From: an uncultured SAR86 cluster bacterium
Lineage (GTDB): Bacteria; Pseudomonadota; Gammaproteobacteria; Magnimaribacterales; D2472
Assembly (NCBI GenBank): GCA_902602595.1
Contig: CACKRJ010000005.1
Span: 1-64,000, forward strand
DNA length: 64,000 nt
Reading direction: 5' to 3'
Shown here: in pieces, positions 1 through 64,000 of the stretch
Numbering within the stretch: position 1 is the first letter of the stretch
How the letters are laid out: each line of letters begins with the position of its first letter
Made by a program: the position numbers and the translations under genes
The notes under the pieces: generated by a model
Seen by the model: only the letters and a program-made list of their open reading frames with translations
Databases searched by the model: none
Told to the model about the DNA's origin: nothing

Positions 1-1365
1 GATCTAAATTTACCAAGTTTAGGCGATAGAGTATCAGGGGTCATTTCGCTGGACCAAGAAAAGATTTTGGGGCAAGGTTTCTTAGAGCAAGTATATGCCC
101 AAGCTCCATTGATTGATGATCCAATTATTCAAGAATACACTGAGCTACTGATATATAAACTTTCCGAAACATCTCAAGTCAAGGATAGGCAGTTTACTAT
201 CGTACTAATAGATGAAAAGTCTCTCAATGCTTTTGCTGCTCCTGGAGGAGTTGTAGGGGTAAATGGGGGTTTGTTTTTAAATGCAGGAAATGAAGCTCAA
301 TTAGCATCTGTTTTAGGTCATGAGCTAGCTCATTTGAGTCAAAGACATTTTGCTAGAAATATCTTGAGAGGAAGAGACACTAACCTTGCTTCCTCTTTGG
401 TTATGGTATCAGCAATAGCATTAGCTATTATCTCAAATAATCCAACTGCTTTTATTACAGGGCCTGCTGCACTTCAACAACAGCAATTGAGGTATAGTCG
501 AATTTTTGAAAGAGAAGCAGATAGGTATGGTTTTAATAATTTAATAGCTGCAGGGTATGATCCTGCAGGTATGGGTCAAATGTTTGAAAATATGGCTAAA
601 GTTAGAAAATTAGCTGGAGATAATCCTCCGGAATTTTTATTAACTCACCCTATTACATCTTCAAGGGTAAGTGACGCTTTTAATGCAGCTGACCAAATAG
701 AATTTACCGGCGGCAAAAAAAATACAATCAACTTTGAATTTGTAAAAGGAAGGTTAAAAGCGAGATATAACTCATTATCCCCTCAGGCTGCAGTCAAATA
801 CTTTGAAAAATTGTATAAAGATTATCCAACTAATGAAAATAAATATGCATACATAAGTGCACTCCAATCTAATGGACAAACTGATCAAGCGTTAAGAGAA
901 ATGGATGAGATATTAATCAAATTTCCAAAAAATTTAATTTTAAATATAACAAAATCAGAAATTTTATTATCTGGTCAACGGCTTAGTGATGCTCTAAAGA
1001 ACATCGATCAAGTTCTTAATATTTCCCCAGGAAACTATCCCGCATCAATTATTAAATCTAAAATCTTAAGCTCTAAAAAAGAATTTATTAAATCTGAAGA
1101 GATTTTAAGAGACCTTTTGATTAGCAAAAATCGTGATCCAGGTTTATGGATGCAATTATCTGAAGTTCAAAGAGCCGGCAAAAATATTGTTGGATATCAT
1201 CTCAGTCGTGGTGAGTATTACACATTGATTGGAGATTTTGATAATGCGCTCAACCAATTTCAATTTGCATTAAGTCTCTCAGGCAATTCCTTTCAAACTT
1301 CAGAAACCATTATGACGAAGATAAAATTTGCTAAAGAAAGATTAGATAAAAGAAGAGGCTTCTAA
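1..1365 (+). CDS. M48-family zinc metalloprotease with C-terminal TPR-like region (BepA/YfgC-like), 5' truncated by window edge
   Basis: Frame stays open to base 1 (DLNLPSLGDRVSGVISLDQEKILGQGF...), so the track start at 67 (TTG) is probably artificial; HELAH zinc motif, downstream EREAD, helical repeats at C-terminus. Confidence 0.88.
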   Translation, partial: DLNLPSLGDRVSGVISLDQEKILGQGFLEQVYAQAPLIDDPIIQEYTELLIYKLSETSQVKDRQFTIVLIDEKSLNAFAAPGGVVGVNGGLFLNAGNEAQLASVLGHELAHLSQRHFARNILRGRDTNLASSLVMVSAIALAIISNNPTAFITGPAALQQQQLRYSRIFEREADRYGFNNLIAAGYDPAGMGQMFENMAKVRKLAGDNPPEFLLTHPITSSRVSDAFNAADQIEFTGGKKNTINFEFVKGRLKARYNSLSPQAAVKYFEKLYKDYPTNENKYAYISALQSNGQTDQALREMDEILIKFPKNLILNITKSEILLSGQRLSDALKNIDQVLNISPGNYPASIIKSKILSSKKEFIKSEEILRDLLISKNRDPGLWMQLSEVQRAGKNIVGYHLSRGEYYTLIGDFDNALNQFQFALSLSGNSFQTSETIMTKIKFAKERLDKRRGF

Positions 1366-2624
1366 GAGCTAATTTTTTCCTTAGGTGGAATCTTGAATCC
1401 CAGTGCCGCCAAACACCCAGCAAATGGAATTGCCAGCAGTGGGACTTGAGAAAATACCAATCCGAATGATTTTGATATAAGAATAAATCCACTGCCAGAA
1501 AAATCACCCATTCTTACTAAAAATGTATCAACCATAACTGTTGATTTGTATCTATCTGTTCTTTTTAAATAACTGAAAACCACTTCTCTAGTTGGCTTAT
1601 TAATACCATATTCAAACAGCCTCAAAATAATGGTAATGAAGAATACATACCCAATTGTTGGATTGAGGTAATAGCCTATGAATGCACCCATAAATATAAA
1701 TCCGTAGAACATTAAAATAGTTTTGGGTCCTGCAAATCTAATAATTGCTGAGGTTAAGAAAAATTGGGTAAACAAAGTAAGAATTGTTACTGTTTGCTCT
1801 ATATTGCTAAAGAAAATAATTCTATTTCCGCCATCCGAAGACCAGGCATTCACTATATCTATTGAGGTAACCCAATGGATGGTCATCATTGCTGTCCAAA
1901 GATACATATACAACCCTATTGATCTAATTTGAGATGAGGAAATAAGATTTTTTAGAGCATCTAAACTTGTTCCACCTGCAGCCTTATCTATATCATCTAA
2001 TGATACAAACCTTTTAAGTAAAATTATGCCTGTAGCCAATGCCAGTATTAGGAAAATAATTGAAATTAATGTAAAAAAAATAATGCCTGATTCATTAAAT
2101 GTTGATGCCAATTGCTTAGAAATCTCTGAGCCGAGAAATGCTCCCAGTGATCCTCCTGCAGCAATCACACCAAAAACATTAGCAGCACCATCTCCACGAA
2201 ATAGATTAATTATTACTACCCAAAAAATAGAAACCACAAAAAAAGAATAGACATTGCACCAAATATAAAATATTTGACTTAGCCAGATTGCCGAGGAAAG
2301 GTTAAAAAATTTCCATAAAACAATAAATATTGATAAATTAAGAATAAAGAATGAGTAGCACCCAACTAATACTCCTTTTAAATTTCTTCGTGAAGCAAGC
2401 CATGAATAAATTGGATTTAAAAGCAGCATTACAAAAGCGCCTACAGCCAAAAGATACGGCAGTATATCTGAGTTCTGCACAGCCATTTCATTTCTTACAG
2501 GACGCAAGATATACCATGAGCACAAAACTAAAAAAAAGAAAAATCCTGCAAGTCCAGATTCTTTAGTGAATGACAGTGATAGTCTCGAGAGGGAATTTTT
2601 TATGAAACTAATTAATATTGACAT
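1362..2624 (-). CDS. NTP/NDP exchange transporter-like (ATP:ADP antiporter / MFS-like) membrane protein
   Basis: About 12 hydrophobic segments; RPVRNEMAV near N-terminus and NLFRGDGAANVFGVIAAGGSLGAFLGS resemble Npt1/Npt2-like family proteins. Confidence 0.65.
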   Translation of the reverse strand: MSILISFIKNSLSRLSLSFTKESGLAGFFFFLVLCSWYILRPVRNEMAVQNSDILPYLLAVGAFVMLLLNPIYSWLASRRNLKGVLVGCYSFFILNLSIFIVLWKFFNLSSAIWLSQIFYIWCNVYSFFVVSIFWVVIINLFRGDGAANVFGVIAAGGSLGAFLGSEISKQLASTFNESGIIFFTLISIIFLILALATGIILLKRFVSLDDIDKAAGGTSLDALKNLISSSQIRSIGLYMYLWTAMMTIHWVTSIDIVNAWSSDGGNRIIFFSNIEQTVTILTLFTQFFLTSAIIRFAGPKTILMFYGFIFMGAFIGYYLNPTIGYVFFITIILRLFEYGINKPTREVVFSYLKRTDRYKSTVMVDTFLVRMGDFSGSGFILISKSFGLVFSQVPLLAIPFAGCLAALGFKIPPKEKISS

Positions 2625-2644
2625 TTGTTAATGAGCTAAAGAGA

Positions 2645-2720
2645 TGGTGGGTCGCACAGGATTCGAACCTGTGACCAATTCGTTAAAAGCGAACTGCTCT
2701 ACCAGCTGAGCTAGCGACCC
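2645..2720 (-). tRNA. tRNA-Lys(TTT)
   Basis: Minus strand GGGTCGC TA GCTCAGCTGGTAGAGCA GTTCGCTTTTAACGAAT TGGTCACAGGTTCGAATCCTGTGCGACCCACCA; acceptor stem GGGTCGC/GCGACCC, anticodon TTT, encoded CCA. Confidence 0.97.
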
Positions 2721-2748
2721 GGAAAAGGATTCCATAAAAAAGAAGAGA

Positions 2749-3384
2749 TTATTCCATATTTTCTAATAACTGCAAGGCTAATGATGAAGCAGTATTGTCA
2801 GGAAATGTTTGAACAACAAATTGGTATTTAATTTTTGCAGCGCCAGGATCGCCTGACATGCTTAAAATGTCACCAATCTTTTTATGAGCAAGCGGAGTTC
2901 TCCAATGATCGGGAAAGTCAGAAGCTAATCTTTGAAAATAATTTTCACTCTGCTCTAGGTTCGATTCTAATAATGAAATCTCTCCAAGCCAAAATAGACT
3001 TAGTGGAATTTTTTCATCATCATTAAAATTGTTAGCTAAATAATTAAAAGATTGTTTAGCAGCTTGAAAATCTTTTTCATTTAACTCAAAAATTGCTTGA
3101 TCATAAACCTCATCAATACTTTTACTATCATTAATTCCCTCAAATCTGAATGTGCTTACTTCGGATTGAATTTCACTACCTAAAGAAGCATTGCTCTCCT
3201 CTTGATTTGCGCCTTCATTTAATAATTTTTCAATTAGGTAAGCTTGAGACTCAAGTTCACTTCTTAAGCTAGCAAGCTCACCTTCAAGCTCTTGAATCTT
3301 TAAAAACAAAATATCGGAGGCATCTACATCTTGAGAATAGATTTGGAGAGGCGCCAAAAGAAGTGCAGCAAAGAAGCTTTTCAT
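2749..3384 (-). CDS. cpoB: Cell division coordinator CpoB / YbgF (Tol-Pal system)
   Basis: N-terminal coiled coil plus C-terminal TPR; last gene of tol-pal cluster. Confidence 0.88.
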   Translation of the reverse strand: MKSFFAALLLAPLQIYSQDVDASDILFLKIQELEGELASLRSELESQAYLIEKLLNEGANQEESNASLGSEIQSEVSTFRFEGINDSKSIDEVYDQAIFELNEKDFQAAKQSFNYLANNFNDDEKIPLSLFWLGEISLLESNLEQSENYFQRLASDFPDHWRTPLAHKKIGDILSMSGDPGAAKIKYQFVVQTFPDNTASSLALQLLENME

Positions 3385-3396
3385 TCAAAAAGAAAA

Positions 3397-3870
3397 TTAC
3401 TTGATTTCAACTCTTCTATTTTTTGACCATGCAGTATCATTAGAACCTAAAGATAAAGGCCTTTCTTCGCCATAACTTTTTGTAATTAGTCGATTCCTGT
3501 TAATTCCATTTGCGACCAAATAATCAGCAACAGACTCAGCTCTTCTCTGACCCAGGGCTAAGTTATATTCCCTGGTACCTCTTTCATCAGCATGACCCTC
3601 AATTGAAATAGTAATTTTTGAATTTCTCTTCATAAGCTCAGTAACGCCTTTTAATGCTTGTATTGATTTAGATGTAAGATTGGATTGATCATAGCCAAAG
3701 TAAACTACAGCATTTGCTAGAATTGCCTGATTAGCTGGAGATTTTGATGAGATGGAAACCCCAGCAACACTTTGATCTCCAACCGCCTCTTCTGTTACTT
3801 GAACAGAGCTACAAGCTGTAAAGATAATTAATGTTAATAGAGTGAAAAGTGAATTAATTGATTTGCTCAT
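3397..3870 (-). CDS. pal: Peptidoglycan-associated lipoprotein Pal
   Basis: Lipobox (FTACSS), OmpA-like domain VYFGYDQSNL...EGHADERGTREYNLALGQRRAESV. Confidence 0.96.
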   Translation of the reverse strand: MSKSINSLFTLLTLIIFTACSSVQVTEEAVGDQSVAGVSISSKSPANQAILANAVVYFGYDQSNLTSKSIQALKGVTELMKRNSKITISIEGHADERGTREYNLALGQRRAESVADYLVANGINRNRLITKSYGEERPLSLGSNDTAWSKNRRVEIK

Positions 3871-3892
3871 AATAATTGTTCCATTATAAATA

Positions 3893-5179
3893 TTATCTTA
3901 AAAAATTTGACCAAGCAGGCTCTCTGACTTCTCCATTTGATGCAGGTAATTTAAACTTTGCACCACTCAGACTAAATCCAGCCAACATACTTAGATTTTG
4001 TTCTTTAATACCATAGATTACCATATTACCGTTAGGAGCAACACTAGGTGATTCATCCATCTTTGCTTCAGTTAAGATTCTTATAAAATTTTCTTTTTTG
4101 TATTTAAGAGCGATGTGAAATAAACCATCATTAGATCGATGAACAAAGATCACTCCCTCTTCCTTCGGTAGATATGAAGCTTTTGCATTATACGTTCCCT
4201 CAAAGGAAATACGCTTAGCTTTTGGATTTAATTTTCTTAGATCTAGCTCATAAATTTGCGGTGATCCAGAGCGACCGCTTGTAAATAAAATTTTATTGCC
4301 TTTAGGTGACCATGAGGACTCTGTATCAATCGCAAATTGATTGGTCATCCTGGTTAAGGTTCGATCGCGCAACCTTAAAATATAAATTTCTGCATTTCCA
4401 TCTTGGTAAAGAGTTAAAGAAAGATATTTTCCGTCAGGCGACCATGAGGGAGAGCTAATCTGAGTATCTTTTGATAGCACGGCCTCTCTTTTCCCAGAAG
4501 CTATTTCTTGTATAAACACTTTTGCAATTCCTGTCTCAAATGATACATATGCAACTCTTTTTCCATCTGGTGACCATGAGGGAGATATAATAGGCTCAGT
4601 ACTTGATAAAAGAATTTTTTCATTAGCTCCGTCTGAATCAGCTAACATAAGTTTGTATGTAGAGATTAGTTGAGAATCTTTTATTTCATTTACATACAAC
4701 AACCTTGTTGCAGCTATGCCTTTAATACCTGTGATTGATTCATATATTCCATCACTTGTATAATGAGCAAGCTGTCTAATTTGATTTGGTATACCAAAAA
4801 CTTTCGAGCTCCGCACTTTTCTCTTTTTGTGAATATCATAAATTTCGTAATTAATATCTAATGAATTATTTGACTTAACTATTTTTCCAGTAACTAAATA
4901 ATCCATTCCAAGCAATTTCCAATCACTAAAAACTAATTCATCATCAATGATTTTTACAGGTAATAATAATTCTTTATCAAGAATAGAAAATTCTCCTGTG
5001 CGAATTAAGTCATTCCTCATAATATTATTAAGTTGCTTTGAAACTCTCTTATTTCCTTCAAATGGAATCATTGCTACTTTATAGGGATCTTCAGAGCCCT
5101 TTGTAATTTCTAAAAAAAGTTCTCCTTGACTAAAAGTTGGAATAATCAATAAGGCAACTAATACTAAATTTTTTTTCAT
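3893..5179 (-). CDS. tolB: Tol-Pal system beta-propeller protein TolB
   Basis: Repeated SWSPDGK/WSPxGxK blades, signal peptide, synteny. Confidence 0.96.
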   Translation of the reverse strand: MKKNLVLVALLIIPTFSQGELFLEITKGSEDPYKVAMIPFEGNKRVSKQLNNIMRNDLIRTGEFSILDKELLLPVKIIDDELVFSDWKLLGMDYLVTGKIVKSNNSLDINYEIYDIHKKRKVRSSKVFGIPNQIRQLAHYTSDGIYESITGIKGIAATRLLYVNEIKDSQLISTYKLMLADSDGANEKILLSSTEPIISPSWSPDGKRVAYVSFETGIAKVFIQEIASGKREAVLSKDTQISSPSWSPDGKYLSLTLYQDGNAEIYILRLRDRTLTRMTNQFAIDTESSWSPKGNKILFTSGRSGSPQIYELDLRKLNPKAKRISFEGTYNAKASYLPKEEGVIFVHRSNDGLFHIALKYKKENFIRILTEAKMDESPSVAPNGNMVIYGIKEQNLSMLAGFSLSGAKFKLPASNGEVREPAWSNFLR

Positions 5180-5811
5180 GATGGATTAAAACTTATGGCA
5201 ATTATTTGAAACTCACTCTCATACAAATTTTTTGGCATTGAATTAAAAAAACTAAAAGTCTCCACTCTCCTTACAGCTTGAAGAGCTGAATTATCAAATC
5301 GTATATTGCCGCTACTTTTAATAAGCTCTACGCCTATGATCCTTCCTGAGGAACGAATTTTTAGCCTTAGATTTGCAACTAAATCCTTGGGAATATTTCT
5401 AGGTTTCATCCAAGCACTCTCTATGGTGGTAATAATTTTTTGAGCATAGATTGAAATTTCTTGCTTCTTTCTATCAATCTCAATCTCACTCTCTTCTGAT
5501 AAAAGGTTAGCTATGCTAGATTCAATCAACTCATTGTTTTGTTTGATCTGAATTACATCAGTGACTTTGGAATAGACAATATTTTGAGGGATTTGATCCA
5601 ATGGAGCTTCTATTGTCTTAGGGGCAGTCGGAATTTGTTTTTTTACATTTTGAGATGGTAAATCAAACTTTAGTTCTATTTGAAGAGGTTTTGATATCAA
5701 GAGTGTCTGAGAAGTATTAGAGTCAAAGGTTCCATATATATATAAAAAAAGAATTGCATGGATGCAAAAAGAAAACAGCGATGCATGTAAATATCTATAA
5801 TTAGCTATCAT
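5176..5811 (-). CDS. tolA: TolA (short), TonB-like C-terminal domain
   Basis: N-terminal TM segment, C-terminal LRLKIRSSGRIIGVELIKSSGNIRFDNSALQAVRR; between tolB and tolR. Confidence 0.88.
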   Translation of the reverse strand: MIANYRYLHASLFSFCIHAILFLYIYGTFDSNTSQTLLISKPLQIELKFDLPSQNVKKQIPTAPKTIEAPLDQIPQNIVYSKVTDVIQIKQNNELIESSIANLLSEESEIEIDRKKQEISIYAQKIITTIESAWMKPRNIPKDLVANLRLKIRSSGRIIGVELIKSSGNIRFDNSALQAVRRVETFSFFNSMPKNLYESEFQIIAISFNPS

Positions 5812-6223
5812 AGCCTGAAGTAATTATTCCTATCTTTTGAATTCCTAAACTTTGGATACTTGCCATACCCTTGGCCACATAATCGAAAGGTACTTTTGCA
5901 TCACTTTTAAAAACGATTTCAATATCTGGGTTTGCTTGATAAATAATTTTAGCCTTATTTTTTAACTCCATTAAAGAGATAGGTAATTGCTCCTCACCCA
6001 GATTAATAAAATACTCGCCTTGGCTATCAATTGAGATGACAAGCGGCTCACTTGAAACTGACATTTTAGTGGTATCAGTTTTAGGAAGATTTACCTCAAT
6101 ACCTTGAATAAGGAGAGGAGAAAGAACCATAAAAATGATTAGAAGTACTAGCATCACATCAATGTATGGAACAACATTAATGTCAGCGTTTAACTTTTTT
6201 CTTTTACCAATTCTGTATATCAA
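5801..6223 (-). CDS. tolR: TolR, ExbD/TolR family
   Basis: NVVPYIDVMLVLLIIFMVLSPL motif; synteny. Confidence 0.96.
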   Translation of the reverse strand: MIYRIGKRKKLNADINVVPYIDVMLVLLIIFMVLSPLLIQGIEVNLPKTDTTKMSVSSEPLVISIDSQGEYFINLGEEQLPISLMELKNKAKIIYQANPDIEIVFKSDAKVPFDYVAKGMASIQSLGIQKIGIITSGYDS

Positions 6224-6900
6224 AGTTTTGCTTTAACCGTTTGTCTATAAAGAATGCTAGCCAACTCTTCGCCAAATACAGAAGATTGTTGTAATTGGGT
6301 ATCTGAATCTGATGCAAACCTATTGTATGTAACTACTGCTGGTATTGCAGCAAAAAGACCTAGAGCGGTCGCAACTAGAGCTTCTGAGATTCCTGGAGCA
6401 ACAGCATTGATGGTTGCTTGAGTAGCATCAGAAAGACCCTGAAATGAATTAATAATCCCCCACACTGTTCCAAAAAGTCCAACATATGGGCTCACCGATC
6501 CAACGTTAGCTAAAAAAGGAAGATGGTGCATCAATGACTCCTCTTCTCTTGCCAGGGATACTCTTATCGCTCTGTTAACACTTTCCAAGTCTTCAATTGT
6601 AATTTGCTGACCCTCACTAAGCCTTAAAAATTCTCCAAATCCATGTTTAAAAACTCGTAAAGAACCTACAAGTTCATCATTAGGAATTTCATCCATACTT
6701 TTGTATAGCTCATTTAAATCCTTCCCGGACCAGAATTCTTTTTCAAAGTCTTTGTTTGCTTGTTTTATTCTGTTTAAATTAAAATGCCGTTCAAAAATAA
6801 CAATCCATGAGACGATAGAAACCATTAACAATAAAATCATCACCAACTGAACAATCAGGCTCGCCTGAAGAAATAAATCTATAACTGAAAAGTCATCCAT
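6220..6900 (-). CDS. tolQ: TolQ, MotA/TolQ/ExbB proton channel
   Basis: GLFGTVWGIINSF and GISEALVATALGLFAAIPAVVTYNRF motifs. Confidence 0.96.
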   Translation of the reverse strand: MDDFSVIDLFLQASLIVQLVMILLLMVSIVSWIVIFERHFNLNRIKQANKDFEKEFWSGKDLNELYKSMDEIPNDELVGSLRVFKHGFGEFLRLSEGQQITIEDLESVNRAIRVSLAREEESLMHHLPFLANVGSVSPYVGLFGTVWGIINSFQGLSDATQATINAVAPGISEALVATALGLFAAIPAVVTYNRFASDSDTQLQQSSVFGEELASILYRQTVKAKL

Positions 6901-6901
6901 A

Positions 6902-7327
6902 TTAGCTCTTAAATAAATTTAATAAACCCATAGGGAAAGCTTTAGGTTTGCCTGAATCATTATTAATAAAACAAACCTCCACTTCGCCCTTGCAAATGAG
7001 TGTATCATTTTTTGAATTCAAAACTGATTGAAAAAATATAGTTCTAGCTCTACTAATTAACTCTATTTCAGTTTTTACAATCAACTCATCTTCTAATATT
7101 GCGGGATGGTAATAAAAAAGATTGATTGATTTAACAACATAAGACTCATTCCCTTTTGACATTGCATCTGTTTGAGATAAATTATTTTCAATTAAAAACT
7201 GAGATCTAGCTCTCTCTAAGTATTTAAGATAATTTGCATGGTAAACCACGCCCTGAAAATCTGTATCTTCTACATAAACTCTGCAATGGAAATCTTTAGA
7301 CTTGAAACGAGGATTCATGTTGCTCAA
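6902..7327 (-). CDS. ybgC: Acyl-CoA thioesterase YbgC (hotdog fold)
   Basis: VYVEDTDFQGVVYHANYLKYLERARS hotdog active-site motif; precedes tolQ. Start could be the internal ATG at 7318. Confidence 0.93.
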   Translation of the reverse strand: MSNMNPRFKSKDFHCRVYVEDTDFQGVVYHANYLKYLERARSQFLIENNLSQTDAMSKGNESYVVKSINLFYYHPAILEDELIVKTEIELISRARTIFFQSVLNSKNDTLICKGEVEVCFINNDSGKPKAFPMGLLNLFKS

Positions 7328-7718
7328 TATCTACCTGAAAAAGGTACCGAAGAATTTCTACAAAATCTTCCCACATTAAATCAATAGTCATGGGAGAAAA
7401 ATCTAGCTCTGGAATCAAAGATCCTGCAAGTATCCTTACTTTAATTGGTCGGCGATTAAACTTGTAGATTAAAGCTGGAAACTCCCCGTCTCCTGTGGCT
7501 GCCAAAACTTGATCCCACCAATCTTGAGATGGTTCAGATCCGTCTCCATATCTTTTGCATTCTAAGCACCATCTGCCTAATTTTAAATCAGGCAATTCTT
7601 TTGTTCGTGTTTGCTCAAGAATTCTTTTAACGGGCTGATTTAAACCTAACTGCTCCATAAGAAGGTTACCAATTTCTCTTTCAAAATTAGCTCCTTTAGT
7701 TCTTGAATTAATTGCCAC
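7296..7718 (-). CDS. Putative PD-(D/E)XK nuclease, phage-type Holliday junction resolvase-like
   Basis: KGANFEREIGNLL helix then LPDLKLGRWCLECKR (D44-x8-E53-C-K55), followed by WWDQV..ALIYKFNRRPIKVRI; occupies the slot where ruvC(AB) is expected. Confidence 0.72.
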   Translation of the reverse strand: MAINSRTKGANFEREIGNLLMEQLGLNQPVKRILEQTRTKELPDLKLGRWCLECKRYGDGSEPSQDWWDQVLAATGDGEFPALIYKFNRRPIKVRILAGSLIPELDFSPMTIDLMWEDFVEILRYLFQVDIEQHESSFQV

Positions 7719-7720
7719 AA

Positions 7721-8458
7721 TTACTCCCCTTCAGTAAAGTCTTCAGGAAATTCAGCATTTGTATGAACCTCTTGCACATCGTCAAGGTCATCCATGAAAT
7801 TCATAATTTTAAGAACTTTCTCAGATGCTTCTTGATCTAGATTAACTAGCGTATCAGCTCTCATTGTATTTTCCGCTAACAATGTTTCAATATTTCTTTT
7901 TTTAAAAGCCTCAATAACAGCAGATAGATTTGCTGGAGTGGAAATGATTTCAAAATAATCTTCTGTCACAGTAAAGTCATCTGCCCCAGCATCTAATGCA
8001 ATCTCCATGATTAGATCTTCGTCATGAGAAAGATCCACTTGCACGACTCCTAGCTTATTAAAAAGGTAAGCGACTGAACCATCAGTACCCATATTGCCTC
8101 CAAATTTTGAAAAAGCATGGCGCACATCTGCGACAGTTCTATTTCTATTATCCGTCATCGTCTCAACTAGAATTGCAACACCGTTAGGACCATAGCCTTC
8201 AAAAGTTAATTCTTCAATTACACCCATTTCACCTGTTCCAGAACCTTTTTGGATTGCTCGCTTGATCGTATCTTTAGGCATATTTGCAGCATTCGCTTTG
8301 TCCAAAGCTAGTCGAAGTCTGGGATTATCACCTGGATCTGGCCCTCCTTTTGCTGCAACTGTAATCTCCCTAATAACCTTGGTCCATACTTTTCCTCGGG
8401 ATGCATCCTGCCTTGCTTTACGATGCTTAATGTTTGCCCATTTGGAATGACCAGCCAT
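7721..8458 (-). CDS. yebC: YebC/PmpR-family transcription/translation regulator
   Basis: MAGHSKWANIKHRKARQDASRGKVWTKVIREITVAAKGG signature. Confidence 0.97.
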   Translation of the reverse strand: MAGHSKWANIKHRKARQDASRGKVWTKVIREITVAAKGGPDPGDNPRLRLALDKANAANMPKDTIKRAIQKGSGTGEMGVIEELTFEGYGPNGVAILVETMTDNRNRTVADVRHAFSKFGGNMGTDGSVAYLFNKLGVVQVDLSHDEDLIMEIALDAGADDFTVTEDYFEIISTPANLSAVIEAFKKRNIETLLAENTMRADTLVNLDQEASEKVLKIMNFMDDLDDVQEVHTNAEFPEDFTEGE

Positions 8459-10225
8459 CTATTGCTCCGGTTCAAAAGTTGACTTGATCTTCAACTCATC
8501 AAGCTGATCATCAGAGACTATGCCAGGAGCATCAGTAAGCAAACAAGATGCGCTTTGTGTTTTAGGAAAAGCAATAACATCACGTATATTAGTCGTATTA
8601 GATAGCAACATAACAATTCTATCTAAACCAAACGCAATTCCTCCATGAGGCGGACATCCAGATGACAATGCTGATAAAAGGAAACCGAATTTTTCCTTAG
8701 CCTCATCTGAAGAAATGCCAAGTATAGAAAATATCTCCCTTTGCATAGAAGGCTCATACACTCTTAAAGAACCACCCCCAATCTCATAACCATTTAAAAC
8801 AAAGTCATATGCACACGCCAATGCATTATCTGGATCATTTTTTAATTCATCAACGGTTACAGCAGGTAAAGTAAATGGGTGATGTAATGAAGTTAGATTG
8901 TTATCTTTATTTCTTTCAAACATTGGAAAATCTACTATCCAACATGGCGCCCATGAAGAACTCATTAAACTTAAATCTTCGCCAAGTCTTTTAATTAGTG
9001 AGCTCATTGAAAGATTTACAATATCTGCCTTACCAGCTCCAAAAAATATAATGTCATTATTCTGTGCATTTAGAGAAACAAGAATGGAATTAATTGTTTC
9101 TTGTTGAAAAAATTTGAGTATTGGAGATTGAAGTCCATTTTCTTGATCCAAATCTACAACTTTTATATATGCAAGACCTTTAGCGCCCAACTTACCTACA
9201 TAATCGGTGTACTCATCAATTTTTTTTCTTGTCATAGATGCAGCTTCTGGAACCTTAAGAGCTACAACCCTTGAAGAAGTATCATTTGCTGGGCCAGAAA
9301 ATACTTTAAATTCTTCATCTTTTACATGCTCAGAAATATCATGAAGTTCAAGCGGAATTCTTAAATCAGGCTTATCACATCCATATTTATTAATTGATTC
9401 TTTGTATGTGATTCTAGGTACTTCTGCTTTTTGGTAGTCTGTAAATTCAGAGAGCAATGATGAAATCAAATCCTCTCCAAGTTCTATTATTTCTTCAGCA
9501 GAAATAAATGAAGCTTCAATATCAACTTGAGTAAATTCAGGCTGTCTATCAGCGCGCAAGTCTTCATCCCTAAAACATTTAGCAATTTGATAGTATTTAT
9601 CCAACCCACCAATCATTAACAATTGTTTAAATAACTGAGGAGATTGAGGTAATGCAAAAAACTCTCCTGGATGCACTCTACTTGGGACTAAATAATCTCT
9701 TGCTCCTTCAGGCGTAGCTTTTGTCAATATTGGAGTCTCGACTTCATGAAAATTATTCTTTTCTAAAATAGATCTTATCTTTGAGGTGATCTGAGATCTC
9801 TTTACCAGCCTTTGATTAACATCAGGGCGTCTTAAATCTAAAAATCTATGTTTAAGCCTGACATCTTCACTAACATCTTGATAGTCATCCAGAGGGAATT
9901 GAGGAGTAGCAGCTAGGCTAAAAATTTTTAAACTGTTTGCTTCAATTTCTATCTCTCCTGTAGCCATTTTTGGATTTATAGCGCCTTCAACCCTCTTTCT
10001 TACCAATCCTTTGATATTGACGACATACTCACTTCTGCAAGAATCTGCAGTATCAAATATTTCTTTCAAATCTGGATTAAAAACAACTTGAACTATTCCA
10101 TGTAAATCACGAACATCTAAAAAAATTACTCCACCATGATCTCTTCGCTTGTGAACCCATCCAGAAATCTCAATATTGCTACCAATGTCTGAACTATTAA
10201 TATCTCCGCAATAATGTGAACGCAT
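8459..10225 (-). CDS. aspS: Aspartyl-tRNA synthetase
   Basis: Class II motifs; [73 protein letters not shown]. Confidence 0.98.
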
Positions 10226-10240
10226 TTTTATCTCTCTTAT

Positions 10241-10531
10241 TTAAGTTTTTGTATCTGAACTTTTGTCTTTAGATTGATCCTTAGTTTTAGTTTTTTCTTT
10301 AGGCTGTTTTGATTTTTCATCCTTAATATCTACTATATTCTTTTTAGAACCAGTTTTAAAATCAGTTTCATACCAACCTCCGCCTTTCAATCTAAAAGAG
10401 GGAGCAGAAACTAATTTTTGTACTGATTTTTTATTACATTCAGGACAACTTTCAACTGGATTATCTGAAAATCTTTGAATAACTTCGAATTTATGCTCAC
10501 ATTTCAAGCATTTATATTCATAAATCGGCAT
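10241..10531 (-). CDS. FmdB-family zinc ribbon protein
   Basis: MPIYEYKCLKCEHKFEVIQRFSDNPVESCPEC; CxxC pairs; upstream of aspS. Confidence 0.92.
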   Translation of the reverse strand: MPIYEYKCLKCEHKFEVIQRFSDNPVESCPECNKKSVQKLVSAPSFRLKGGGWYETDFKTGSKKNIVDIKDEKSKQPKEKTKTKDQSKDKSSDTKT

Positions 10532-10585
10532 AAGTCTCTAAAAAAATATAGAATTATAAACTAAATGAAAATTCAAATATAAAAA

Positions 10586-11866
10586 ATGTTTTGGTCAAAG
10601 GTTTTTTTGCCCACTTTAAAGGATACTCCTCAAGACGCTGAAGTTATTAGCCATCAACTGATGCTTAGATCAGGGATGATACGAAGAGTTACATCTGGGA
10701 TATACACATGGCTTCCTATTGGATTAAAAGTTTTAAGAAAGGTCGAAAATATTGTTAGAGAAGAAATGGATGCATCTGGTGCTCAGGAGGTTCTGATGCC
10801 AATGGTTCAACCAAAAGAGTTATGGGATGAAACTCAAAGGTGGGAAAAGATGGGGCCAGAGTTATTACGAATTAAAGATCGACATGAAAGAGATTTTTGC
10901 CTTGGTCCTACTCATGAAGAAGTGATAACAGACTTAATCAGAAACAATATGAAAAGTTATAAGGAGCTGCCCCTTAATCTTTATCAAATCCAAACTAAAT
11001 TTAGAGATGAAGTAAGGCCAAGATATGGCGTCATGAGAGGAAGAGAATTTTTAATGAAGGACTCTTATAGCTTTAATCTTAATGAAGAGTCATTGAATGA
11101 ATCATATCTTACAATGAAAAATACCTACAAAAAAATTCTAAATAGATTGGGCTTAAAATTTAAGATTGTGAAAGCAGATTCAGGAGCAATTGGTGGAGAT
11201 GTATCGGAAGAATTTCATGTTTTAGCTGAAAATGGTGAAGATACTATTGCAGTCAGTGACTCCTCAGATTTTGCTATTAATACAGAACTATTGCTTGAAG
11301 ATGGAGATGATCTAAATTCCCTAGAAGGAAAACCATCACCTGACGGAAAAGGCGTCATTCAAATTAAAAAAGGAATTGAAGTTGGTCATATTTTTCAACT
11401 TGGCAAAGTTTATGCAGATGCTATGAAAGCAAATGTTCTTGATCATGAAGGTCAAGCAAGGAGCCTGTTTATGGGCTGCTATGGGATAGGAGTATCAAGA
11501 CTTGTTGCTGCTGCAATAGAGCAAAACAATGATAAAAATGGAATCATATGGCCAGAAGCTATGGCTCCGTTTGAAGTAAATATTGTTGCAATTGGTTTTG
11601 ATAAAGATAAAAAAATAGCAAAAGCTGCAACAAATTTATATGACGAATTATCATCCATGGGATATGAGGTAATGCTTGATGACCGAAAAGATGGTTATGG
11701 AACAAAAATGAAAGATGCTGAATTAATTGGCATTCCAATAAATATTATTATTGGTAAACAGTATCTTCAAAATAAAGAAATAGAGCTAAAACACAGAGAT
11801 GGCCAAAGCTCTATTGGAAAAGTTGAGGATATTAAAACTATTTTCGAACACTACAAAAGTAGCTAA
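10586..11866 (+). CDS. proS: Prolyl-tRNA synthetase, short form lacking the INS editing domain
   Basis: Class II ProRS core ([40 protein letters not shown]...GPTHEE...[10 protein letters not shown]) with anticodon-binding domain; 426 aa with only a short linker between motifs 2 and 3. Confidence 0.95.
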
Positions 11867-13045
11867 TTAAATCCTCTCAATAATTGTTGCATTGGCAGTT
11901 CCGCCACCCTCACAGATTGCTTGAAGACCATATTTCCCATCGGTTCTTTCAAGTTCGTGCAGCAAAGTTGTCATTAACTTAGCTCCAGTGGCACCCAAAG
12001 GATGGCCCAATGCCATTGCGCCACCATTTACATTTAATTTCTCCATGTCAGCTTTTAATTCAATTGCCCAAGATAATGGAACAGGAGCAAAAGCTTCATT
12101 GACCTCATAGAGATCAATATCATTAATATTTAGATTAGTAGCATTTAATACTTTATGTGAAGCAGGTATTGGTCCACCTAGCATCATTATTGGATCGTCT
12201 CCAACAACGCTAATTCCAACAATCCTCGCTCTTGGATCTGCTTTTACTTTTTTAAGACCTTCATCATTGCATATCATAAGTGCAGCAGCGCCGTCTGTAA
12301 TTTGACTTGCATTACCAGCAGTTATGACACCCCCTTCAGTAACTGGATTCAAGCCAGAAAGAGCCTCAAGACTTGCATCAAATCTAATTCCTTCATCATT
12401 AAGAACCATATCAGTTTTTCCTTCAGCATTTTTTGCTTGAACTGGAAGAATCTCTCGATCAAAATGCTTTCCCTCAACAGCTGCAGCTGCTTTTTGATGA
12501 CTGCTTAAAGCAAACTTATCAAGATCCTCTCTAGACAAATTCCATTTTTCTGCCATTAGCTCTGCGCCAGTAAATTGAGAAAAGAAAATTCCGGGATATC
12601 TTTCTTTCATACCATCTGAATCAAACGGTAAGCCATGACCAGCCTCATACCCATCTTTAATACTTGCACCTATCGGTACCATAGACATAACTTCTACTCC
12701 ACCGCCAATTACAACATCTTGGGTCCCGGACATTACAGCTTGAATTGCAAAATGAATAGCTTGTTGAGATGATCCGCACTGTCGATCAACTGAAGTTCCG
12801 GGGACAGACTCTGGTAGGCTTGAAGCGAGAATTGCATTTCTGGCAACATTGCCTGATTGTGCGCCAACTTGATCAACACAACCAAATATAACGTCATCAA
12901 TTAACTCAGGATTAATACCTGACTGATGAACCAGTTCATCTAGAATTTTTGCACCAAGATCTGCTGGATGCCACTGACTTAGGCTTCCATTTTTTTTCCC
13001 ACCAGCTGTGCGAACTGCTGAAACTATATATGCATTCTTTGACAT
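11867..13045 (-). CDS. Acetyl-CoA acetyltransferase / thiolase
   Basis: DRQCGSSQQAIHFA nucleophile Cys motif, NVNGGAMALGHPLGATGAK, CEGGGTANATI. Confidence 0.95.
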   Translation of the reverse strand: MSKNAYIVSAVRTAGGKKNGSLSQWHPADLGAKILDELVHQSGINPELIDDVIFGCVDQVGAQSGNVARNAILASSLPESVPGTSVDRQCGSSQQAIHFAIQAVMSGTQDVVIGGGVEVMSMVPIGASIKDGYEAGHGLPFDSDGMKERYPGIFFSQFTGAELMAEKWNLSREDLDKFALSSHQKAAAAVEGKHFDREILPVQAKNAEGKTDMVLNDEGIRFDASLEALSGLNPVTEGGVITAGNASQITDGAAALMICNDEGLKKVKADPRARIVGISVVGDDPIMMLGGPIPASHKVLNATNLNINDIDLYEVNEAFAPVPLSWAIELKADMEKLNVNGGAMALGHPLGATGAKLMTTLLHELERTDGKYGLQAICEGGGTANATIIERI

Positions 13046-13109
13046 AAATCTCTCCTATGTTGAGAGTATCTTAATCAATTTTAAGCTCGCATAACAAGTT
13101 TAATAATAA

Positions 13110-14117
13110 TTATTTCTTAGCAGCTCTCTTAGCAGAGGGTATATATGCCTTTCTAATCTCTTTGACCAAGACATCTCTGACTTTAGTATTTTCTCTCAAA
13201 AACTTGCTAGCATTTACCTTTCCTTGGCCAATCTTTTCTCCATTATGGCTATACCATGATCCAGATTTTTCAACTAATTCAAGCTTTTGACCGAGCTCTA
13301 AAATTTCTCCTTCAGTATTAATCCCCTCTCCATACATGATCTGGAATTCTGCTTGCTTGAATGGAGGTGAGACTTTGTTCTTAACAACTTTAACTCTAGT
13401 CTCATTGCCTACAACCTCCTCACCCTCTTTCACTGCTCCAATTCGTCTTATATCCAATCGAACTGAAGAGTAAAATTTAAGGGCATTTCCTCCAGTGGTG
13501 GTTTCTGGATTACCAAACATTACGCCAATCTTCATCCTAATTTGATTGATAAAAATAACCATAGCATTAGATCTCTGGATATTACCTGTGATTTTTCTTA
13601 GTGCTTGTGACATTAATCGTGCCTGTAATCCTACATGGTGATCACCCATATCCCCTTCAATTTCCGCACGAGGTGTTAGTGCTGCAACAGAATCAACAAC
13701 AATCAAATCTACACTTCCCGATTTAACAAGCATATCTGTTACCTCTAATGCCTGCTCTCCAGTATCTGGCTGAGACAATAAAAGTTCGTCTACATTCACG
13801 CCAAGTTTTTCAGCATAATTTGGATCCAGCGCATGTTCAGCATCTATAAATGCTGCTGTACCACCTGCTTTTTGGCATTCAGCAATGGCTTGGAGTGTTA
13901 GGGTTGTTTTTCCAGATGATTCAGGGCCAAAAATTTCAACCACCCTTCCCTTTGGAAGACCTCCAATGCCTAAAGCTATATCCAAACCAAGAGAACCAGT
14001 TGAAACAGAGGGGATGTCTACTATCTCCCTGTCTCCCATTTTCATAACAGTACCTTTACCAAATTGTTTTTCTATTTGCGATAAAGCCTCGCTTAAATTT
14101 TTATCTTTGTCTGACAT
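13110..14117 (-). CDS. recA: Recombinase RecA
   Basis: [13 protein letters not shown] Walker A, full-length RecA core. Confidence 0.99.
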
Positions 14118-14131
14118 AGTTATCTCCTTTA

Positions 14132-14147
14132 CTGTATATTTATACAG
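14132..14147. promoter_or_regulatory. LexA/SOS box upstream of recA
   Basis: CTGTATATTTATACAG, perfect CTGT-N8-ACAG palindrome 15 bp upstream of the recA start codon. Confidence 0.88.
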
Positions 14148-14253
14148 TATATTATAAATTTAGAAAAAGTAAATTAAATATTATCAAATTCATGCTGACT
14201 TGTTCATAACTCATTGCTAAAATCTTTTTAAACCTAACATTTCACCTCAACCA

Positions 14254-14577
14254 ATGGCATTCGTAGTTACGGAATCATGTATAAAATGTAAGCACACAGA
14301 CTGTGTAGAAGTCTGTCCTGTTGATTGTTTTTATGAGGGACCAAACTTTTTAGTTATTCATCCAGAGGAATGTATTGATTGTGCTTTGTGTGAGCCTGAG
14401 TGTCCTGTGGATGCAATTTTTTCTGAGGATGAGTTACCTGATGATCAAATTGACTTTATAGAAATTAATGCCGAACTCTCAGAAATATGGCCAAACATAA
14501 CAGAGGAAATAGAACAGCTACCTGAAGCAGATGAATTTGCAAAAATAAAAGATAAAAAACATCTTTTAGAAAGATAA
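14254..14577 (+). CDS. fdxA: 7Fe ferredoxin FdxA
   Basis: [21 protein letters not shown] and [16 protein letters not shown] cluster motifs. Confidence 0.96.
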
Positions 14578-14723
14578 TTCAATTATTAACTTGAAAAATA
14601 AAAGATAGTCACCATAAACATATTTAGGTGTTGCCTTGCTATTTTCTTGGTTTAATTGGGCACAATTAAATCTTACATACTATAGATGCCCAACATAATT
14701 TACTTTACATAATGGAGAAAATT

Positions 14724-15086
14724 ATGAAGAACTTAGCATTAATTTTATGTCTTCTTATATCACCTCTCTCCTATGCTTCATATCATGAGGGAGCGGGTGG
14801 AGATAGCTCAAGTGGAAAAAGCGGTGGTGGCTATGGCAGTGGAGGCGGTGGTGGTGCAGCAGCACTTATTGCTGTCGGTGCATTAGTCTACTACATGAAT
14901 AGAGATACAGAAAAAGATGAAACTGAATCTACATTTGTAAGAAGATATCAAGAAAGCAACTTTAGAATTACGTTGGGATCAGAAAAAAAATATGATTTTA
15001 ATAACAATCATTTTAATGATTTCTCAAATCAAATTGATTTTCCATCTAATAACTTTCAATTAAATTTAACATATAAATTTAACTAG
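14724..15086 (+). CDS. Hypothetical exported Gly-rich protein
   Basis: Signal peptide (MKNLALILCLLISPLSYA), GGDSSSGKSGGGYGSGGGGG tract then hydrophobic segment; start chosen at ATG 14724 rather than 14712. Confidence 0.6.
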   Translation: MKNLALILCLLISPLSYASYHEGAGGDSSSGKSGGGYGSGGGGGAAALIAVGALVYYMNRDTEKDETESTFVRRYQESNFRITLGSEKKYDFNNNHFNDFSNQIDFPSNNFQLNLTYKFN

Positions 15087-15095
15087 CATGTCCTT

Positions 15096-15123
15096 TTAAC
15101 CCCGACGTTTTTGTCGGGGTTAA
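15096..15123. repeat. Perfect inverted repeat / hairpin
   Basis: TTAACCCCGAC-GTTTTT-GTCGGGGTTAA: 11-bp stem, 6-nt loop, between two small ORFs. Confidence 0.85.
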
Positions 15124-15140
15124 GACTGTTACAAACTCTT

Positions 15141-15398
15141 ATGAAGATTATTCTTATACTACTACTACTTACTCAAACTGTTTTTGCAAACACTGATCAA
15201 GACGATAGAAAAGTTGCAGATCTTACTGTTCAAGAGCTAACAGAGACTGTCAGATCTATTGTGCAAGAAAGCATAGAGAAATGTGTTGTCGCCGGAAACA
15301 TGGAAGGAAGGGCTGTTCCATTATCTTTAAAAGTTGAAGGTGAAGTTATTGCAAAAATGTCTTGTAACTTTAATCAGTTAGAATCTGAATCAGACTAG
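15141..15398 (+). CDS. Hypothetical small exported protein
   Basis: ATG 15141 gives signal peptide MKIILILLLLTQTVFA; track start (TTG 15111) lies inside the hairpin and is less plausible. Confidence 0.6.
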   Translation: MKIILILLLLTQTVFANTDQDDRKVADLTVQELTETVRSIVQESIEKCVVAGNMEGRAVPLSLKVEGEVIAKMSCNFNQLESESD

Positions 15399-16045
15399 AA
15401 AACAAAATTTATTTTTTCTGCTTTCACAGGTTTGCCATCTTTTCTAAGCTGGAACTTTAATAAAGGGAATGGTGATTCTGAACTTCCAAGTTGAGCAACC
15501 ATTGACCCTCTTCCAATTTCATCACCTTGTTTTACTAATATTTTATCGCAGTGGGCATATAAACTTAAATAATTATTCGAGTGAGAAATCATCAGTAGGT
15601 TTCCATAGCCAGGTATATCTGGACCCGCAACCTCTACTTTGCCACTATCAACAGAAAAAATTGGAGTGCCTGTAGGTTGCTTAAAAACTATCCATCCATC
15701 ATCTATATTTGAGGGTTGAAAATTTTTATTTAATGGATGATGCCATTGCAGTGACAAATCTCTTTCTAAAGAAAAATCTAAATTCTTGACTCCTCTTATT
15801 AGTAATTTTTGGTTTGGATAAATTACATATGGTTTGCTGAGATTATTTCTGGCAATTAAAGCTTTTTGATCAATATTTAATTTTAATGCAATTGACCAAA
15901 GAGAATCGCCAGGTTGAACAACATAAAATGAAGTTTGAGAATTTGGTAAAAATTTTTGATAAGTTTCTTTAAAAGTATTCAGTGATGAGCAACTTGAAAT
16001 AACAAAAATAAAAAATATTAGGTAATTCTTAAAATTTTTAATCAC
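15395..16045 (-). CDS. nlpD: NlpD-like LysM + M23-type lipoprotein
   Basis: Lipobox VISSCSS, LysM (FYVVQPGDSLWSIALKLNIDQKALIARNNL), LytM-like C-terminus (SVDSGKVEVAGPDIPGYGNLLMISHSNNYLSLYAHC); near pcm-surE. Confidence 0.88.
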   Translation of the reverse strand: MIKNFKNYLIFFIFVISSCSSLNTFKETYQKFLPNSQTSFYVVQPGDSLWSIALKLNIDQKALIARNNLSKPYVIYPNQKLLIRGVKNLDFSLERDLSLQWHHPLNKNFQPSNIDDGWIVFKQPTGTPIFSVDSGKVEVAGPDIPGYGNLLMISHSNNYLSLYAHCDKILVKQGDEIGRGSMVAQLGSSESPFPLLKFQLRKDGKPVKAEKINFVF

Positions 16046-16764
16046 AGTAAAAAATAACCTGAAGAAAAAATTAGGCCAGAAAAAATATATATCAAGCTTT
16101 GTTCATATTTTGCATAAAGTGATACAACTATCTTGGGAAGAATCAAAAGTGAAATTAAGCTGCCCAATGCAAATGGGAATAAAAATAAAAGATTGAAATC
16201 TGCTATGGCTTGAATTACAGGACTGTAAACCCCTAAAACAACTAAGATTGCACTTCCAGAAATACCTGGGATTAAAAAAAATGCAAATGCAATTAATCCG
16301 CTAATAAATAAATATAATGGCGTAACTACTCCCGAACCAATATTTAATTCTTGTAAAATATACCCAATCAAAATACCTAAAATTAAAAAAATAAGTAAAT
16401 TTAATTTTTTTAATGAATCTCTAAAAAAATCTGCAACATAAATTGATAAAAACATCATTAGCCAACCCAATAAAGATAGAAATAACTTTTCATAATTATT
16501 TATCAAAAATGTAATTAAATTCGAGCATAAAAGGATGGCTGCAAACATTGAAAATATGAGTGGTAGCGAGACACGAAATTGGAATATCTGAGAAGTCAAA
16601 GAAAAATTTAAAGAAAAATTCTTTAGCCTAAGTTGACTTAAGATTGACATGAGATTTGGATAAATTTTAAAAATTACCGCAACAGTTGAGCCTGAGATGC
16701 CTGGTATTAATTCAGCAACTCCCATACAAAAACCAGCAAGAGAATATTTTACTTGATCATTCAA
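16042..16764 (-). CDS. DUF368 membrane protein (PopT-type undecaprenyl-phosphate translocase family)
   Basis: GFCMGVAELIPGISGSTVAVIF and FFLIPGISGSAILVVLGVY repeated PGISGS motifs, multi-TM. Confidence 0.82.
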   Translation of the reverse strand: MNDQVKYSLAGFCMGVAELIPGISGSTVAVIFKIYPNLMSILSQLRLKNFSLNFSLTSQIFQFRVSLPLIFSMFAAILLCSNLITFLINNYEKLFLSLLGWLMMFLSIYVADFFRDSLKKLNLLIFLILGILIGYILQELNIGSGVVTPLYLFISGLIAFAFFLIPGISGSAILVVLGVYSPVIQAIADFNLLFLFPFALGSLISLLILPKIVVSLYAKYEQSLIYIFSGLIFSSGYFLL

Positions 16765-17481
16765 TTATATTTCTCCATTTGATATGCCAGGCAGCATTGG
16801 GACAAACGCAACCTCTTCATGAATAGATTCTTCATGTTCTGTTTTACTTTTTCTTGTAATAACGTAAAGTCTTTGTTGGCCCTCAATACCAGCTGGAATG
16901 ACTAATTTACCCCCTACCACAAGTAACTCAACCAACTCTTCTGGATATTGTCTTGGAGCAGCAGCACATATTATTCCATCAAATTTATTATCTTCCTCCC
17001 AACCATCAAAGCCATCAGCATGCTTTACCATAACATTTCTTATTTTTAACTCTCTAAGATTCTCTCTAGACTTTTCAACCAAAGGCTTGATTCTTTCAAT
17101 AGCAAAGACTTCATTTGCAAAATGAGATAAAACAGCAGATTGGTACCCACACCCTGAACCAATCTCAAGAACTTTTTTTAAAACTTTACCCCTTCGGCTA
17201 GTGTGGGCAAGCAAGTGTTCAGTCATTCTAGCAACAATATATGGTTGAGAAATTGTCTGTTTATAACCTATTGTTAATGCTCTATTTTCATATGCTCGAC
17301 TCCATAAAGCTTGATCCAAAAAAATATGTCTTGGAACCTGGCTCAATGAGTCAAGAACTCGAAAATCTTTGATCCCCATATCAAGTAATTCTTGAATCAT
17401 TTGATCTTTCACTCTTGTAAAAGTAAAGCCTGAACTACTCACAATCAAAAACCTCTCTATAATAATTCCAATTGCTAGCAT
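16765..17481 (-). CDS. pcm: Protein-L-isoaspartate O-methyltransferase
   Basis: VLEIGSGCGYQSAVLSHFANEVFAIER, DGWEEDNKFDGIICAAAP; true start may be downstream of track start. Confidence 0.94.
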   Translation of the reverse strand: MLAIGIIIERFLIVSSSGFTFTRVKDQMIQELLDMGIKDFRVLDSLSQVPRHIFLDQALWSRAYENRALTIGYKQTISQPYIVARMTEHLLAHTSRRGKVLKKVLEIGSGCGYQSAVLSHFANEVFAIERIKPLVEKSRENLRELKIRNVMVKHADGFDGWEEDNKFDGIICAAAPRQYPEELVELLVVGGKLVIPAGIEGQQRLYVITRKSKTEHEESIHEEVAFVPMLPGISNGEI

Positions 17482-18184
17482 CTACACTAAGGTTATAATC
17501 CAAAATCGATATAGAAATGAAATTATCTTCAATTGCTTGGATATCAGTATCTACCTGATTGGGTAAAAGTTTCCCTGACGGACCAAAACTATAAAATTTG
17601 ACATAATCTTCGGTGCGAATTAGATCTGGAGTATCTGGTACCCCTCTTTTTCCTAAAGAAGTGATTCGAGCTCCTTTAATTTTTGAGGATGGCAAATCAG
17701 GAAAGTTTACATTCACAAGTAAATTTTTATCTGATGGGAGTTTAGACACCTGATTGGTAATCAGCAATGATTGCTCTGCAATATATGTTAAATTTTTTGG
17801 GTTGTAAGCTGATACAGAAAAAGCAACAGGAACATAATTTAGTCTTCGACCTGCAATTGCTGCGCCAACAGTGCCTGAGTAAAAAATATCTTCGCCTAAA
17901 TTTGCTCCTAAATTAATTCCTGAAACAATCATGTCAATCGGCTCATCAATTACTGACAACAAACCAAGATATGAGCAATCTGCAGGAGTACCTGAAACTG
18001 AAAAAATATTATTTGAACTTTCTTCGACTTTAATTTCTTTGCGTAAGCTTATTGCTGCACTCATTCCGCTGCAATTTTCCCTAGGTGCAATTAAAAAAAC
18101 TTTGTGTTCTGTACTTAAAGATTTAAATAATTGGTTTATGCCAGATGCCTTATAGCCGTCATCATTAGTTAACAAAATATTCAT
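17435..18184 (-). CDS. surE: 5'/3'-nucleotidase SurE
   Basis: MNILLTNDDGYKASGI..., VSGINLGANLGEDIFYSGTVGAA. Confidence 0.97.
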   Translation of the reverse strand: MNILLTNDDGYKASGINQLFKSLSTEHKVFLIAPRENCSGMSAAISLRKEIKVEESSNNIFSVSGTPADCSYLGLLSVIDEPIDMIVSGINLGANLGEDIFYSGTVGAAIAGRRLNYVPVAFSVSAYNPKNLTYIAEQSLLITNQVSKLPSDKNLLVNVNFPDLPSSKIKGARITSLGKRGVPDTPDLIRTEDYVKFYSFGPSGKLLPNQVDTDIQAIEDNFISISILDYNLSVDASNWNYYREVFDCE

Positions 18185-19335
18185 TAGAGATCACTTAAGG
18201 AAGCAATAGCATAGACTGCAATACCATTACCAGAACCAATAACTCCCATCTTTTCTGTAGTCGTTGCCTTAACTCCAATGAAACTTTCTTCAATATTTAA
18301 AATTGCTGAAAGGGACTTTTTTAAATCATTTACATAGGGTCCAATTTTTGGCTGTTCACACACAACAACAAAATCAATATTCCTTGGCTGCAAGCCACTT
18401 TCTTTTAATAAATCTAATGACTTCTCAATAATCTTTAAACTGCTCAAGTTTTTATTTTTTGGATCAGTGTCAGGAAAGTAATACCCGATGTCTCTTAAAC
18501 CTGCTGCGCCAAGCAAAGCATCAGATATGGCATGTAATATGATATCTCCATCTGAATGAGCAACAATTGAAAGTTTGCAATCTATAAAAACATTACCAAT
18601 AGTAAAACCATCCCCTGGTTGAAATTGATGGAAATCTATACCTCTTCCAATTCGATGATCTATTTCAATATGGTGTGTTAAATCATCAATATATGTAATT
18701 TTAATATTTGACCTGTCTCCAGCTACTGCTAAAAGCTTAAATCCTGCATGTTCCATCGCTTGGGACTCATCACTCATGTGAAGTCCTTCCTGCTGTAACT
18801 TATCAAGGGCTAATTTAAGAGAATCATAATAGAAAATTTGAGGTGTTTGCACATGCAAAAAATTTTCTCGTTCGACAGGAATAACATTTTCACCCTGCTT
18901 CATTCGCAGTGAATCAGTTGCTGATATTACAGGAAATACTCCTTCAATAGATTGATCATTAGCAAGGTGAGATAATAAATCTTGAAAATGAGTTTTTTTT
19001 AACCAAGGTCTTGCAGCATCATGAATTACCACGATCTCAATGCTTTGATCAATCTCTGCCATGGCATTAAAAACTGATTCACTTCTTGTATTTCCTCCTG
19101 AAACAATTGTAATTCTTGAGTCTTGATAGAAAGATTGAGATTCAATTAAATTCTCATTTTGATTAACGGCAATTACAACTTCTTTAATGCTTGGTATTTC
19201 TAAAAATAAATTAACAGATTTTTCAAGAACTGTTTCATCTCCCAGTCTAGAAAATTGCTTAGACGTTGAACCACCAAATCTACTGCTAGTGCCTGCAGCT
19301 GGAATAATAACTGCAATGTTATCACTTAGGTTCAT
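18184..19335 (-). CDS. ispDF: Bifunctional IspD-IspF
   Basis: IspD (IIPAAGTSSRFGG...VIHDAARPW) fused in one frame to IspF (FTIGNVFIDCKLSIVAHSDGDIILHAISDALLGAAGLRDIGYYFPD...ATTTEKMGVIGSGNGIAVYA); start chosen at MNLSDNIAV (track start 19377). Confidence 0.94.
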   Translation of the reverse strand: MNLSDNIAVIIPAAGTSSRFGGSTSKQFSRLGDETVLEKSVNLFLEIPSIKEVVIAVNQNENLIESQSFYQDSRITIVSGGNTRSESVFNAMAEIDQSIEIVVIHDAARPWLKKTHFQDLLSHLANDQSIEGVFPVISATDSLRMKQGENVIPVERENFLHVQTPQIFYYDSLKLALDKLQQEGLHMSDESQAMEHAGFKLLAVAGDRSNIKITYIDDLTHHIEIDHRIGRGIDFHQFQPGDGFTIGNVFIDCKLSIVAHSDGDIILHAISDALLGAAGLRDIGYYFPDTDPKNKNLSSLKIIEKSLDLLKESGLQPRNIDFVVVCEQPKIGPYVNDLKKSLSAILNIEESFIGVKATTTEKMGVIGSGNGIAVYAIASLSDL

Positions 19336-19621
19336 TAAGTTTTTTCTCCTCAAATCTAAGAAAATGTTCATCTTCATAGATTAAATTTAATTCTTCTCTA
19401 GCAAACTTTTCTGCATGTTCATCATTTTTTTGTTTGCTTTGAATGCCTGTCTCGAGAAGATTATTTTCTTTTGCAAGAGTATTATTTTTTAACAACAACT
19501 CTTTATTTTCATGCTGAAGAGCTAAAAAATTTCTTTTACTATCAAGACCAAAAAAAAGATTATATAAAGCTAAAATGAGCAAAGTAAAAACTAGTATATT
19601 TAAAAATTTAACCAATAACAT
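19322..19621 (-). CDS. ftsB: Cell division protein FtsB
   Basis: One N-terminal TM then coiled coil, between eno and ispD; start at MLLVKFLNILVF, because the upstream part of the track ORF is antisense-frame eno sequence. Confidence 0.85.
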   Translation of the reverse strand: MLLVKFLNILVFTLLILALYNLFFGLDSKRNFLALQHENKELLLKNNTLAKENNLLETGIQSKQKNDEHAEKFAREELNLIYEDEHFLRFEEKKLNEPK

Positions 19622-20897
19622 TTTTGGCAAAAGGCAGATCAGATTCCTCAGCTTCAATCCAAAGTAATCTATTATATTTTGCCACCCTGTCAGATCTGCA
19701 AGGTGCGCCTGTTTTAATTTGGCCTGTTCCCAAGCCAACACAAAGATCTGCAATGGTACTATCTTCTGTTTCACCTGATCTATGAGAAATAATAGATTTA
19801 AATCCATGCTTGTTACCCAGATGAATAGTTTTCATGGTTTCTGTAATAGTTCCGATTTGATTAAATTTAATAAGAATGGAGTTTGCTAGAGAATCATCAA
19901 TTCCTCTTTGAAGCTCAACGACATTGGTTACAAAAAGGTCGTCTCCAACTAATTGGCAGCTATTTCCTATAGCTTCGGTAAGGTTTTTCCATCCCTCAAA
20001 ATCGCTCTCATCCATTCCATCCTCTATAGAAAATATAGGATATTTTCGTGTTAACTCTTTAAGATAGTTAGTGAATTCAATGGAGTTTAACTTTATAGAT
20101 TCTCCTTGAAGGTTATAAATGTCATTATTATAAAATTCTGAAGCGGCACAATCTAAAGCAATCCCGACATCCTTGCCTTCAGTCAAGTTATTATTTCTAA
20201 TAGCCTGAATTATAAGCTCAATTGCTTCTTGATTAGATTGAAGGTTTGGAGCAAATCCTCCCTCATCTCCAACACTTGTATTTAGACCTTTTGCATTTAG
20301 AATATTCTTAAGACCAGAGTATATTTCTGTTGCCCACTGCATAGCCTGTGAGAAATTATCAGCTCCAAAAGGCATAATCATAAACTCCTGAATATCGATA
20401 TTATTATCAGCGTGCTCACCACCATTAATAATATTTAACATTGGAGTTGGTATTTGCATCTTTGTTTTTTCACCGGTGATATCAAAAAAGAGTTGATTTA
20501 TATATTTATATAAAGGCAAATTAGATGTTTTGGATCCAGCGTCCAAGACTGCTAATGAAACGCCTAAAATAGCATTAGCGCCAAGTTTTGATTTAGATGA
20601 AGTTCCATCCAAAATAATCATTTTTTCATCAATCTCTTGTTGATTAGTTACATCCATACCAACCAATGCAGGGGCTATGATTTCATGAATATTTGATACA
20701 GCTTTACTTACTCCCTTGCCCATATAAATTGAATCGCCATCTCTTAACTCTAAAGCCTCTCTAGAACCAGTAGATGCACCGCTAGGCACCATTGAAGTTG
20801 CATAAATGCCATTATCTAAAGTTACCTTACAGGAAACAGTTGGAGTTCCTCGCGAGTCTATGATTTGAATTGCCTGGATAGAGTTAATTATTGACAT
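19608..20897 (-). CDS. eno: Enolase
   Basis: IIDSRGTPTVSCKVTL, SVGDEGGFAPNL, SIEDGMDESDFEGW, SHRSGETEDSTIADL. Confidence 0.98.
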   Translation of the reverse strand: MSIINSIQAIQIIDSRGTPTVSCKVTLDNGIYATSMVPSGASTGSREALELRDGDSIYMGKGVSKAVSNIHEIIAPALVGMDVTNQQEIDEKMIILDGTSSKSKLGANAILGVSLAVLDAGSKTSNLPLYKYINQLFFDITGEKTKMQIPTPMLNIINGGEHADNNIDIQEFMIMPFGADNFSQAMQWATEIYSGLKNILNAKGLNTSVGDEGGFAPNLQSNQEAIELIIQAIRNNNLTEGKDVGIALDCAASEFYNNDIYNLQGESIKLNSIEFTNYLKELTRKYPIFSIEDGMDESDFEGWKNLTEAIGNSCQLVGDDLFVTNVVELQRGIDDSLANSILIKFNQIGTITETMKTIHLGNKHGFKSIISHRSGETEDSTIADLCVGLGTGQIKTGAPCRSDRVAKYNRLLWIEAEESDLPFAKNVIG

Positions 20898-20906
20898 TAA
20901 ATATTG

Positions 20907-23383
<2,477 letters not shown>

Positions 23384-23437
23384 TTAAGTTATGATGGGAA
23401 TACAGAATATCAGATTCTAACCTTAATAAAAACTAAC

Positions 23438-24517
23438 TTAAGCAGATTCTTCAAATAAAGGTCTTGATAGATCAGCCCAATCAATCTCAGCATCACTTTT
23501 CGCTTCAGCGTATTCTAGAATACCTAGATCTTCAAATTTATCTTTAACAGAATCTCTTAACAGGCCAATTCTTCTTAAGTTTGGCATTACTCGCTGAAAA
23601 AGGAGCTTTTGGAAGTGTTGATTGATATCTGTTCCTAATTGAAATTGTCTTGCATCTTCAACATCCCAACCAAAACGTTCATATACATCTGTTGATAACA
23701 ATCTTTCTCTACTTAGCCAACATGCCTCATAAGCAAATTGAGCCCTATCCTCTTTTTCTTCTTCGCTTAAAGTGTCAACAAACTCTTCTAGATAATTTAT
23801 TCCAAAAGTAACATGTCTAGCTTCATCTCTTATTATAAGGCCTAGCATGTCTCGCAAAACTGGGTCATGTGTTAGTTCTCTTGATGCTTGAAAGGCTGCT
23901 AATGCCAACCCCTCAATTATTATCTGCATACCAATAAACTTTAAATCCCACCTTGGATCAGTAAGGATCTTATCTAGTATTGACTTTAAAGCATTTCCAA
24001 TTGGATACATCATTTTTACTCTTGTTTGAATGTATTTATTGAATGCTTCAACATGTCTGGCTTCATCAAAAGTCTGAGATGCTGCATAAAGCTTTGCATT
24101 GTAGGTTGGAGCGCATGAAGTTAATTGAGATGCTACTAAAAGAGCTCCTTGTTCTCCATGCAAAAACTGACTCTGACTCCAAGCAATTCTATGATTTAAA
24201 AAATCTACTTTTTTCTTATCAGAAAGTTTCTTATAGGGTTCATATTCATCCCAAAAAATTGGGGTTGGCTCAGTAATTCTGTTTAATGGTCTGTTCCAAT
24301 CTATATCAAGTTCAACATTCCAATTCAATTCTTTTCCGAGTTCATAAAGTTTTTTAATCCTATTATCTTGGACTGTGTAATCCCAATTATATGCTCCAGA
24401 TAAAGGTGTATTAAAAATTTCAGCAATATCATCAGCAACTCCCTCATTCATATATGGAGGCAGATCCTCTTCTAATTTGATTTCTCTTGGATTCTTATCT
24501 AGATAATTAATTTTCAT
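23438..24517 (-). CDS. Ferritin-like diiron protein, function unassigned
   Basis: Two DEARH motifs (QTFDEARHVEAF; IIRDEARHVTFG) plus upstream HGEQGAL and IIIEGLAL carboxylate helices. Confidence 0.75.
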   Translation of the reverse strand: MKINYLDKNPREIKLEEDLPPYMNEGVADDIAEIFNTPLSGAYNWDYTVQDNRIKKLYELGKELNWNVELDIDWNRPLNRITEPTPIFWDEYEPYKKLSDKKKVDFLNHRIAWSQSQFLHGEQGALLVASQLTSCAPTYNAKLYAASQTFDEARHVEAFNKYIQTRVKMMYPIGNALKSILDKILTDPRWDLKFIGMQIIIEGLALAAFQASRELTHDPVLRDMLGLIIRDEARHVTFGINYLEEFVDTLSEEEKEDRAQFAYEACWLSRERLLSTDVYERFGWDVEDARQFQLGTDINQHFQKLLFQRVMPNLRRIGLLRDSVKDKFEDLGILEYAEAKSDAEIDWADLSRPLFEESA

Positions 24518-25563
24518 ACATTTAGGTGTTTTCTTTTCACTCTATTACTCATTTTCGTCATAAGTTCATAAGAAATCAAATTATTTTTGTTAGCATTTTT
24601 AACGATTGATAAATCAGGTGACCATAATTCACACCAGTCTCCAATTTTGCAATCAGGTATATCTGTTATATCAATCGAAATAAGATCCATACTAACTCTT
24701 CCGATAATTTTAGATTGATAACTGTTCACAATTACCGACGTTCCATCAATAGCTGTTTGGGGAAAACCGTCAGCATAACCACAATAAACAATTGCAATCT
24801 TAGATGGTTTCTTCGTCTTTACCCTTCCACCGTAACCAATTCTTTCATTTTTATCTAAGAATTGAATAGAGATAATTTGGCTTCTAAATGTCATAGCAGT
24901 TTTTAAACCAGGAAAGTCAATTCCCCCATACATAGCAATTCCTGGTCTAACCCAGTCATATGCTTGATCTGGAAAATTAAACACACCTGCAGAATTCAAT
25001 ATGCTTCGCTGCATATTATTTTCTAAATGATTCCAAGCATGGTCAAAATTCTCAAATTGAGTATTATTTAATTTATCTTTAGGGTTGTCTGCGCAAGCTA
25101 AATGCGTCATTAATACGTTTGAATCCTTTAAAAGGGATTGAAATTGATCAAGCTCATCTATAGCAATGCCCAATCTATTCATTCCAGTATTTACTTTTAT
25201 CCAAAATAACAAATCATCTTGATATTGCTTTGCCAATGGTAATTGTGACATTGAATGCACAACAGACCATATGTTATTTTTTTTTAAAATATCATAAGCA
25301 TCTGATGAATAAACGCCTTGCATGGCTAAGATTGGCTTTAAAGAGATTTCTCTTATCTTAAGAGCCTCTTCTAATCTAACAACACCGTATCCATCTATTA
25401 CATCATCCATTGCATGAGTAGACTTTTCAAGATCATGTCCATATGCATTGCTTTTGATAATTCCCATAATTTTACAATTTGCGGGAAGTATACTTTTAAT
25501 TGCTTGGATATTTCCTCTTACAAGCTCATAATCAATTATAAGCTCAGAATTTGGTTCAATCAT
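24514..25563 (-). CDS. alr: Alanine racemase
   Basis: PLP lysine motif IMGIIKSNAYGHD, NTGMNRLGI, RPGIAMYGG, GRVSMDLISID. Confidence 0.95.
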   Translation of the reverse strand: MIEPNSELIIDYELVRGNIQAIKSILPANCKIMGIIKSNAYGHDLEKSTHAMDDVIDGYGVVRLEEALKIREISLKPILAMQGVYSSDAYDILKKNNIWSVVHSMSQLPLAKQYQDDLLFWIKVNTGMNRLGIAIDELDQFQSLLKDSNVLMTHLACADNPKDKLNNTQFENFDHAWNHLENNMQRSILNSAGVFNFPDQAYDWVRPGIAMYGGIDFPGLKTAMTFRSQIISIQFLDKNERIGYGGRVKTKKPSKIAIVYCGYADGFPQTAIDGTSVIVNSYQSKIIGRVSMDLISIDITDIPDCKIGDWCELWSPDLSIVKNANKNNLISYELMTKMSNRVKRKHLNV

Positions 25564-26930
25564 TGAATGGAGTCGTAGTAGCTATCGACAGCAAAGTCTT
25601 CAAACCTAGTGTATTCTTTAAGAAATGTTAGATTCACTTTGCCTATCGGCCCATTTCTTTGCTTGCCGATAATAATTTCAGCCTTGTTTCCCTCTTCGGA
25701 GTCTTCATTATAAACCTCATCTCTGTAGATAAATAAAATTACATCAGCGTCTTGTTCAATTGCACCCGAATCTCTTAAATCAGACATAATAGGTTTTTTA
25801 TTAGGTCTTTGGTCAACAGCACGGTTTAACTGAGAGATTCCAATTACAGGAATATTTAGCTCCTTTGCAAGCATTTTTAATGATCTGGAAATTTCAGAAA
25901 TTTGATTCACTCTATTCTCTTGAGAGCCTGGTATCTGCATTAATTGAAGATAATCAACAACTATTAAAGATAATCCATTGGGTTCTTGTCTAGCAATTCT
26001 TCTAGCTCTTGCTCGCAGCTCCATGGGTGAGAGCATAGAACTATCATCAACATATAAGGGTAAATCTTTTAATCTTGACGAGGACTCCATAAATTTATTA
26101 AGTTCTTCTTTATTCATAGATGCAGCTCTGACTTTTTGCTGGTCGATCTTGGCATTACTTGCAAGCAATCTTGTTGTGAGTGCATCAGCTGGCATTTCAA
26201 GACTAAACACCAATATTCCTCCAGGTATGTCTTTGTTCACTATGAAATTTTCAACTATATTCATGCTTAAAGCAGTTTTGCCCATGCTTGGTCTTGCAGC
26301 AACTATTATCAAATCTCCATCCTGAAGACCTTGCAATTTTCTATCTAAATCTTTGAACCCTGTCGAAGCCCCAAGTAACGAAGAGCCTTTTTTTGCAATT
26401 TCATTCATCTTTTCAATTGACTGAGGTATTAACTCATCTAATTTCTGGATATTAATAGATGTTCTGCTAGCTTCATCATTAAGTGAAAAAATTTTCGTTT
26501 CAGCCTCATCAAGTAATTCAGCAGCATCTTTGCCTTGAGGGTTAATAATAAGCTCAGAAATCTCTGAGTTTATTTTCATTAACCTTCTTGAAATAGATTT
26601 TTGTCTAATCATCGCAGCGTAAGCTTCTAAATTAGCTGCAGAGGGACTAGTGGAGGCTAAATCAATTAAATAATTCTTACCACCTGCTCTTGTTAAGAGA
26701 TTTTTACTGTCCAGACGATCTGAAACCGTAAGAGGATCAAGGGGTTTATTAGAATTAACTAACTCGCCCATTGACTGAAAAATATTTTGATGATCTTGAC
26801 TTTCAAAATCGGTGAATTCAATTATCTCGCTCACAGCATCATATCTTTCAGTTTCGAGCATTAATCCACCCAAGATGGCCCTTTCAAGCTCTCTAACTTG
26901 CTCTGTATTTTCTATGGATTTGGTAGACAT
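25560..26930 (-). CDS. dnaB: Replicative DNA helicase DnaB
   Basis: DLIIVAARPSMGKTALSMNI, VVDYLQLM, SDLRDSGAIEQDADVILFIYR; no intein. Confidence 0.98.
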   Translation of the reverse strand: MSTKSIENTEQVRELERAILGGLMLETERYDAVSEIIEFTDFESQDHQNIFQSMGELVNSNKPLDPLTVSDRLDSKNLLTRAGGKNYLIDLASTSPSAANLEAYAAMIRQKSISRRLMKINSEISELIINPQGKDAAELLDEAETKIFSLNDEASRTSINIQKLDELIPQSIEKMNEIAKKGSSLLGASTGFKDLDRKLQGLQDGDLIIVAARPSMGKTALSMNIVENFIVNKDIPGGILVFSLEMPADALTTRLLASNAKIDQQKVRAASMNKEELNKFMESSSRLKDLPLYVDDSSMLSPMELRARARRIARQEPNGLSLIVVDYLQLMQIPGSQENRVNQISEISRSLKMLAKELNIPVIGISQLNRAVDQRPNKKPIMSDLRDSGAIEQDADVILFIYRDEVYNEDSEEGNKAEIIIGKQRNGPIGKVNLTFLKEYTRFEDFAVDSYYDSIQ

Positions 26931-26966
26931 AAATATGATTCTTACATCATATTATTAAGATAACAA

Positions 26967-27413
26967 CTACTCTGGCTGAACAGATACCTCAACAACACAT
27001 GAAACCTCAGGGTGGAATAATAAAGTGATTGGATAATCTCCAAGCTCTTTTAACGGCCCATCAGGTAATTGAATAATGCTTTTATCTACAACATGATCAA
27101 TTTTGCTGAATGCATCGGAGATTTCTCTCGTTCCTACAGAACCATACAAAGCACCTTCCTCAGTGACTTGAACTTTAATTTCAACCTTGGCCCCAGCAAC
27201 TGTTTCAGCTTTACCTTGAGCATTTGCCATTTCATCTGCTGAAGCTGCAGCTAGCTCTGCTTTTTTGCTTTCAACATATTTAAGATTTTCATCAGAAGCG
27301 AACATGGCTTTCTTCTTAGGAATAAGAAAATTTCTTGCATATCCTGAGCTGACCTCAACGACATCTCCAATTTCACCTAATTTTAGGATTTTATCTAAAA
27401 GTATAATTTTCAT
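26967..27413 (-). CDS. rplI: Ribosomal protein bL9
   Basis: MKIILLDKILKLGEIGDVVEVSSGYARNFLIPKKKA. Confidence 0.97.
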   Translation of the reverse strand: MKIILLDKILKLGEIGDVVEVSSGYARNFLIPKKKAMFASDENLKYVESKKAELAAASADEMANAQGKAETVAGAKVEIKVQVTEEGALYGSVGTREISDAFSKIDHVVDKSIIQLPDGPLKELGDYPITLLFHPEVSCVVEVSVQPE

Positions 27414-27416
27414 AAT

Positions 27417-27608
27417 TTATCTATGGGAGTCTGTGTATGGGAGCAAAGCTAAAAAGCGGGCAATCTTAATTGCTTTTGTTAATTTTCTCTGCTCTGAAGC
27501 GCTGATATTAGAAACTCTTGCAGGTATTATTTTTCCTGTCTCAGTAATATATCTTTTCAAAAGATCAACATTCTTATAATTAAAATTTTTATTATTAGAT
27601 TCTGTCAT
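27417..27608 (-). CDS. rpsR: Ribosomal protein bS18 (short N-terminus)
   Basis: [44 protein letters not shown]. Confidence 0.95.
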
Positions 27609-28048
27609 TATTTACCATCCTTTAATTCTTCTTTAGCACTAGAATCAAAAGCAGTATTTGATTCTTCTGGAGTAGTTTTTAGTTTTTCTTGACTCTGCTC
27701 TTCTTCTTGAGAAACTTTTTTTGTCTCACTTGATTCTAAAAGAAGTAATGAATCCTCAATAGAAGGAGAATCAACTTTTAACAAAAGGTGACGTATTACA
27801 GATGTGTCATATTTTAATTTAGATTCAAGCTCTAAAGCAGACTCAGCTGGTCCTTCTATCTGCAAGATAGCATAGTGTCCTTTATTATGATTTAAGATAC
27901 TGTATGCAAGTTGCCTTCGACCAATGTTCTCAAGCTTATTAAGCTTGATGTTTAAGTCGTTAAGAGTCTTTTCAAGCTTTTTATGAAAATTATCAAACTT
28001 AGTAGATAAGTCAGGATTGAGTATTAAAATTAATTCGTAATTGTTCAT
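27608..28048 (-). CDS. rpsF: Ribosomal protein bS6 with acidic C-terminal tail
   Basis: [15 protein letters not shown]..., bS6 fold followed by a Glu/Ser/Lys-rich extension. Confidence 0.94.
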
Positions 28049-28103
28049 ATTTTTCCTTCTGGGTAAATAGATTTTTTGAACATCAAAAAACCAAGGAGCG
28101 TGA

Positions 28104-28132
28104 ATTCTATGCTAAATACATCTGGCAATCAA
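28104..28132 (-). promoter_or_regulatory. Candidate sigma70-type promoter for rpsF-rpsR-rplI-dnaB-alr
   Basis: Minus strand TTGATT-N17-TAGAAT between ftsA stop and rpsF start. Confidence 0.5.
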
Positions 28133-29358
28133 TAATTATTTTTTAAGAAGCCAAACGCTTTATCAAAAAAGGTTTTATTATTTTCTAAGGTATAACCCTG
28201 CTTAATTTGGTCGAAACCAAAGCCTATCAAGCCTAAAGCAGTGGCATATATTGGATTTTTGAGAACTGATTCCATCCCATTAAATTTCTCTGGAATACCA
28301 AGTCTTACACTGGTTTGGAAAATAGATTCAGCTAGGGCAACGGCACCTTCCATTTTTGAAGTTCCACCTGTAAGAACTATGCCTGCAGGAATTTTATTTT
28401 CAAAACCGTTACGTTTTATTTCTGCTTTAACTAAATCAAAGAGCTCGACGTATCTCGGTTCAATAATTTCGGCCAATGATCTTCTTGATAAGTCTTCCGG
28501 AGGCCTACCACCAACCCTCATTACCTCTAAAGTTTCTCCATCTTGAGTTAGTTCAGCAGCTGCGCAACCATGTTTCTGCTTAATATCTTCTGCTTGGGCA
28601 GTAGGAGTTCTCAATGCAACAGCTATATCACTCGTTACTTGATCGCCCGCAATGGGAATCACTCCTGTAAATGATATTGAACCAGAGTTAAAGACTGCTA
28701 TATCTGTAGTTCCTCCACCTATATCGACCAAACAAACTCCGAGTTCTTTTTCATCCTCTGATAAAACAGAATATGAGCTAGCAAGTTGCTCTAAAACAAA
28801 ACCATCAACTCCTATCCCGCATCTTTTCACGCATTTTTCTATGTTTTGAATAGCATTATTTGCACAAGTAACTAAATGCACATGGGATTCTAATCTAACA
28901 CCAGACATCCCAAGCGGCTCTCTAATAGAGTCTTGATTATCAATAACATATTCTTGAGGAAGAACATGCAGAACCCTCTGATCAGATGGTATTGCAACTG
29001 CTTGCGCTGCTTCAATAACCCTATCTATATCACTTGCTTCAACCTCTTTGTCTTTTATACCAACTATCCCATGAGAATTTAAACTTCGAATATGATTGCC
29101 TGCAATCCCTACATAAACATTTTTAATTTTGCCTTCAAATGATGCCTGAGCTTGATCTATAGACTTTTGAATTGCGTCTGTAGTGGCATCAATATTAACT
29201 ACAACACCTTTTTTGAGGCCGCTAGATGGATAAGATCCCATCGATATGACCTCAATAGAATGTTGATCAACATACTTACCAATAATACAAACAACCTTCG
29301 AGGTCCCAATATCTAATCCAACAACATAGTCCGAATCTTTTGTTCCGTTATTTGCCAT
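28129..29358 (-). CDS. ftsA: Cell division protein FtsA
   Basis: VVGLDIGTSKVVCIIGK, VDIGGGTTDIAVF, GIVLTGGTSKMEG; C-terminal amphipathic tail. Confidence 0.97.
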   Translation of the reverse strand: MANNGTKDSDYVVGLDIGTSKVVCIIGKYVDQHSIEVISMGSYPSSGLKKGVVVNIDATTDAIQKSIDQAQASFEGKIKNVYVGIAGNHIRSLNSHGIVGIKDKEVEASDIDRVIEAAQAVAIPSDQRVLHVLPQEYVIDNQDSIREPLGMSGVRLESHVHLVTCANNAIQNIEKCVKRCGIGVDGFVLEQLASSYSVLSEDEKELGVCLVDIGGGTTDIAVFNSGSISFTGVIPIAGDQVTSDIAVALRTPTAQAEDIKQKHGCAAAELTQDGETLEVMRVGGRPPEDLSRRSLAEIIEPRYVELFDLVKAEIKRNGFENKIPAGIVLTGGTSKMEGAVALAESIFQTSVRLGIPEKFNGMESVLKNPIYATALGLIGFGFDQIKQGYTLENNKTFFDKAFGFLKNNY

Positions 29359-29983
29359 AGTTTAATGCCGCTCCATCTTTGTATCTTAAATCAATAATAC
29401 TAGGAGTTAAGTTTTTTTCGAAAATATATTTTAAAGTTAGAGAAAGTTTCTTAAATACATCGGATGAAAGATCTGACCCTAAATTGATTTGTAACTTGTT
29501 TGTAGTATTAAAATACCAGCCTTCTGCTTCAGAATAAGAAACGGAAAAAATTTTTAGACTATGGATTTGTAGGACTGAATAAATTTCATCTTCAACTTGA
29601 GACCATTTCTCAACTAATTCAATTGGGATGAATAAATGCAGTAATTCAGGATATTCACCAAAATATGAAAACTTAGTAAACTCAGCATCTAAATAAAACC
29701 TATCTTGCCAAATATATTTGGGCTCTTTTGTTTCAATAAACAATTCTAAAGGTTTGAATGCATTTTTTTTAATTAAATAAGATTTTATCCAATTTTGATT
29801 ATTTAAAAATTTTGACAGGTTTTTCTTTGAACTCTGGCTTGATAAATTTAAAACTAATTCTTGCTCTTGTTTTAGAGTTGGAGGCTTCTCGAATACTATA
29901 ATGACTTTTTGATTTGTCCCACCTGAACAACCAAAGAAAATAGGGATTAAAATTAAAAATAATAGAGCCCTTCTATTTAGCAT
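29348..29983 (-). CDS. ftsQ: Probable divergent/compact FtsQ
   Basis: Position between ddl and ftsA; N-terminal hydrophobic segment, then LELFIETKEPKYIWQDRFYLDAEFTKF resembling the FtsQ periplasmic region; start at MLNRRALL (track start 30007). Confidence 0.7.
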   Translation of the reverse strand: MLNRRALLFLILIPIFFGCSGGTNQKVIIVFEKPPTLKQEQELVLNLSSQSSKKNLSKFLNNQNWIKSYLIKKNAFKPLELFIETKEPKYIWQDRFYLDAEFTKFSYFGEYPELLHLFIPIELVEKWSQVEDEIYSVLQIHSLKIFSVSYSEAEGWYFNTTNKLQINLGSDLSSDVFKKLSLTLKYIFEKNLTPSIIDLRYKDGAALNYGK

Positions 29984-30887
29984 GGATAATTTCTTGCACA
30001 AGATCATTATATGAAAGACCGATGGACTCTGCAGACTTTGGAAATAGACTATGTGAAGTCATGCCTGGCACGGTATTGACTTCAAGCACAAAAAAATTAC
30101 TGTTTCTGTCCTGCAAAAGATCAACTCTTAACCACCCCTTGCAACCCATGACATCGAGGGTCCTTAAGCATATTTGTTTAAGCTTATTTTTCTCATCTTT
30201 TGAAAGCATTAGTTCAGAAAGCTGAGTGTCTTCATTCACATATTTTGCATTGAAGTTATAAAATGATTCAGAGGTATTTATCTCAACTGCAGGCAAGCAT
30301 CTTCCGTGAAGAATGGGCACTGTAAGCTCTCTAAAATCTATACTTTCCTCCAAAATAAATTGCCGTCTTGGATTTATACAATCAGAAATAGCTGACTCTA
30401 ATTCTTGGTTATTCGAAATTTTAAAAACATCTATGCTAGAGCCATCTTCTGCAGGCTTTAAAAAAAGTTCTTTAAATGGTCTAAGCTGATCAAAAAAAGC
30501 ATCATCTAGATTCTTCTCTATTTCTACGAGCGATGAAATACTAATCCACCTTGGAGTAGGAATTTTATTTTCTTTAAGAAGTTCTTTACAGGTATTTTTA
30601 TTCCAAGTGTTTGCACAAGCTTGAAAATTGCTACCAGAAAATGGGATGCCCTTTTGTTGCAAAAGTTTCTGCAATTCTCCAGATTCACCATCCTTCCCAT
30701 GAAGAGCAATAAAGATAAAGTCTTCTTTTGTTAGATTTTGGAACGAAAAGTGTTCTGGGTAGTCAATAAGTTGAACTTCATATCCCAAGTCTTCCAATGA
30801 TTGGAATATATGTTTTCCACTTTCAAGTGAAACTTCCCGCTCTGATGATTCCCCCCCATACAAAACTGTAATTTTTTTTATCGCCAC
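29973..30887 (-). CDS. ddl: D-alanine--D-alanine ligase
   Basis: VLYGGESSEREVSLESG, IALHGKDGESGELQ, EVNTVPGMTSHSL. Confidence 0.97.
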   Translation of the reverse strand: MAIKKITVLYGGESSEREVSLESGKHIFQSLEDLGYEVQLIDYPEHFSFQNLTKEDFIFIALHGKDGESGELQKLLQQKGIPFSGSNFQACANTWNKNTCKELLKENKIPTPRWISISSLVEIEKNLDDAFFDQLRPFKELFLKPAEDGSSIDVFKISNNQELESAISDCINPRRQFILEESIDFRELTVPILHGRCLPAVEINTSESFYNFNAKYVNEDTQLSELMLSKDEKNKLKQICLRTLDVMGCKGWLRVDLLQDRNSNFFVLEVNTVPGMTSHSLFPKSAESIGLSYNDLVQEIIHAK

Positions 30888-32269
30888 TTTTTTTTAATCT
30901 CATAATTTAGTTTTGAGATTGTTCCTGCCCCTTGAGTAATTAAAATTGAAAAGTCTTGATGATTTTTTTGGAGCCAATCTATTGGATCTTGGCTTCCAAG
31001 ATAGTGAACATTTTTATGATTTTTCATTATCTGAAAAGCAAGTTTTTTTGATGAAATTCCTTTGATAGGTTTTTCACTTGCTGGATATATATCCAATAAA
31101 AGAAGAAAATTTACTTTAGAAAGCACTCTTACAAAATCATCAAACAATTGTTGAGTTCTTGTATATCTATGGGGCTCAAAAATCATGCATATTTTTTTAC
31201 GAGGAAATTTTTCTTTGGTTGCCAGAATAGTTGATAAAATTTCAACAGGGTGATGGCCATAATCATCTATTAACACATGAGGTTGATCTTCAAGATAGAT
31301 TTTTGAAATCTCAAATCTTCTTCCAACTCCCTGAAAGTCACTCAATCCTTTAGCAATATTCTTTATAGATATATTTTCTTCTATTGCAACACAAATAGCT
31401 GCAGTAACATTATATAAATTATGTTTACCGCTTAAATGAGTAGAAAATTTATAATTCTTCTTATTAACATGGTCTTTTAATTGAAATTTTTGAACGCCTT
31501 TTCTCAGCTTAATATCAACTATTTGGAATCTATTTTTTGCACTAAAACCAAAAGTAATTTGTTTTCTATGAATTTTTTTGGAAATTTTACGGATGTTTGC
31601 ATCATCTAGATTAAGAATAATATGACCATAAAAAGGTAAGTTTTCTGCAAAACTTACAAAAGACTGATTTAATTTCTCTTGGTCTGATTCATAGAAACTT
31701 AAATGATCATTATCAATGTTGGTGATAACAGCAATATCTGGCTGCAGATGTAAAAATGATCCATCACTTTCATCTGCTTCTACAATAATATAATTGCCAT
31801 CGCCGAGGTTAGAGCTTCTCCCAATGCTCAACACTTGCCCTCCGATGACATAAGTTGGACTTAAATTTGCTGCATTAAAAATACTCGCAATGATGCTTGT
31901 AGAGGTTGTCTTGCCGTGACTGCCAGCAATTGCAATGCTCCGATACGGCCTCATAAGAGTTCCGAGCATTTCCGCCCTTGGAATAATAGTTAATCCACAT
32001 TGCTTGGCATGCAAGAGCTCAGTATTTTTACTAGATATTGCTGATGAAGCAACAACTAAATCTGCATTTTTAATAAGCTTAGGATCATGACCAATTTGAA
32101 CTTTAGCGCCTAGTTTTTTTAATTCCTTCAGCTCATCTGTAATTACAAGATCAGAGCCCGTAACTTTAAAACCACGTTTTTGTAAAATAGTTGCAACTCC
32201 AATCATTCCCGAGCCACCGATGCCAATCATATGAATTTTTTTAAACTTTTGAAATCCTAGAGAAGACAT
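30878..32269 (-). CDS. murC: UDP-N-acetylmuramate--L-alanine ligase
   Basis: HMIGIGGSGMIGVA, AGSHGKTTSTS, IDDYGHHPVEI. Confidence 0.97.
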   Translation of the reverse strand: MSSLGFQKFKKIHMIGIGGSGMIGVATILQKRGFKVTGSDLVITDELKELKKLGAKVQIGHDPKLIKNADLVVASSAISSKNTELLHAKQCGLTIIPRAEMLGTLMRPYRSIAIAGSHGKTTSTSIIASIFNAANLSPTYVIGGQVLSIGRSSNLGDGNYIIVEADESDGSFLHLQPDIAVITNIDNDHLSFYESDQEKLNQSFVSFAENLPFYGHIILNLDDANIRKISKKIHRKQITFGFSAKNRFQIVDIKLRKGVQKFQLKDHVNKKNYKFSTHLSGKHNLYNVTAAICVAIEENISIKNIAKGLSDFQGVGRRFEISKIYLEDQPHVLIDDYGHHPVEILSTILATKEKFPRKKICMIFEPHRYTRTQQLFDDFVRVLSKVNFLLLLDIYPASEKPIKGISSKKLAFQIMKNHKNVHYLGSQDPIDWLQKNHQDFSILITQGAGTISKLNYEIKKKWR

Positions 32270-32275
32270 ATTTTT

Positions 32276-33307
32276 TTATAATTTTAGAATTGAACTTAAC
32301 ATTCTTCTGGCAGCATGGAAATGATCTAAGCTGCTCTCTTTCTGAGACCATTGCACATATTCTTTATTCTCAATAACATTTTTAAGTTTTTTAGATAGTA
32401 ATTCCATAGATTCAGATTCTTCATGCACCAACCCCATACCTAAACCTTCAATATTGATAGCATTTAATAGCTGATGATTATCTATAGCTGATGGAAGAGG
32501 AATCATCACCGATCCTCTTTTTAAACTCATAGCCTCTGATAGAGACAATGCACCAGCCCTGGAAATAATAAAGTCTGCCCATACAATTGAATCTTGCGGC
32601 AAATCATAAAACTCTTTTACCTCAACAGAAATATCATGTGAATATAACCCTTTTACTCCTGAAGATTTTCCGCTTCCAGATTGATGTCTTACCTCTAGGG
32701 GCATGTCTAAAGCATTTAAGGCTATTGGTATATTTTGATTAATAAAATCAGAGCCTTGACTACCGCCAGTTATATATACCCTCAAAGGCTGTTGCGTGGG
32801 ATTCAAGGAAGAATTTTGATTTAATTGTCTTATAGGATTGCCAATGAGTATCATTTTTTTTGAAATCGGCTCGTTAATTGAAAATCCTAAAAAAATTATT
32901 TTTGAAAATTTTTTTAACATTTTATTAGATGTTCCCATAATCGCATTTTGCTCATGTAAGAAAAGAGGTTTTCTGCAAATCCATGCCGATAACCCGACAG
33001 GTAAAGAGATATATCCTCCAAAGCAAACGATATAATCAATATTGTTTTTTTGTATATAGAAAATACTTTTAAAAATTGAGGCTATTAAACCTACCAGGGA
33101 AGTGATTTTAAAAATAAAATTTTTTCCTCTAAACCCTTTCATAGGAATAGTTAAAAGTTTTATATTCTGAGGGAGGACTCTATTTTCTATGCCAGTTTTT
33201 GTTCCAATCCAAAGAACCTCATGATCATTTTTAATACATTCTCTGCCAAACTCTAGTGCTGGAAAAACATGGCCCCCTGTTCCTGCTGCAGAAATTAAAA
33301 ATTTCAT
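32276..33307 (-). CDS. murG: MurG glycosyltransferase
   Basis: ISAAGTGGHVFPAL, ITGGSQGSDFIN, ISRAGALSLSE. Confidence 0.97.
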   Translation of the reverse strand: MKFLISAAGTGGHVFPALEFGRECIKNDHEVLWIGTKTGIENRVLPQNIKLLTIPMKGFRGKNFIFKITSLVGLIASIFKSIFYIQKNNIDYIVCFGGYISLPVGLSAWICRKPLFLHEQNAIMGTSNKMLKKFSKIIFLGFSINEPISKKMILIGNPIRQLNQNSSLNPTQQPLRVYITGGSQGSDFINQNIPIALNALDMPLEVRHQSGSGKSSGVKGLYSHDISVEVKEFYDLPQDSIVWADFIISRAGALSLSEAMSLKRGSVMIPLPSAIDNHQLLNAINIEGLGMGLVHEESESMELLSKKLKNVIENKEYVQWSQKESSLDHFHAARRMLSSILKL

Positions 33308-34410
33308 TACTTTATCGTCTTATTCTCAAAATTAATTCTCAGCACCATACCCATTAAAAACATAAATAAAATTAAGCTTGTGCCCCCATAGCTTATAAAA
33401 GGAAGAGTTAACCCTTTTGTTGGCAAGATTCCAAGATTTACTCCTATATTAAACACTACTTGAATTGCAATCAAAATACCTGCTCCAAAAGCAAGAAATC
33501 CTTGAAATAACTTACCTAGTTCTAGTGCTTTTATTGATGTCTTAAAAATGCCTAGAATTAATAAAGCAAATAAAAAAATTACCATTAACCCTCCAACTAA
33601 TCCAAACTCTTCAACAATTACTGCAAAAATAAAATCAGTATGTGGCTCGGGCAAGTATAAATTTTTTTGCAAACCATTCCCTAAACCTAGGCCAAACCAC
33701 TCTCCCCTACCAATGCCTAGTAATGCATTTGATAACTGCCATCCGGGCCCATAAAAATTCTCAAACGGTTCAGTAAATGAAATAAATCTTATGTACCTAT
33801 AAGGTTCTAGGTATACAGCAACAATAGCCAGCGCGGCCATAAGCAAGATTAATAGTGAGAACTGCAAAAATGAAATTCCTGCAAAAAACAATATTGCAAT
33901 CACCAAAGCTCCAATTACAAGTGTCGATCCAAGATCAGGCTGAGACATAATTAATAGCCCAAAAAGAGCTAAAACAGCTAAAGGCCTTAAAAAACCCAAT
34001 GAAGTATTAATTTCACTTAGTCTTCTAACGCAATAACCTGAAATATATATCACTAAAGCTATCTTGCTTACTTCTGAGGGTTGAATATTTATTGGGCCAA
34101 TTCTAATCCATCTGAGGCTTCCATTAACTTCTGTGCCCACCCCAGGAAAAAAAAGAGCAATAAGCAACAAAAAAGAACCAATTAAAATTGCCCAATCTAA
34201 GGTTAAAAGTAAATTTGACGGTATGCTTAAAGCGATAATAGTTGCAAAGACACCAATAATAAAAAAAATTATTTGCCTTGCAACAAAATGAAAGGGAGTC
34301 CCATAAATATCCTCAGATACATAAATGCTTGAAGATGCGACCATCACCAAACCAATAAACAACAAAGATAGATAGGGCAGAACAATTAATATGTTGTCGC
34401 GATCAATCAT
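33307..34410 (-). CDS. ftsW: FtsW, SEDS-family glycosyltransferase
   Basis: RWIRIGPINIQPSEVSKIALV, PEPHTDFIFAVIVEEFGL, LTLPFISYGGTSL. Confidence 0.97.
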   Translation of the reverse strand: MIDRDNILIVLPYLSLLFIGLVMVASSSIYVSEDIYGTPFHFVARQIIFFIIGVFATIIALSIPSNLLLTLDWAILIGSFLLLIALFFPGVGTEVNGSLRWIRIGPINIQPSEVSKIALVIYISGYCVRRLSEINTSLGFLRPLAVLALFGLLIMSQPDLGSTLVIGALVIAILFFAGISFLQFSLLILLMAALAIVAVYLEPYRYIRFISFTEPFENFYGPGWQLSNALLGIGRGEWFGLGLGNGLQKNLYLPEPHTDFIFAVIVEEFGLVGGLMVIFLFALLILGIFKTSIKALELGKLFQGFLAFGAGILIAIQVVFNIGVNLGILPTKGLTLPFISYGGTSLILFMFLMGMVLRINFENKTIK

Positions 34411-35464
34411 TTGAATTCATTGCAAGCTTTATAAAATGATCCCCTCGCTCTTCAAAGTTTTGATAATCTTGACCGCTTGGATGACCAGGTGAAAAAAGTA
34501 TATGAGTTTGAGAATCATATTTTTCTTTAAAGATAGATCTCATTACAGATGAAAGGCCTTGATTATGGAACATTACTTTTTCTGGATGAAATATTTTCCT
34601 TGATATCTCTTCTGCATGATTGCCGAAAATATAAACCTTTGTTGGGCCTTCAACTTCATAGCTTTCATATTGTTCTTTATCTGGATCTCCGCAAAGGATC
34701 AATACATAAGGGTTAGACATTTTATTTAATGCAAATTTTAGTGCGGTCAAATTAGTTGCCTTAGAATCATTGATAAATACCATTTGATCTCGCGTTACTA
34801 TGTATTGATGTCTGTGGGGCAAATCTTTTAACTGGATATCTTGCACTAATCTTTGAGGTCTGCCAGTAATCATGGACCATAATTTTCTTGGATCAGACTC
34901 TTCCGTTGTTTTTTTTGATTCTTTGATTTTATTTTTTACTTTCTTATACTCTTCAAAATTTACATGATGATCAATATGATCAGGAGAAATATTTAAGAGA
35001 ACTCCGAAATCTAGCTGAATCTCTTTTATCTTCTCAAGCTGAAAGCTAGAAAGCTCAATTATTGAATATCGACAAGAATTAATATTATCCAATACTGGCG
35101 CGCCAATATTACCAACTAATTGAGATTCTTCTAAAAGCTGGTGCAGGTGATAACAGCAAGTACTTTTTCCATTAGTGCCAGTAATTCCAATTTTGTATGA
35201 CTTATCCTCTTTAAAAAAAATATCTATATCAGTTAAATATGGAATTTTATTAAATTCTCCATTTGCATAAATTTTCTTTATATTGATTCCGGGGCTCAAA
35301 TAAACTATCTCATATGACTCTAATTTTTTTTGATTGGGCAATTTATTAAAGATATTAGGTCCTTTCACATTTTGGTCATAGATTTCGTAAGCTTTACCTT
35401 TTTTTTTCAAATACCTTTCTATGGATTGGCCTGTAACTCCATAACCAAAAATAAGGGCTTTCAT
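34403..35464 (-). CDS. murD: MurD, compact
   Basis: GYGVTGQSIERYL, GITGTNGKSTCCYHL, NDSKATNLTALKFAL; 353 aa. Confidence 0.94.
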   Translation of the reverse strand: MKALIFGYGVTGQSIERYLKKKGKAYEIYDQNVKGPNIFNKLPNQKKLESYEIVYLSPGINIKKIYANGEFNKIPYLTDIDIFFKEDKSYKIGITGTNGKSTCCYHLHQLLEESQLVGNIGAPVLDNINSCRYSIIELSSFQLEKIKEIQLDFGVLLNISPDHIDHHVNFEEYKKVKNKIKESKKTTEESDPRKLWSMITGRPQRLVQDIQLKDLPHRHQYIVTRDQMVFINDSKATNLTALKFALNKMSNPYVLILCGDPDKEQYESYEVEGPTKVYIFGNHAEEISRKIFHPEKVMFHNQGLSSVMRSIFKEKYDSQTHILFSPGHPSGQDYQNFEERGDHFIKLAMNSND

Positions 35465-35470
35465 TGAGGG

Positions 35471-36556
35471 TTATCTGAGCTTTAATGTTGCAAGTGCAAA
35501 TAAGACAAGTACAAAAGTTATTATCCAAAATCGAACAATAACTTTTGGTTCGGCCCAGCCTTTTAATTCAAAATGATGATGAATGGGTGCCATCAAAAAG
35601 ACTCTTTTGCCTCTTAATTTATATGAGCCCACTTGAATAATTACGCTCAAAGTTTCCATCACAAAAACTCCTGCCATAATTGCAAATACTATCTCATGTC
35701 TTATTAAAACTGCCAGGGTGCCTAAAATTCCCCCGAGTGTTAAAGATCCTAAATCTCCCATAAATATCTGAGCAGGGTATGTGTTGTACCAAAGAAAGCC
35801 TATGCCAGCCCCGATCAAGGCTCCACAAAACACAATTAACTCCCCACTAAGCGGGTTAAATGGGATGAATAAATAATCAGAGATGATTAAGTTTCCAGAT
35901 GCATAAGCAATGAGGCCAAGACCGCCAGCTATCAAGACTGATGGCAAAATTGCAAGTCCATCTAGACCGTCGGTGAGATTAACTGCATTAGATGAACCAA
36001 TGATTACAAAAATGCTAATTAACAGAAAAATAAAAGGTGAAATTACAAATATATATTCTTTATTGAAAGGTAAAATAAAAATTTGTTCGTTTCCATTGGG
36101 GGAAACCTGCAACATAAATAACATTGAGAGCAAAGCAAAAAGAAATTGCAAAATAAGCTTATATTTTCCTTTTAAGCCTTTTGAGTCTTTTTCCTTTATT
36201 TTCAACCAGTCATCTAAAAATCCTATAGAGCTAAATGAGACGGTAATAAATATAAGAATCCATATGTATGGATTGTTAAAATCTGACCAGAGCAATGTTG
36301 AAATAATTAATGAGAAAATAATAATTAAACCTCCCATGGTGGGTGTGCCAGTCTTTGCAAGATGTGTTTCAGGCCCATCTCCCCTGATGGATTGTGAGAA
36401 TTGAATATTTGTTAAAAATCTAATTAAGGTTGGACCAAGAAAAATTGATAGCATTAGCGCTGTAAGAGTCCCCCCAATAGTTCTTACAGTTAAATAACGC
36501 AGTACATCGAAGCCAGAATCATATGTCATTAGCCAAGTGCCAAATAATTCGATCAT
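35471..36556 (-). CDS. mraY: MraY
   Basis: GTPTMGGL, NAVNLTDGLDGLA, MAPIHHHFELKGW. Confidence 0.98.
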   Translation of the reverse strand: MIELFGTWLMTYDSGFDVLRYLTVRTIGGTLTALMLSIFLGPTLIRFLTNIQFSQSIRGDGPETHLAKTGTPTMGGLIIIFSLIISTLLWSDFNNPYIWILIFITVSFSSIGFLDDWLKIKEKDSKGLKGKYKLILQFLFALLSMLFMLQVSPNGNEQIFILPFNKEYIFVISPFIFLLISIFVIIGSSNAVNLTDGLDGLAILPSVLIAGGLGLIAYASGNLIISDYLFIPFNPLSGELIVFCGALIGAGIGFLWYNTYPAQIFMGDLGSLTLGGILGTLAVLIRHEIVFAIMAGVFVMETLSVIIQVGSYKLRGKRVFLMAPIHHHFELKGWAEPKVIVRFWIITFVLVLFALATLKLR

Positions 36557-36557
36557 A

Positions 36558-37904
36558 TTATTTCCATAAGTTTAGAATTTCTTCCATTCGCATTGATCTT
36601 GATCCTTTTAGTAGTATTTTCTCTTTACCTTTAAGATTTTTTTTCAAGAAATTTACTAACTCCAGCTTATGTTTAAAGAAAAAACCATTATTGCCAAATG
36701 CAAATACTGTATGACGGATTAAATCTCCATATCCAATTAAACAATCTACTCCATGTATTTTGGCATAGTCTCCTAAGTCAATGTGTAGTTTTTTTCTAAA
36801 TCTTCCCAACTCTCTCATGTCTCCAAGGATGGCAACCTTTCTTCCCTGAAATTGACTCAAAACATCTAATGCAGCCTTCATAGAATCAGGATTAGCATTA
36901 TATGAATCGTCGATGACCGTTGATTGTTTAACCCATAATTTTAAATCTAAGCGCTGAGGTGAATTCTTGAGTCCTCTCAGCCCATCTGTAAAGTCCTTCA
37001 TGTTTAACCGAGCAGCATAAATTGCTGCAAAAGAAGCCAGAATATTTACTACATTATGCATTCCTATAAGTTTTGTTTTTATTTGGACTTTTTTCTTTAA
37101 GTGGGCCGATTCAATAAAAAAGGATAGGCCTTCTTTTGTCATCTTAATTTTAGATGGGAAAAAAGATGCTGAAGGCTCCAAGCCAAATGTATAAAAGGTA
37201 ATATCATTCCTCATTTTTTTCCAGTAATTTACATATTGACCGTTTGGAATAATCGCTGAGCCGTTTTTTTTGATGTTATTTATAAGCTCGGACTTTACCT
37301 GCAGGACTCCCTTTACTGAATTTAATCCCTCTAAATGAGAATGACCTATATGAGTAATGATGCCAATATTTGGCTTAATTATTTTTGAAAGCAGATCTAT
37401 ATCACCTGGCTTTGCTGCGCCCATCTCGAAAATTGCTGTGCTATTTTGTGAGTCCAGCTCTAACGCACAAAGTGGTAAACCAATTTCATTATTGTAGTTT
37501 TGGTAAGTGCCATAACTATTTTTTATGCAAGTATTTAAAATAGTTTTGGTTGTTGTTTTCCCATTGCTGCCAGTAATCCCAATAACTATTCCTTTATATC
37601 TTTCAATTGCCATCTCAGCAGCACTAATCAAACATTCTTCGGGACTTTTAACTGAAATAACTTTTGGTGAAAAAGCTATAGAATCTGAAATTTTGCTCTT
37701 TCTTATAATTGCTAACGATGCTCCTTTGTTGATTGCATCTTCCGCATAAAAACTGCCATCCTCTTTTGAGCCATTCAGACCAAAAAAAACTGAATTCTTT
37801 TTTACATTCCGTGAATCTATTTGGAAATTACTAATTGGTAAATTTAATTCATTATCAAGCTGAAGGAGAGTAAATAAATCTTTTGTATTATTAATTAGTT
37901 TCAT
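36558..37904 (-). CDS. murF: MurF
   Basis: GITGSNGKTTTKTIL, DDSYNANPDSMKAAL. Confidence 0.96.
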   Translation of the reverse strand: MKLINNTKDLFTLLQLDNELNLPISNFQIDSRNVKKNSVFFGLNGSKEDGSFYAEDAINKGASLAIIRKSKISDSIAFSPKVISVKSPEECLISAAEMAIERYKGIVIGITGSNGKTTTKTILNTCIKNSYGTYQNYNNEIGLPLCALELDSQNSTAIFEMGAAKPGDIDLLSKIIKPNIGIITHIGHSHLEGLNSVKGVLQVKSELINNIKKNGSAIIPNGQYVNYWKKMRNDITFYTFGLEPSASFFPSKIKMTKEGLSFFIESAHLKKKVQIKTKLIGMHNVVNILASFAAIYAARLNMKDFTDGLRGLKNSPQRLDLKLWVKQSTVIDDSYNANPDSMKAALDVLSQFQGRKVAILGDMRELGRFRKKLHIDLGDYAKIHGVDCLIGYGDLIRHTVFAFGNNGFFFKHKLELVNFLKKNLKGKEKILLKGSRSMRMEEILNLWK

Positions 37905-39351
37905 TTCCTAAAATTTCTAGAACACAATCTTTATCATTAAACGGTACTTTTTTTCCAGATACATCCATATAAGTCTCATGACCTTTACCCAATATTACCA
38001 ATATATTTTCTTTATTTAAGCATTGAAGTGCTAAGCTAATAGCTTCCTGCCTATCCTCTAAAATTTCAATGTTTGTATGAGAATTTCCAACCATTGCATC
38101 CTTAGCAATTGAAGCAAAAGATTCATGACGATTGTTGTCAGATGTGAAGAATACTTTGCTGGCAAAATCTTGTGCCACTTTCATCATCTTAGATCTTTTA
38201 GATTTATCTCGATCTCCTCCACATCCAAAAACCAAAACTATTTCATCATGATAATTAGCTAATTCAGAAAGAATATTTTGCATGGATTGATGGTCATGAG
38301 CAAAATCAATCAATATATTCCCTTCTCTTAATCTTAAAATCTCACCTCTTCCTTGGGGAAGCTTGATTGTATTGCTTCTAATAATTTCAAATTCATCTAA
38401 AGAGATTTGGTCTGAAATTAACGCAATGGCTGAAATATAATTTTCCACATTAAATTTAAGAAATAATGAAACCTGAGCATCTATGCATAAATTGGGAAAA
38501 CTCAATTTTATATTTGAACTTCCTCTTGGATTGTAATCAAGGGAATACTTTAATACTGCTGAAGTATCAGTTGAACTTAAGAATTGTGATTTTGAAAGTT
38601 GTTTTTTTTGATCGTCGGAAAAATCTTCAAGCAAGTCTTGAATTTTATCTATGAAAATAATTGTAGGATTTTTATTATTAAGTTCGGTAATGGATAATTT
38701 TGCATTAATGTAATTAGATTCTGTTTTGTGATAATCCAGATGATCAGATTGAATATTGAGAAGTAATGTTTGTGAAAAAGGCAGATTCCCCAGCCTTTTT
38801 TGCGCTAATGCATGAGAAGAAATCTCAATGAAGATATATGTTTTATGCTGAGATTTACAGGTCTGCAAAATTTCAAATATCTCAAATATCCCAGGCGACG
38901 TGTTGCCTTTTGTCTCCAAAATATCGTCATTGATTATAGCTCCCAAAGTACCAAAATAAACTGAGGGTTTGTTAAGAGCTCTGATAATATTATGAGCCAT
39001 GAATGCTGTTGTTGTTTTCCCGTTAGTCCCTGTTACACCATGAAAGATAAAATCTTCTTCAGATAAATCATAAAAGCTAAAAAGGATTTCTAAGATCTTT
39101 TCTTCCAAATTATCTAAGCAATGAATTGGTATATCCGCCTCTTCATCTAATTTCCGATCTGTGATAATGCAGGATGCTCCCTTCTGAGCAGCATCTCTAA
39201 TAAATTCATTTCCATGTGAATCCACCCCCTGCCTTGCGATAAATAATGAATTCTCTTGAACATCTCTAGAATCATCAGTAATGGATGAAATAAAAAGACC
39301 GTCAAACTTATTTGTATTAATAAAAGGTTTAATAATAAATAATTTATTCAT
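37891..39351 (-). CDS. murE: MurE
   Basis: GVTGTNGKTTTAFM, DNNRHESF at the DNPR position, ILGKGHETY. Confidence 0.96.
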   Translation of the reverse strand: MNKLFIIKPFINTNKFDGLFISSITDDSRDVQENSLFIARQGVDSHGNEFIRDAAQKGASCIITDRKLDEEADIPIHCLDNLEEKILEILFSFYDLSEEDFIFHGVTGTNGKTTTAFMAHNIIRALNKPSVYFGTLGAIINDDILETKGNTSPGIFEIFEILQTCKSQHKTYIFIEISSHALAQKRLGNLPFSQTLLLNIQSDHLDYHKTESNYINAKLSITELNNKNPTIIFIDKIQDLLEDFSDDQKKQLSKSQFLSSTDTSAVLKYSLDYNPRGSSNIKLSFPNLCIDAQVSLFLKFNVENYISAIALISDQISLDEFEIIRSNTIKLPQGRGEILRLREGNILIDFAHDHQSMQNILSELANYHDEIVLVFGCGGDRDKSKRSKMMKVAQDFASKVFFTSDNNRHESFASIAKDAMVGNSHTNIEILEDRQEAISLALQCLNKENILVILGKGHETYMDVSGKKVPFNDKDCVLEILGNETN

Positions 39352-40948
39352 TTAGATAACTTAAGACATCGCTGGAAATAGCTGCAAACAATGGAGCAGC
39401 TACAGCACCACCGGAATAATTATTTAGCCCTGGCTCATCAATGCTGACAAAAATTGTAAGCCTTTTCGAGGTTAATGGCGCAATCCCTGCAAAAGACGAA
39501 ATATATTTACTTTGATCATATCCACCCTTTGAGCTAGCTTTATGAGATGTGCCTGTTTTTCCTGCAACTTCATAATTTGATATTTTTGCAAGGCTTCCAG
39601 TTCCATCTGATACAACTAATTTTAATGACTCTAATACATCAGTAGCAGCATCTTTGCCTATTACTCTTTGCTTATAAACTTCAACATCATCTAAAAAAAT
39701 TTTAAAATCTTTAAGATATCCCTCATTAGCAAAAACTGAATATGCTTGAGCTAATTGCAATGAGGAAGCGGTCATGCTGTAGCCAAATCCAATACTTGCG
39801 ATTTCGTGATCAGAGACATTCTCCCTAGAGTTAATAACACCGTATGCAATGCTAGGAAAAAAAATATTGGGAGGCTTTGAAAGACCAAATCCTTTATAAC
39901 CTGAAATCAATCCCTCTATTCCAACTTGCAAAGCTAGCTTTGAAGCTCCGACTTGGCTTGATTTTGCAATAATTTCACTCGTAGTGAGGTCATGATAGTT
40001 CTTTGGATCAGATATCGTCCTACCACTCAAATTTATAAATCCTGGGCTTGTATTTATTACCTGATTTTTAGAGACTATTCCCATATCAATGCCCTTGGCT
40101 AAAGCTAGTGGTTTAATAATTGAACCAGGTTCAAATGCATCAACCAAAGCTCTATTTCTCTTTATCTGTCTTTTGGGGCTGTTAGGATTGTATGAAGGAT
40201 AGCTAGCTATTGCTAAAATTTCTCCTGATATATTATCCAAGACTATCGCACTGCCTCCATTTGCATTATTAGCCTTAACAAAGCTCGAAAGATGTTTATA
40301 AGCATAAAACTGAACCCTGCTATCAATAGTTAACTTAATATCAAGACCTTGTATAGCCTCTTGAATCACCTGAGGTCTCCTGCTTGCATTTCTATAAATG
40401 ATTTCTTGGCCTGACACTCCAGATAATTCAGCATCTAAGATATTTTCAAGTCCCTCTAGGCCAAACCCATCTCTTCCAGCAAATCCAACTAATGTTGATA
40501 CCTGCTCACCCAGCGGATAATACCTTTTTTGAAATGATTCAATTTCAATACCAGAAAGTTTGAGACTTTTTACAGACTCATATTGAGAGAAATTTAAATT
40601 AGAGAAAATTAGATTTTTTTTATTAAGTTTTTTAATAGCTGAAAAATCTTTATTTAAAAGTAGAAAATTTTTTAATTTATTAAAATCTTCCTCTGAAAAT
40701 TTTTTTAAAGCATATAAATCATACTGATTGATTGATACTGCAAGAGGAAAATTATTTCTATCTAATATGCTTCCTCGAATTGCAGGGATTGACCTAGAAG
40801 TCTCAAGCATGCTCTTACCTTTGGATGTTAGGAAATCTCCTTCAACATATTTAAGGCTTATTATTCTAAAAACTAAAATAAATAGGCTGATCGCTAAAAA
40901 TATGTATATTAAGTATGCCCGCCAGTTATAACCAAAATTATTTTTCAT
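39344..40948 (-). CDS. ftsI: FtsI / PBP3 transpeptidase
   Basis: Pedestal domain IRGSILDRN, SIIK (SxxK), SSQ at SxN position, KTGTS. Confidence 0.96.
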   Translation of the reverse strand: MKNNFGYNWRAYLIYIFLAISLFILVFRIISLKYVEGDFLTSKGKSMLETSRSIPAIRGSILDRNNFPLAVSINQYDLYALKKFSEEDFNKLKNFLLLNKDFSAIKKLNKKNLIFSNLNFSQYESVKSLKLSGIEIESFQKRYYPLGEQVSTLVGFAGRDGFGLEGLENILDAELSGVSGQEIIYRNASRRPQVIQEAIQGLDIKLTIDSRVQFYAYKHLSSFVKANNANGGSAIVLDNISGEILAIASYPSYNPNSPKRQIKRNRALVDAFEPGSIIKPLALAKGIDMGIVSKNQVINTSPGFINLSGRTISDPKNYHDLTTSEIIAKSSQVGASKLALQVGIEGLISGYKGFGLSKPPNIFFPSIAYGVINSRENVSDHEIASIGFGYSMTASSLQLAQAYSVFANEGYLKDFKIFLDDVEVYKQRVIGKDAATDVLESLKLVVSDGTGSLAKISNYEVAGKTGTSHKASSKGGYDQSKYISSFAGIAPLTSKRLTIFVSIDEPGLNNYSGGAVAAPLFAAISSDVLSYLNE

Positions 40949-41213
40949 AATTTACGACGATTACTTCGGTAATCTCTACCATATTTAAAATTTCTTTGGC
41001 ATGACGTTCAACTTTAGCCGGAGAACTTAAATGGTAGTATTCAGTCTTCAAATTAAAATTTATTTCAGTCAATTTATTATTTGCAACCTTAAGATAAGCA
41101 TTATTTTCATACTCTTGACTAAATTGCCATCTAATTTTGATAATCTCAAAGCATAGACAAAGTAAAAGAAAAATATTGATCAGTAAAAAATATATAAATA
41201 TATTTTTTTTCAT
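40938..41213 (-). CDS. ftsL: FtsL
   Basis: Short N-terminus, single TM, coiled coil; between rsmH and ftsI. Confidence 0.85.
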   Translation of the reverse strand: MKKNIFIYFLLINIFLLLCLCFEIIKIRWQFSQEYENNAYLKVANNKLTEINFNLKTEYYHLSSPAKVERHAKEILNMVEITEVIVVNYEK

Positions 41214-42103
41214 GGCTTTGAAAAGACTCTCATGATTGCGCTCCTAGAGCGAGGATTGATTTTTATTTCATTTGCGGATGGTTTTATTTTCTTCTTGATG
41301 TGCCTATACGTTTCTTTTACAGAGATATTAACTGGTATATCTTTGGGGAGTTTTTTAATTTCAGGTCTAAAAAAATTTTTTACAATTCTATCTTCTAATG
41401 AGTGAAATGAAATAATTACTATAACCCCACCAGGTTTAAGAACATCATGTAGCTTAGATAGCGCCACTTTTAAATGATGCAACTCATTGTTTACATGGAT
41501 TCTTATAGCTTGAAATGACTTTGTTGCCGGATGGATTTTGCCAGTTCTTTTGAGAACTGTTTCAATCGTTTTTGTTAGTTCAATTGTAGTTTCCATAAAC
41601 TTAGTAGCCCTAAACTGAACTATGGCCTTTGCAATTTTTCTTGATGCTTTTTCATCTCCATATTTATATAAAATATCACTTATCTCTTTTTCTGGCGCAC
41701 TATTTAGCCACTCAGCAGCACTTAAACCTGAAGATGTATCCATTCTCATATCTAAAGGCCCATCACTTTGGAAGCTAAAACCTCTCATTGGATCATCTAA
41801 ATGAGTTGAACAGGTACCAAGATCAAATAAAATTCCATCAAATTGCTGTTTAGGGAATAATGAATCAATTTCAGAATAATTTGAGTGGTAAATACTGAAA
41901 CGTGAATCTTTGATATTATCTTTCCCAAATGAGACTGCCTCTTGATCCCTGTCAATAGCATACAGTGATCCTTGAGGGGAGATTCTATTTAATATTTCCT
42001 GAGAGTGGCTGCCTCGTCCAAAAGTTAAATCAAGATAAGTTCCAGATAAATCATGCAGCAAGAAGTCTAATGATTCTTCCAGTAGCACTGGAACATGAAG
42101 CAT
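41210..42103 (-). CDS. rsmH: 16S rRNA m4C1402 methyltransferase RsmH
   Basis: HVPVLLEESLDFL, DLTFGRGSHSQEIL, FHSLEDRIVKNFF. Confidence 0.97.
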   Translation of the reverse strand: MLHVPVLLEESLDFLLHDLSGTYLDLTFGRGSHSQEILNRISPQGSLYAIDRDQEAVSFGKDNIKDSRFSIYHSNYSEIDSLFPKQQFDGILFDLGTCSTHLDDPMRGFSFQSDGPLDMRMDTSSGLSAAEWLNSAPEKEISDILYKYGDEKASRKIAKAIVQFRATKFMETTIELTKTIETVLKRTGKIHPATKSFQAIRIHVNNELHHLKVALSKLHDVLKPGGVIVIISFHSLEDRIVKNFFRPEIKKLPKDIPVNISVKETYRHIKKKIKPSANEIKINPRSRSAIMRVFSKP

Positions 42104-42107
42104 CTTT

Positions 42108-43235
42108 TTAGTCTACTTGCTTTCTCATGAAGGTTGGCACATCAAGGAAATCTATATCCTCTGCAGACGATGTGCCACCTGACTCTGCTGTTTGGTCAAC
42201 TTTAGTAGCATCCAGTCCAACCGGATTGAGCTGCACAGTGGCTCTTCTTGAATTATCAACAGCTAATGTTGCTGTTTGCTGATTAACGCCAGTTGCTACA
42301 ACCGTAACGAGCAATTCCTCCTCATCCATGGAATCTTCCATAACAGTTCCATAAATAATAGTCGCATCATCAGCAGTAAAGTCTCTAATCACTGAATCAA
42401 CTTCATCAAAATCTGCCATTGTTGGCGATTTTGCAGTTATATTTACTAAGATGCCTCGCGCATCCTTTAATTCAATATCTTCAAGTAACTCTGAGCTTAC
42501 AGCTTGACTAGCTGCATCAATCCCTCTTTCATCCGCGCTAGATTGACCTGTACCCATCATAGCAATACCCTTTTCAGACATAACTGTTTTTACATCTGCA
42601 AAGTCAACATTAATATAGCCGGGCTTCATAATAATGTCAGATATACCTTGAACTGCGCCTTTTAAAATATCATCTGCCTTAGCAAATGCTTCTTCCATCG
42701 ACGTTTTTTTGCCTAAAATATCCATCAATTTTTGATTTGGAATGGTAATCAAGCTGTCAACTTCCTCAACTAGCTCTGCTATGCCTTGTTCCGCTGCAGC
42801 TTTTCTTTTATGACCTTCAAAATTAAATGGTTTAGTTACAACTGCAACTGTTAAAGCTCCAAGCTCCTTGGCAATTTCAGCAATAACTGGAGCAGCGCCA
42901 GTCCCAGTTCCACCTCCCATACCTGCAGTTATAAAGATCATATCTGCTCCAGCTAATAACTCTTCAATTGCGGCCCTATCTCTTTCTGCTGCAGCTCTTC
43001 CCACTTGAGGATCTGCTCCAGCTCCTAAGCCCCTAGTAACATTATCTCCAAGCTTTAAAATAGTGGATCCCTTTGCCCTATCTAGAGCTTGAGAATCAGT
43101 ATTTGCACAAATAAAGTCTGCTCCCTGAATTTTATGATTTATCATATGAATGACTGCATTTCCACCAGCGCCACCAACACCAATAACTTTAATTTTTGCT
43201 AATCCAGCATTTTCTTCGATTATTTCCCAATTCAT
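42108..43235 (-). CDS. ftsZ: FtsZ (relocated)
   Basis: [30 protein letters not shown] tubulin signature, C-terminal peptide [14 protein letters not shown]. Confidence 0.98.
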
Positions 43236-43246
43236 TTTCTACCCCT

Positions 43247-43714
43247 TTAAAAAGATATTGTTTTTAAACTCTCTGGCAATACAACCTCAAGAATTTCAGT
43301 TGATAAGGCGCCGCCTGTTTGCCTCATTTCCCAGTTTTGATCATTCCAAACTTCAAATTTATTTCCCATACCAATAAAGGATACTTTTTCTGCTTTTTTG
43401 ATTTCTGCATATTCTCGAAGTTCTAAAGGCAAAAGTATTAACATTCTGCCTTTGGGATCAAATGAACTCACGCTTGCATTTCCCAAAATCGTCCACTGTA
43501 AGTTTCTTACAATTGGATCAAGACCTTGCAAAGATTGAAGTTCGTTAGATATGCGATTCCAAATTGAACCTGGATAGATCTTTAAAGCAGGATATTGAGG
43601 ATCTCTTGTTACAACAATACTATCTTCATTTTGAGAAAGAAGTTGATCTCGATACTTAGCTGGAATAGCTAACCTTCCCTTTGCATCTATCGAAATTGTT
43701 GTAAAACCAAACAT
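43247..43714 (-). CDS. mraZ: MraZ
   Basis: Two DxKGR motifs (IDAKGRLAIPAKYR; FDPKGRMLILLPLELREYA). Confidence 0.96.
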   Translation of the reverse strand: MFGFTTISIDAKGRLAIPAKYRDQLLSQNEDSIVVTRDPQYPALKIYPGSIWNRISNELQSLQGLDPIVRNLQWTILGNASVSSFDPKGRMLILLPLELREYAEIKKAEKVSFIGMGNKFEVWNDQNWEMRQTGGALSTEILEVVLPESLKTISF

Positions 43715-43736
43715 AATGTATGTTAAAAATTAATAA

Positions 43737-43778
43737 CTACACACTTTATACTACATTTAACACACATTTACACACTTT
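43737..43778 (-). promoter_or_regulatory. Candidate MraZ-box-like phased repeat upstream of mraZ
   Basis: Minus strand AAAGTGTGT / AAATGTGTGTT / AAATGTAGTAT / AAAGTGTGTAG: four units at about 9-11 bp spacing ending ~23 bp before the mraZ start. Confidence 0.55.
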
Positions 43779-43796
43779 TTTTTAAAAAAAATGCAG

Positions 43797-44128
43797 TGAG
43801 TTGATCTATAAGCCGGATTCTGTATTAAATGACCATCTATCTAGGCAATATGTCGCCATATTACTCAAGCAACCTACCCGAATCCTAGACGAGTAGCCTA
43901 AACGGATTCCTATTTGGTTTTGCTTCAAAGTGGGGTTTACACTGCCATATTTGTTACCAAATACGCGGTAGGCTCTTACCCTGCCATTTCACCCTTACCA
44001 ATCTCTTGGCGGTATAATTTCTGTTGCACTTGCCGTGAGCTCACGCCCCCCAGGAGTTACCTGGCACTCTACTCTATGAAGTCCGGACTTTCCTCTAGCA
44101 AATTGCTAGCAGTCATCCGATCAACTCG
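43797..44128 (-). ncRNA. rnpB: RNase P RNA (type A)
   Basis: Minus strand GAGTTGATCGGATG...GAGGAAAGTCCGGACTTCATAGAGTAGAGTGCCAGGTAACTCCTGGGGGG..., GGTAAGGGTGAAATGGCAGGGTAAGAGCC, GGGTAGGTTGCTTGAG, AGAATCCGGCTTATAGATCAACTC; ends approximate. Confidence 0.95.
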
Positions 44129-44152
44129 AATGCATTTTAATACCTTTTGCAT

Positions 44153-44971
44153 CTATTTAGAAATGCTTAGCAGGAATTTATAAACTTCTTGCTTCGAAAA
44201 AGATGTAATTTTAGCTATTAGTTTTGAAGCATCTTTTGGAGACAAATAATCAAGGAATGGGCGACAAAAATTCTTATCTAAATTAAAAAATGTGCTGGGA
44301 GATGAGGCATTAACAAGAATTACAAACTCTCCCAATAATTTAATTTGATTATTTTTAAGAAGAATTAAGATCTCTTCAAGAGTTCCCCTATAAGTTGATT
44401 CAAATTCCTTGGTCATCTCCCGGCAAATTGCTATCTGAGTATCTGGGCCTAAAACCTCAGAGAAAATGGAGATTGTTGAACTGATCCTCTTTGCAGATTC
44501 AAAAAAAATATTGGTCTCATCACAATTTTGTAACTTTATTGCAATTTTTCTTTTTGCCTCATGTTGTTTTGGTAAGAACCCATTGAAAGAGAATTTATCT
44601 GACGGCAAACCTGAAAGAATTAAAGCATTAATGACTGAAGAGGGTCCTGGAAGGACAGTAAATGAAATACCCTCATTAATACACTTTTGAATCAATGGGT
44701 AACCTGGATCAGATATGAGCGGCGCGCCAGCATCAGATATAAGCGCTAGAGTTTCTCCTCTTTTAATGAGAGTGATTATTTCATCACTAGCTTCATTCTC
44801 ATTATGCTCATGAAATGGTTTAGTTTTCTTTTGAATATCAAAATGTTGTAAAAGTTTTGCAGCAACCCTAGTGTCTTCTGCAAAAATCTTATCTACTTCC
44901 TTCAAAGTATTAATTGACCTCAATGAGAAATCATTTAAATTACCAATTGGGGTGCAAATTATATAAAGCAT
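44153..44971 (-). CDS. rsmI: 16S rRNA 2'-O-ribose C1402 methyltransferase RsmI
   Basis: LYIICTPIGNLNDFSLRSINTL, EDTRVAAKLL, SDAGAPLISDPGY. Confidence 0.97.
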   Translation of the reverse strand: MLYIICTPIGNLNDFSLRSINTLKEVDKIFAEDTRVAAKLLQHFDIQKKTKPFHEHNENEASDEIITLIKRGETLALISDAGAPLISDPGYPLIQKCINEGISFTVLPGPSSVINALILSGLPSDKFSFNGFLPKQHEAKRKIAIKLQNCDETNIFFESAKRISSTISIFSEVLGPDTQIAICREMTKEFESTYRGTLEEILILLKNNQIKLLGEFVILVNASSPSTFFNLDKNFCRPFLDYLSPKDASKLIAKITSFSKQEVYKFLLSISK

Positions 44972-44983
44972 TATATTAAGTTA

Positions 44984-46087
44984 ATGATGTCTAAAAAAAA
45001 TAAATGTTTCACAAAACTTATAGCATTAGTTATCTTAGCATCTTGCTCAACAACATCTAAAAATTTAAATCTGAATTCAATTGATTTTATTGAGGAAGAA
45101 ACCCCAAAAGAGTTCCTGGAAATTTATGATTACCAGAGCTACTTTAATGATGATCTAAAAACAATACAAGCAGCTATTGATAGTCAAATGCTAAGTCAGG
45201 CAGAATTAAATGATGCAAAAATATTAAAAAGGAATTATCAAAAAATTCTAAAAAGAAAGAATTATTCCCTAGGACTTAAATTAAATCATAAATACTCTAA
45301 GGACTTGATAGAGTTAATTTATAGACTTAATCTTCCAGTAAGTATTTTTTGGGATGAAAAAAATCAAATTATCATGCCAGAAAATTTACTCTCACAAACA
45401 ATTAATGGGTTCTGCTCAAGCATTTATGATGATGCAATTTTGTCAATAAATCAGGAGATTAACAAAAATTCTGATTCAATATTAATTCTTTATTCTGAAA
45501 AATATAAAACGTTTGCTGAAAAGTTAGAGGCAGAAAATAAAGACCTTATAAAAATAAAATATGCTTCAACGAATTTTCAAGAATTCGCTGCTGAGATTTT
45601 GGGAATTAATTTTAGCGAAAAACGATTCAATAAAATTTCTAATCTGAACCCAAATCAAAACTTAAATTTTAGCCCTCGACCTAGATCAGATTTCAAGCAA
45701 ATCATAATGATCCTAAATCCTCAAGAGTATAAATCAATGATTCCAGCTCTGAGATATTATGGAGAAAATAGTTTTAAATATTTAAATTTTATTTCGTCTT
45801 TAGAAGAAATCAATACTCCTCTCCAGCTCCTAGATTATGAAGATTCATTGACTCCTATATCAATTTACCTAACATCAAAAATTAAGAATAATGAATCAGT
45901 GTCTCTTGAAAAATTCTTAGAATTAGGAGCTCTGCATGAATGGTTGTTATTACACATTCTAAAGCAAGCTGGTATTCAATCAGCAAAAATAAATGGGGTT
46001 ACTGGCAGTATTATTTACCAATCTGATTCATGCGCCAAAAGAAAGGTTCATTTGCAGAGAATTACCGCTGATTTAATTTCGTCTTAA
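44984..46087 (+). CDS. Compact LpoA-like penicillin-binding protein activator lipoprotein
   Basis: Lipobox VILASCSTTS; divergent from rsmI (conserved lpoA position); C-terminal FLELGALHEWLLL...INGVTGSIIYQSDSCAKRKVHLQRI resembles LpoA C-terminus. Confidence 0.65.
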   Translation: MMSKKNKCFTKLIALVILASCSTTSKNLNLNSIDFIEEETPKEFLEIYDYQSYFNDDLKTIQAAIDSQMLSQAELNDAKILKRNYQKILKRKNYSLGLKLNHKYSKDLIELIYRLNLPVSIFWDEKNQIIMPENLLSQTINGFCSSIYDDAILSINQEINKNSDSILILYSEKYKTFAEKLEAENKDLIKIKYASTNFQEFAAEILGINFSEKRFNKISNLNPNQNLNFSPRPRSDFKQIIMILNPQEYKSMIPALRYYGENSFKYLNFISSLEEINTPLQLLDYEDSLTPISIYLTSKIKNNESVSLEKFLELGALHEWLLLHILKQAGIQSAKINGVTGSIIYQSDSCAKRKVHLQRITADLISS

Positions 46088-46692
46088 TCCCTGAGATCTC
46101 TCTCTATTAAAGAAAGACTGTCTTGAAAACTGGGTCTGGCAAATATCTTTGTTTGATAATCCAACAAAGGTTTGAGATGCCTATTCAAAGGGAGGTTGAT
46201 TCCAAGAGAAGGAAGTCTCCATAAAATTGGAGCTAGATAACAATCTATGAGTGAAAAATCTTCACTCATAAAAAAATCAAATTCTTTAAAAGTCGGAGCA
46301 ACAGTGCTGATTTCATTAAGCAACTCTTCTCTCACTATTAATAATTCCTTTTCAGAAAGCTCTTTTGCAATTAAGGTATCCACTAATGGGCACCATTCTT
46401 TATCTATTCTCAACATTAGTGTTCGGCTATTAGCCCTTGATACGGGATATACCGGAAGAAGCGGAGGATGAGGAAAACGCTCATCTAAATACTCCAACAT
46501 CACTCCTGCATCATACAAACCTAGATCTCTATCAGCTAAAATAGGAAGAGTATGATATGGATTAAGGGCTAATACCTCCTCTGGAGCCTCCTCATTTGTA
46601 GTTTCTCTTATTTCACAAGCAATATCTTTTTCAGCAAGAACTATTCTTACTCGATGGCTGTAATGGTCGTCTTTGTCAGAATATAAAATCAT
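46084..46692 (-). CDS. sspA: Stringent starvation protein A (GST-fold)
   Basis: MILYSDKDDHYSHRVRIVLAEKDI thioredoxin-like domain; next to petC as in other gammaproteobacteria. Confidence 0.92.
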   Translation of the reverse strand: MILYSDKDDHYSHRVRIVLAEKDIACEIRETTNEEAPEEVLALNPYHTLPILADRDLGLYDAGVMLEYLDERFPHPPLLPVYPVSRANSRTLMLRIDKEWCPLVDTLIAKELSEKELLIVREELLNEISTVAPTFKEFDFFMSEDFSLIDCYLAPILWRLPSLGINLPLNRHLKPLLDYQTKIFARPSFQDSLSLIERDLRD

Positions 46693-46718
46693 GCTTCCTC
46701 TTTGTTATAAGTTAAATT

Positions 46719-47516
46719 CTAATGATAATCCTTTTGATATTCTCTAAAAAGAAGGTGGGAAAGAGCAGTAAATACTACAAAAAATAATATTGCATACCAG
46801 CCTATCCTCTCTCTATCTGATCTAGCTGGCTCACCGACATATGTCATAAAATTTACTAGGTTAAATATCACTTCATCAAATTCTTTGTTAGATAATAGCC
46901 CTGATCCTTCTATAGTTTTGAGATAACCGCACTTTTCTTCAGTTATGTCATTGCCATACTCATCCCTTCTTACCCCTCCATTGCTTGCAATGACTGGAAT
47001 ATCCTTGCATGAAAGGATTTGTTGTCCTTGCATAGAAGCCAATACATTTGGCATTGCTGCGCCAGGATAGACCATATTATTTACTCCATATGGCTTAGAT
47101 GAATCTTCATAAAAAGTTCTTAGATAAGTATAAACCCAATCGGAGCCGTGCAATCTAGTAACAAGAGTCAAATCAGGTGGCGCTATGCCAAACCATGTTT
47201 CGGAAACAGCTGGTTTCATTGATCCAGTCATTCTATCGCCGAGCTTAATATCCTTACCAAAAACTAAATTCTCTGCAAAAATACTTTCAGGAATTTCTAG
47301 ATCCTCTGCAATTCTTGACCATCTAGAGTATTTCAAAGAGTGGCAACCATAACAATGATTGATAAAGGTAAGGGCACCTCGTTGAAGCGATTCCATGTTA
47401 TTCAACTGAGGTTTAAAGTCATCACAATCGCCGTAATCCCCGCATGGCGCGCCAACTGCAGGCAAAATATGCTGAGAACAAAAAAATAAAAAAACTAGCA
47501 ATAGAAATTTCTTCAT
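46719..47516 (-). CDS. petC: Cytochrome c1
   Basis: CYGCHSLKYSR heme motif, C-terminal TM anchor. Confidence 0.96.
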   Translation of the reverse strand: MKKFLLLVFLFFCSQHILPAVGAPCGDYGDCDDFKPQLNNMESLQRGALTFINHCYGCHSLKYSRWSRIAEDLEIPESIFAENLVFGKDIKLGDRMTGSMKPAVSETWFGIAPPDLTLVTRLHGSDWVYTYLRTFYEDSSKPYGVNNMVYPGAAMPNVLASMQGQQILSCKDIPVIASNGGVRRDEYGNDITEEKCGYLKTIEGSGLLSNKEFDEVIFNLVNFMTYVGEPARSDRERIGWYAILFFVVFTALSHLLFREYQKDYH

Positions 47517-48730
47517 AACCTTTCTGGAACCGGCTTAGTTTTTTCAATTGAGGTATATATTGGCATGAGCAAGAAAAACGCAAAATAAATAACTGTCCCG
47601 ATAATGCTTAGAGTTGTTCTAAGAGCTGTAACGGGAACTGTCCCTAACCATGCTAACATCAGCCAGCTAATAATAAATATAGTCATTGCAATCTTGCTAA
47701 GTATTCCCTTGTACCTAATTGATGCTGCTTTACTCCTATCTAACCATGGCACTACAAATAGTATTGCTATTGCAGCACCCATAACTACCAAGCCACCAAG
47801 TTTGTCAGGAACTGCTCTTAGCATTGCGTAATATGGTGAATAATACCAAACTGGGGCAATATGCTCAGGAGTACTTAGGGGATTAGCTTCCTCAAAATTT
47901 GCTAACTCAAGCATGTATCCCCCACCCTCGGGAAAAAAGAACATGATAATCGAAAAAACAATGCCAAATATTCCAATAGCAACTAATGCATTCAAAACTT
48001 TGTATGGAAAAAATGGAACGCTGTCCAACGGCACTCCATCTTCATCTAAGTGCTTTTCAATATCAACACCTTCAGGATTGCCTGCGCCTACTTCATGCAA
48101 GGCAACTAAATGCATGAACACCAATGCAATTAATATTAAGGGCAAGGCAACTACGTGTAATGCAAAAAATCTTGAAATAGTTGCTCCAGAAATATAGTAA
48201 TCACCTCTTACCCATATCTCCAATGATTCACCTATATATGGAATAGCTCCAAAAAGAGAAATAATGACTTGAGCGCCCCAATAAGACATTTGACCGTAGG
48301 GTAATACATATCCTAAGAAACCCTCAGCCATCATTACAAGGTAAATGGTCATTCCAAAAACCCAAACTAACTCTCTTGGCTTGTGATAAGAGCCATAAAG
48401 CAATCCTCTGAACATATGAAGATACACAACAGCAAAGAACATTGATGCTCCAGTAGTATGCATGTATCGAATGACCCATCCATATTCAATGTCTCTCATT
48501 ATATATTCAATGGATGCAAATGCTCCCTCTTCTGTATTCTCATAACCAAACATTAACCAAATGCCTGAAACAATTTGAATTATTAGCACTACTGACGCCA
48601 GAGCACCAAACATGTACCAAAAATTTACTTTTTTTGGAACGGGATGTTTTGATAAATGTCGTTCATATGTATTTACAATAGGTAAACGCGTATTAATCCA
48701 ATTAAAAAATCCTGATGATTTTTGAGCCAT
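47513..48730 (-). CDS. petB: Cytochrome b of bc1 complex
   Basis: HMFRGLLYGSY, YGQMSYWGAQVI, His ligands in TM helices. Confidence 0.97.
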   Translation of the reverse strand: MAQKSSGFFNWINTRLPIVNTYERHLSKHPVPKKVNFWYMFGALASVVLIIQIVSGIWLMFGYENTEEGAFASIEYIMRDIEYGWVIRYMHTTGASMFFAVVYLHMFRGLLYGSYHKPRELVWVFGMTIYLVMMAEGFLGYVLPYGQMSYWGAQVIISLFGAIPYIGESLEIWVRGDYYISGATISRFFALHVVALPLILIALVFMHLVALHEVGAGNPEGVDIEKHLDEDGVPLDSVPFFPYKVLNALVAIGIFGIVFSIIMFFFPEGGGYMLELANFEEANPLSTPEHIAPVWYYSPYYAMLRAVPDKLGGLVVMGAAIAILFVVPWLDRSKAASIRYKGILSKIAMTIFIISWLMLAWLGTVPVTALRTTLSIIGTVIYFAFFLLMPIYTSIEKTKPVPERL

Positions 48731-49314
48731 TATGCTGTGCCTCTCTCTTCCCCTATTGTTAATATGTTTCCGTCAAAAAAATGTGGCGGAACCTTTAAAT
48801 TAGTTGGAGCTGGAACTCCTTTAAATACTCTTCCAACAATATCAAACATTGATCCATGACAGGGACAAAAAAATCCACCAACCCACGATTCATCCCATGG
48901 CTGAGATTCCATTTCAGGATAATATTTCGGAGCACAGCCCAGGTGCGTACAAACTCCAGCAATTACAGTATATTCTTTAGAAGTGGATCTTGTTGGATTG
49001 ATATCTCTATAAGGCTCATCAATCTTAAGTGAACTTGGATCATCTAGCTTAGACTCTACTTTTGAAAGGTTTTTTAAAGCTTCTTTGCTATGCCTAATAA
49101 CAAAAACGGGTTGTTTTCTCCAGGAAACCTGAATTTTCTGTCCAACTTGCATTTTTGATACATCAATTTTGACTGGCCCACCAACTGCCTTAGCTTTTGC
49201 ACTAGGATTCCATGAAGCTATAAAAGGAACCACGGCAAATGATGCACCAACTGCACCAACGGCTGAAGTCATACCTATAAGTACTTTTCTTCGCGTGGTA
49301 ATTTTTTCTTCCAT
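48730..49314 (-). CDS. petA: Rieske iron-sulfur protein
   Basis: CTHLGCAPKY...FCPCHGSMFD. Confidence 0.97.
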   Translation of the reverse strand: MEEKITTRRKVLIGMTSAVGAVGASFAVVPFIASWNPSAKAKAVGGPVKIDVSKMQVGQKIQVSWRKQPVFVIRHSKEALKNLSKVESKLDDPSSLKIDEPYRDINPTRSTSKEYTVIAGVCTHLGCAPKYYPEMESQPWDESWVGGFFCPCHGSMFDIVGRVFKGVPAPTNLKVPPHFFDGNILTIGEERGTA

Positions 49315-49358
49315 TAATTCCTATATTGGGATGAACGGTAAAATTTAAATAATAAGAA

Positions 49359-49751
49359 TTAACGTTTGGAAAATTGAGAGCTTTTTCTTGCTTTCTTTAA
49401 TCCCGGTTTCTTTCTTTCAACCTTTCTGTCATCTCTTGTTAAAAATCCTGCGGATTTCAATTGCGGTCTCAGCGACTCGTCAAATTTAAGCAAAGCTCTA
49501 GAGATACCGTGCCTAATAGCTCCGGCTTGACCAAAGCTACCTCCTCCTTTAACCATGGCTTTGATATCTACCTGCTTATCTAACTCAGTTAACTTTAAAG
49601 GCTGCATTACAAGCATTTGAGCAACCTGTCTCCCAAAGTAGTGTGAGAGTTCTTTATTATTTACAAGTATGTTTCCTTTTCCTTTAGAGAGATAGACTCT
49701 AGCTGATGAAGTTTTTCTTCTACCAGTTGCATAATGAATAGCTGCGCTCAT
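49359..49751 (-). CDS. rpsI: Ribosomal protein uS9
   Basis: [21 protein letters not shown]-terminal [12 protein letters not shown]; start at MSAAIHY (track 49766). Confidence 0.97.
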
Positions 49752-50182
49752 ATTTTTGGTTCCCAAATTTGAGGTTCTTGTGATGCATGAGGATGATCAT
49801 CACCCTTGTATACTTTAAGTTTTTTGAACATCTGTTTACCTAGTTTATTTTTAGGAAGCATGCCTTTAACTGCTTGCTCTATTATGTATTCAGGCTTATT
49901 TTCAATAACATCCTTGAAAACCTTGGTTTTTAATCCGCCTGGATAAAGAGAATGAGTATAATAATTTTTGTCATTAAACTTATTTCCAGTAACTCGAATT
50001 TTTTCTGCGTTGATAACCACAACATAATCCCCACCATCAGTATGTGGAGTAAATGAAGGTTTATCTTTGCCTCTGATGCGATCAGCTATTTTTGTAGCCA
50101 GGCGTCCTAAAATTTTGTCTGAAGCATCTACAACATACCAATCATGTTGTGCATCTTCTTTTCTAAGTGAAAGAGTTTTCAT
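49748..50182 (-). CDS. rplM: Ribosomal protein uL13
   Basis: [48 protein letters not shown]. Confidence 0.97.
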
Positions 50183-50263
50183 TACTTTTAATGTTTAAAG
50201 AAAAAATTAGACGTGAATGTTAATGTTTACGAGCTATTTAATCAATATTTTAATTCATTTAGT

Positions 50264-51313
50264 TTAGTTTTTCTCTAAATTTTGAAGATATGTAGTCGTT
50301 GATATTTGATTCAGTCTGCTTTCAGTTCTTACCCATAAATGATGCAACTGATCCCCTGAATATAAATTATTTATTAGATTAGGATCATAAAAAAATTTTA
50401 ACTTTTGCTTTTCTTGGTAAGCAATATCAATAAAACTGATGAATCTTCTTAATTTATCAATATGATCATCATTACAGGTGTGAAAGTTATTGATAAATAC
50501 CCATTCAAATTTTTTAACAATTTCAATAAAATCTTGACTTGCGCATGGTGATGAAAAAAAATTATCAAAAGAAAGCCATAGAATTCTCTCAGAGCATCCT
50601 AAACAATTGAATTTTCTGTCGTTTACTAAAAATTGAGTAGTATTAAAACTATCTTGATCAAAAGTTTTTTGAAGGAAATCTTTAACACATTCATTGCTAT
50701 TCTTATCTTCAGTAGAGCTATCAAATTTAACTATTTCTTTGAGTCTATAGTCTGTATTACCCAGAAGGTTATGAACAAAAAAGTGTTCGTTTATTAGATC
50801 AATTGTTTTTAAGAATTTTGATCTCTGCAAGCCATCCTTATAAAGGTTATCTGGATGTGAATTGGAAGATATGAATAATCTTATTCCTTTATTAGATAAC
50901 GCTTTAATTAAAGTGCCTATAATCATAGCGTCGGCTATATCTTCGATCTGAAATTCATCTATAAATATAATTTTATAATCATTGGAAAGATCTTTTACAA
51001 CTCTAATTAGTGGGTCGCTGTTTCCTGAAAATTCAGATAACTTTTTGTGAATAAATTGCATGAATTCTATAAAGTGAAATTGGCCAGCATTAGGAAAAAA
51101 AGAATCTTGGATAACCTGAAGAAGCATGGTTTTACCTCTTCCAACAGCACCCCAAAGATAAAGATTACCAACTGAATTATTCTTAAAGAGAAATGTTGAA
51201 GGTCTAAAAGCTAAATCAAACTGAATAAACTCTTTTAGGAATAAAGTTTGCTGGTCATTTGGAACTATACCTTGAGCAGATAAATTCTCTATAACAACTT
51301 TTATATCCTTCAT
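50264..51313 (-). CDS. zapE: ZapE / AFG1-family ATPase
   Basis: LYLWGAVGRGKTMLLQ Walker A, FHFIEFMQFIHKKL, IIFIDEFQIEDIADAMI. Confidence 0.9.
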   Translation of the reverse strand: MKDIKVVIENLSAQGIVPNDQQTLFLKEFIQFDLAFRPSTFLFKNNSVGNLYLWGAVGRGKTMLLQVIQDSFFPNAGQFHFIEFMQFIHKKLSEFSGNSDPLIRVVKDLSNDYKIIFIDEFQIEDIADAMIIGTLIKALSNKGIRLFISSNSHPDNLYKDGLQRSKFLKTIDLINEHFFVHNLLGNTDYRLKEIVKFDSSTEDKNSNECVKDFLQKTFDQDSFNTTQFLVNDRKFNCLGCSERILWLSFDNFFSSPCASQDFIEIVKKFEWVFINNFHTCNDDHIDKLRRFISFIDIAYQEKQKLKFFYDPNLINNLYSGDQLHHLWVRTESRLNQISTTTYLQNLEKN

Positions 51314-51333
51314 ATTATTGATTTAATGATCAT

Positions 51334-52338
51334 ATGAGATTTTTTAATAATAAACTTTCAAGGATAAATTTTTTAATCTTGGTTGGTATTCTGACATATC
51401 TTTATTCAAATATGTCGAATGAAGATGGTTATGTTGAAGCAATCTCAAAGGCATCTCCGTCAGTTGTAAATATAAACTCTAAAAAAAATATTGAAACTAG
51501 AATATTTGATGGAAATTCAACCAGTAATGTTATGGGCTCAGGGATTATTATTTCTAGTGATGGATACATTATTACTAATTTGCATGTAATTGAAGGCACA
51601 AGAATAATTGATGTTGAGCTTGATGATGGTCAAGTTTATCCATCTTCCTTGATTGGTTTTGATGAACGATCTGATCTTGCGGTAATTAAAATAAATTCAT
51701 TGGATGCGTTAAAACCAATTGAGGTATCAAATAGTGCGTCAGTTCGAGCAGGCGATCATGTGATTGCAATTGGGAATGCATTTGGATTAGGAAAGACTTT
51801 TACCAGTGGAATAATTAGTGCTACTGGAAGAGATTATGGAAACCCATATCTTGAACTTATTCAGACTGATGCTGCTATTAATCCTGGAAATTCTGGTGGG
51901 GCTTTAATAAATCACAAAGGAAATTTAATTGGAATGAATACAAAAATTTTTTCGAAAACTGGATCTTATGCTGGAATCGGCTTTGCTTTACCTGCTAATA
52001 AAATAATTGAGGTAGCCTCAGAAATTATTCAGCATGGGTCGGTAAAAAGATCATGGATTGGCGATTTCAGAGTCAAAACAAAAAGATTCTTATTAAATGA
52101 CAAACCTACCTATGGTCTTGAAATATTGGAACTCAGAAATTATGGGCCACTTTTTAATAGTGGAAAAATAAAGACTGGAGCAATAATCTTGTCTATAAAT
52201 AATGAATTGGCTTCATGGGAGAATTTAACTGGCGCTTTAAAAAATTCCTTTCCGGGGGATGAGATTGAGTTTCAAATATTACAGAACTCTATCATCGAAA
52301 ATTACAAAGTTATGACAGAGGCTATTCCTACTCAATAA
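51334..52338 (+). CDS. degS: DegS/AlgW-type S1C serine protease with PDZ
   Basis: N-terminal TM; LHVIEG (His), ERSDLAVIKI (Asp), NPGNSGGALIN (Ser); one PDZ; next to zapE. Confidence 0.85.
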   Translation: MRFFNNKLSRINFLILVGILTYLYSNMSNEDGYVEAISKASPSVVNINSKKNIETRIFDGNSTSNVMGSGIIISSDGYIITNLHVIEGTRIIDVELDDGQVYPSSLIGFDERSDLAVIKINSLDALKPIEVSNSASVRAGDHVIAIGNAFGLGKTFTSGIISATGRDYGNPYLELIQTDAAINPGNSGGALINHKGNLIGMNTKIFSKTGSYAGIGFALPANKIIEVASEIIQHGSVKRSWIGDFRVKTKRFLLNDKPTYGLEILELRNYGPLFNSGKIKTGAIILSINNELASWENLTGALKNSFPGDEIEFQILQNSIIENYKVMTEAIPTQ

Positions 52339-52339
52339 A

Positions 52340-53146
52340 TTAATCGTCATTCCAATTAGGATCACGTTTTTCTAAGAATGCTGCAATGCCCTCCTTTGCA
52401 TCATCAGCGAGAGAGTTTTCAGTCATAATTGCTGAGGTGTAATTATAAGCCTCGGATAGACTCATTTCATGCTGTCTATAAAAAGCTTCCTTGCCAAGTT
52501 TAACCGTTGTAAGAGACTTACTAGCAATCTTTTTTGCAACAGACATTACAGCGCTGTGAAGATTTTTGCCAGGGACATGATCATTTATCAAAGATATTCT
52601 CTTTGCTTCAATTGAATCAATCATCTCGCCCGTAAGAAGCATTTTCATTGAATTTTTTTTGCTTAAATTTCTAGAGAGAGCAACCATGGGTGTAGAACAA
52701 AATAAACCTATATTAACTCCAGGTGTTGCAAATTTAGATGAATCCGATGCTATAGCCAAGTCGCAACTAGCAACTAATTGACAACCAGCAGCAGTTGCAA
52801 CCCCATTAATTTCTGCTATGACTGGTTTTGAGCAAGTGACGATCATTTGCATTAATGAGGAGCATAAATTAAAAAGATTAGAAAAATATTCTTTTCCCTC
52901 ATCCTCATTATTTCTAGCATCAGTAATCTCTTTGAGGTTATGCCCTGAACAAAAAACATCTCCAACTGCTGAAATAATAATCACTCTGATTGAGTTATTA
53001 GATGATGCATTAAATATGTGATCAATAAGCTCTTTCATCATTTGCTCCGAGAGAGCGTTCTTATTCTTTGAATCATTTAATATTAAACGAAGGATGCCTC
53101 CCTCTAGCTGATCAATCTTTACAATATTTTTTATATGTTTAGTCAT
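52340..53146 (-). CDS. Enoyl-CoA hydratase/isomerase family protein
   Basis: FCSGHNLKEI, INGVATAAGCQLVASCDLAIAS crotonase signature. Confidence 0.94.
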   Translation of the reverse strand: MTKHIKNIVKIDQLEGGILRLILNDSKNKNALSEQMMKELIDHIFNASSNNSIRVIIISAVGDVFCSGHNLKEITDARNNEDEGKEYFSNLFNLCSSLMQMIVTCSKPVIAEINGVATAAGCQLVASCDLAIASDSSKFATPGVNIGLFCSTPMVALSRNLSKKNSMKMLLTGEMIDSIEAKRISLINDHVPGKNLHSAVMSVAKKIASKSLTTVKLGKEAFYRQHEMSLSEAYNYTSAIMTENSLADDAKEGIAAFLEKRDPNWNDD

Positions 53147-53154
53147 ATGTTAAT

Positions 53155-53556
53155 TTATAAATTTTCAAGGATTTTTTTTGGGCATTGATTCATTACTACT
53201 GTTAATCCTGCTTTAGTTCCTAATGCTTCTGCCTCCTCACTATACAGACCTTCTTGAGTCCAAAATATTTTTGATTTAATTTTTATTGCCTCATTTGTAA
53301 TGCCAGGAATATATTCTATAGCTCTAAAAACATCTACCATGTCAACGTTTTGCTTTATAGCTTCAAGGCTAGAGTAACATTCTTGGCCAAGAATTTTAGT
53401 ATTTATCAAATTTGGATTCACTGGAAATACCTGAAAACCATAGTCTTGAAGAAATTTCATTACTTTGTAACTATCTCTTTCTGGATTCGAGCTAGCCCCA
53501 ACTATCGCAATTGAATTAACTTCATCTAATATTGATTTTAAATAATCTTTATTCAA
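53155..53556 (-). CDS. CoA-binding domain protein
   Basis: IAIVGASSNPERDSYKVMKFLQDYGFQVFPVNPN. Confidence 0.92.
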   Translation of the reverse strand: MNKDYLKSILDEVNSIAIVGASSNPERDSYKVMKFLQDYGFQVFPVNPNLINTKILGQECYSSLEAIKQNVDMVDVFRAIEYIPGITNEAIKIKSKIFWTQEGLYSEEAEALGTKAGLTVVMNQCPKKILENL

Positions 53557-53561
53557 ATTTT

Positions 53562-54422
53562 CTATTTAAAATATGAAATTATTGATGCCGAGCTTTTTTC
53601 GCAACTTGGACCCATTAAGTGAACTCCATCAATGCATGGCAGACCCATAATTTTTTCTATTAATTCTTGACAGATTTTTTCACCAGTTTCTGCTGGTGAT
53701 TGACTCTCCTCCATACGCAGTAGAATTTCATCAGAGATGTTTACACCCCATAAATTTTTTCGCATCCAGTCGCCCTGCTTAGCTGATTTTAATGGCCCCA
53801 TTCCGATAATCACCTTGCAATCATTAAAAGAACCTTGATCATTAAGCTTATCTGAGTATTTTTTAATGACATCATAATCAAAACAGTATTGAGTTTGAAT
53901 AAAGCTAGCTCCTTGCTCTATTTTGGTAACTAATTTCTTAAGCGCTTCTGGCTTTGAGATTTGAGTGTATAAATCATCTGCTGCTCCTGAATAAAGAGGT
54001 AAAGGTTTCTTAATTTCTGTTCCATCAGATAAAGTTCCCCCTGAAATAATCTCACATAGTTCAATTAATCCATTCCCATTAAATTCATTTACAACTGCAG
54101 GTCCATTTTCATCCGGTTGATCTCCACTTAAACAGAGAACTTTATTAATTCCAACAGACAAAGCTCCAAGCAAAACTGATTCCAAGGCAATCTGATTTCT
54201 ATCCCTTCCAGTTAATTGCAAAATTACATCCAGCCCTTTTCTTTTAATTTCTGATGCAACTAGTAAGCTGTTTAAACGACTTTTACAATTAGGCGAGTCT
54301 GTAACATTTACAGCGTCAGCTAGGCCAATAAGCTTTTCAACTTGACCAGCACACTCAGATAAATCTGTTGTTACATCAGGCGTGGTTTCTGATGTAAATA
54401 TAAAATCAGTTGTATTAAACAT
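53562..54422 (-). CDS. Methylenetetrahydrofolate reductase-family protein
   Basis: TSETTPDVTTDL, LQLTGRDRNQIALESVLLGALSVGINKVLCLSGD, GASFIQTQYCFD. Confidence 0.88.
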   Translation of the reverse strand: MFNTTDFIFTSETTPDVTTDLSECAGQVEKLIGLADAVNVTDSPNCKSRLNSLLVASEIKRKGLDVILQLTGRDRNQIALESVLLGALSVGINKVLCLSGDQPDENGPAVVNEFNGNGLIELCEIISGGTLSDGTEIKKPLPLYSGAADDLYTQISKPEALKKLVTKIEQGASFIQTQYCFDYDVIKKYSDKLNDQGSFNDCKVIIGMGPLKSAKQGDWMRKNLWGVNISDEILLRMEESQSPAETGEKICQELIEKIMGLPCIDGVHLMGPSCEKSSASIISYFK

Positions 54423-54527
54423 AATTATTTCTCCTGCATAAAAATAAGTTACAGAAAGATTTCATGAATCCTAGTATATAAGTTTTCTTGCGTTTGAATA
54501 TAATAGTTGTTTCTGAGAAAAGAGCTA

Positions 54528-55787
54528 CTAATTAGGCAATCTAGTTATATTGGCGCCAAGATAAGAAAGCTTCTCTTCAATCCTTTCATACCCCCTATCA
54601 ATATGATAGATACGATCTACAATGGTCTCGCCTTTGGCACAAAGACCAGCCAAAATTAAACTTGCAGATGCTCTGAGGTCTGTAGCCATTACAGGTGCTC
54701 CATTAAGAGAGTTAACTCCCTTAACAAATGCATTGCTTCCCTTAACAGTGATGTCACACCCCATTCTATTAAGCTCTTGAACATGCATAAACCTATTCTC
54801 AAAAACATTCTCTGTTACAACAGATGAACCCTCAGATAATGCATTTAAAACAGTAAATTGCGCCTGCATGTCTGTTGGAAATCCAGGGAATGGAGCTGTA
54901 GAAATATCTACTGGTAGAATAGAATCATTTTCCATAATAAGCTGAACATTATCTTCGCCAACATTAATTGATGCCCCACTTAACTTTAATTTATCTAAAA
55001 TATTATTCATGCGGTGAGCCTGCACATTTGAAATAGTTACATCGCCACCTGTTATAGCAGCTGCAATTAAATAAGTTCCAGCCTCTATCCTATCAGCAGG
55101 GATAGAAAATTCTGCCCCATCAAGAGCCTCAACACCATTGATAATAATTTCATCAGTTCCAGCTCCATTAATTTGAGCTCCCATTGAATTCAAAAAATTT
55201 GCTAAATCTTCAACCTCAGGTTCTTTTGCAACATTTCTTAAAACGGTTTGGCCTTTGGCAAGAACTGCTGCCATCATAATATTCTCTGTGCCAGTAACAG
55301 AGACGCCGGGGAAATTAATCTCGCAGCCAACTAATTTATTAGAAGTAGCTTCAATATACCCATTTTTTAGAACAATTTTAGCTCCAAGTTTTTCTAATGC
55401 ATCTAAATGAAAATCTACTGGCCGAGTACCAATCGCACAGCCTCCAGGTAGTGCAATTCTTGCAAATCCATAACGAGCTACAAGTGATCCCAGAACTAAA
55501 ATTGAAGCTCGCATAGTCTTAACTAGCTCATATCTTGCCTCAAAGTCATGCAATTTAGATGTGGAAATTATAAAATCCATATTTTCATTAAGTGTAATCT
55601 CGGCACCCATTGATCCTAAGAGCTCAAACATGGTTGTGATATCTTGAAGGTAAGGTAAATTTTGAAAAGTGATTGGTTTATCGCTTAATATTGTAGCTGC
55701 AAGCATTGGTAAAGCTGCATTTTTTGCTCCGGAGCAAGAAATAGATCCTGAGAGTTTATTGCCACCAATGATCTTTAATTTTTCCAT
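54528..55787 (-). CDS. murA: UDP-GlcNAc 1-carboxyvinyltransferase
   Basis: SGAKNAALPMLAATIL, LPGGCAIGTRPVDFHL, TDMQAQF, DLRASASLILAGL. Confidence 0.98.
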   Translation of the reverse strand: MEKLKIIGGNKLSGSISCSGAKNAALPMLAATILSDKPITFQNLPYLQDITTMFELLGSMGAEITLNENMDFIISTSKLHDFEARYELVKTMRASILVLGSLVARYGFARIALPGGCAIGTRPVDFHLDALEKLGAKIVLKNGYIEATSNKLVGCEINFPGVSVTGTENIMMAAVLAKGQTVLRNVAKEPEVEDLANFLNSMGAQINGAGTDEIIINGVEALDGAEFSIPADRIEAGTYLIAAAITGGDVTISNVQAHRMNNILDKLKLSGASINVGEDNVQLIMENDSILPVDISTAPFPGFPTDMQAQFTVLNALSEGSSVVTENVFENRFMHVQELNRMGCDITVKGSNAFVKGVNSLNGAPVMATDLRASASLILAGLCAKGETIVDRIYHIDRGYERIEEKLSYLGANITRLPN

Positions 55788-55789
55788 AC

Positions 55790-56011
55790 TTAACCTATTT
55801 CTGAAGGTGATTTTGTAATTAAGCTTAAGGCATGCAACTCACCAGTCTGGAATTGTTCTTTCAACACACTCAAAACCAGCTTGTGTCGCTGAAGAGTATT
55901 TAAACCCTCAAACTCATTGCACACAATCAAGACTTTAGAATTGCAATCTTCTCCATCAAAAGAAATCTCAGCTTCAGGAAATTTTGATTTAAGAAAATTA
56001 GTTATATCCAT
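55790..56011 (-). CDS. ibaG: BolA/IbaG-family protein
   Basis: LQRHKLVLSVLKEQFQTGELHALSLITKSP; adjacent to murA. Confidence 0.9.
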   Translation of the reverse strand: MDITNFLKSKFPEAEISFDGEDCNSKVLIVCNEFEGLNTLQRHKLVLSVLKEQFQTGELHALSLITKSPSEIG

Positions 56012-56032
56012 TTAAAAATTTATAGCAGAATA

Positions 56033-56647
56033 TTATTCGAGATCAGCGTCAGAGGTCCAATGCTTTATTATCTCATCGATATTTTCATTATGCTCTTCAG
56101 CAAGGGCCTGGAATTGATTTCTAAAAGTAAGGCCTAAGTTCACTCCATTTACAATGATGTTAATGATTAACCAATTCCCATTGCTATCTTTTCTTACTTT
56201 ATAAGTTATTGGGTAAATGTTGCTAGAAGTAATTAAATTTTGCTGAACATCCTCTGTTCTTGAAAACTCATATGCTTCTGGAAAAATTGTGACAATTTCC
56301 TGATCGCCCCATTGAGCTAGGGTTGAAGAATATGTATCAAGCAAAGAAGTTTTAAAAGATTCAATAAATTTTAGTCTCTGGGGTTTTGAAGCAGCAAGAT
56401 AATATTTTTTACCCATGACACTTGCACCAACTCTTCTAAAATCTACCATTGGTTCAAAAACAAAATTAATCTTTTCCTTAAATAATTCTGGATCTAAGGC
56501 ATATAGTTCTTGGTTATTCCGTATAATGGAAACCATTTCCTGGGCTTGAGAATCAATAAATTGATGAGGGTTAGATGCACCGACTAAATTGGCATGAAAG
56601 CATAAAATTCCAAGAAAAAAAGCTAGAGATTTCAAAGTAGTATTCAT
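56033..56647 (-). CDS. mlaC: MlaC/Ttg2-family periplasmic phospholipid-binding protein
   Basis: Signal peptide; RRVGASVMGKKYYLAASKPQRLKFIESFKTSLLDTYSSTL..., WLIINIIVNGVNLGLTFRNQFQALAEE. Confidence 0.93.
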   Translation of the reverse strand: MNTTLKSLAFFLGILCFHANLVGASNPHQFIDSQAQEMVSIIRNNQELYALDPELFKEKINFVFEPMVDFRRVGASVMGKKYYLAASKPQRLKFIESFKTSLLDTYSSTLAQWGDQEIVTIFPEAYEFSRTEDVQQNLITSSNIYPITYKVRKDSNGNWLIINIIVNGVNLGLTFRNQFQALAEEHNENIDEIIKHWTSDADLE

Positions 56648-56686
56648 ATAGGTATTATAACATTAGTAAAAAACTATAAATGCAAT

Positions 56687-57661
56687 ATGAAAGATCATAA
56701 TTTTATCAACTCAGCTTTAAGGGTAATTGAAATAGAGTCAAAGGCTGTAATGAGTTTAAGCAATCAAATAAAGTCTGATTTTAATAACCTTTGTATGAAA
56801 ATTCTTGAAACTAAAGGAAAATTAATTTTAATGGGCATTGGTAAATCAGGTCATATAGCTCAAAAAATTTCAGCAACATTATCAAGCACCGGAACTTCGT
56901 CATTTTTTATACATCCAACTGAAGCGGCCCATGGCGATTTAGGAATGATTAGTAAAAAAGATGCCGTCCTAATTTTATCTAACTCAGGAGAAACAAAGGA
57001 AGTGATTGATATTTTACCCGCATTAAAACGCTCAACTCCAAATATTTTTTCACTAACCAATAACAATCAATCAACTATTGCAAAGGCTGGAAAAATTAAT
57101 TTAGTAATAAGTGCCGATGAGGAAGCTTGTCCATTAGATCTAGCTCCCACCTCCTCTACTACAATTGCTTTGGTATTTGGAGATGCTCTTGCAATAGCTT
57201 TATTAGAAGCTCGCGGTTTCGGTAAAGATGATTTTGCAAAATCTCATCCTGCCGGACAACTTGGAAAAAAACTCACAACACTGGTTCAAGATTTAGCAGT
57301 AATGACTGAGCAAGCGCCAATAGTTGATCAAGCGACATCTTTAAAGGATGCTTTGATGGTGGTAACTGAAAAAAAACTTGGGGTAACTTTAGTTTCAAAT
57401 AATAAAAAAGTGATTGGAATTTTTACTGATGGTGATCTAAGAAGGTGCCTGAATAATTCAGTGGATTTAAATCAAACTCCTATTAAGGATGTCATGACTA
57501 TTAACTTTAAAAGCATCGATAGCAATGCTCTTGCTATCGATGCAGCTGAAATTATGGAAAAAAATAAAATTTTTAGCTTGGTTGTAAATTCACCTAGAAA
57601 TAAAGGAGATAGCATTGGCCTTATTACAATGCATCAACTCCTTGAAGCGGGGATCATTTAG
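56687..57661 (+). CDS. kdsD: Arabinose-5-phosphate isomerase (SIS + CBS domains)
   Basis: MGIGKSGHIAQKISATLSSTGTSSFFIHPTEAAHGDLGMI, CBS pair at C-terminus. Confidence 0.96.
   Translation: MKDHNFINSALRVIEIESKAVMSLSNQIKSDFNNLCMKILETKGKLILMGIGKSGHIAQKISATLSSTGTSSFFIHPTEAAHGDLGMISKKDAVLILSNSGETKEVIDILPALKRSTPNIFSLTNNNQSTIAKAGKINLVISADEEACPLDLAPTSSTTIALVFGDALAIALLEARGFGKDDFAKSHPAGQLGKKLTTLVQDLAVMTEQAPIVDQATSLKDALMVVTEKKLGVTLVSNNKKVIGIFTDGDLRRCLNNSVDLNQTPIKDVMTINFKSIDSNALAIDAAEIMEKNKIFSLVVNSPRNKGDSIGLITMHQLLEAGII
57513..57543. repeat. Perfect 13-bp inverted repeat inside kdsD
   Basis: GCATCGATAGCAA-TGCTC-TTGCTATCGATGC. Confidence 0.95.
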
Positions 57662-57670
57662 AAAAAAGAA

Positions 57671-58072
57671 ATGCCTAAGAGGTACAAAATTTTATCAATA
57701 ATATTCGGATGTTTATATCTTCCTATTTTAATTTCAGAAGAGAGTGCTAGCTTTCAAAATATTTCAATTCAATCAGATCAAGTCAAAATTAATGAAGAAT
57801 CCCGGCAACTGTCTTTTAAAAATGATATTAGAATAAAAATCGATGGTTATATTATAAAAGGCTCTGATGCCCTTCTAAGTCACTCAGACAAGAAATTAGA
57901 AATATATGGAAATCCAGCAACTATTAAATCTAATACGATAGATGGTGAAGCTGAAGCATTTGTTATATATCCAAATAAATCAATGAACTTAATTGGAAAT
58001 GCTAAACTTGTGAACAATGGTAATGCAATAACATCTAATCTTATTACATATCAAATTAGTGAAAATGAATAG
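57671..58072 (+). CDS. lptA: LptA (short)
   Basis: OstA-like repeat region (IQSDQVKINEESRQLSFKNDIRIKIDGYIIKGSDALLSHSDKKLEIYGNPATI); precedes lptB. Confidence 0.85.
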   Translation: MPKRYKILSIIFGCLYLPILISEESASFQNISIQSDQVKINEESRQLSFKNDIRIKIDGYIIKGSDALLSHSDKKLEIYGNPATIKSNTIDGEAEAFVIYPNKSMNLIGNAKLVNNGNAITSNLITYQISENE

Positions 58073-58784
58073 CGACCGAATAAGTCTAGCTAATATTGAG
58101 ATGACACTTGGCTCTAAAAAGATCCTTTCAGATTTAAGTTTTTCAATTGGCTCAAGTGAAATTGTAGGTTTGCTAGGTCCAAATGGCGCAGGCAAAACAA
58201 CAGCCTTTTATATAGCTGCAGGCCTAATTTTTCCTGATCAGGGTAGAGTATTTATTAATAATAAAGACGTAACAGAAATGCCCATTCATGCTCGAGCTGA
58301 TTTAGGGCTAGGATATCTACCTCAAGAATCATCAATATTTCCAGATTTAAGCGTTGAAAACAATCTTTTAGGAATAGCAGAATTATCAAATAAAGATAAA
58401 ACAATTGAAAAAGTAAAAAAAATTGTCGAAGAGTTTGGTTTGAAAAAAATTCTTCAAATGAAGGGAAGAATGTTATCTGGGGGACAAAGAAGAAAAGTTG
58501 AGATAGCTCGCACTTTGATTTGTCAACCCAACATTATGCTTCTTGATGAACCCTTTGCTGGTATTGATCCAATTGCTGTTGAAGAAATAAAAGAGTTACT
58601 TCAAAAAATTTGTGAAAAAAATATTTCAATCTTAATAACAGATCATAATGTAAGAGAAACTTTAAGCTTGTGCTCCAAAGCTATTATCCTCAGCGAAGGA
58701 AGGATTATTGCTGAAGGTAAGGAAAAAGACTTAAAAGAAAATTATCATGTTCAGCAGAAATATTTTGGTAAAATGTTTTCTTGA
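58059..58784 (+). CDS. lptB: LPS export ABC ATPase LptB
   Basis: GLLGPNGAGKTTAFYIAAGLI, LPQESSIFPDLSVENNL, LSGGQRRKVEIARTL. Confidence 0.97.
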   Translation: MKMNSDRISLANIEMTLGSKKILSDLSFSIGSSEIVGLLGPNGAGKTTAFYIAAGLIFPDQGRVFINNKDVTEMPIHARADLGLGYLPQESSIFPDLSVENNLLGIAELSNKDKTIEKVKKIVEEFGLKKILQMKGRMLSGGQRRKVEIARTLICQPNIMLLDEPFAGIDPIAVEEIKELLQKICEKNISILITDHNVRETLSLCSKAIILSEGRIIAEGKEKDLKENYHVQQKYFGKMFS

Positions 58785-58787
58785 AAG

Positions 58788-60053
58788 ATGGCTATTAAGC
58801 TTGTAAGAGAATTTAAACAAAATCAGCAGCTATCAATAACTCCGCAATTAAAAAAATCAATAGATCTTCTCCAGCTTTCAAGGTTAGAAATTATTAAAAA
58901 AATTAACTATGAAATTGAAGAAAATCCTTTTCTTAAAAAAGATTTTGATCATGAGTCATCGTCAGGCTTTGATAGTATGGAGTTTTTGGAGAATTCACCA
59001 TATGAATTAACTTTGCAAGATCATCTTGAAAGTCAATTACTTGATATAGAAATAAGTGATGTTGAAAAAAAAATTGCATTAGTGATTATTCACTCCTTAG
59101 AAGAAAACGGATTACTTCAAATGGATCTTGATGAAATCGAGGCACTGATGGAGTACGCATATTCTTCAAAAGAAATTAAAAATGTCTTAAGTAATATAAT
59201 TCATGACCTGGAACCGGCTGGGGTTGGGGCAAGAAATTTTAAAGAAACAATTTATTTACAATTAAAGAAACAGAAAATTCCAGTCAAGGAATTAGAAATT
59301 GCAAATAAAATTCTATTTAATCCTCAATTTTCTTGCTTTGAAGATGCAAAAACTCATTTAGCAATGCATTACTCTGAACATGCTATTGAATCTGTTCTGA
59401 AAAAAATCAAGCAATGTGATCTTTCACCAGGTTTAGAATTTGAATCAACGCATATTATTCAACCTGATTTAGAGGTAATACAAAACAACAATGAAAATCT
59501 TGAAGTCCAGTTTAAACAAGATAATTTTCCTCTTATTAGTCTTGATGAAGAATTAGAAAAATTAGTTAAAAATAAAAAAAATCAAGCGAACAAAGAATTA
59601 AAAGAAAAAATTGGAGAAGCAAAATGGTTGATTAGGTCAATCAATAAAAGAAATAAAACTGTTTATAATGTAGGCAAATTGATTTGTAAAATACAGGCTG
59701 ATTTTTTAACAAATAAATCCCCTGAATTAAAACCTTTATCAAATATTGATCTTGCAAAAGAGTTAAAGATTAGCGCATCAACAGTTTCTAGAATCTTAAG
59801 ATCAAAATACATACAAACACCTAAGGGCGCTGTTTCTATGAAATCACTTTTAGCAAGCTCAGTGTCAAAAACTAGAAAAGTTACTCCTATGCAGTTAATG
59901 GAGGAAATTCAAAACATAGTTGAAGCAGAAAGAGAAAAATTAAGTGATCAAAGGATTGCAGATCTGCTCAATCTACGGGGATTTAACTTAGCTCGAAGAA
60001 CAATCTCAAAATATCGAAAAAAAATAAATCTCCCAAATTCAAGAAATAGATAA
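58788..60053 (+). CDS. rpoN: RNA polymerase sigma-54 factor
   Basis: Region I QQLSITPQLKKSIDLLQLSRLEI; RpoN box ARRTISKYRKKINLP. Confidence 0.97.
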   Translation: MAIKLVREFKQNQQLSITPQLKKSIDLLQLSRLEIIKKINYEIEENPFLKKDFDHESSSGFDSMEFLENSPYELTLQDHLESQLLDIEISDVEKKIALVIIHSLEENGLLQMDLDEIEALMEYAYSSKEIKNVLSNIIHDLEPAGVGARNFKETIYLQLKKQKIPVKELEIANKILFNPQFSCFEDAKTHLAMHYSEHAIESVLKKIKQCDLSPGLEFESTHIIQPDLEVIQNNNENLEVQFKQDNFPLISLDEELEKLVKNKKNQANKELKEKIGEAKWLIRSINKRNKTVYNVGKLICKIQADFLTNKSPELKPLSNIDLAKELKISASTVSRILRSKYIQTPKGAVSMKSLLASSVSKTRKVTPMQLMEEIQNIVEAEREKLSDQRIADLLNLRGFNLARRTISKYRKKINLPNSRNR

Positions 60054-60083
60054 TTCATAATCTAGTGAGTTAGAATTGAGGTT

Positions 60084-61439
60084 ATGAATGAGATAACCCC
60101 TCACCATTTCTCGTCTGAAGATCTTTTAAAAAGAATTCAGGGAAAAGAGGTTGAACCCTCAATAAACCAAATTAAAAGAGTTTTATCTGGAATGCATCCT
60201 TCTGAGGTAGCCCATAGCATTGAATCTCTGCCGCCTAAAGAAAGAAAATTTTTGTGGTCACTGATTGATGCGCAAGATGAAGGTGAGATCATTGCAGAGT
60301 TACATGATGAGATTCAACAAGAACTTATCTCGGAAATTTCACCAGAAGAACTTATTACTATAATTAGCGACTTAGAGCTCGATGAAATTGTAGACATTCT
60401 TCAAATTCTTCCAAATCAAAAAACAGAAAATATTTTATCTGCAATGTCGCAAAGGGATAGGCAGAGAATTCAAGAAGCCCTAGAATATCCGGAAGATTCA
60501 GCTGGTGGATTGATGAACACTGACATTATTAGTGTCAGGCCAAAGTATAACTTAGAAGTTGTGATGAGATATCTTCGTGCTCAAAGAGAGTTACCAAAAA
60601 ATACTGATCAAATATTTGTTGTTTCAAGAGATAATAAATATCTAGGCTCTTTGCCGATCTCTTTAATTCTAGTCTCGGACACTAGTCTCAATGTAAGAGA
60701 ACTAATGGAAACTGAAACTCAACCATTAGATGCACAATTAAATGATAAGGATGTTGCAAGATTATTTGAACAAAATGATTGGGTGTCAGCACCCGTAGTA
60801 GATGATGAATCAAGATTGATTGGAAGGGTGACAATTGATGATGTTGTTGATGTGATCATGGAAGATGCAGATCAAAATATTCTTGGAATGGCTGGGGTTG
60901 CTGAGGATACATTTGCTGCACCAGCAAGAGCAGCAAGGAGTAGATTTTTATGGCTATCAATTAATCTCCTGACGGCTTTTATAGCATCTATGACAATAGG
61001 TCTTTTTCAAGCGACGATTGACGAAATAGTATATTTAGCTATTCTGATGCCCATTGTTGCAAGCATGGGTGGGGTTGCTGGCACTCAAACTTTAACGATT
61101 ATGATTAGAGGATTAACACTGCAACAAATTAATCAATCGAATCTTCAATGGCTATGCAAACGAGAAGTAGCAGTATCAATTGTTAATGGGATCCTCTTGT
61201 CCATCATGGTCGGAGGAATAACCTATTTCTGGTTTGATAACATACTGATCGCAATCCTTATTTGCGTAGCTATGGTTACAAACTTAATATGCTCAGCAAT
61301 AGCAGGTATTTTTATTCCTATAATTTTAAAAAAATTTAATCAAGACCCAGCGATTGCTGGCAGTGTTGTTGTAACGACTGTAACTGATGTAATAGGATTC
61401 TTCTCTTTTCTGGGTCTTGCTAGTTTGTTTCTTGTTTAA
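60084..61439 (+). CDS. mgtE: Magnesium transporter MgtE
   Basis: MgtE N-domain, CBS pair, C-terminal TM domain PIVASMGGVAGTQTLTIMIRGL. Confidence 0.97.
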   Translation: MNEITPHHFSSEDLLKRIQGKEVEPSINQIKRVLSGMHPSEVAHSIESLPPKERKFLWSLIDAQDEGEIIAELHDEIQQELISEISPEELITIISDLELDEIVDILQILPNQKTENILSAMSQRDRQRIQEALEYPEDSAGGLMNTDIISVRPKYNLEVVMRYLRAQRELPKNTDQIFVVSRDNKYLGSLPISLILVSDTSLNVRELMETETQPLDAQLNDKDVARLFEQNDWVSAPVVDDESRLIGRVTIDDVVDVIMEDADQNILGMAGVAEDTFAAPARAARSRFLWLSINLLTAFIASMTIGLFQATIDEIVYLAILMPIVASMGGVAGTQTLTIMIRGLTLQQINQSNLQWLCKREVAVSIVNGILLSIMVGGITYFWFDNILIAILICVAMVTNLICSAIAGIFIPIILKKFNQDPAIAGSVVVTTVTDVIGFFSFLGLASLFLV

Positions 61440-64000
61440 CTCTCTCAAGTTTTGGGTTTGAAATAGTACCAAGAACTTCGTATTGATAATTAGTAAGATT
61501 GTTTATATCTTCTTCAAATATTTCATTTATCACTGCTGAACCAGCAACAGCAGGAAGTCCTCCAAGTACTGCAGCATACCATGGAAGATTTTCACCAACT
61601 CGAATCCTCAAATCTAAACTAAGATCTAGATCCTCTAAACTATTTTCAGAGTTTTTATTAATTTGACCAACCCACCTCATTTTTGCTGCATTCGTTTCAA
61701 TAAATAAAGGTGATACAAGTCGCAGCTTTGATTTACTAAATAATAGATCTCCCTCAACCCTACCTAATTGCAGAGAAGTAAATTCATCAATTGAAAGGTC
61801 TAAGTTTGCTAATTTTCCAAGGATATTTCTTAGATTTAGAACACCAAGCAAATTAAAAGCCATTGAGTCTGCGATAGAATCCTCAATTAGCAAATCTTTC
61901 AAAATAAAATTAACCTCTCCTTCTATATGACTTAGAGTAGAAAGCTCTCTCCATTGAAGATCTACAGATCCATTAAAATAAGAAAAATCTACAACATCTT
62001 TTAAATATGATATTTTGTTTGAATCTTTTATTAGAAAATCCCCCCTGATTTTATATAAAGGCCTTAACTTGTCTACTGAAAAATATGCATTTGAAGAGTT
62101 GTAGGACCGTTTGATAGAAATTAAATTCGAAGATAATTTAATATTATTTGCTGAAAAATTATTTTGATTATTTTCAAGATAGACATCAAGATTCTTTATC
62201 TTTACCTTGCTAATTAAAGAGTTTTTGATTATCAATCTTGAATTTATAGCTGTATCAAAACTTAATTGTGACGAATTGCTAAATTCTATATCAGGAATAA
62301 CTGAATCATTTATTTCTATTCTCGCGAAACCCGTCTCATCCATTTTGAGATTTAAATTAAGCTTATTTGAATTTAAATTACCCCTAATTCCTGAATTTTT
62401 AAAATCAAATACTCCAGAAAGATCATAAAAATTATTATTAAAAAATTTAAAATTTTTAATATCAAAGGCCAGTTTATTAAGTTTTATAGATGTTGACTCA
62501 AGGTTTTTAGGCAACGTAGAAATTAATAGACTCTCATCAATAGATTGTGAGTAAAGATACAGATTTAATCCAGGCTCGTCATTAAAACTCTTATACTGAT
62601 CAGGAAGTTTTTTACCTATTGAAATGTATCCATCATATTTACTAAGATCTCTAATATGTATATCTACCCTTTGATTACTAACTTCCAGCGATGGATTGGA
62701 AAAATTAGTGATTAAAATTTCTGTTGGCAATCTTGTTAGCTTATCTTTTGAAAGCAAATTAAACAGCGAATTTAACTCAATATTTTTTAAATCGGAATTT
62801 ATCTTTAACGTTGGAAGAGAATTTTTCTGAATATTTAGATCTATATTAAAAGCATCATTCCCAGAAACCTGAAGATATGGTGATTCTATTATAAAGTCCC
62901 CTGGATCTAAATTAATATTTGTAGACAAAGTTAAATCATATTCCTTTAATAAATCTTCACCCAAAAGATTAACTTGTATTTCCTCATTCATGAATGTTGA
63001 TGGCATTAATCCGTAGACTGAATCTAAGTCGACAATAAAGATATTCGCCTTATCAAATTTAATCTTATGAGACTGCAATATTGGCATAAAAAAATCTTTT
63101 GTTTGTATTGAAATAGCATTATTTAGCATCAAAGTTGATAATGTCATTTCACCTTTATGCTCTACTTGCATTTCAGGCAAATTAAAGCGTTCTTCTCCAA
63201 TGCTTAATAAATTCTTCAGATCGATTGATTGCAAATCATGCAAGGAATAAAAGCTGAGCTTTTGAGTTTTAAAATTTATTAGTCCATAGGCTTCATTATA
63301 GAAAAAATTTGTGACTTTGCCGGAGGGAGAAAAAATATATAGATTTTTGATATCAGCTTCAATCATCGGTCCAGTTAAATCAATTATTGAATCTTCGTTA
63401 AGCACTAATTTTGATTCATTAATTAATATTTTTGCTTTCAAATCAGCACTTAAGTCATCGCTAGGAATTGAGTAATTAAAATAAATTGAATTTTTGCTTC
63501 CAAGATTGATGCTTTCATCAATATAAGAACTTACCCGTTTCAAAGATTTAGGAAGCGAAAATGTAATTAAGTCTTTTGAAATATCATGTCCTTTAAGCTT
63601 AATAGATAAAAGATTGTCAAGCTCCTGATTCGTCTTCAAAGCAAGATCAATACCAGCAGATTTATTTTTAATGCGAGCCTTTAGATCAAAAACTGATCCA
63701 GAAAAATTCCCTACTCCAGAAATGGATACTGGAATAAAATTTTGATTAAAATTTTTAAGTACAGATGAATTAGACTCTACTAAGAATTTTATCTTATCTC
63801 CATAGCCTGAAAAATCTCCGCTAAGATTGATGATTTCCTTGAAATAAAGGTCATTAAGATCTAGGTCCCTGACAAATCCAGAATATTTTGGAAGGAAGGT
63901 ATCGAATGATAGAAATAAATTTTCAATAATTAAATTTGTTACCTTCAATCTTTCGATTTTTAGAATCTCAGGCGAAAGAAAAAATCTTGGGACTGCTACA
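61420..64000 (-). CDS. AsmA/YhdP-like large protein, 5' truncated by window edge
   Basis: Repetitive beta-rich sequence; C-terminal NLRNILGKLANLDLSIDEFTSLQLGRVEGDLLFSKSKLRLVSPLFIETNAAKMRWVGQIN...LPAVAGSAVINEIF typical of YhdP; frame open to base 64000 (...VPRFFLSPEILKIERLKVTN). Confidence 0.82.
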   Translation of the reverse strand, partial: VAVPRFFLSPEILKIERLKVTNLIIENLFLSFDTFLPKYSGFVRDLDLNDLYFKEIINLSGDFSGYGDKIKFLVESNSSVLKNFNQNFIPVSISGVGNFSGSVFDLKARIKNKSAGIDLALKTNQELDNLLSIKLKGHDISKDLITFSLPKSLKRVSSYIDESINLGSKNSIYFNYSIPSDDLSADLKAKILINESKLVLNEDSIIDLTGPMIEADIKNLYIFSPSGKVTNFFYNEAYGLINFKTQKLSFYSLHDLQSIDLKNLLSIGEERFNLPEMQVEHKGEMTLSTLMLNNAISIQTKDFFMPILQSHKIKFDKANIFIVDLDSVYGLMPSTFMNEEIQVNLLGEDLLKEYDLTLSTNINLDPGDFIIESPYLQVSGNDAFNIDLNIQKNSLPTLKINSDLKNIELNSLFNLLSKDKLTRLPTEILITNFSNPSLEVSNQRVDIHIRDLSKYDGYISIGKKLPDQYKSFNDEPGLNLYLYSQSIDESLLISTLPKNLESTSIKLNKLAFDIKNFKFFNNNFYDLSGVFDFKNSGIRGNLNSNKLNLNLKMDETGFARIEINDSVIPDIEFSNSSQLSFDTAINSRLIIKNSLISKVKIKNLDVYLENNQNNFSANNIKLSSNLISIKRSYNSSNAYFSVDKLRPLYKIRGDFLIKDSNKISYLKDVVDFSYFNGSVDLQWRELSTLSHIEGEVNFILKDLLIEDSIADSMAFNLLGVLNLRNILGKLANLDLSIDEFTSLQLGRVEGDLLFSKSKLRLVSPLFIETNAAKMRWVGQINKNSENSLEDLDLSLDLRIRVGENLPWYAAVLGGLPAVAGSAVINEIFEEDINNLTNYQYEVLGTISNPKLERVKQETN

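Follow-up and report, generated by a model that had tools for sequence, protein, structure and literature searches.

A nuclease gene in the yebC–ybgC interval

The window analysed here is a 64,000-nucleotide stretch of contig CACKRJ010000005.1 from an uncultured SAR86 cluster bacterium. It carries a minus-strand gene row that runs from aspS (positions 8459–10225) and yebC (7721–8458) to ybgC (6902–7327), tolQ (6220–6900), tolR (5801–6223), tolA (5176–5811) and tolB (3893–5179), with pal following tolB. The yebC gene was recognized by its Pfam YebC domains, and its orthologue in a closed SAR86 genome is matched by Escherichia coli YebC. The thioesterase gene ybgC was recognized by Pfam 4HBT, and aspS and the tol genes were assigned from translation and synteny. 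Between yebC and ybgC lies a 140-amino-acid ORF (7296–7718, minus strand), exactly where the first-pass annotation of this DNA had placed it, which begins with a GTG codon at position 7718 and stops at 7296. Only 2 nt separate the yebC stop from its start, and it overlaps ybgC by 32 nt, so this ORF is embedded in the gene row. No partner methylase is encoded in the window operon. The window also retains recA (13110–14117, minus strand; identified by translation and by an orthologue in the closed SAR86 genome), and with it the strand exchange from which Holliday junctions arise.

The ruvC, ruvA and ruvB genes occupy this interval in most of the other gammaproteobacteria that were sampled, giving the order yebC–ruvCAB–ybgC–tol. 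Of 20 loci examined around ruvC, 19 have yebC immediately upstream and 17 have tol genes on the downstream side; in one of these, the three intervening genes were identified by NCBIfam as ruvC, ruvA and ruvB. The linkage of yebC to ruvC and of these genes to ybgC and tol has been noted previously (PMC3403352). The first-pass annotation described this context as common to Pseudomonas, E. coli and many relatives, which holds for most sampled genomes but not for E. coli, where yebC–ruvC–ruvA–ruvB is not adjacent to ybgC–tol.

The SAR86 slot contains only the nuclease gene where other genomes have ruvCAB. We found this gene in 179 of 200 genomes of the SAR86 order, representing all 22 sampled genera, and it directly follows yebC in all 130 loci inspected (50 of 50 order loci and 80 of 80 genome-contig loci). 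In one family (f4), ybgC was undetected and tolQ is the next gene after the nuclease. Loss of the ORF from the remaining 21 genomes was considered and rejected, because assembly gaps leave the slot unassembled there: 17 also lack a yebC match, the contig stops just after or inside yebC in three (G054, G046 and G193), and the yebC match of G165 sits on a contig that is not SAR86-like. No assembled slot lacking the nuclease was found in the SAR86 genomes sampled.

RuvABC is missing from the SAR86 order

RuvABC constitutes the textbook ending of bacterial recombination. A profile for RuvC (PF02075) matched none of the 200 SAR86-order genomes, 40 of which are at least 90% complete, and control genomes included in this search matched as expected. 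The same family search was positive for 218 of 226 gammaproteobacteria outside SAR86, including genomes of 0.3–0.4 Mb. In the class-wide sample as a whole, 218 of 229 genomes were positive and three of the 11 blanks were SAR86. Five other gammaproteobacteria (G202, G203, G222, G253 and G292) have neither a RuvC nor a YebC match.

The partner proteins of RuvC are missing as well. RuvA_N gave no match above the cut-off in 101 SAR86 genomes. RuvB_N matches occur in most SAR86 genomes, none exceeding 36.3 bits, and NCBIfam assigns the three that were examined as representatives to DnaX, ClpX and DnaX; for comparison, true RuvB proteins score 492–533 bits on RuvB models. The first-pass annotation had reported that all three ruv genes are absent from the slot, and these searches extend that absence to the rest of the window's genome and to the whole order.

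A closed SAR86 genome (G030; 1,325,892 bp, joined from overlapping tiles) gave the same answer. Two kinds of search with several query orthologues, including those of relatives, left RuvA, RuvB, RuvC, RusA and RadA unmatched beyond paralogues such as RecR, DnaX and RecA. This genome retains RecA, RecG (E = 1.3 × 10−180), YqgF, RecF, RecO and RecR, and the nuclease gene is present in a single copy. As a side observation, G030 shows no orthologue-level match to RadA, RecC or MutH of E. coli. Only roughly 2% of the bacteria that have been sequenced lack RuvA and RuvB, and most of these are parasites whose genomes are condensed (PMC3403352). A search of the literature outside subscription found no paper joining SAR86 with ruvC or with Holliday junctions.

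The protein has the active site and predicted fold of an Hjc-type resolvase

The 140-amino-acid protein matches the Pfam family PF24608 (PDDEXK_15, ‘Phage putative PDDEXK endonuclease’) at 29.8 bits against a cut-off of 27 (E = 6.7 × 10−7), and each of the 27 sequences in the order-wide alignment matches this family as well (E ≤ 0.01). Residues 1–91 also match PHROG 244 (E = 3.7 × 10−11), a phage protein group named ‘RusA-like Holliday junction resolvase’. These family matches, together with the low dN/dS ratios given below, show that the ORF is a real gene. Where PHROG 244 and its phage members are called ‘Holliday junction resolvase’, the name is an annotation, and ‘RusA-like’ is only a label, which is structurally wrong for a PD-(D/E)XK protein. 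Relatives outside SAR86 are mostly phage proteins, as judged from PHROG 244 and from phage and viral matches, and the earlier description of the nuclease as phage-type is therefore apt.

An alignment of 65 SAR86 and viral sequences has 16 invariant positions: R6, K8, G9, A10, F12, E13, R14, R32, Q36, D44, E53, K55, Y57, W67, W68 and Q70. Among these are the residues of an Hjc-type active site, comprising a motif I glutamate in the N-terminal helix (E13; codon at 7680–7682, minus strand), equivalent to Glu10 in the scheme for phage Hjc_15-6 (PMC8805305), a motif II aspartate that serves as a metal ligand (D44; 7587–7589, minus strand) and a motif III Glu-x-Lys (E53-C54-K55; 7554–7562, minus strand). 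The residues first read from the translation, namely E13, P43-D44, E53-C-K55, W67-W68-x-Q70 and the segment KFNRRPIKVRI, are all in place.

An AlphaFold model of the protein (pLDDT 88.9, pTM 0.86) was compared with known structures using Foldseek. The twelve top-ranked matches in the PDB are all archaeal Hjc or Hje resolvases (best E = 4.6 × 10−4, probability 1.0), with TM-scores of a modest 0.37–0.53 that reflect a part of the model that differs. Thus the first-pass expectation of a nuclease fold is borne out by this model, and more specifically the match is to Holliday junction resolvases. Comparison at the level of fold was needed for this assignment, as PDB searches by sequence with either the protein or the 65-row profile returned nothing significant. 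The sequence also has no match to Pfam Hjc (PF01870), and given this and the modest TM-scores, we class the protein as Hjc-like and do not assign it to the Hjc sequence family. In a viral structure library, phage proteins were matched with TM-scores up to 0.81, and the lower-ranked matches include annotated Holliday junction resolvases.

Other identities were considered and set aside. The protein is not RuvC, as PF02075 has no match in the order and the protein matches a different fold. It is not RusA, as there is no PF05866 match and Pfam gives PF24608 only, nor is it RecU, for which neither Pfam nor NCBIfam gives a match. Anti-phage families yielded no notable match for the protein, the only one being a weak and partial match to NYN (E = 0.008).

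Probable in-place replacement of ruvCAB by a phage-type resolvase

Taken together, we consider it probable, at roughly 85%, that the ORF encodes a phage-derived resolvase of the Hjc type, which took over in place from the entire ruvC–ruvA–ruvB cassette in a SAR86 ancestor, with Holliday junction cleavage as its predicted activity. The first-pass annotation had proposed a non-orthologous replacement of RuvC that possibly made RuvAB dispensable. The first part of that proposal is supported by the absence of RuvABC across the order and by the resolvase-like predicted fold, and the second also stands, in the sense that RuvA and RuvB are gone from SAR86. The swap could have occurred as two separate steps, with ruvCAB loss preceding gain of the nuclease gene or the reverse.

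RuvC cuts at preferred sequences, and it depends on the RuvAB motor to bring the junction to them (see also PMC1193525). A resolvase free of such a sequence need would relieve selection on RuvAB, as an enzyme of the Hjc or RusA kind, which recognizes shape, could cut without this motor. We propose that a homodimer of the SAR86 protein binds the four-way junction by its shape, and that the E13-D44-E53-K55 site of each subunit, with Mg2+, would nick one of two opposite strands, after which ligase would seal the duplexes. The junction itself may be moved by RecG where this helicase is present, or else by spontaneous branch migration. There is a precedent for bypass of this kind, in that junctions are processed by the phage enzyme RusA when E. 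coli has been deprived of ruvAB or ruvC (PMC2716532).

If this reading is correct, a free-living and very abundant marine order has swapped RuvABC for one small phage-type gene at the same operon position, and SAR86 offers a natural experiment on whether the main job of RuvAB is to serve RuvC. It would also suggest a function for the large and uncharacterized phage nuclease family PHROG 244/PDDEXK_15.

Comparison with known resolvases

The closest structural counterparts, archaeal Hjc and Hje (PDB 2wcw, 2wiw, 2eo0 and 1ob8), share with the SAR86 protein a PD-(D/E)XK core, the N-terminal helix glutamate, the aspartate and the Glu-x-Lys site, yet are only 18–20% identical to it; the SAR86 protein differs further by its invariant WWxQ helix and by being encoded in an operon of a bacterial chromosome. 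The enzyme Hjc_15-6, from Thermus phage Tth15-6 (PDB 7bgs and 7bnx), uses E10-D40-E53-K55 and cleaves X-shaped DNA (PMC8805305). It is a phage-borne protein of the Hjc type with a site spacing close to that of SAR86, although a direct comparison of its sequence with that of the window protein gives nothing significant. By profile, the SAR86 protein is a direct member of the PDDEXK_15/PHROG 244 nucleases, whose known members are phage-borne and uncharacterized, whereas in SAR86 the gene is fixed in the chromosomes of an entire order.

Displacement of RuvC is already known as a kind of event. RecU has displaced RuvC non-orthologously in Firmicutes and Mollicutes (PMC1193525), and these genomes keep RuvAB, with recU located away from the RuvAB genes in nearly all of them (PMC1193525, PMC3403352). 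SAR86 is an unusually clean case that differs from this precedent in two respects, as RuvAB was lost too and the newcomer occupies the ruv slot itself. RusA of lambdoid prophages is similar in being a phage resolvase able to act without RuvAB or RuvC (PMC2716532), but it belongs to another fold and sequence family, and its bypass was seen in laboratory strains rather than as a fixed replacement. Rare genomes without known resolvases also exist, in which YqgF, RecG–RusA or prophage enzymes may serve (PMC1193525, PMC3403352).

A second lineage carries another Hjc-like ORF at this position

One of the eight non-SAR86 genomes that lack RuvC (G237) carries a 104-amino-acid ORF between yebC and ybgC–tolQ (locus L236, positions 1137–1448, minus strand). 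This ORF recurs at loci L240–L248 within the same gammaproteobacterial family, here called f42 (genomes G237, G426–G429, G431, G432, G435 and G436). In total it is present in 9 of 12 f42 genomes, each time directly after yebC, and RuvC is found in none of the 12. Sister families of the same order show the opposite pattern, with RuvC in 8 of 8 genomes and the 104-amino-acid ORF in 0 of 8.

The f42 protein matches PF24608, PHROG 244 and further phage resolvase families, and, unlike the window protein, its profile directly matches Hjc_15-6 in the PDB (E = 7.9 × 10−6). Its score against Pfam Hjc (PF01870) is 19.9, below the cut-off of 21.1. The f42 and SAR86 nucleases are related at the level of profiles (probability 96%) but are unequal in length and dissimilar in the WWxQ region. 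The family f42 is a second gammaproteobacterial lineage in which ruvC has independently given way to an Hjc-like ORF, a different one, at this position. That RuvC is lost where an Hjc-like gene fills the slot argues more strongly than any other evidence for the SAR86 ORF doing the job of RuvC.

RecG and the case for another nuclease role

RecG was found in the genus of the window, in genera g6 and g7, and in nearly all genomes of other SAR86 families. In contrast, RecG appears absent from genera g2–g5, which belong to the same family as the window's genus, as the helicase matches are of Mfd type or weaker in all 16 genomes sampled (G002, G006, G010, G014, G018, G022, G026, G042, G050, G054, G058, G062, G066, G070, G086 and G092). 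The nuclease persists in g2–g5, and RecG therefore cannot be obligatory across SAR86.

These data bear on the best-surviving alternative, in which the protein is a structure-selective nuclease with some other housekeeping role, such as flap or fork cleavage, recombination-dependent replication, or nicking at mismatches or base damage. Junctions would then be handled by RecG, YqgF or topoisomerase dissolution, and residence in the ruv slot would be incidental. The PD-(D/E)XK fold is indeed common to nucleases of many kinds, a phage resolvase will often accept more than one type of branched DNA, and the closed SAR86 genome encodes both RecG and YqgF, the latter having been suggested as a resolvase, without proof (PMC1193525). 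However, the nuclease is still there in lineages that appear to lack RecG, the top fold matches are junction resolvases without exception, and f42 put a different Hjc-like ORF into this very slot where RuvC was lost. We therefore consider another role unlikely.

Selection, descent and viral copies of the gene

The nuclease gene is under strong purifying selection, with dN/dS values of 0.018–0.079 against copies of the same genus where these could be computed. In a tree of the family, all SAR86 sequences fall in one supported group (100/97) that also has four viral sequences inside it, and families f2 and f3 each form clades, as vertical descent predicts. The tree was rooted at its midpoint and is built on few alignment columns, such that the basal direction of transfer, from phage to SAR86, is the one that appears plausible.

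Few genomes of the class other than those of SAR86 carry a member of the family (3 of 226, beside phage-like genes), but it is common in phages and marine viral contigs. Four marine viral contigs (L144, at positions 5001–5420, L145, L147 and L153) carry SAR86-type copies that are 50–56% identical. The closest viral copies lie among phage-structural-looking genes and branch beside f3 or near f1, and so viruses, possibly those of SAR86, have probably exchanged the gene with SAR86 hosts.

A mainly phage-borne family with SAR86-like copies in marine viruses could raise the suspicion that the ORF is a mobile or selfish remnant, either a phage or prophage gene that landed by chance where ruvCAB had been lost, or a nuclease of restriction or anti-phage defence. 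This reading is largely refuted by conservation, and we judge it very improbable: dN/dS ratios of 0.02–0.08 and the constant slot in every family sampled from the order, together with the f2 and f3 clades of the tree, led us to reject a prophage remnant, and the lack of a notable anti-phage family match and of a methylase in the operon speaks against a defence role. That RuvABC is present but was missed, through incomplete genomes (the window's own is 82.8% complete) or divergent sequences, is refuted by the order-wide profiles, by the closed genome and by the use of relatives' orthologues as queries, in searches that readily recover RuvC in relatives.

Further occupants of the slot

The preferred reading, that a phage-type resolvase took over from RuvABC in SAR86, can be extended beyond this order. 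We give about even odds to the broader view that, in bacteria with small genomes, phage nucleases of the Hjc type have taken the slot on more than one occasion, a different one each time, and that chromosomal recombination in g2–g5 relies on one small resolvase, with neither RuvAB nor RecG. If true, recombination in g2–g5 would dispense with both of the branch-migration motors that are known best.

One contig that was binned with a SAR86 genome but does not itself look like SAR86 (G165:C26) has a 97-amino-acid ORF between yebC and tolQ (L237, positions 2265–2555, plus strand). Further ORFs of this type had no match in 299 Pseudomonadota genomes, an empty answer that is no proof of absence. The ORF matches PHROG 2002, named ‘Holliday junction resolvase’, and possibly represents a third swap, in another bacterium.
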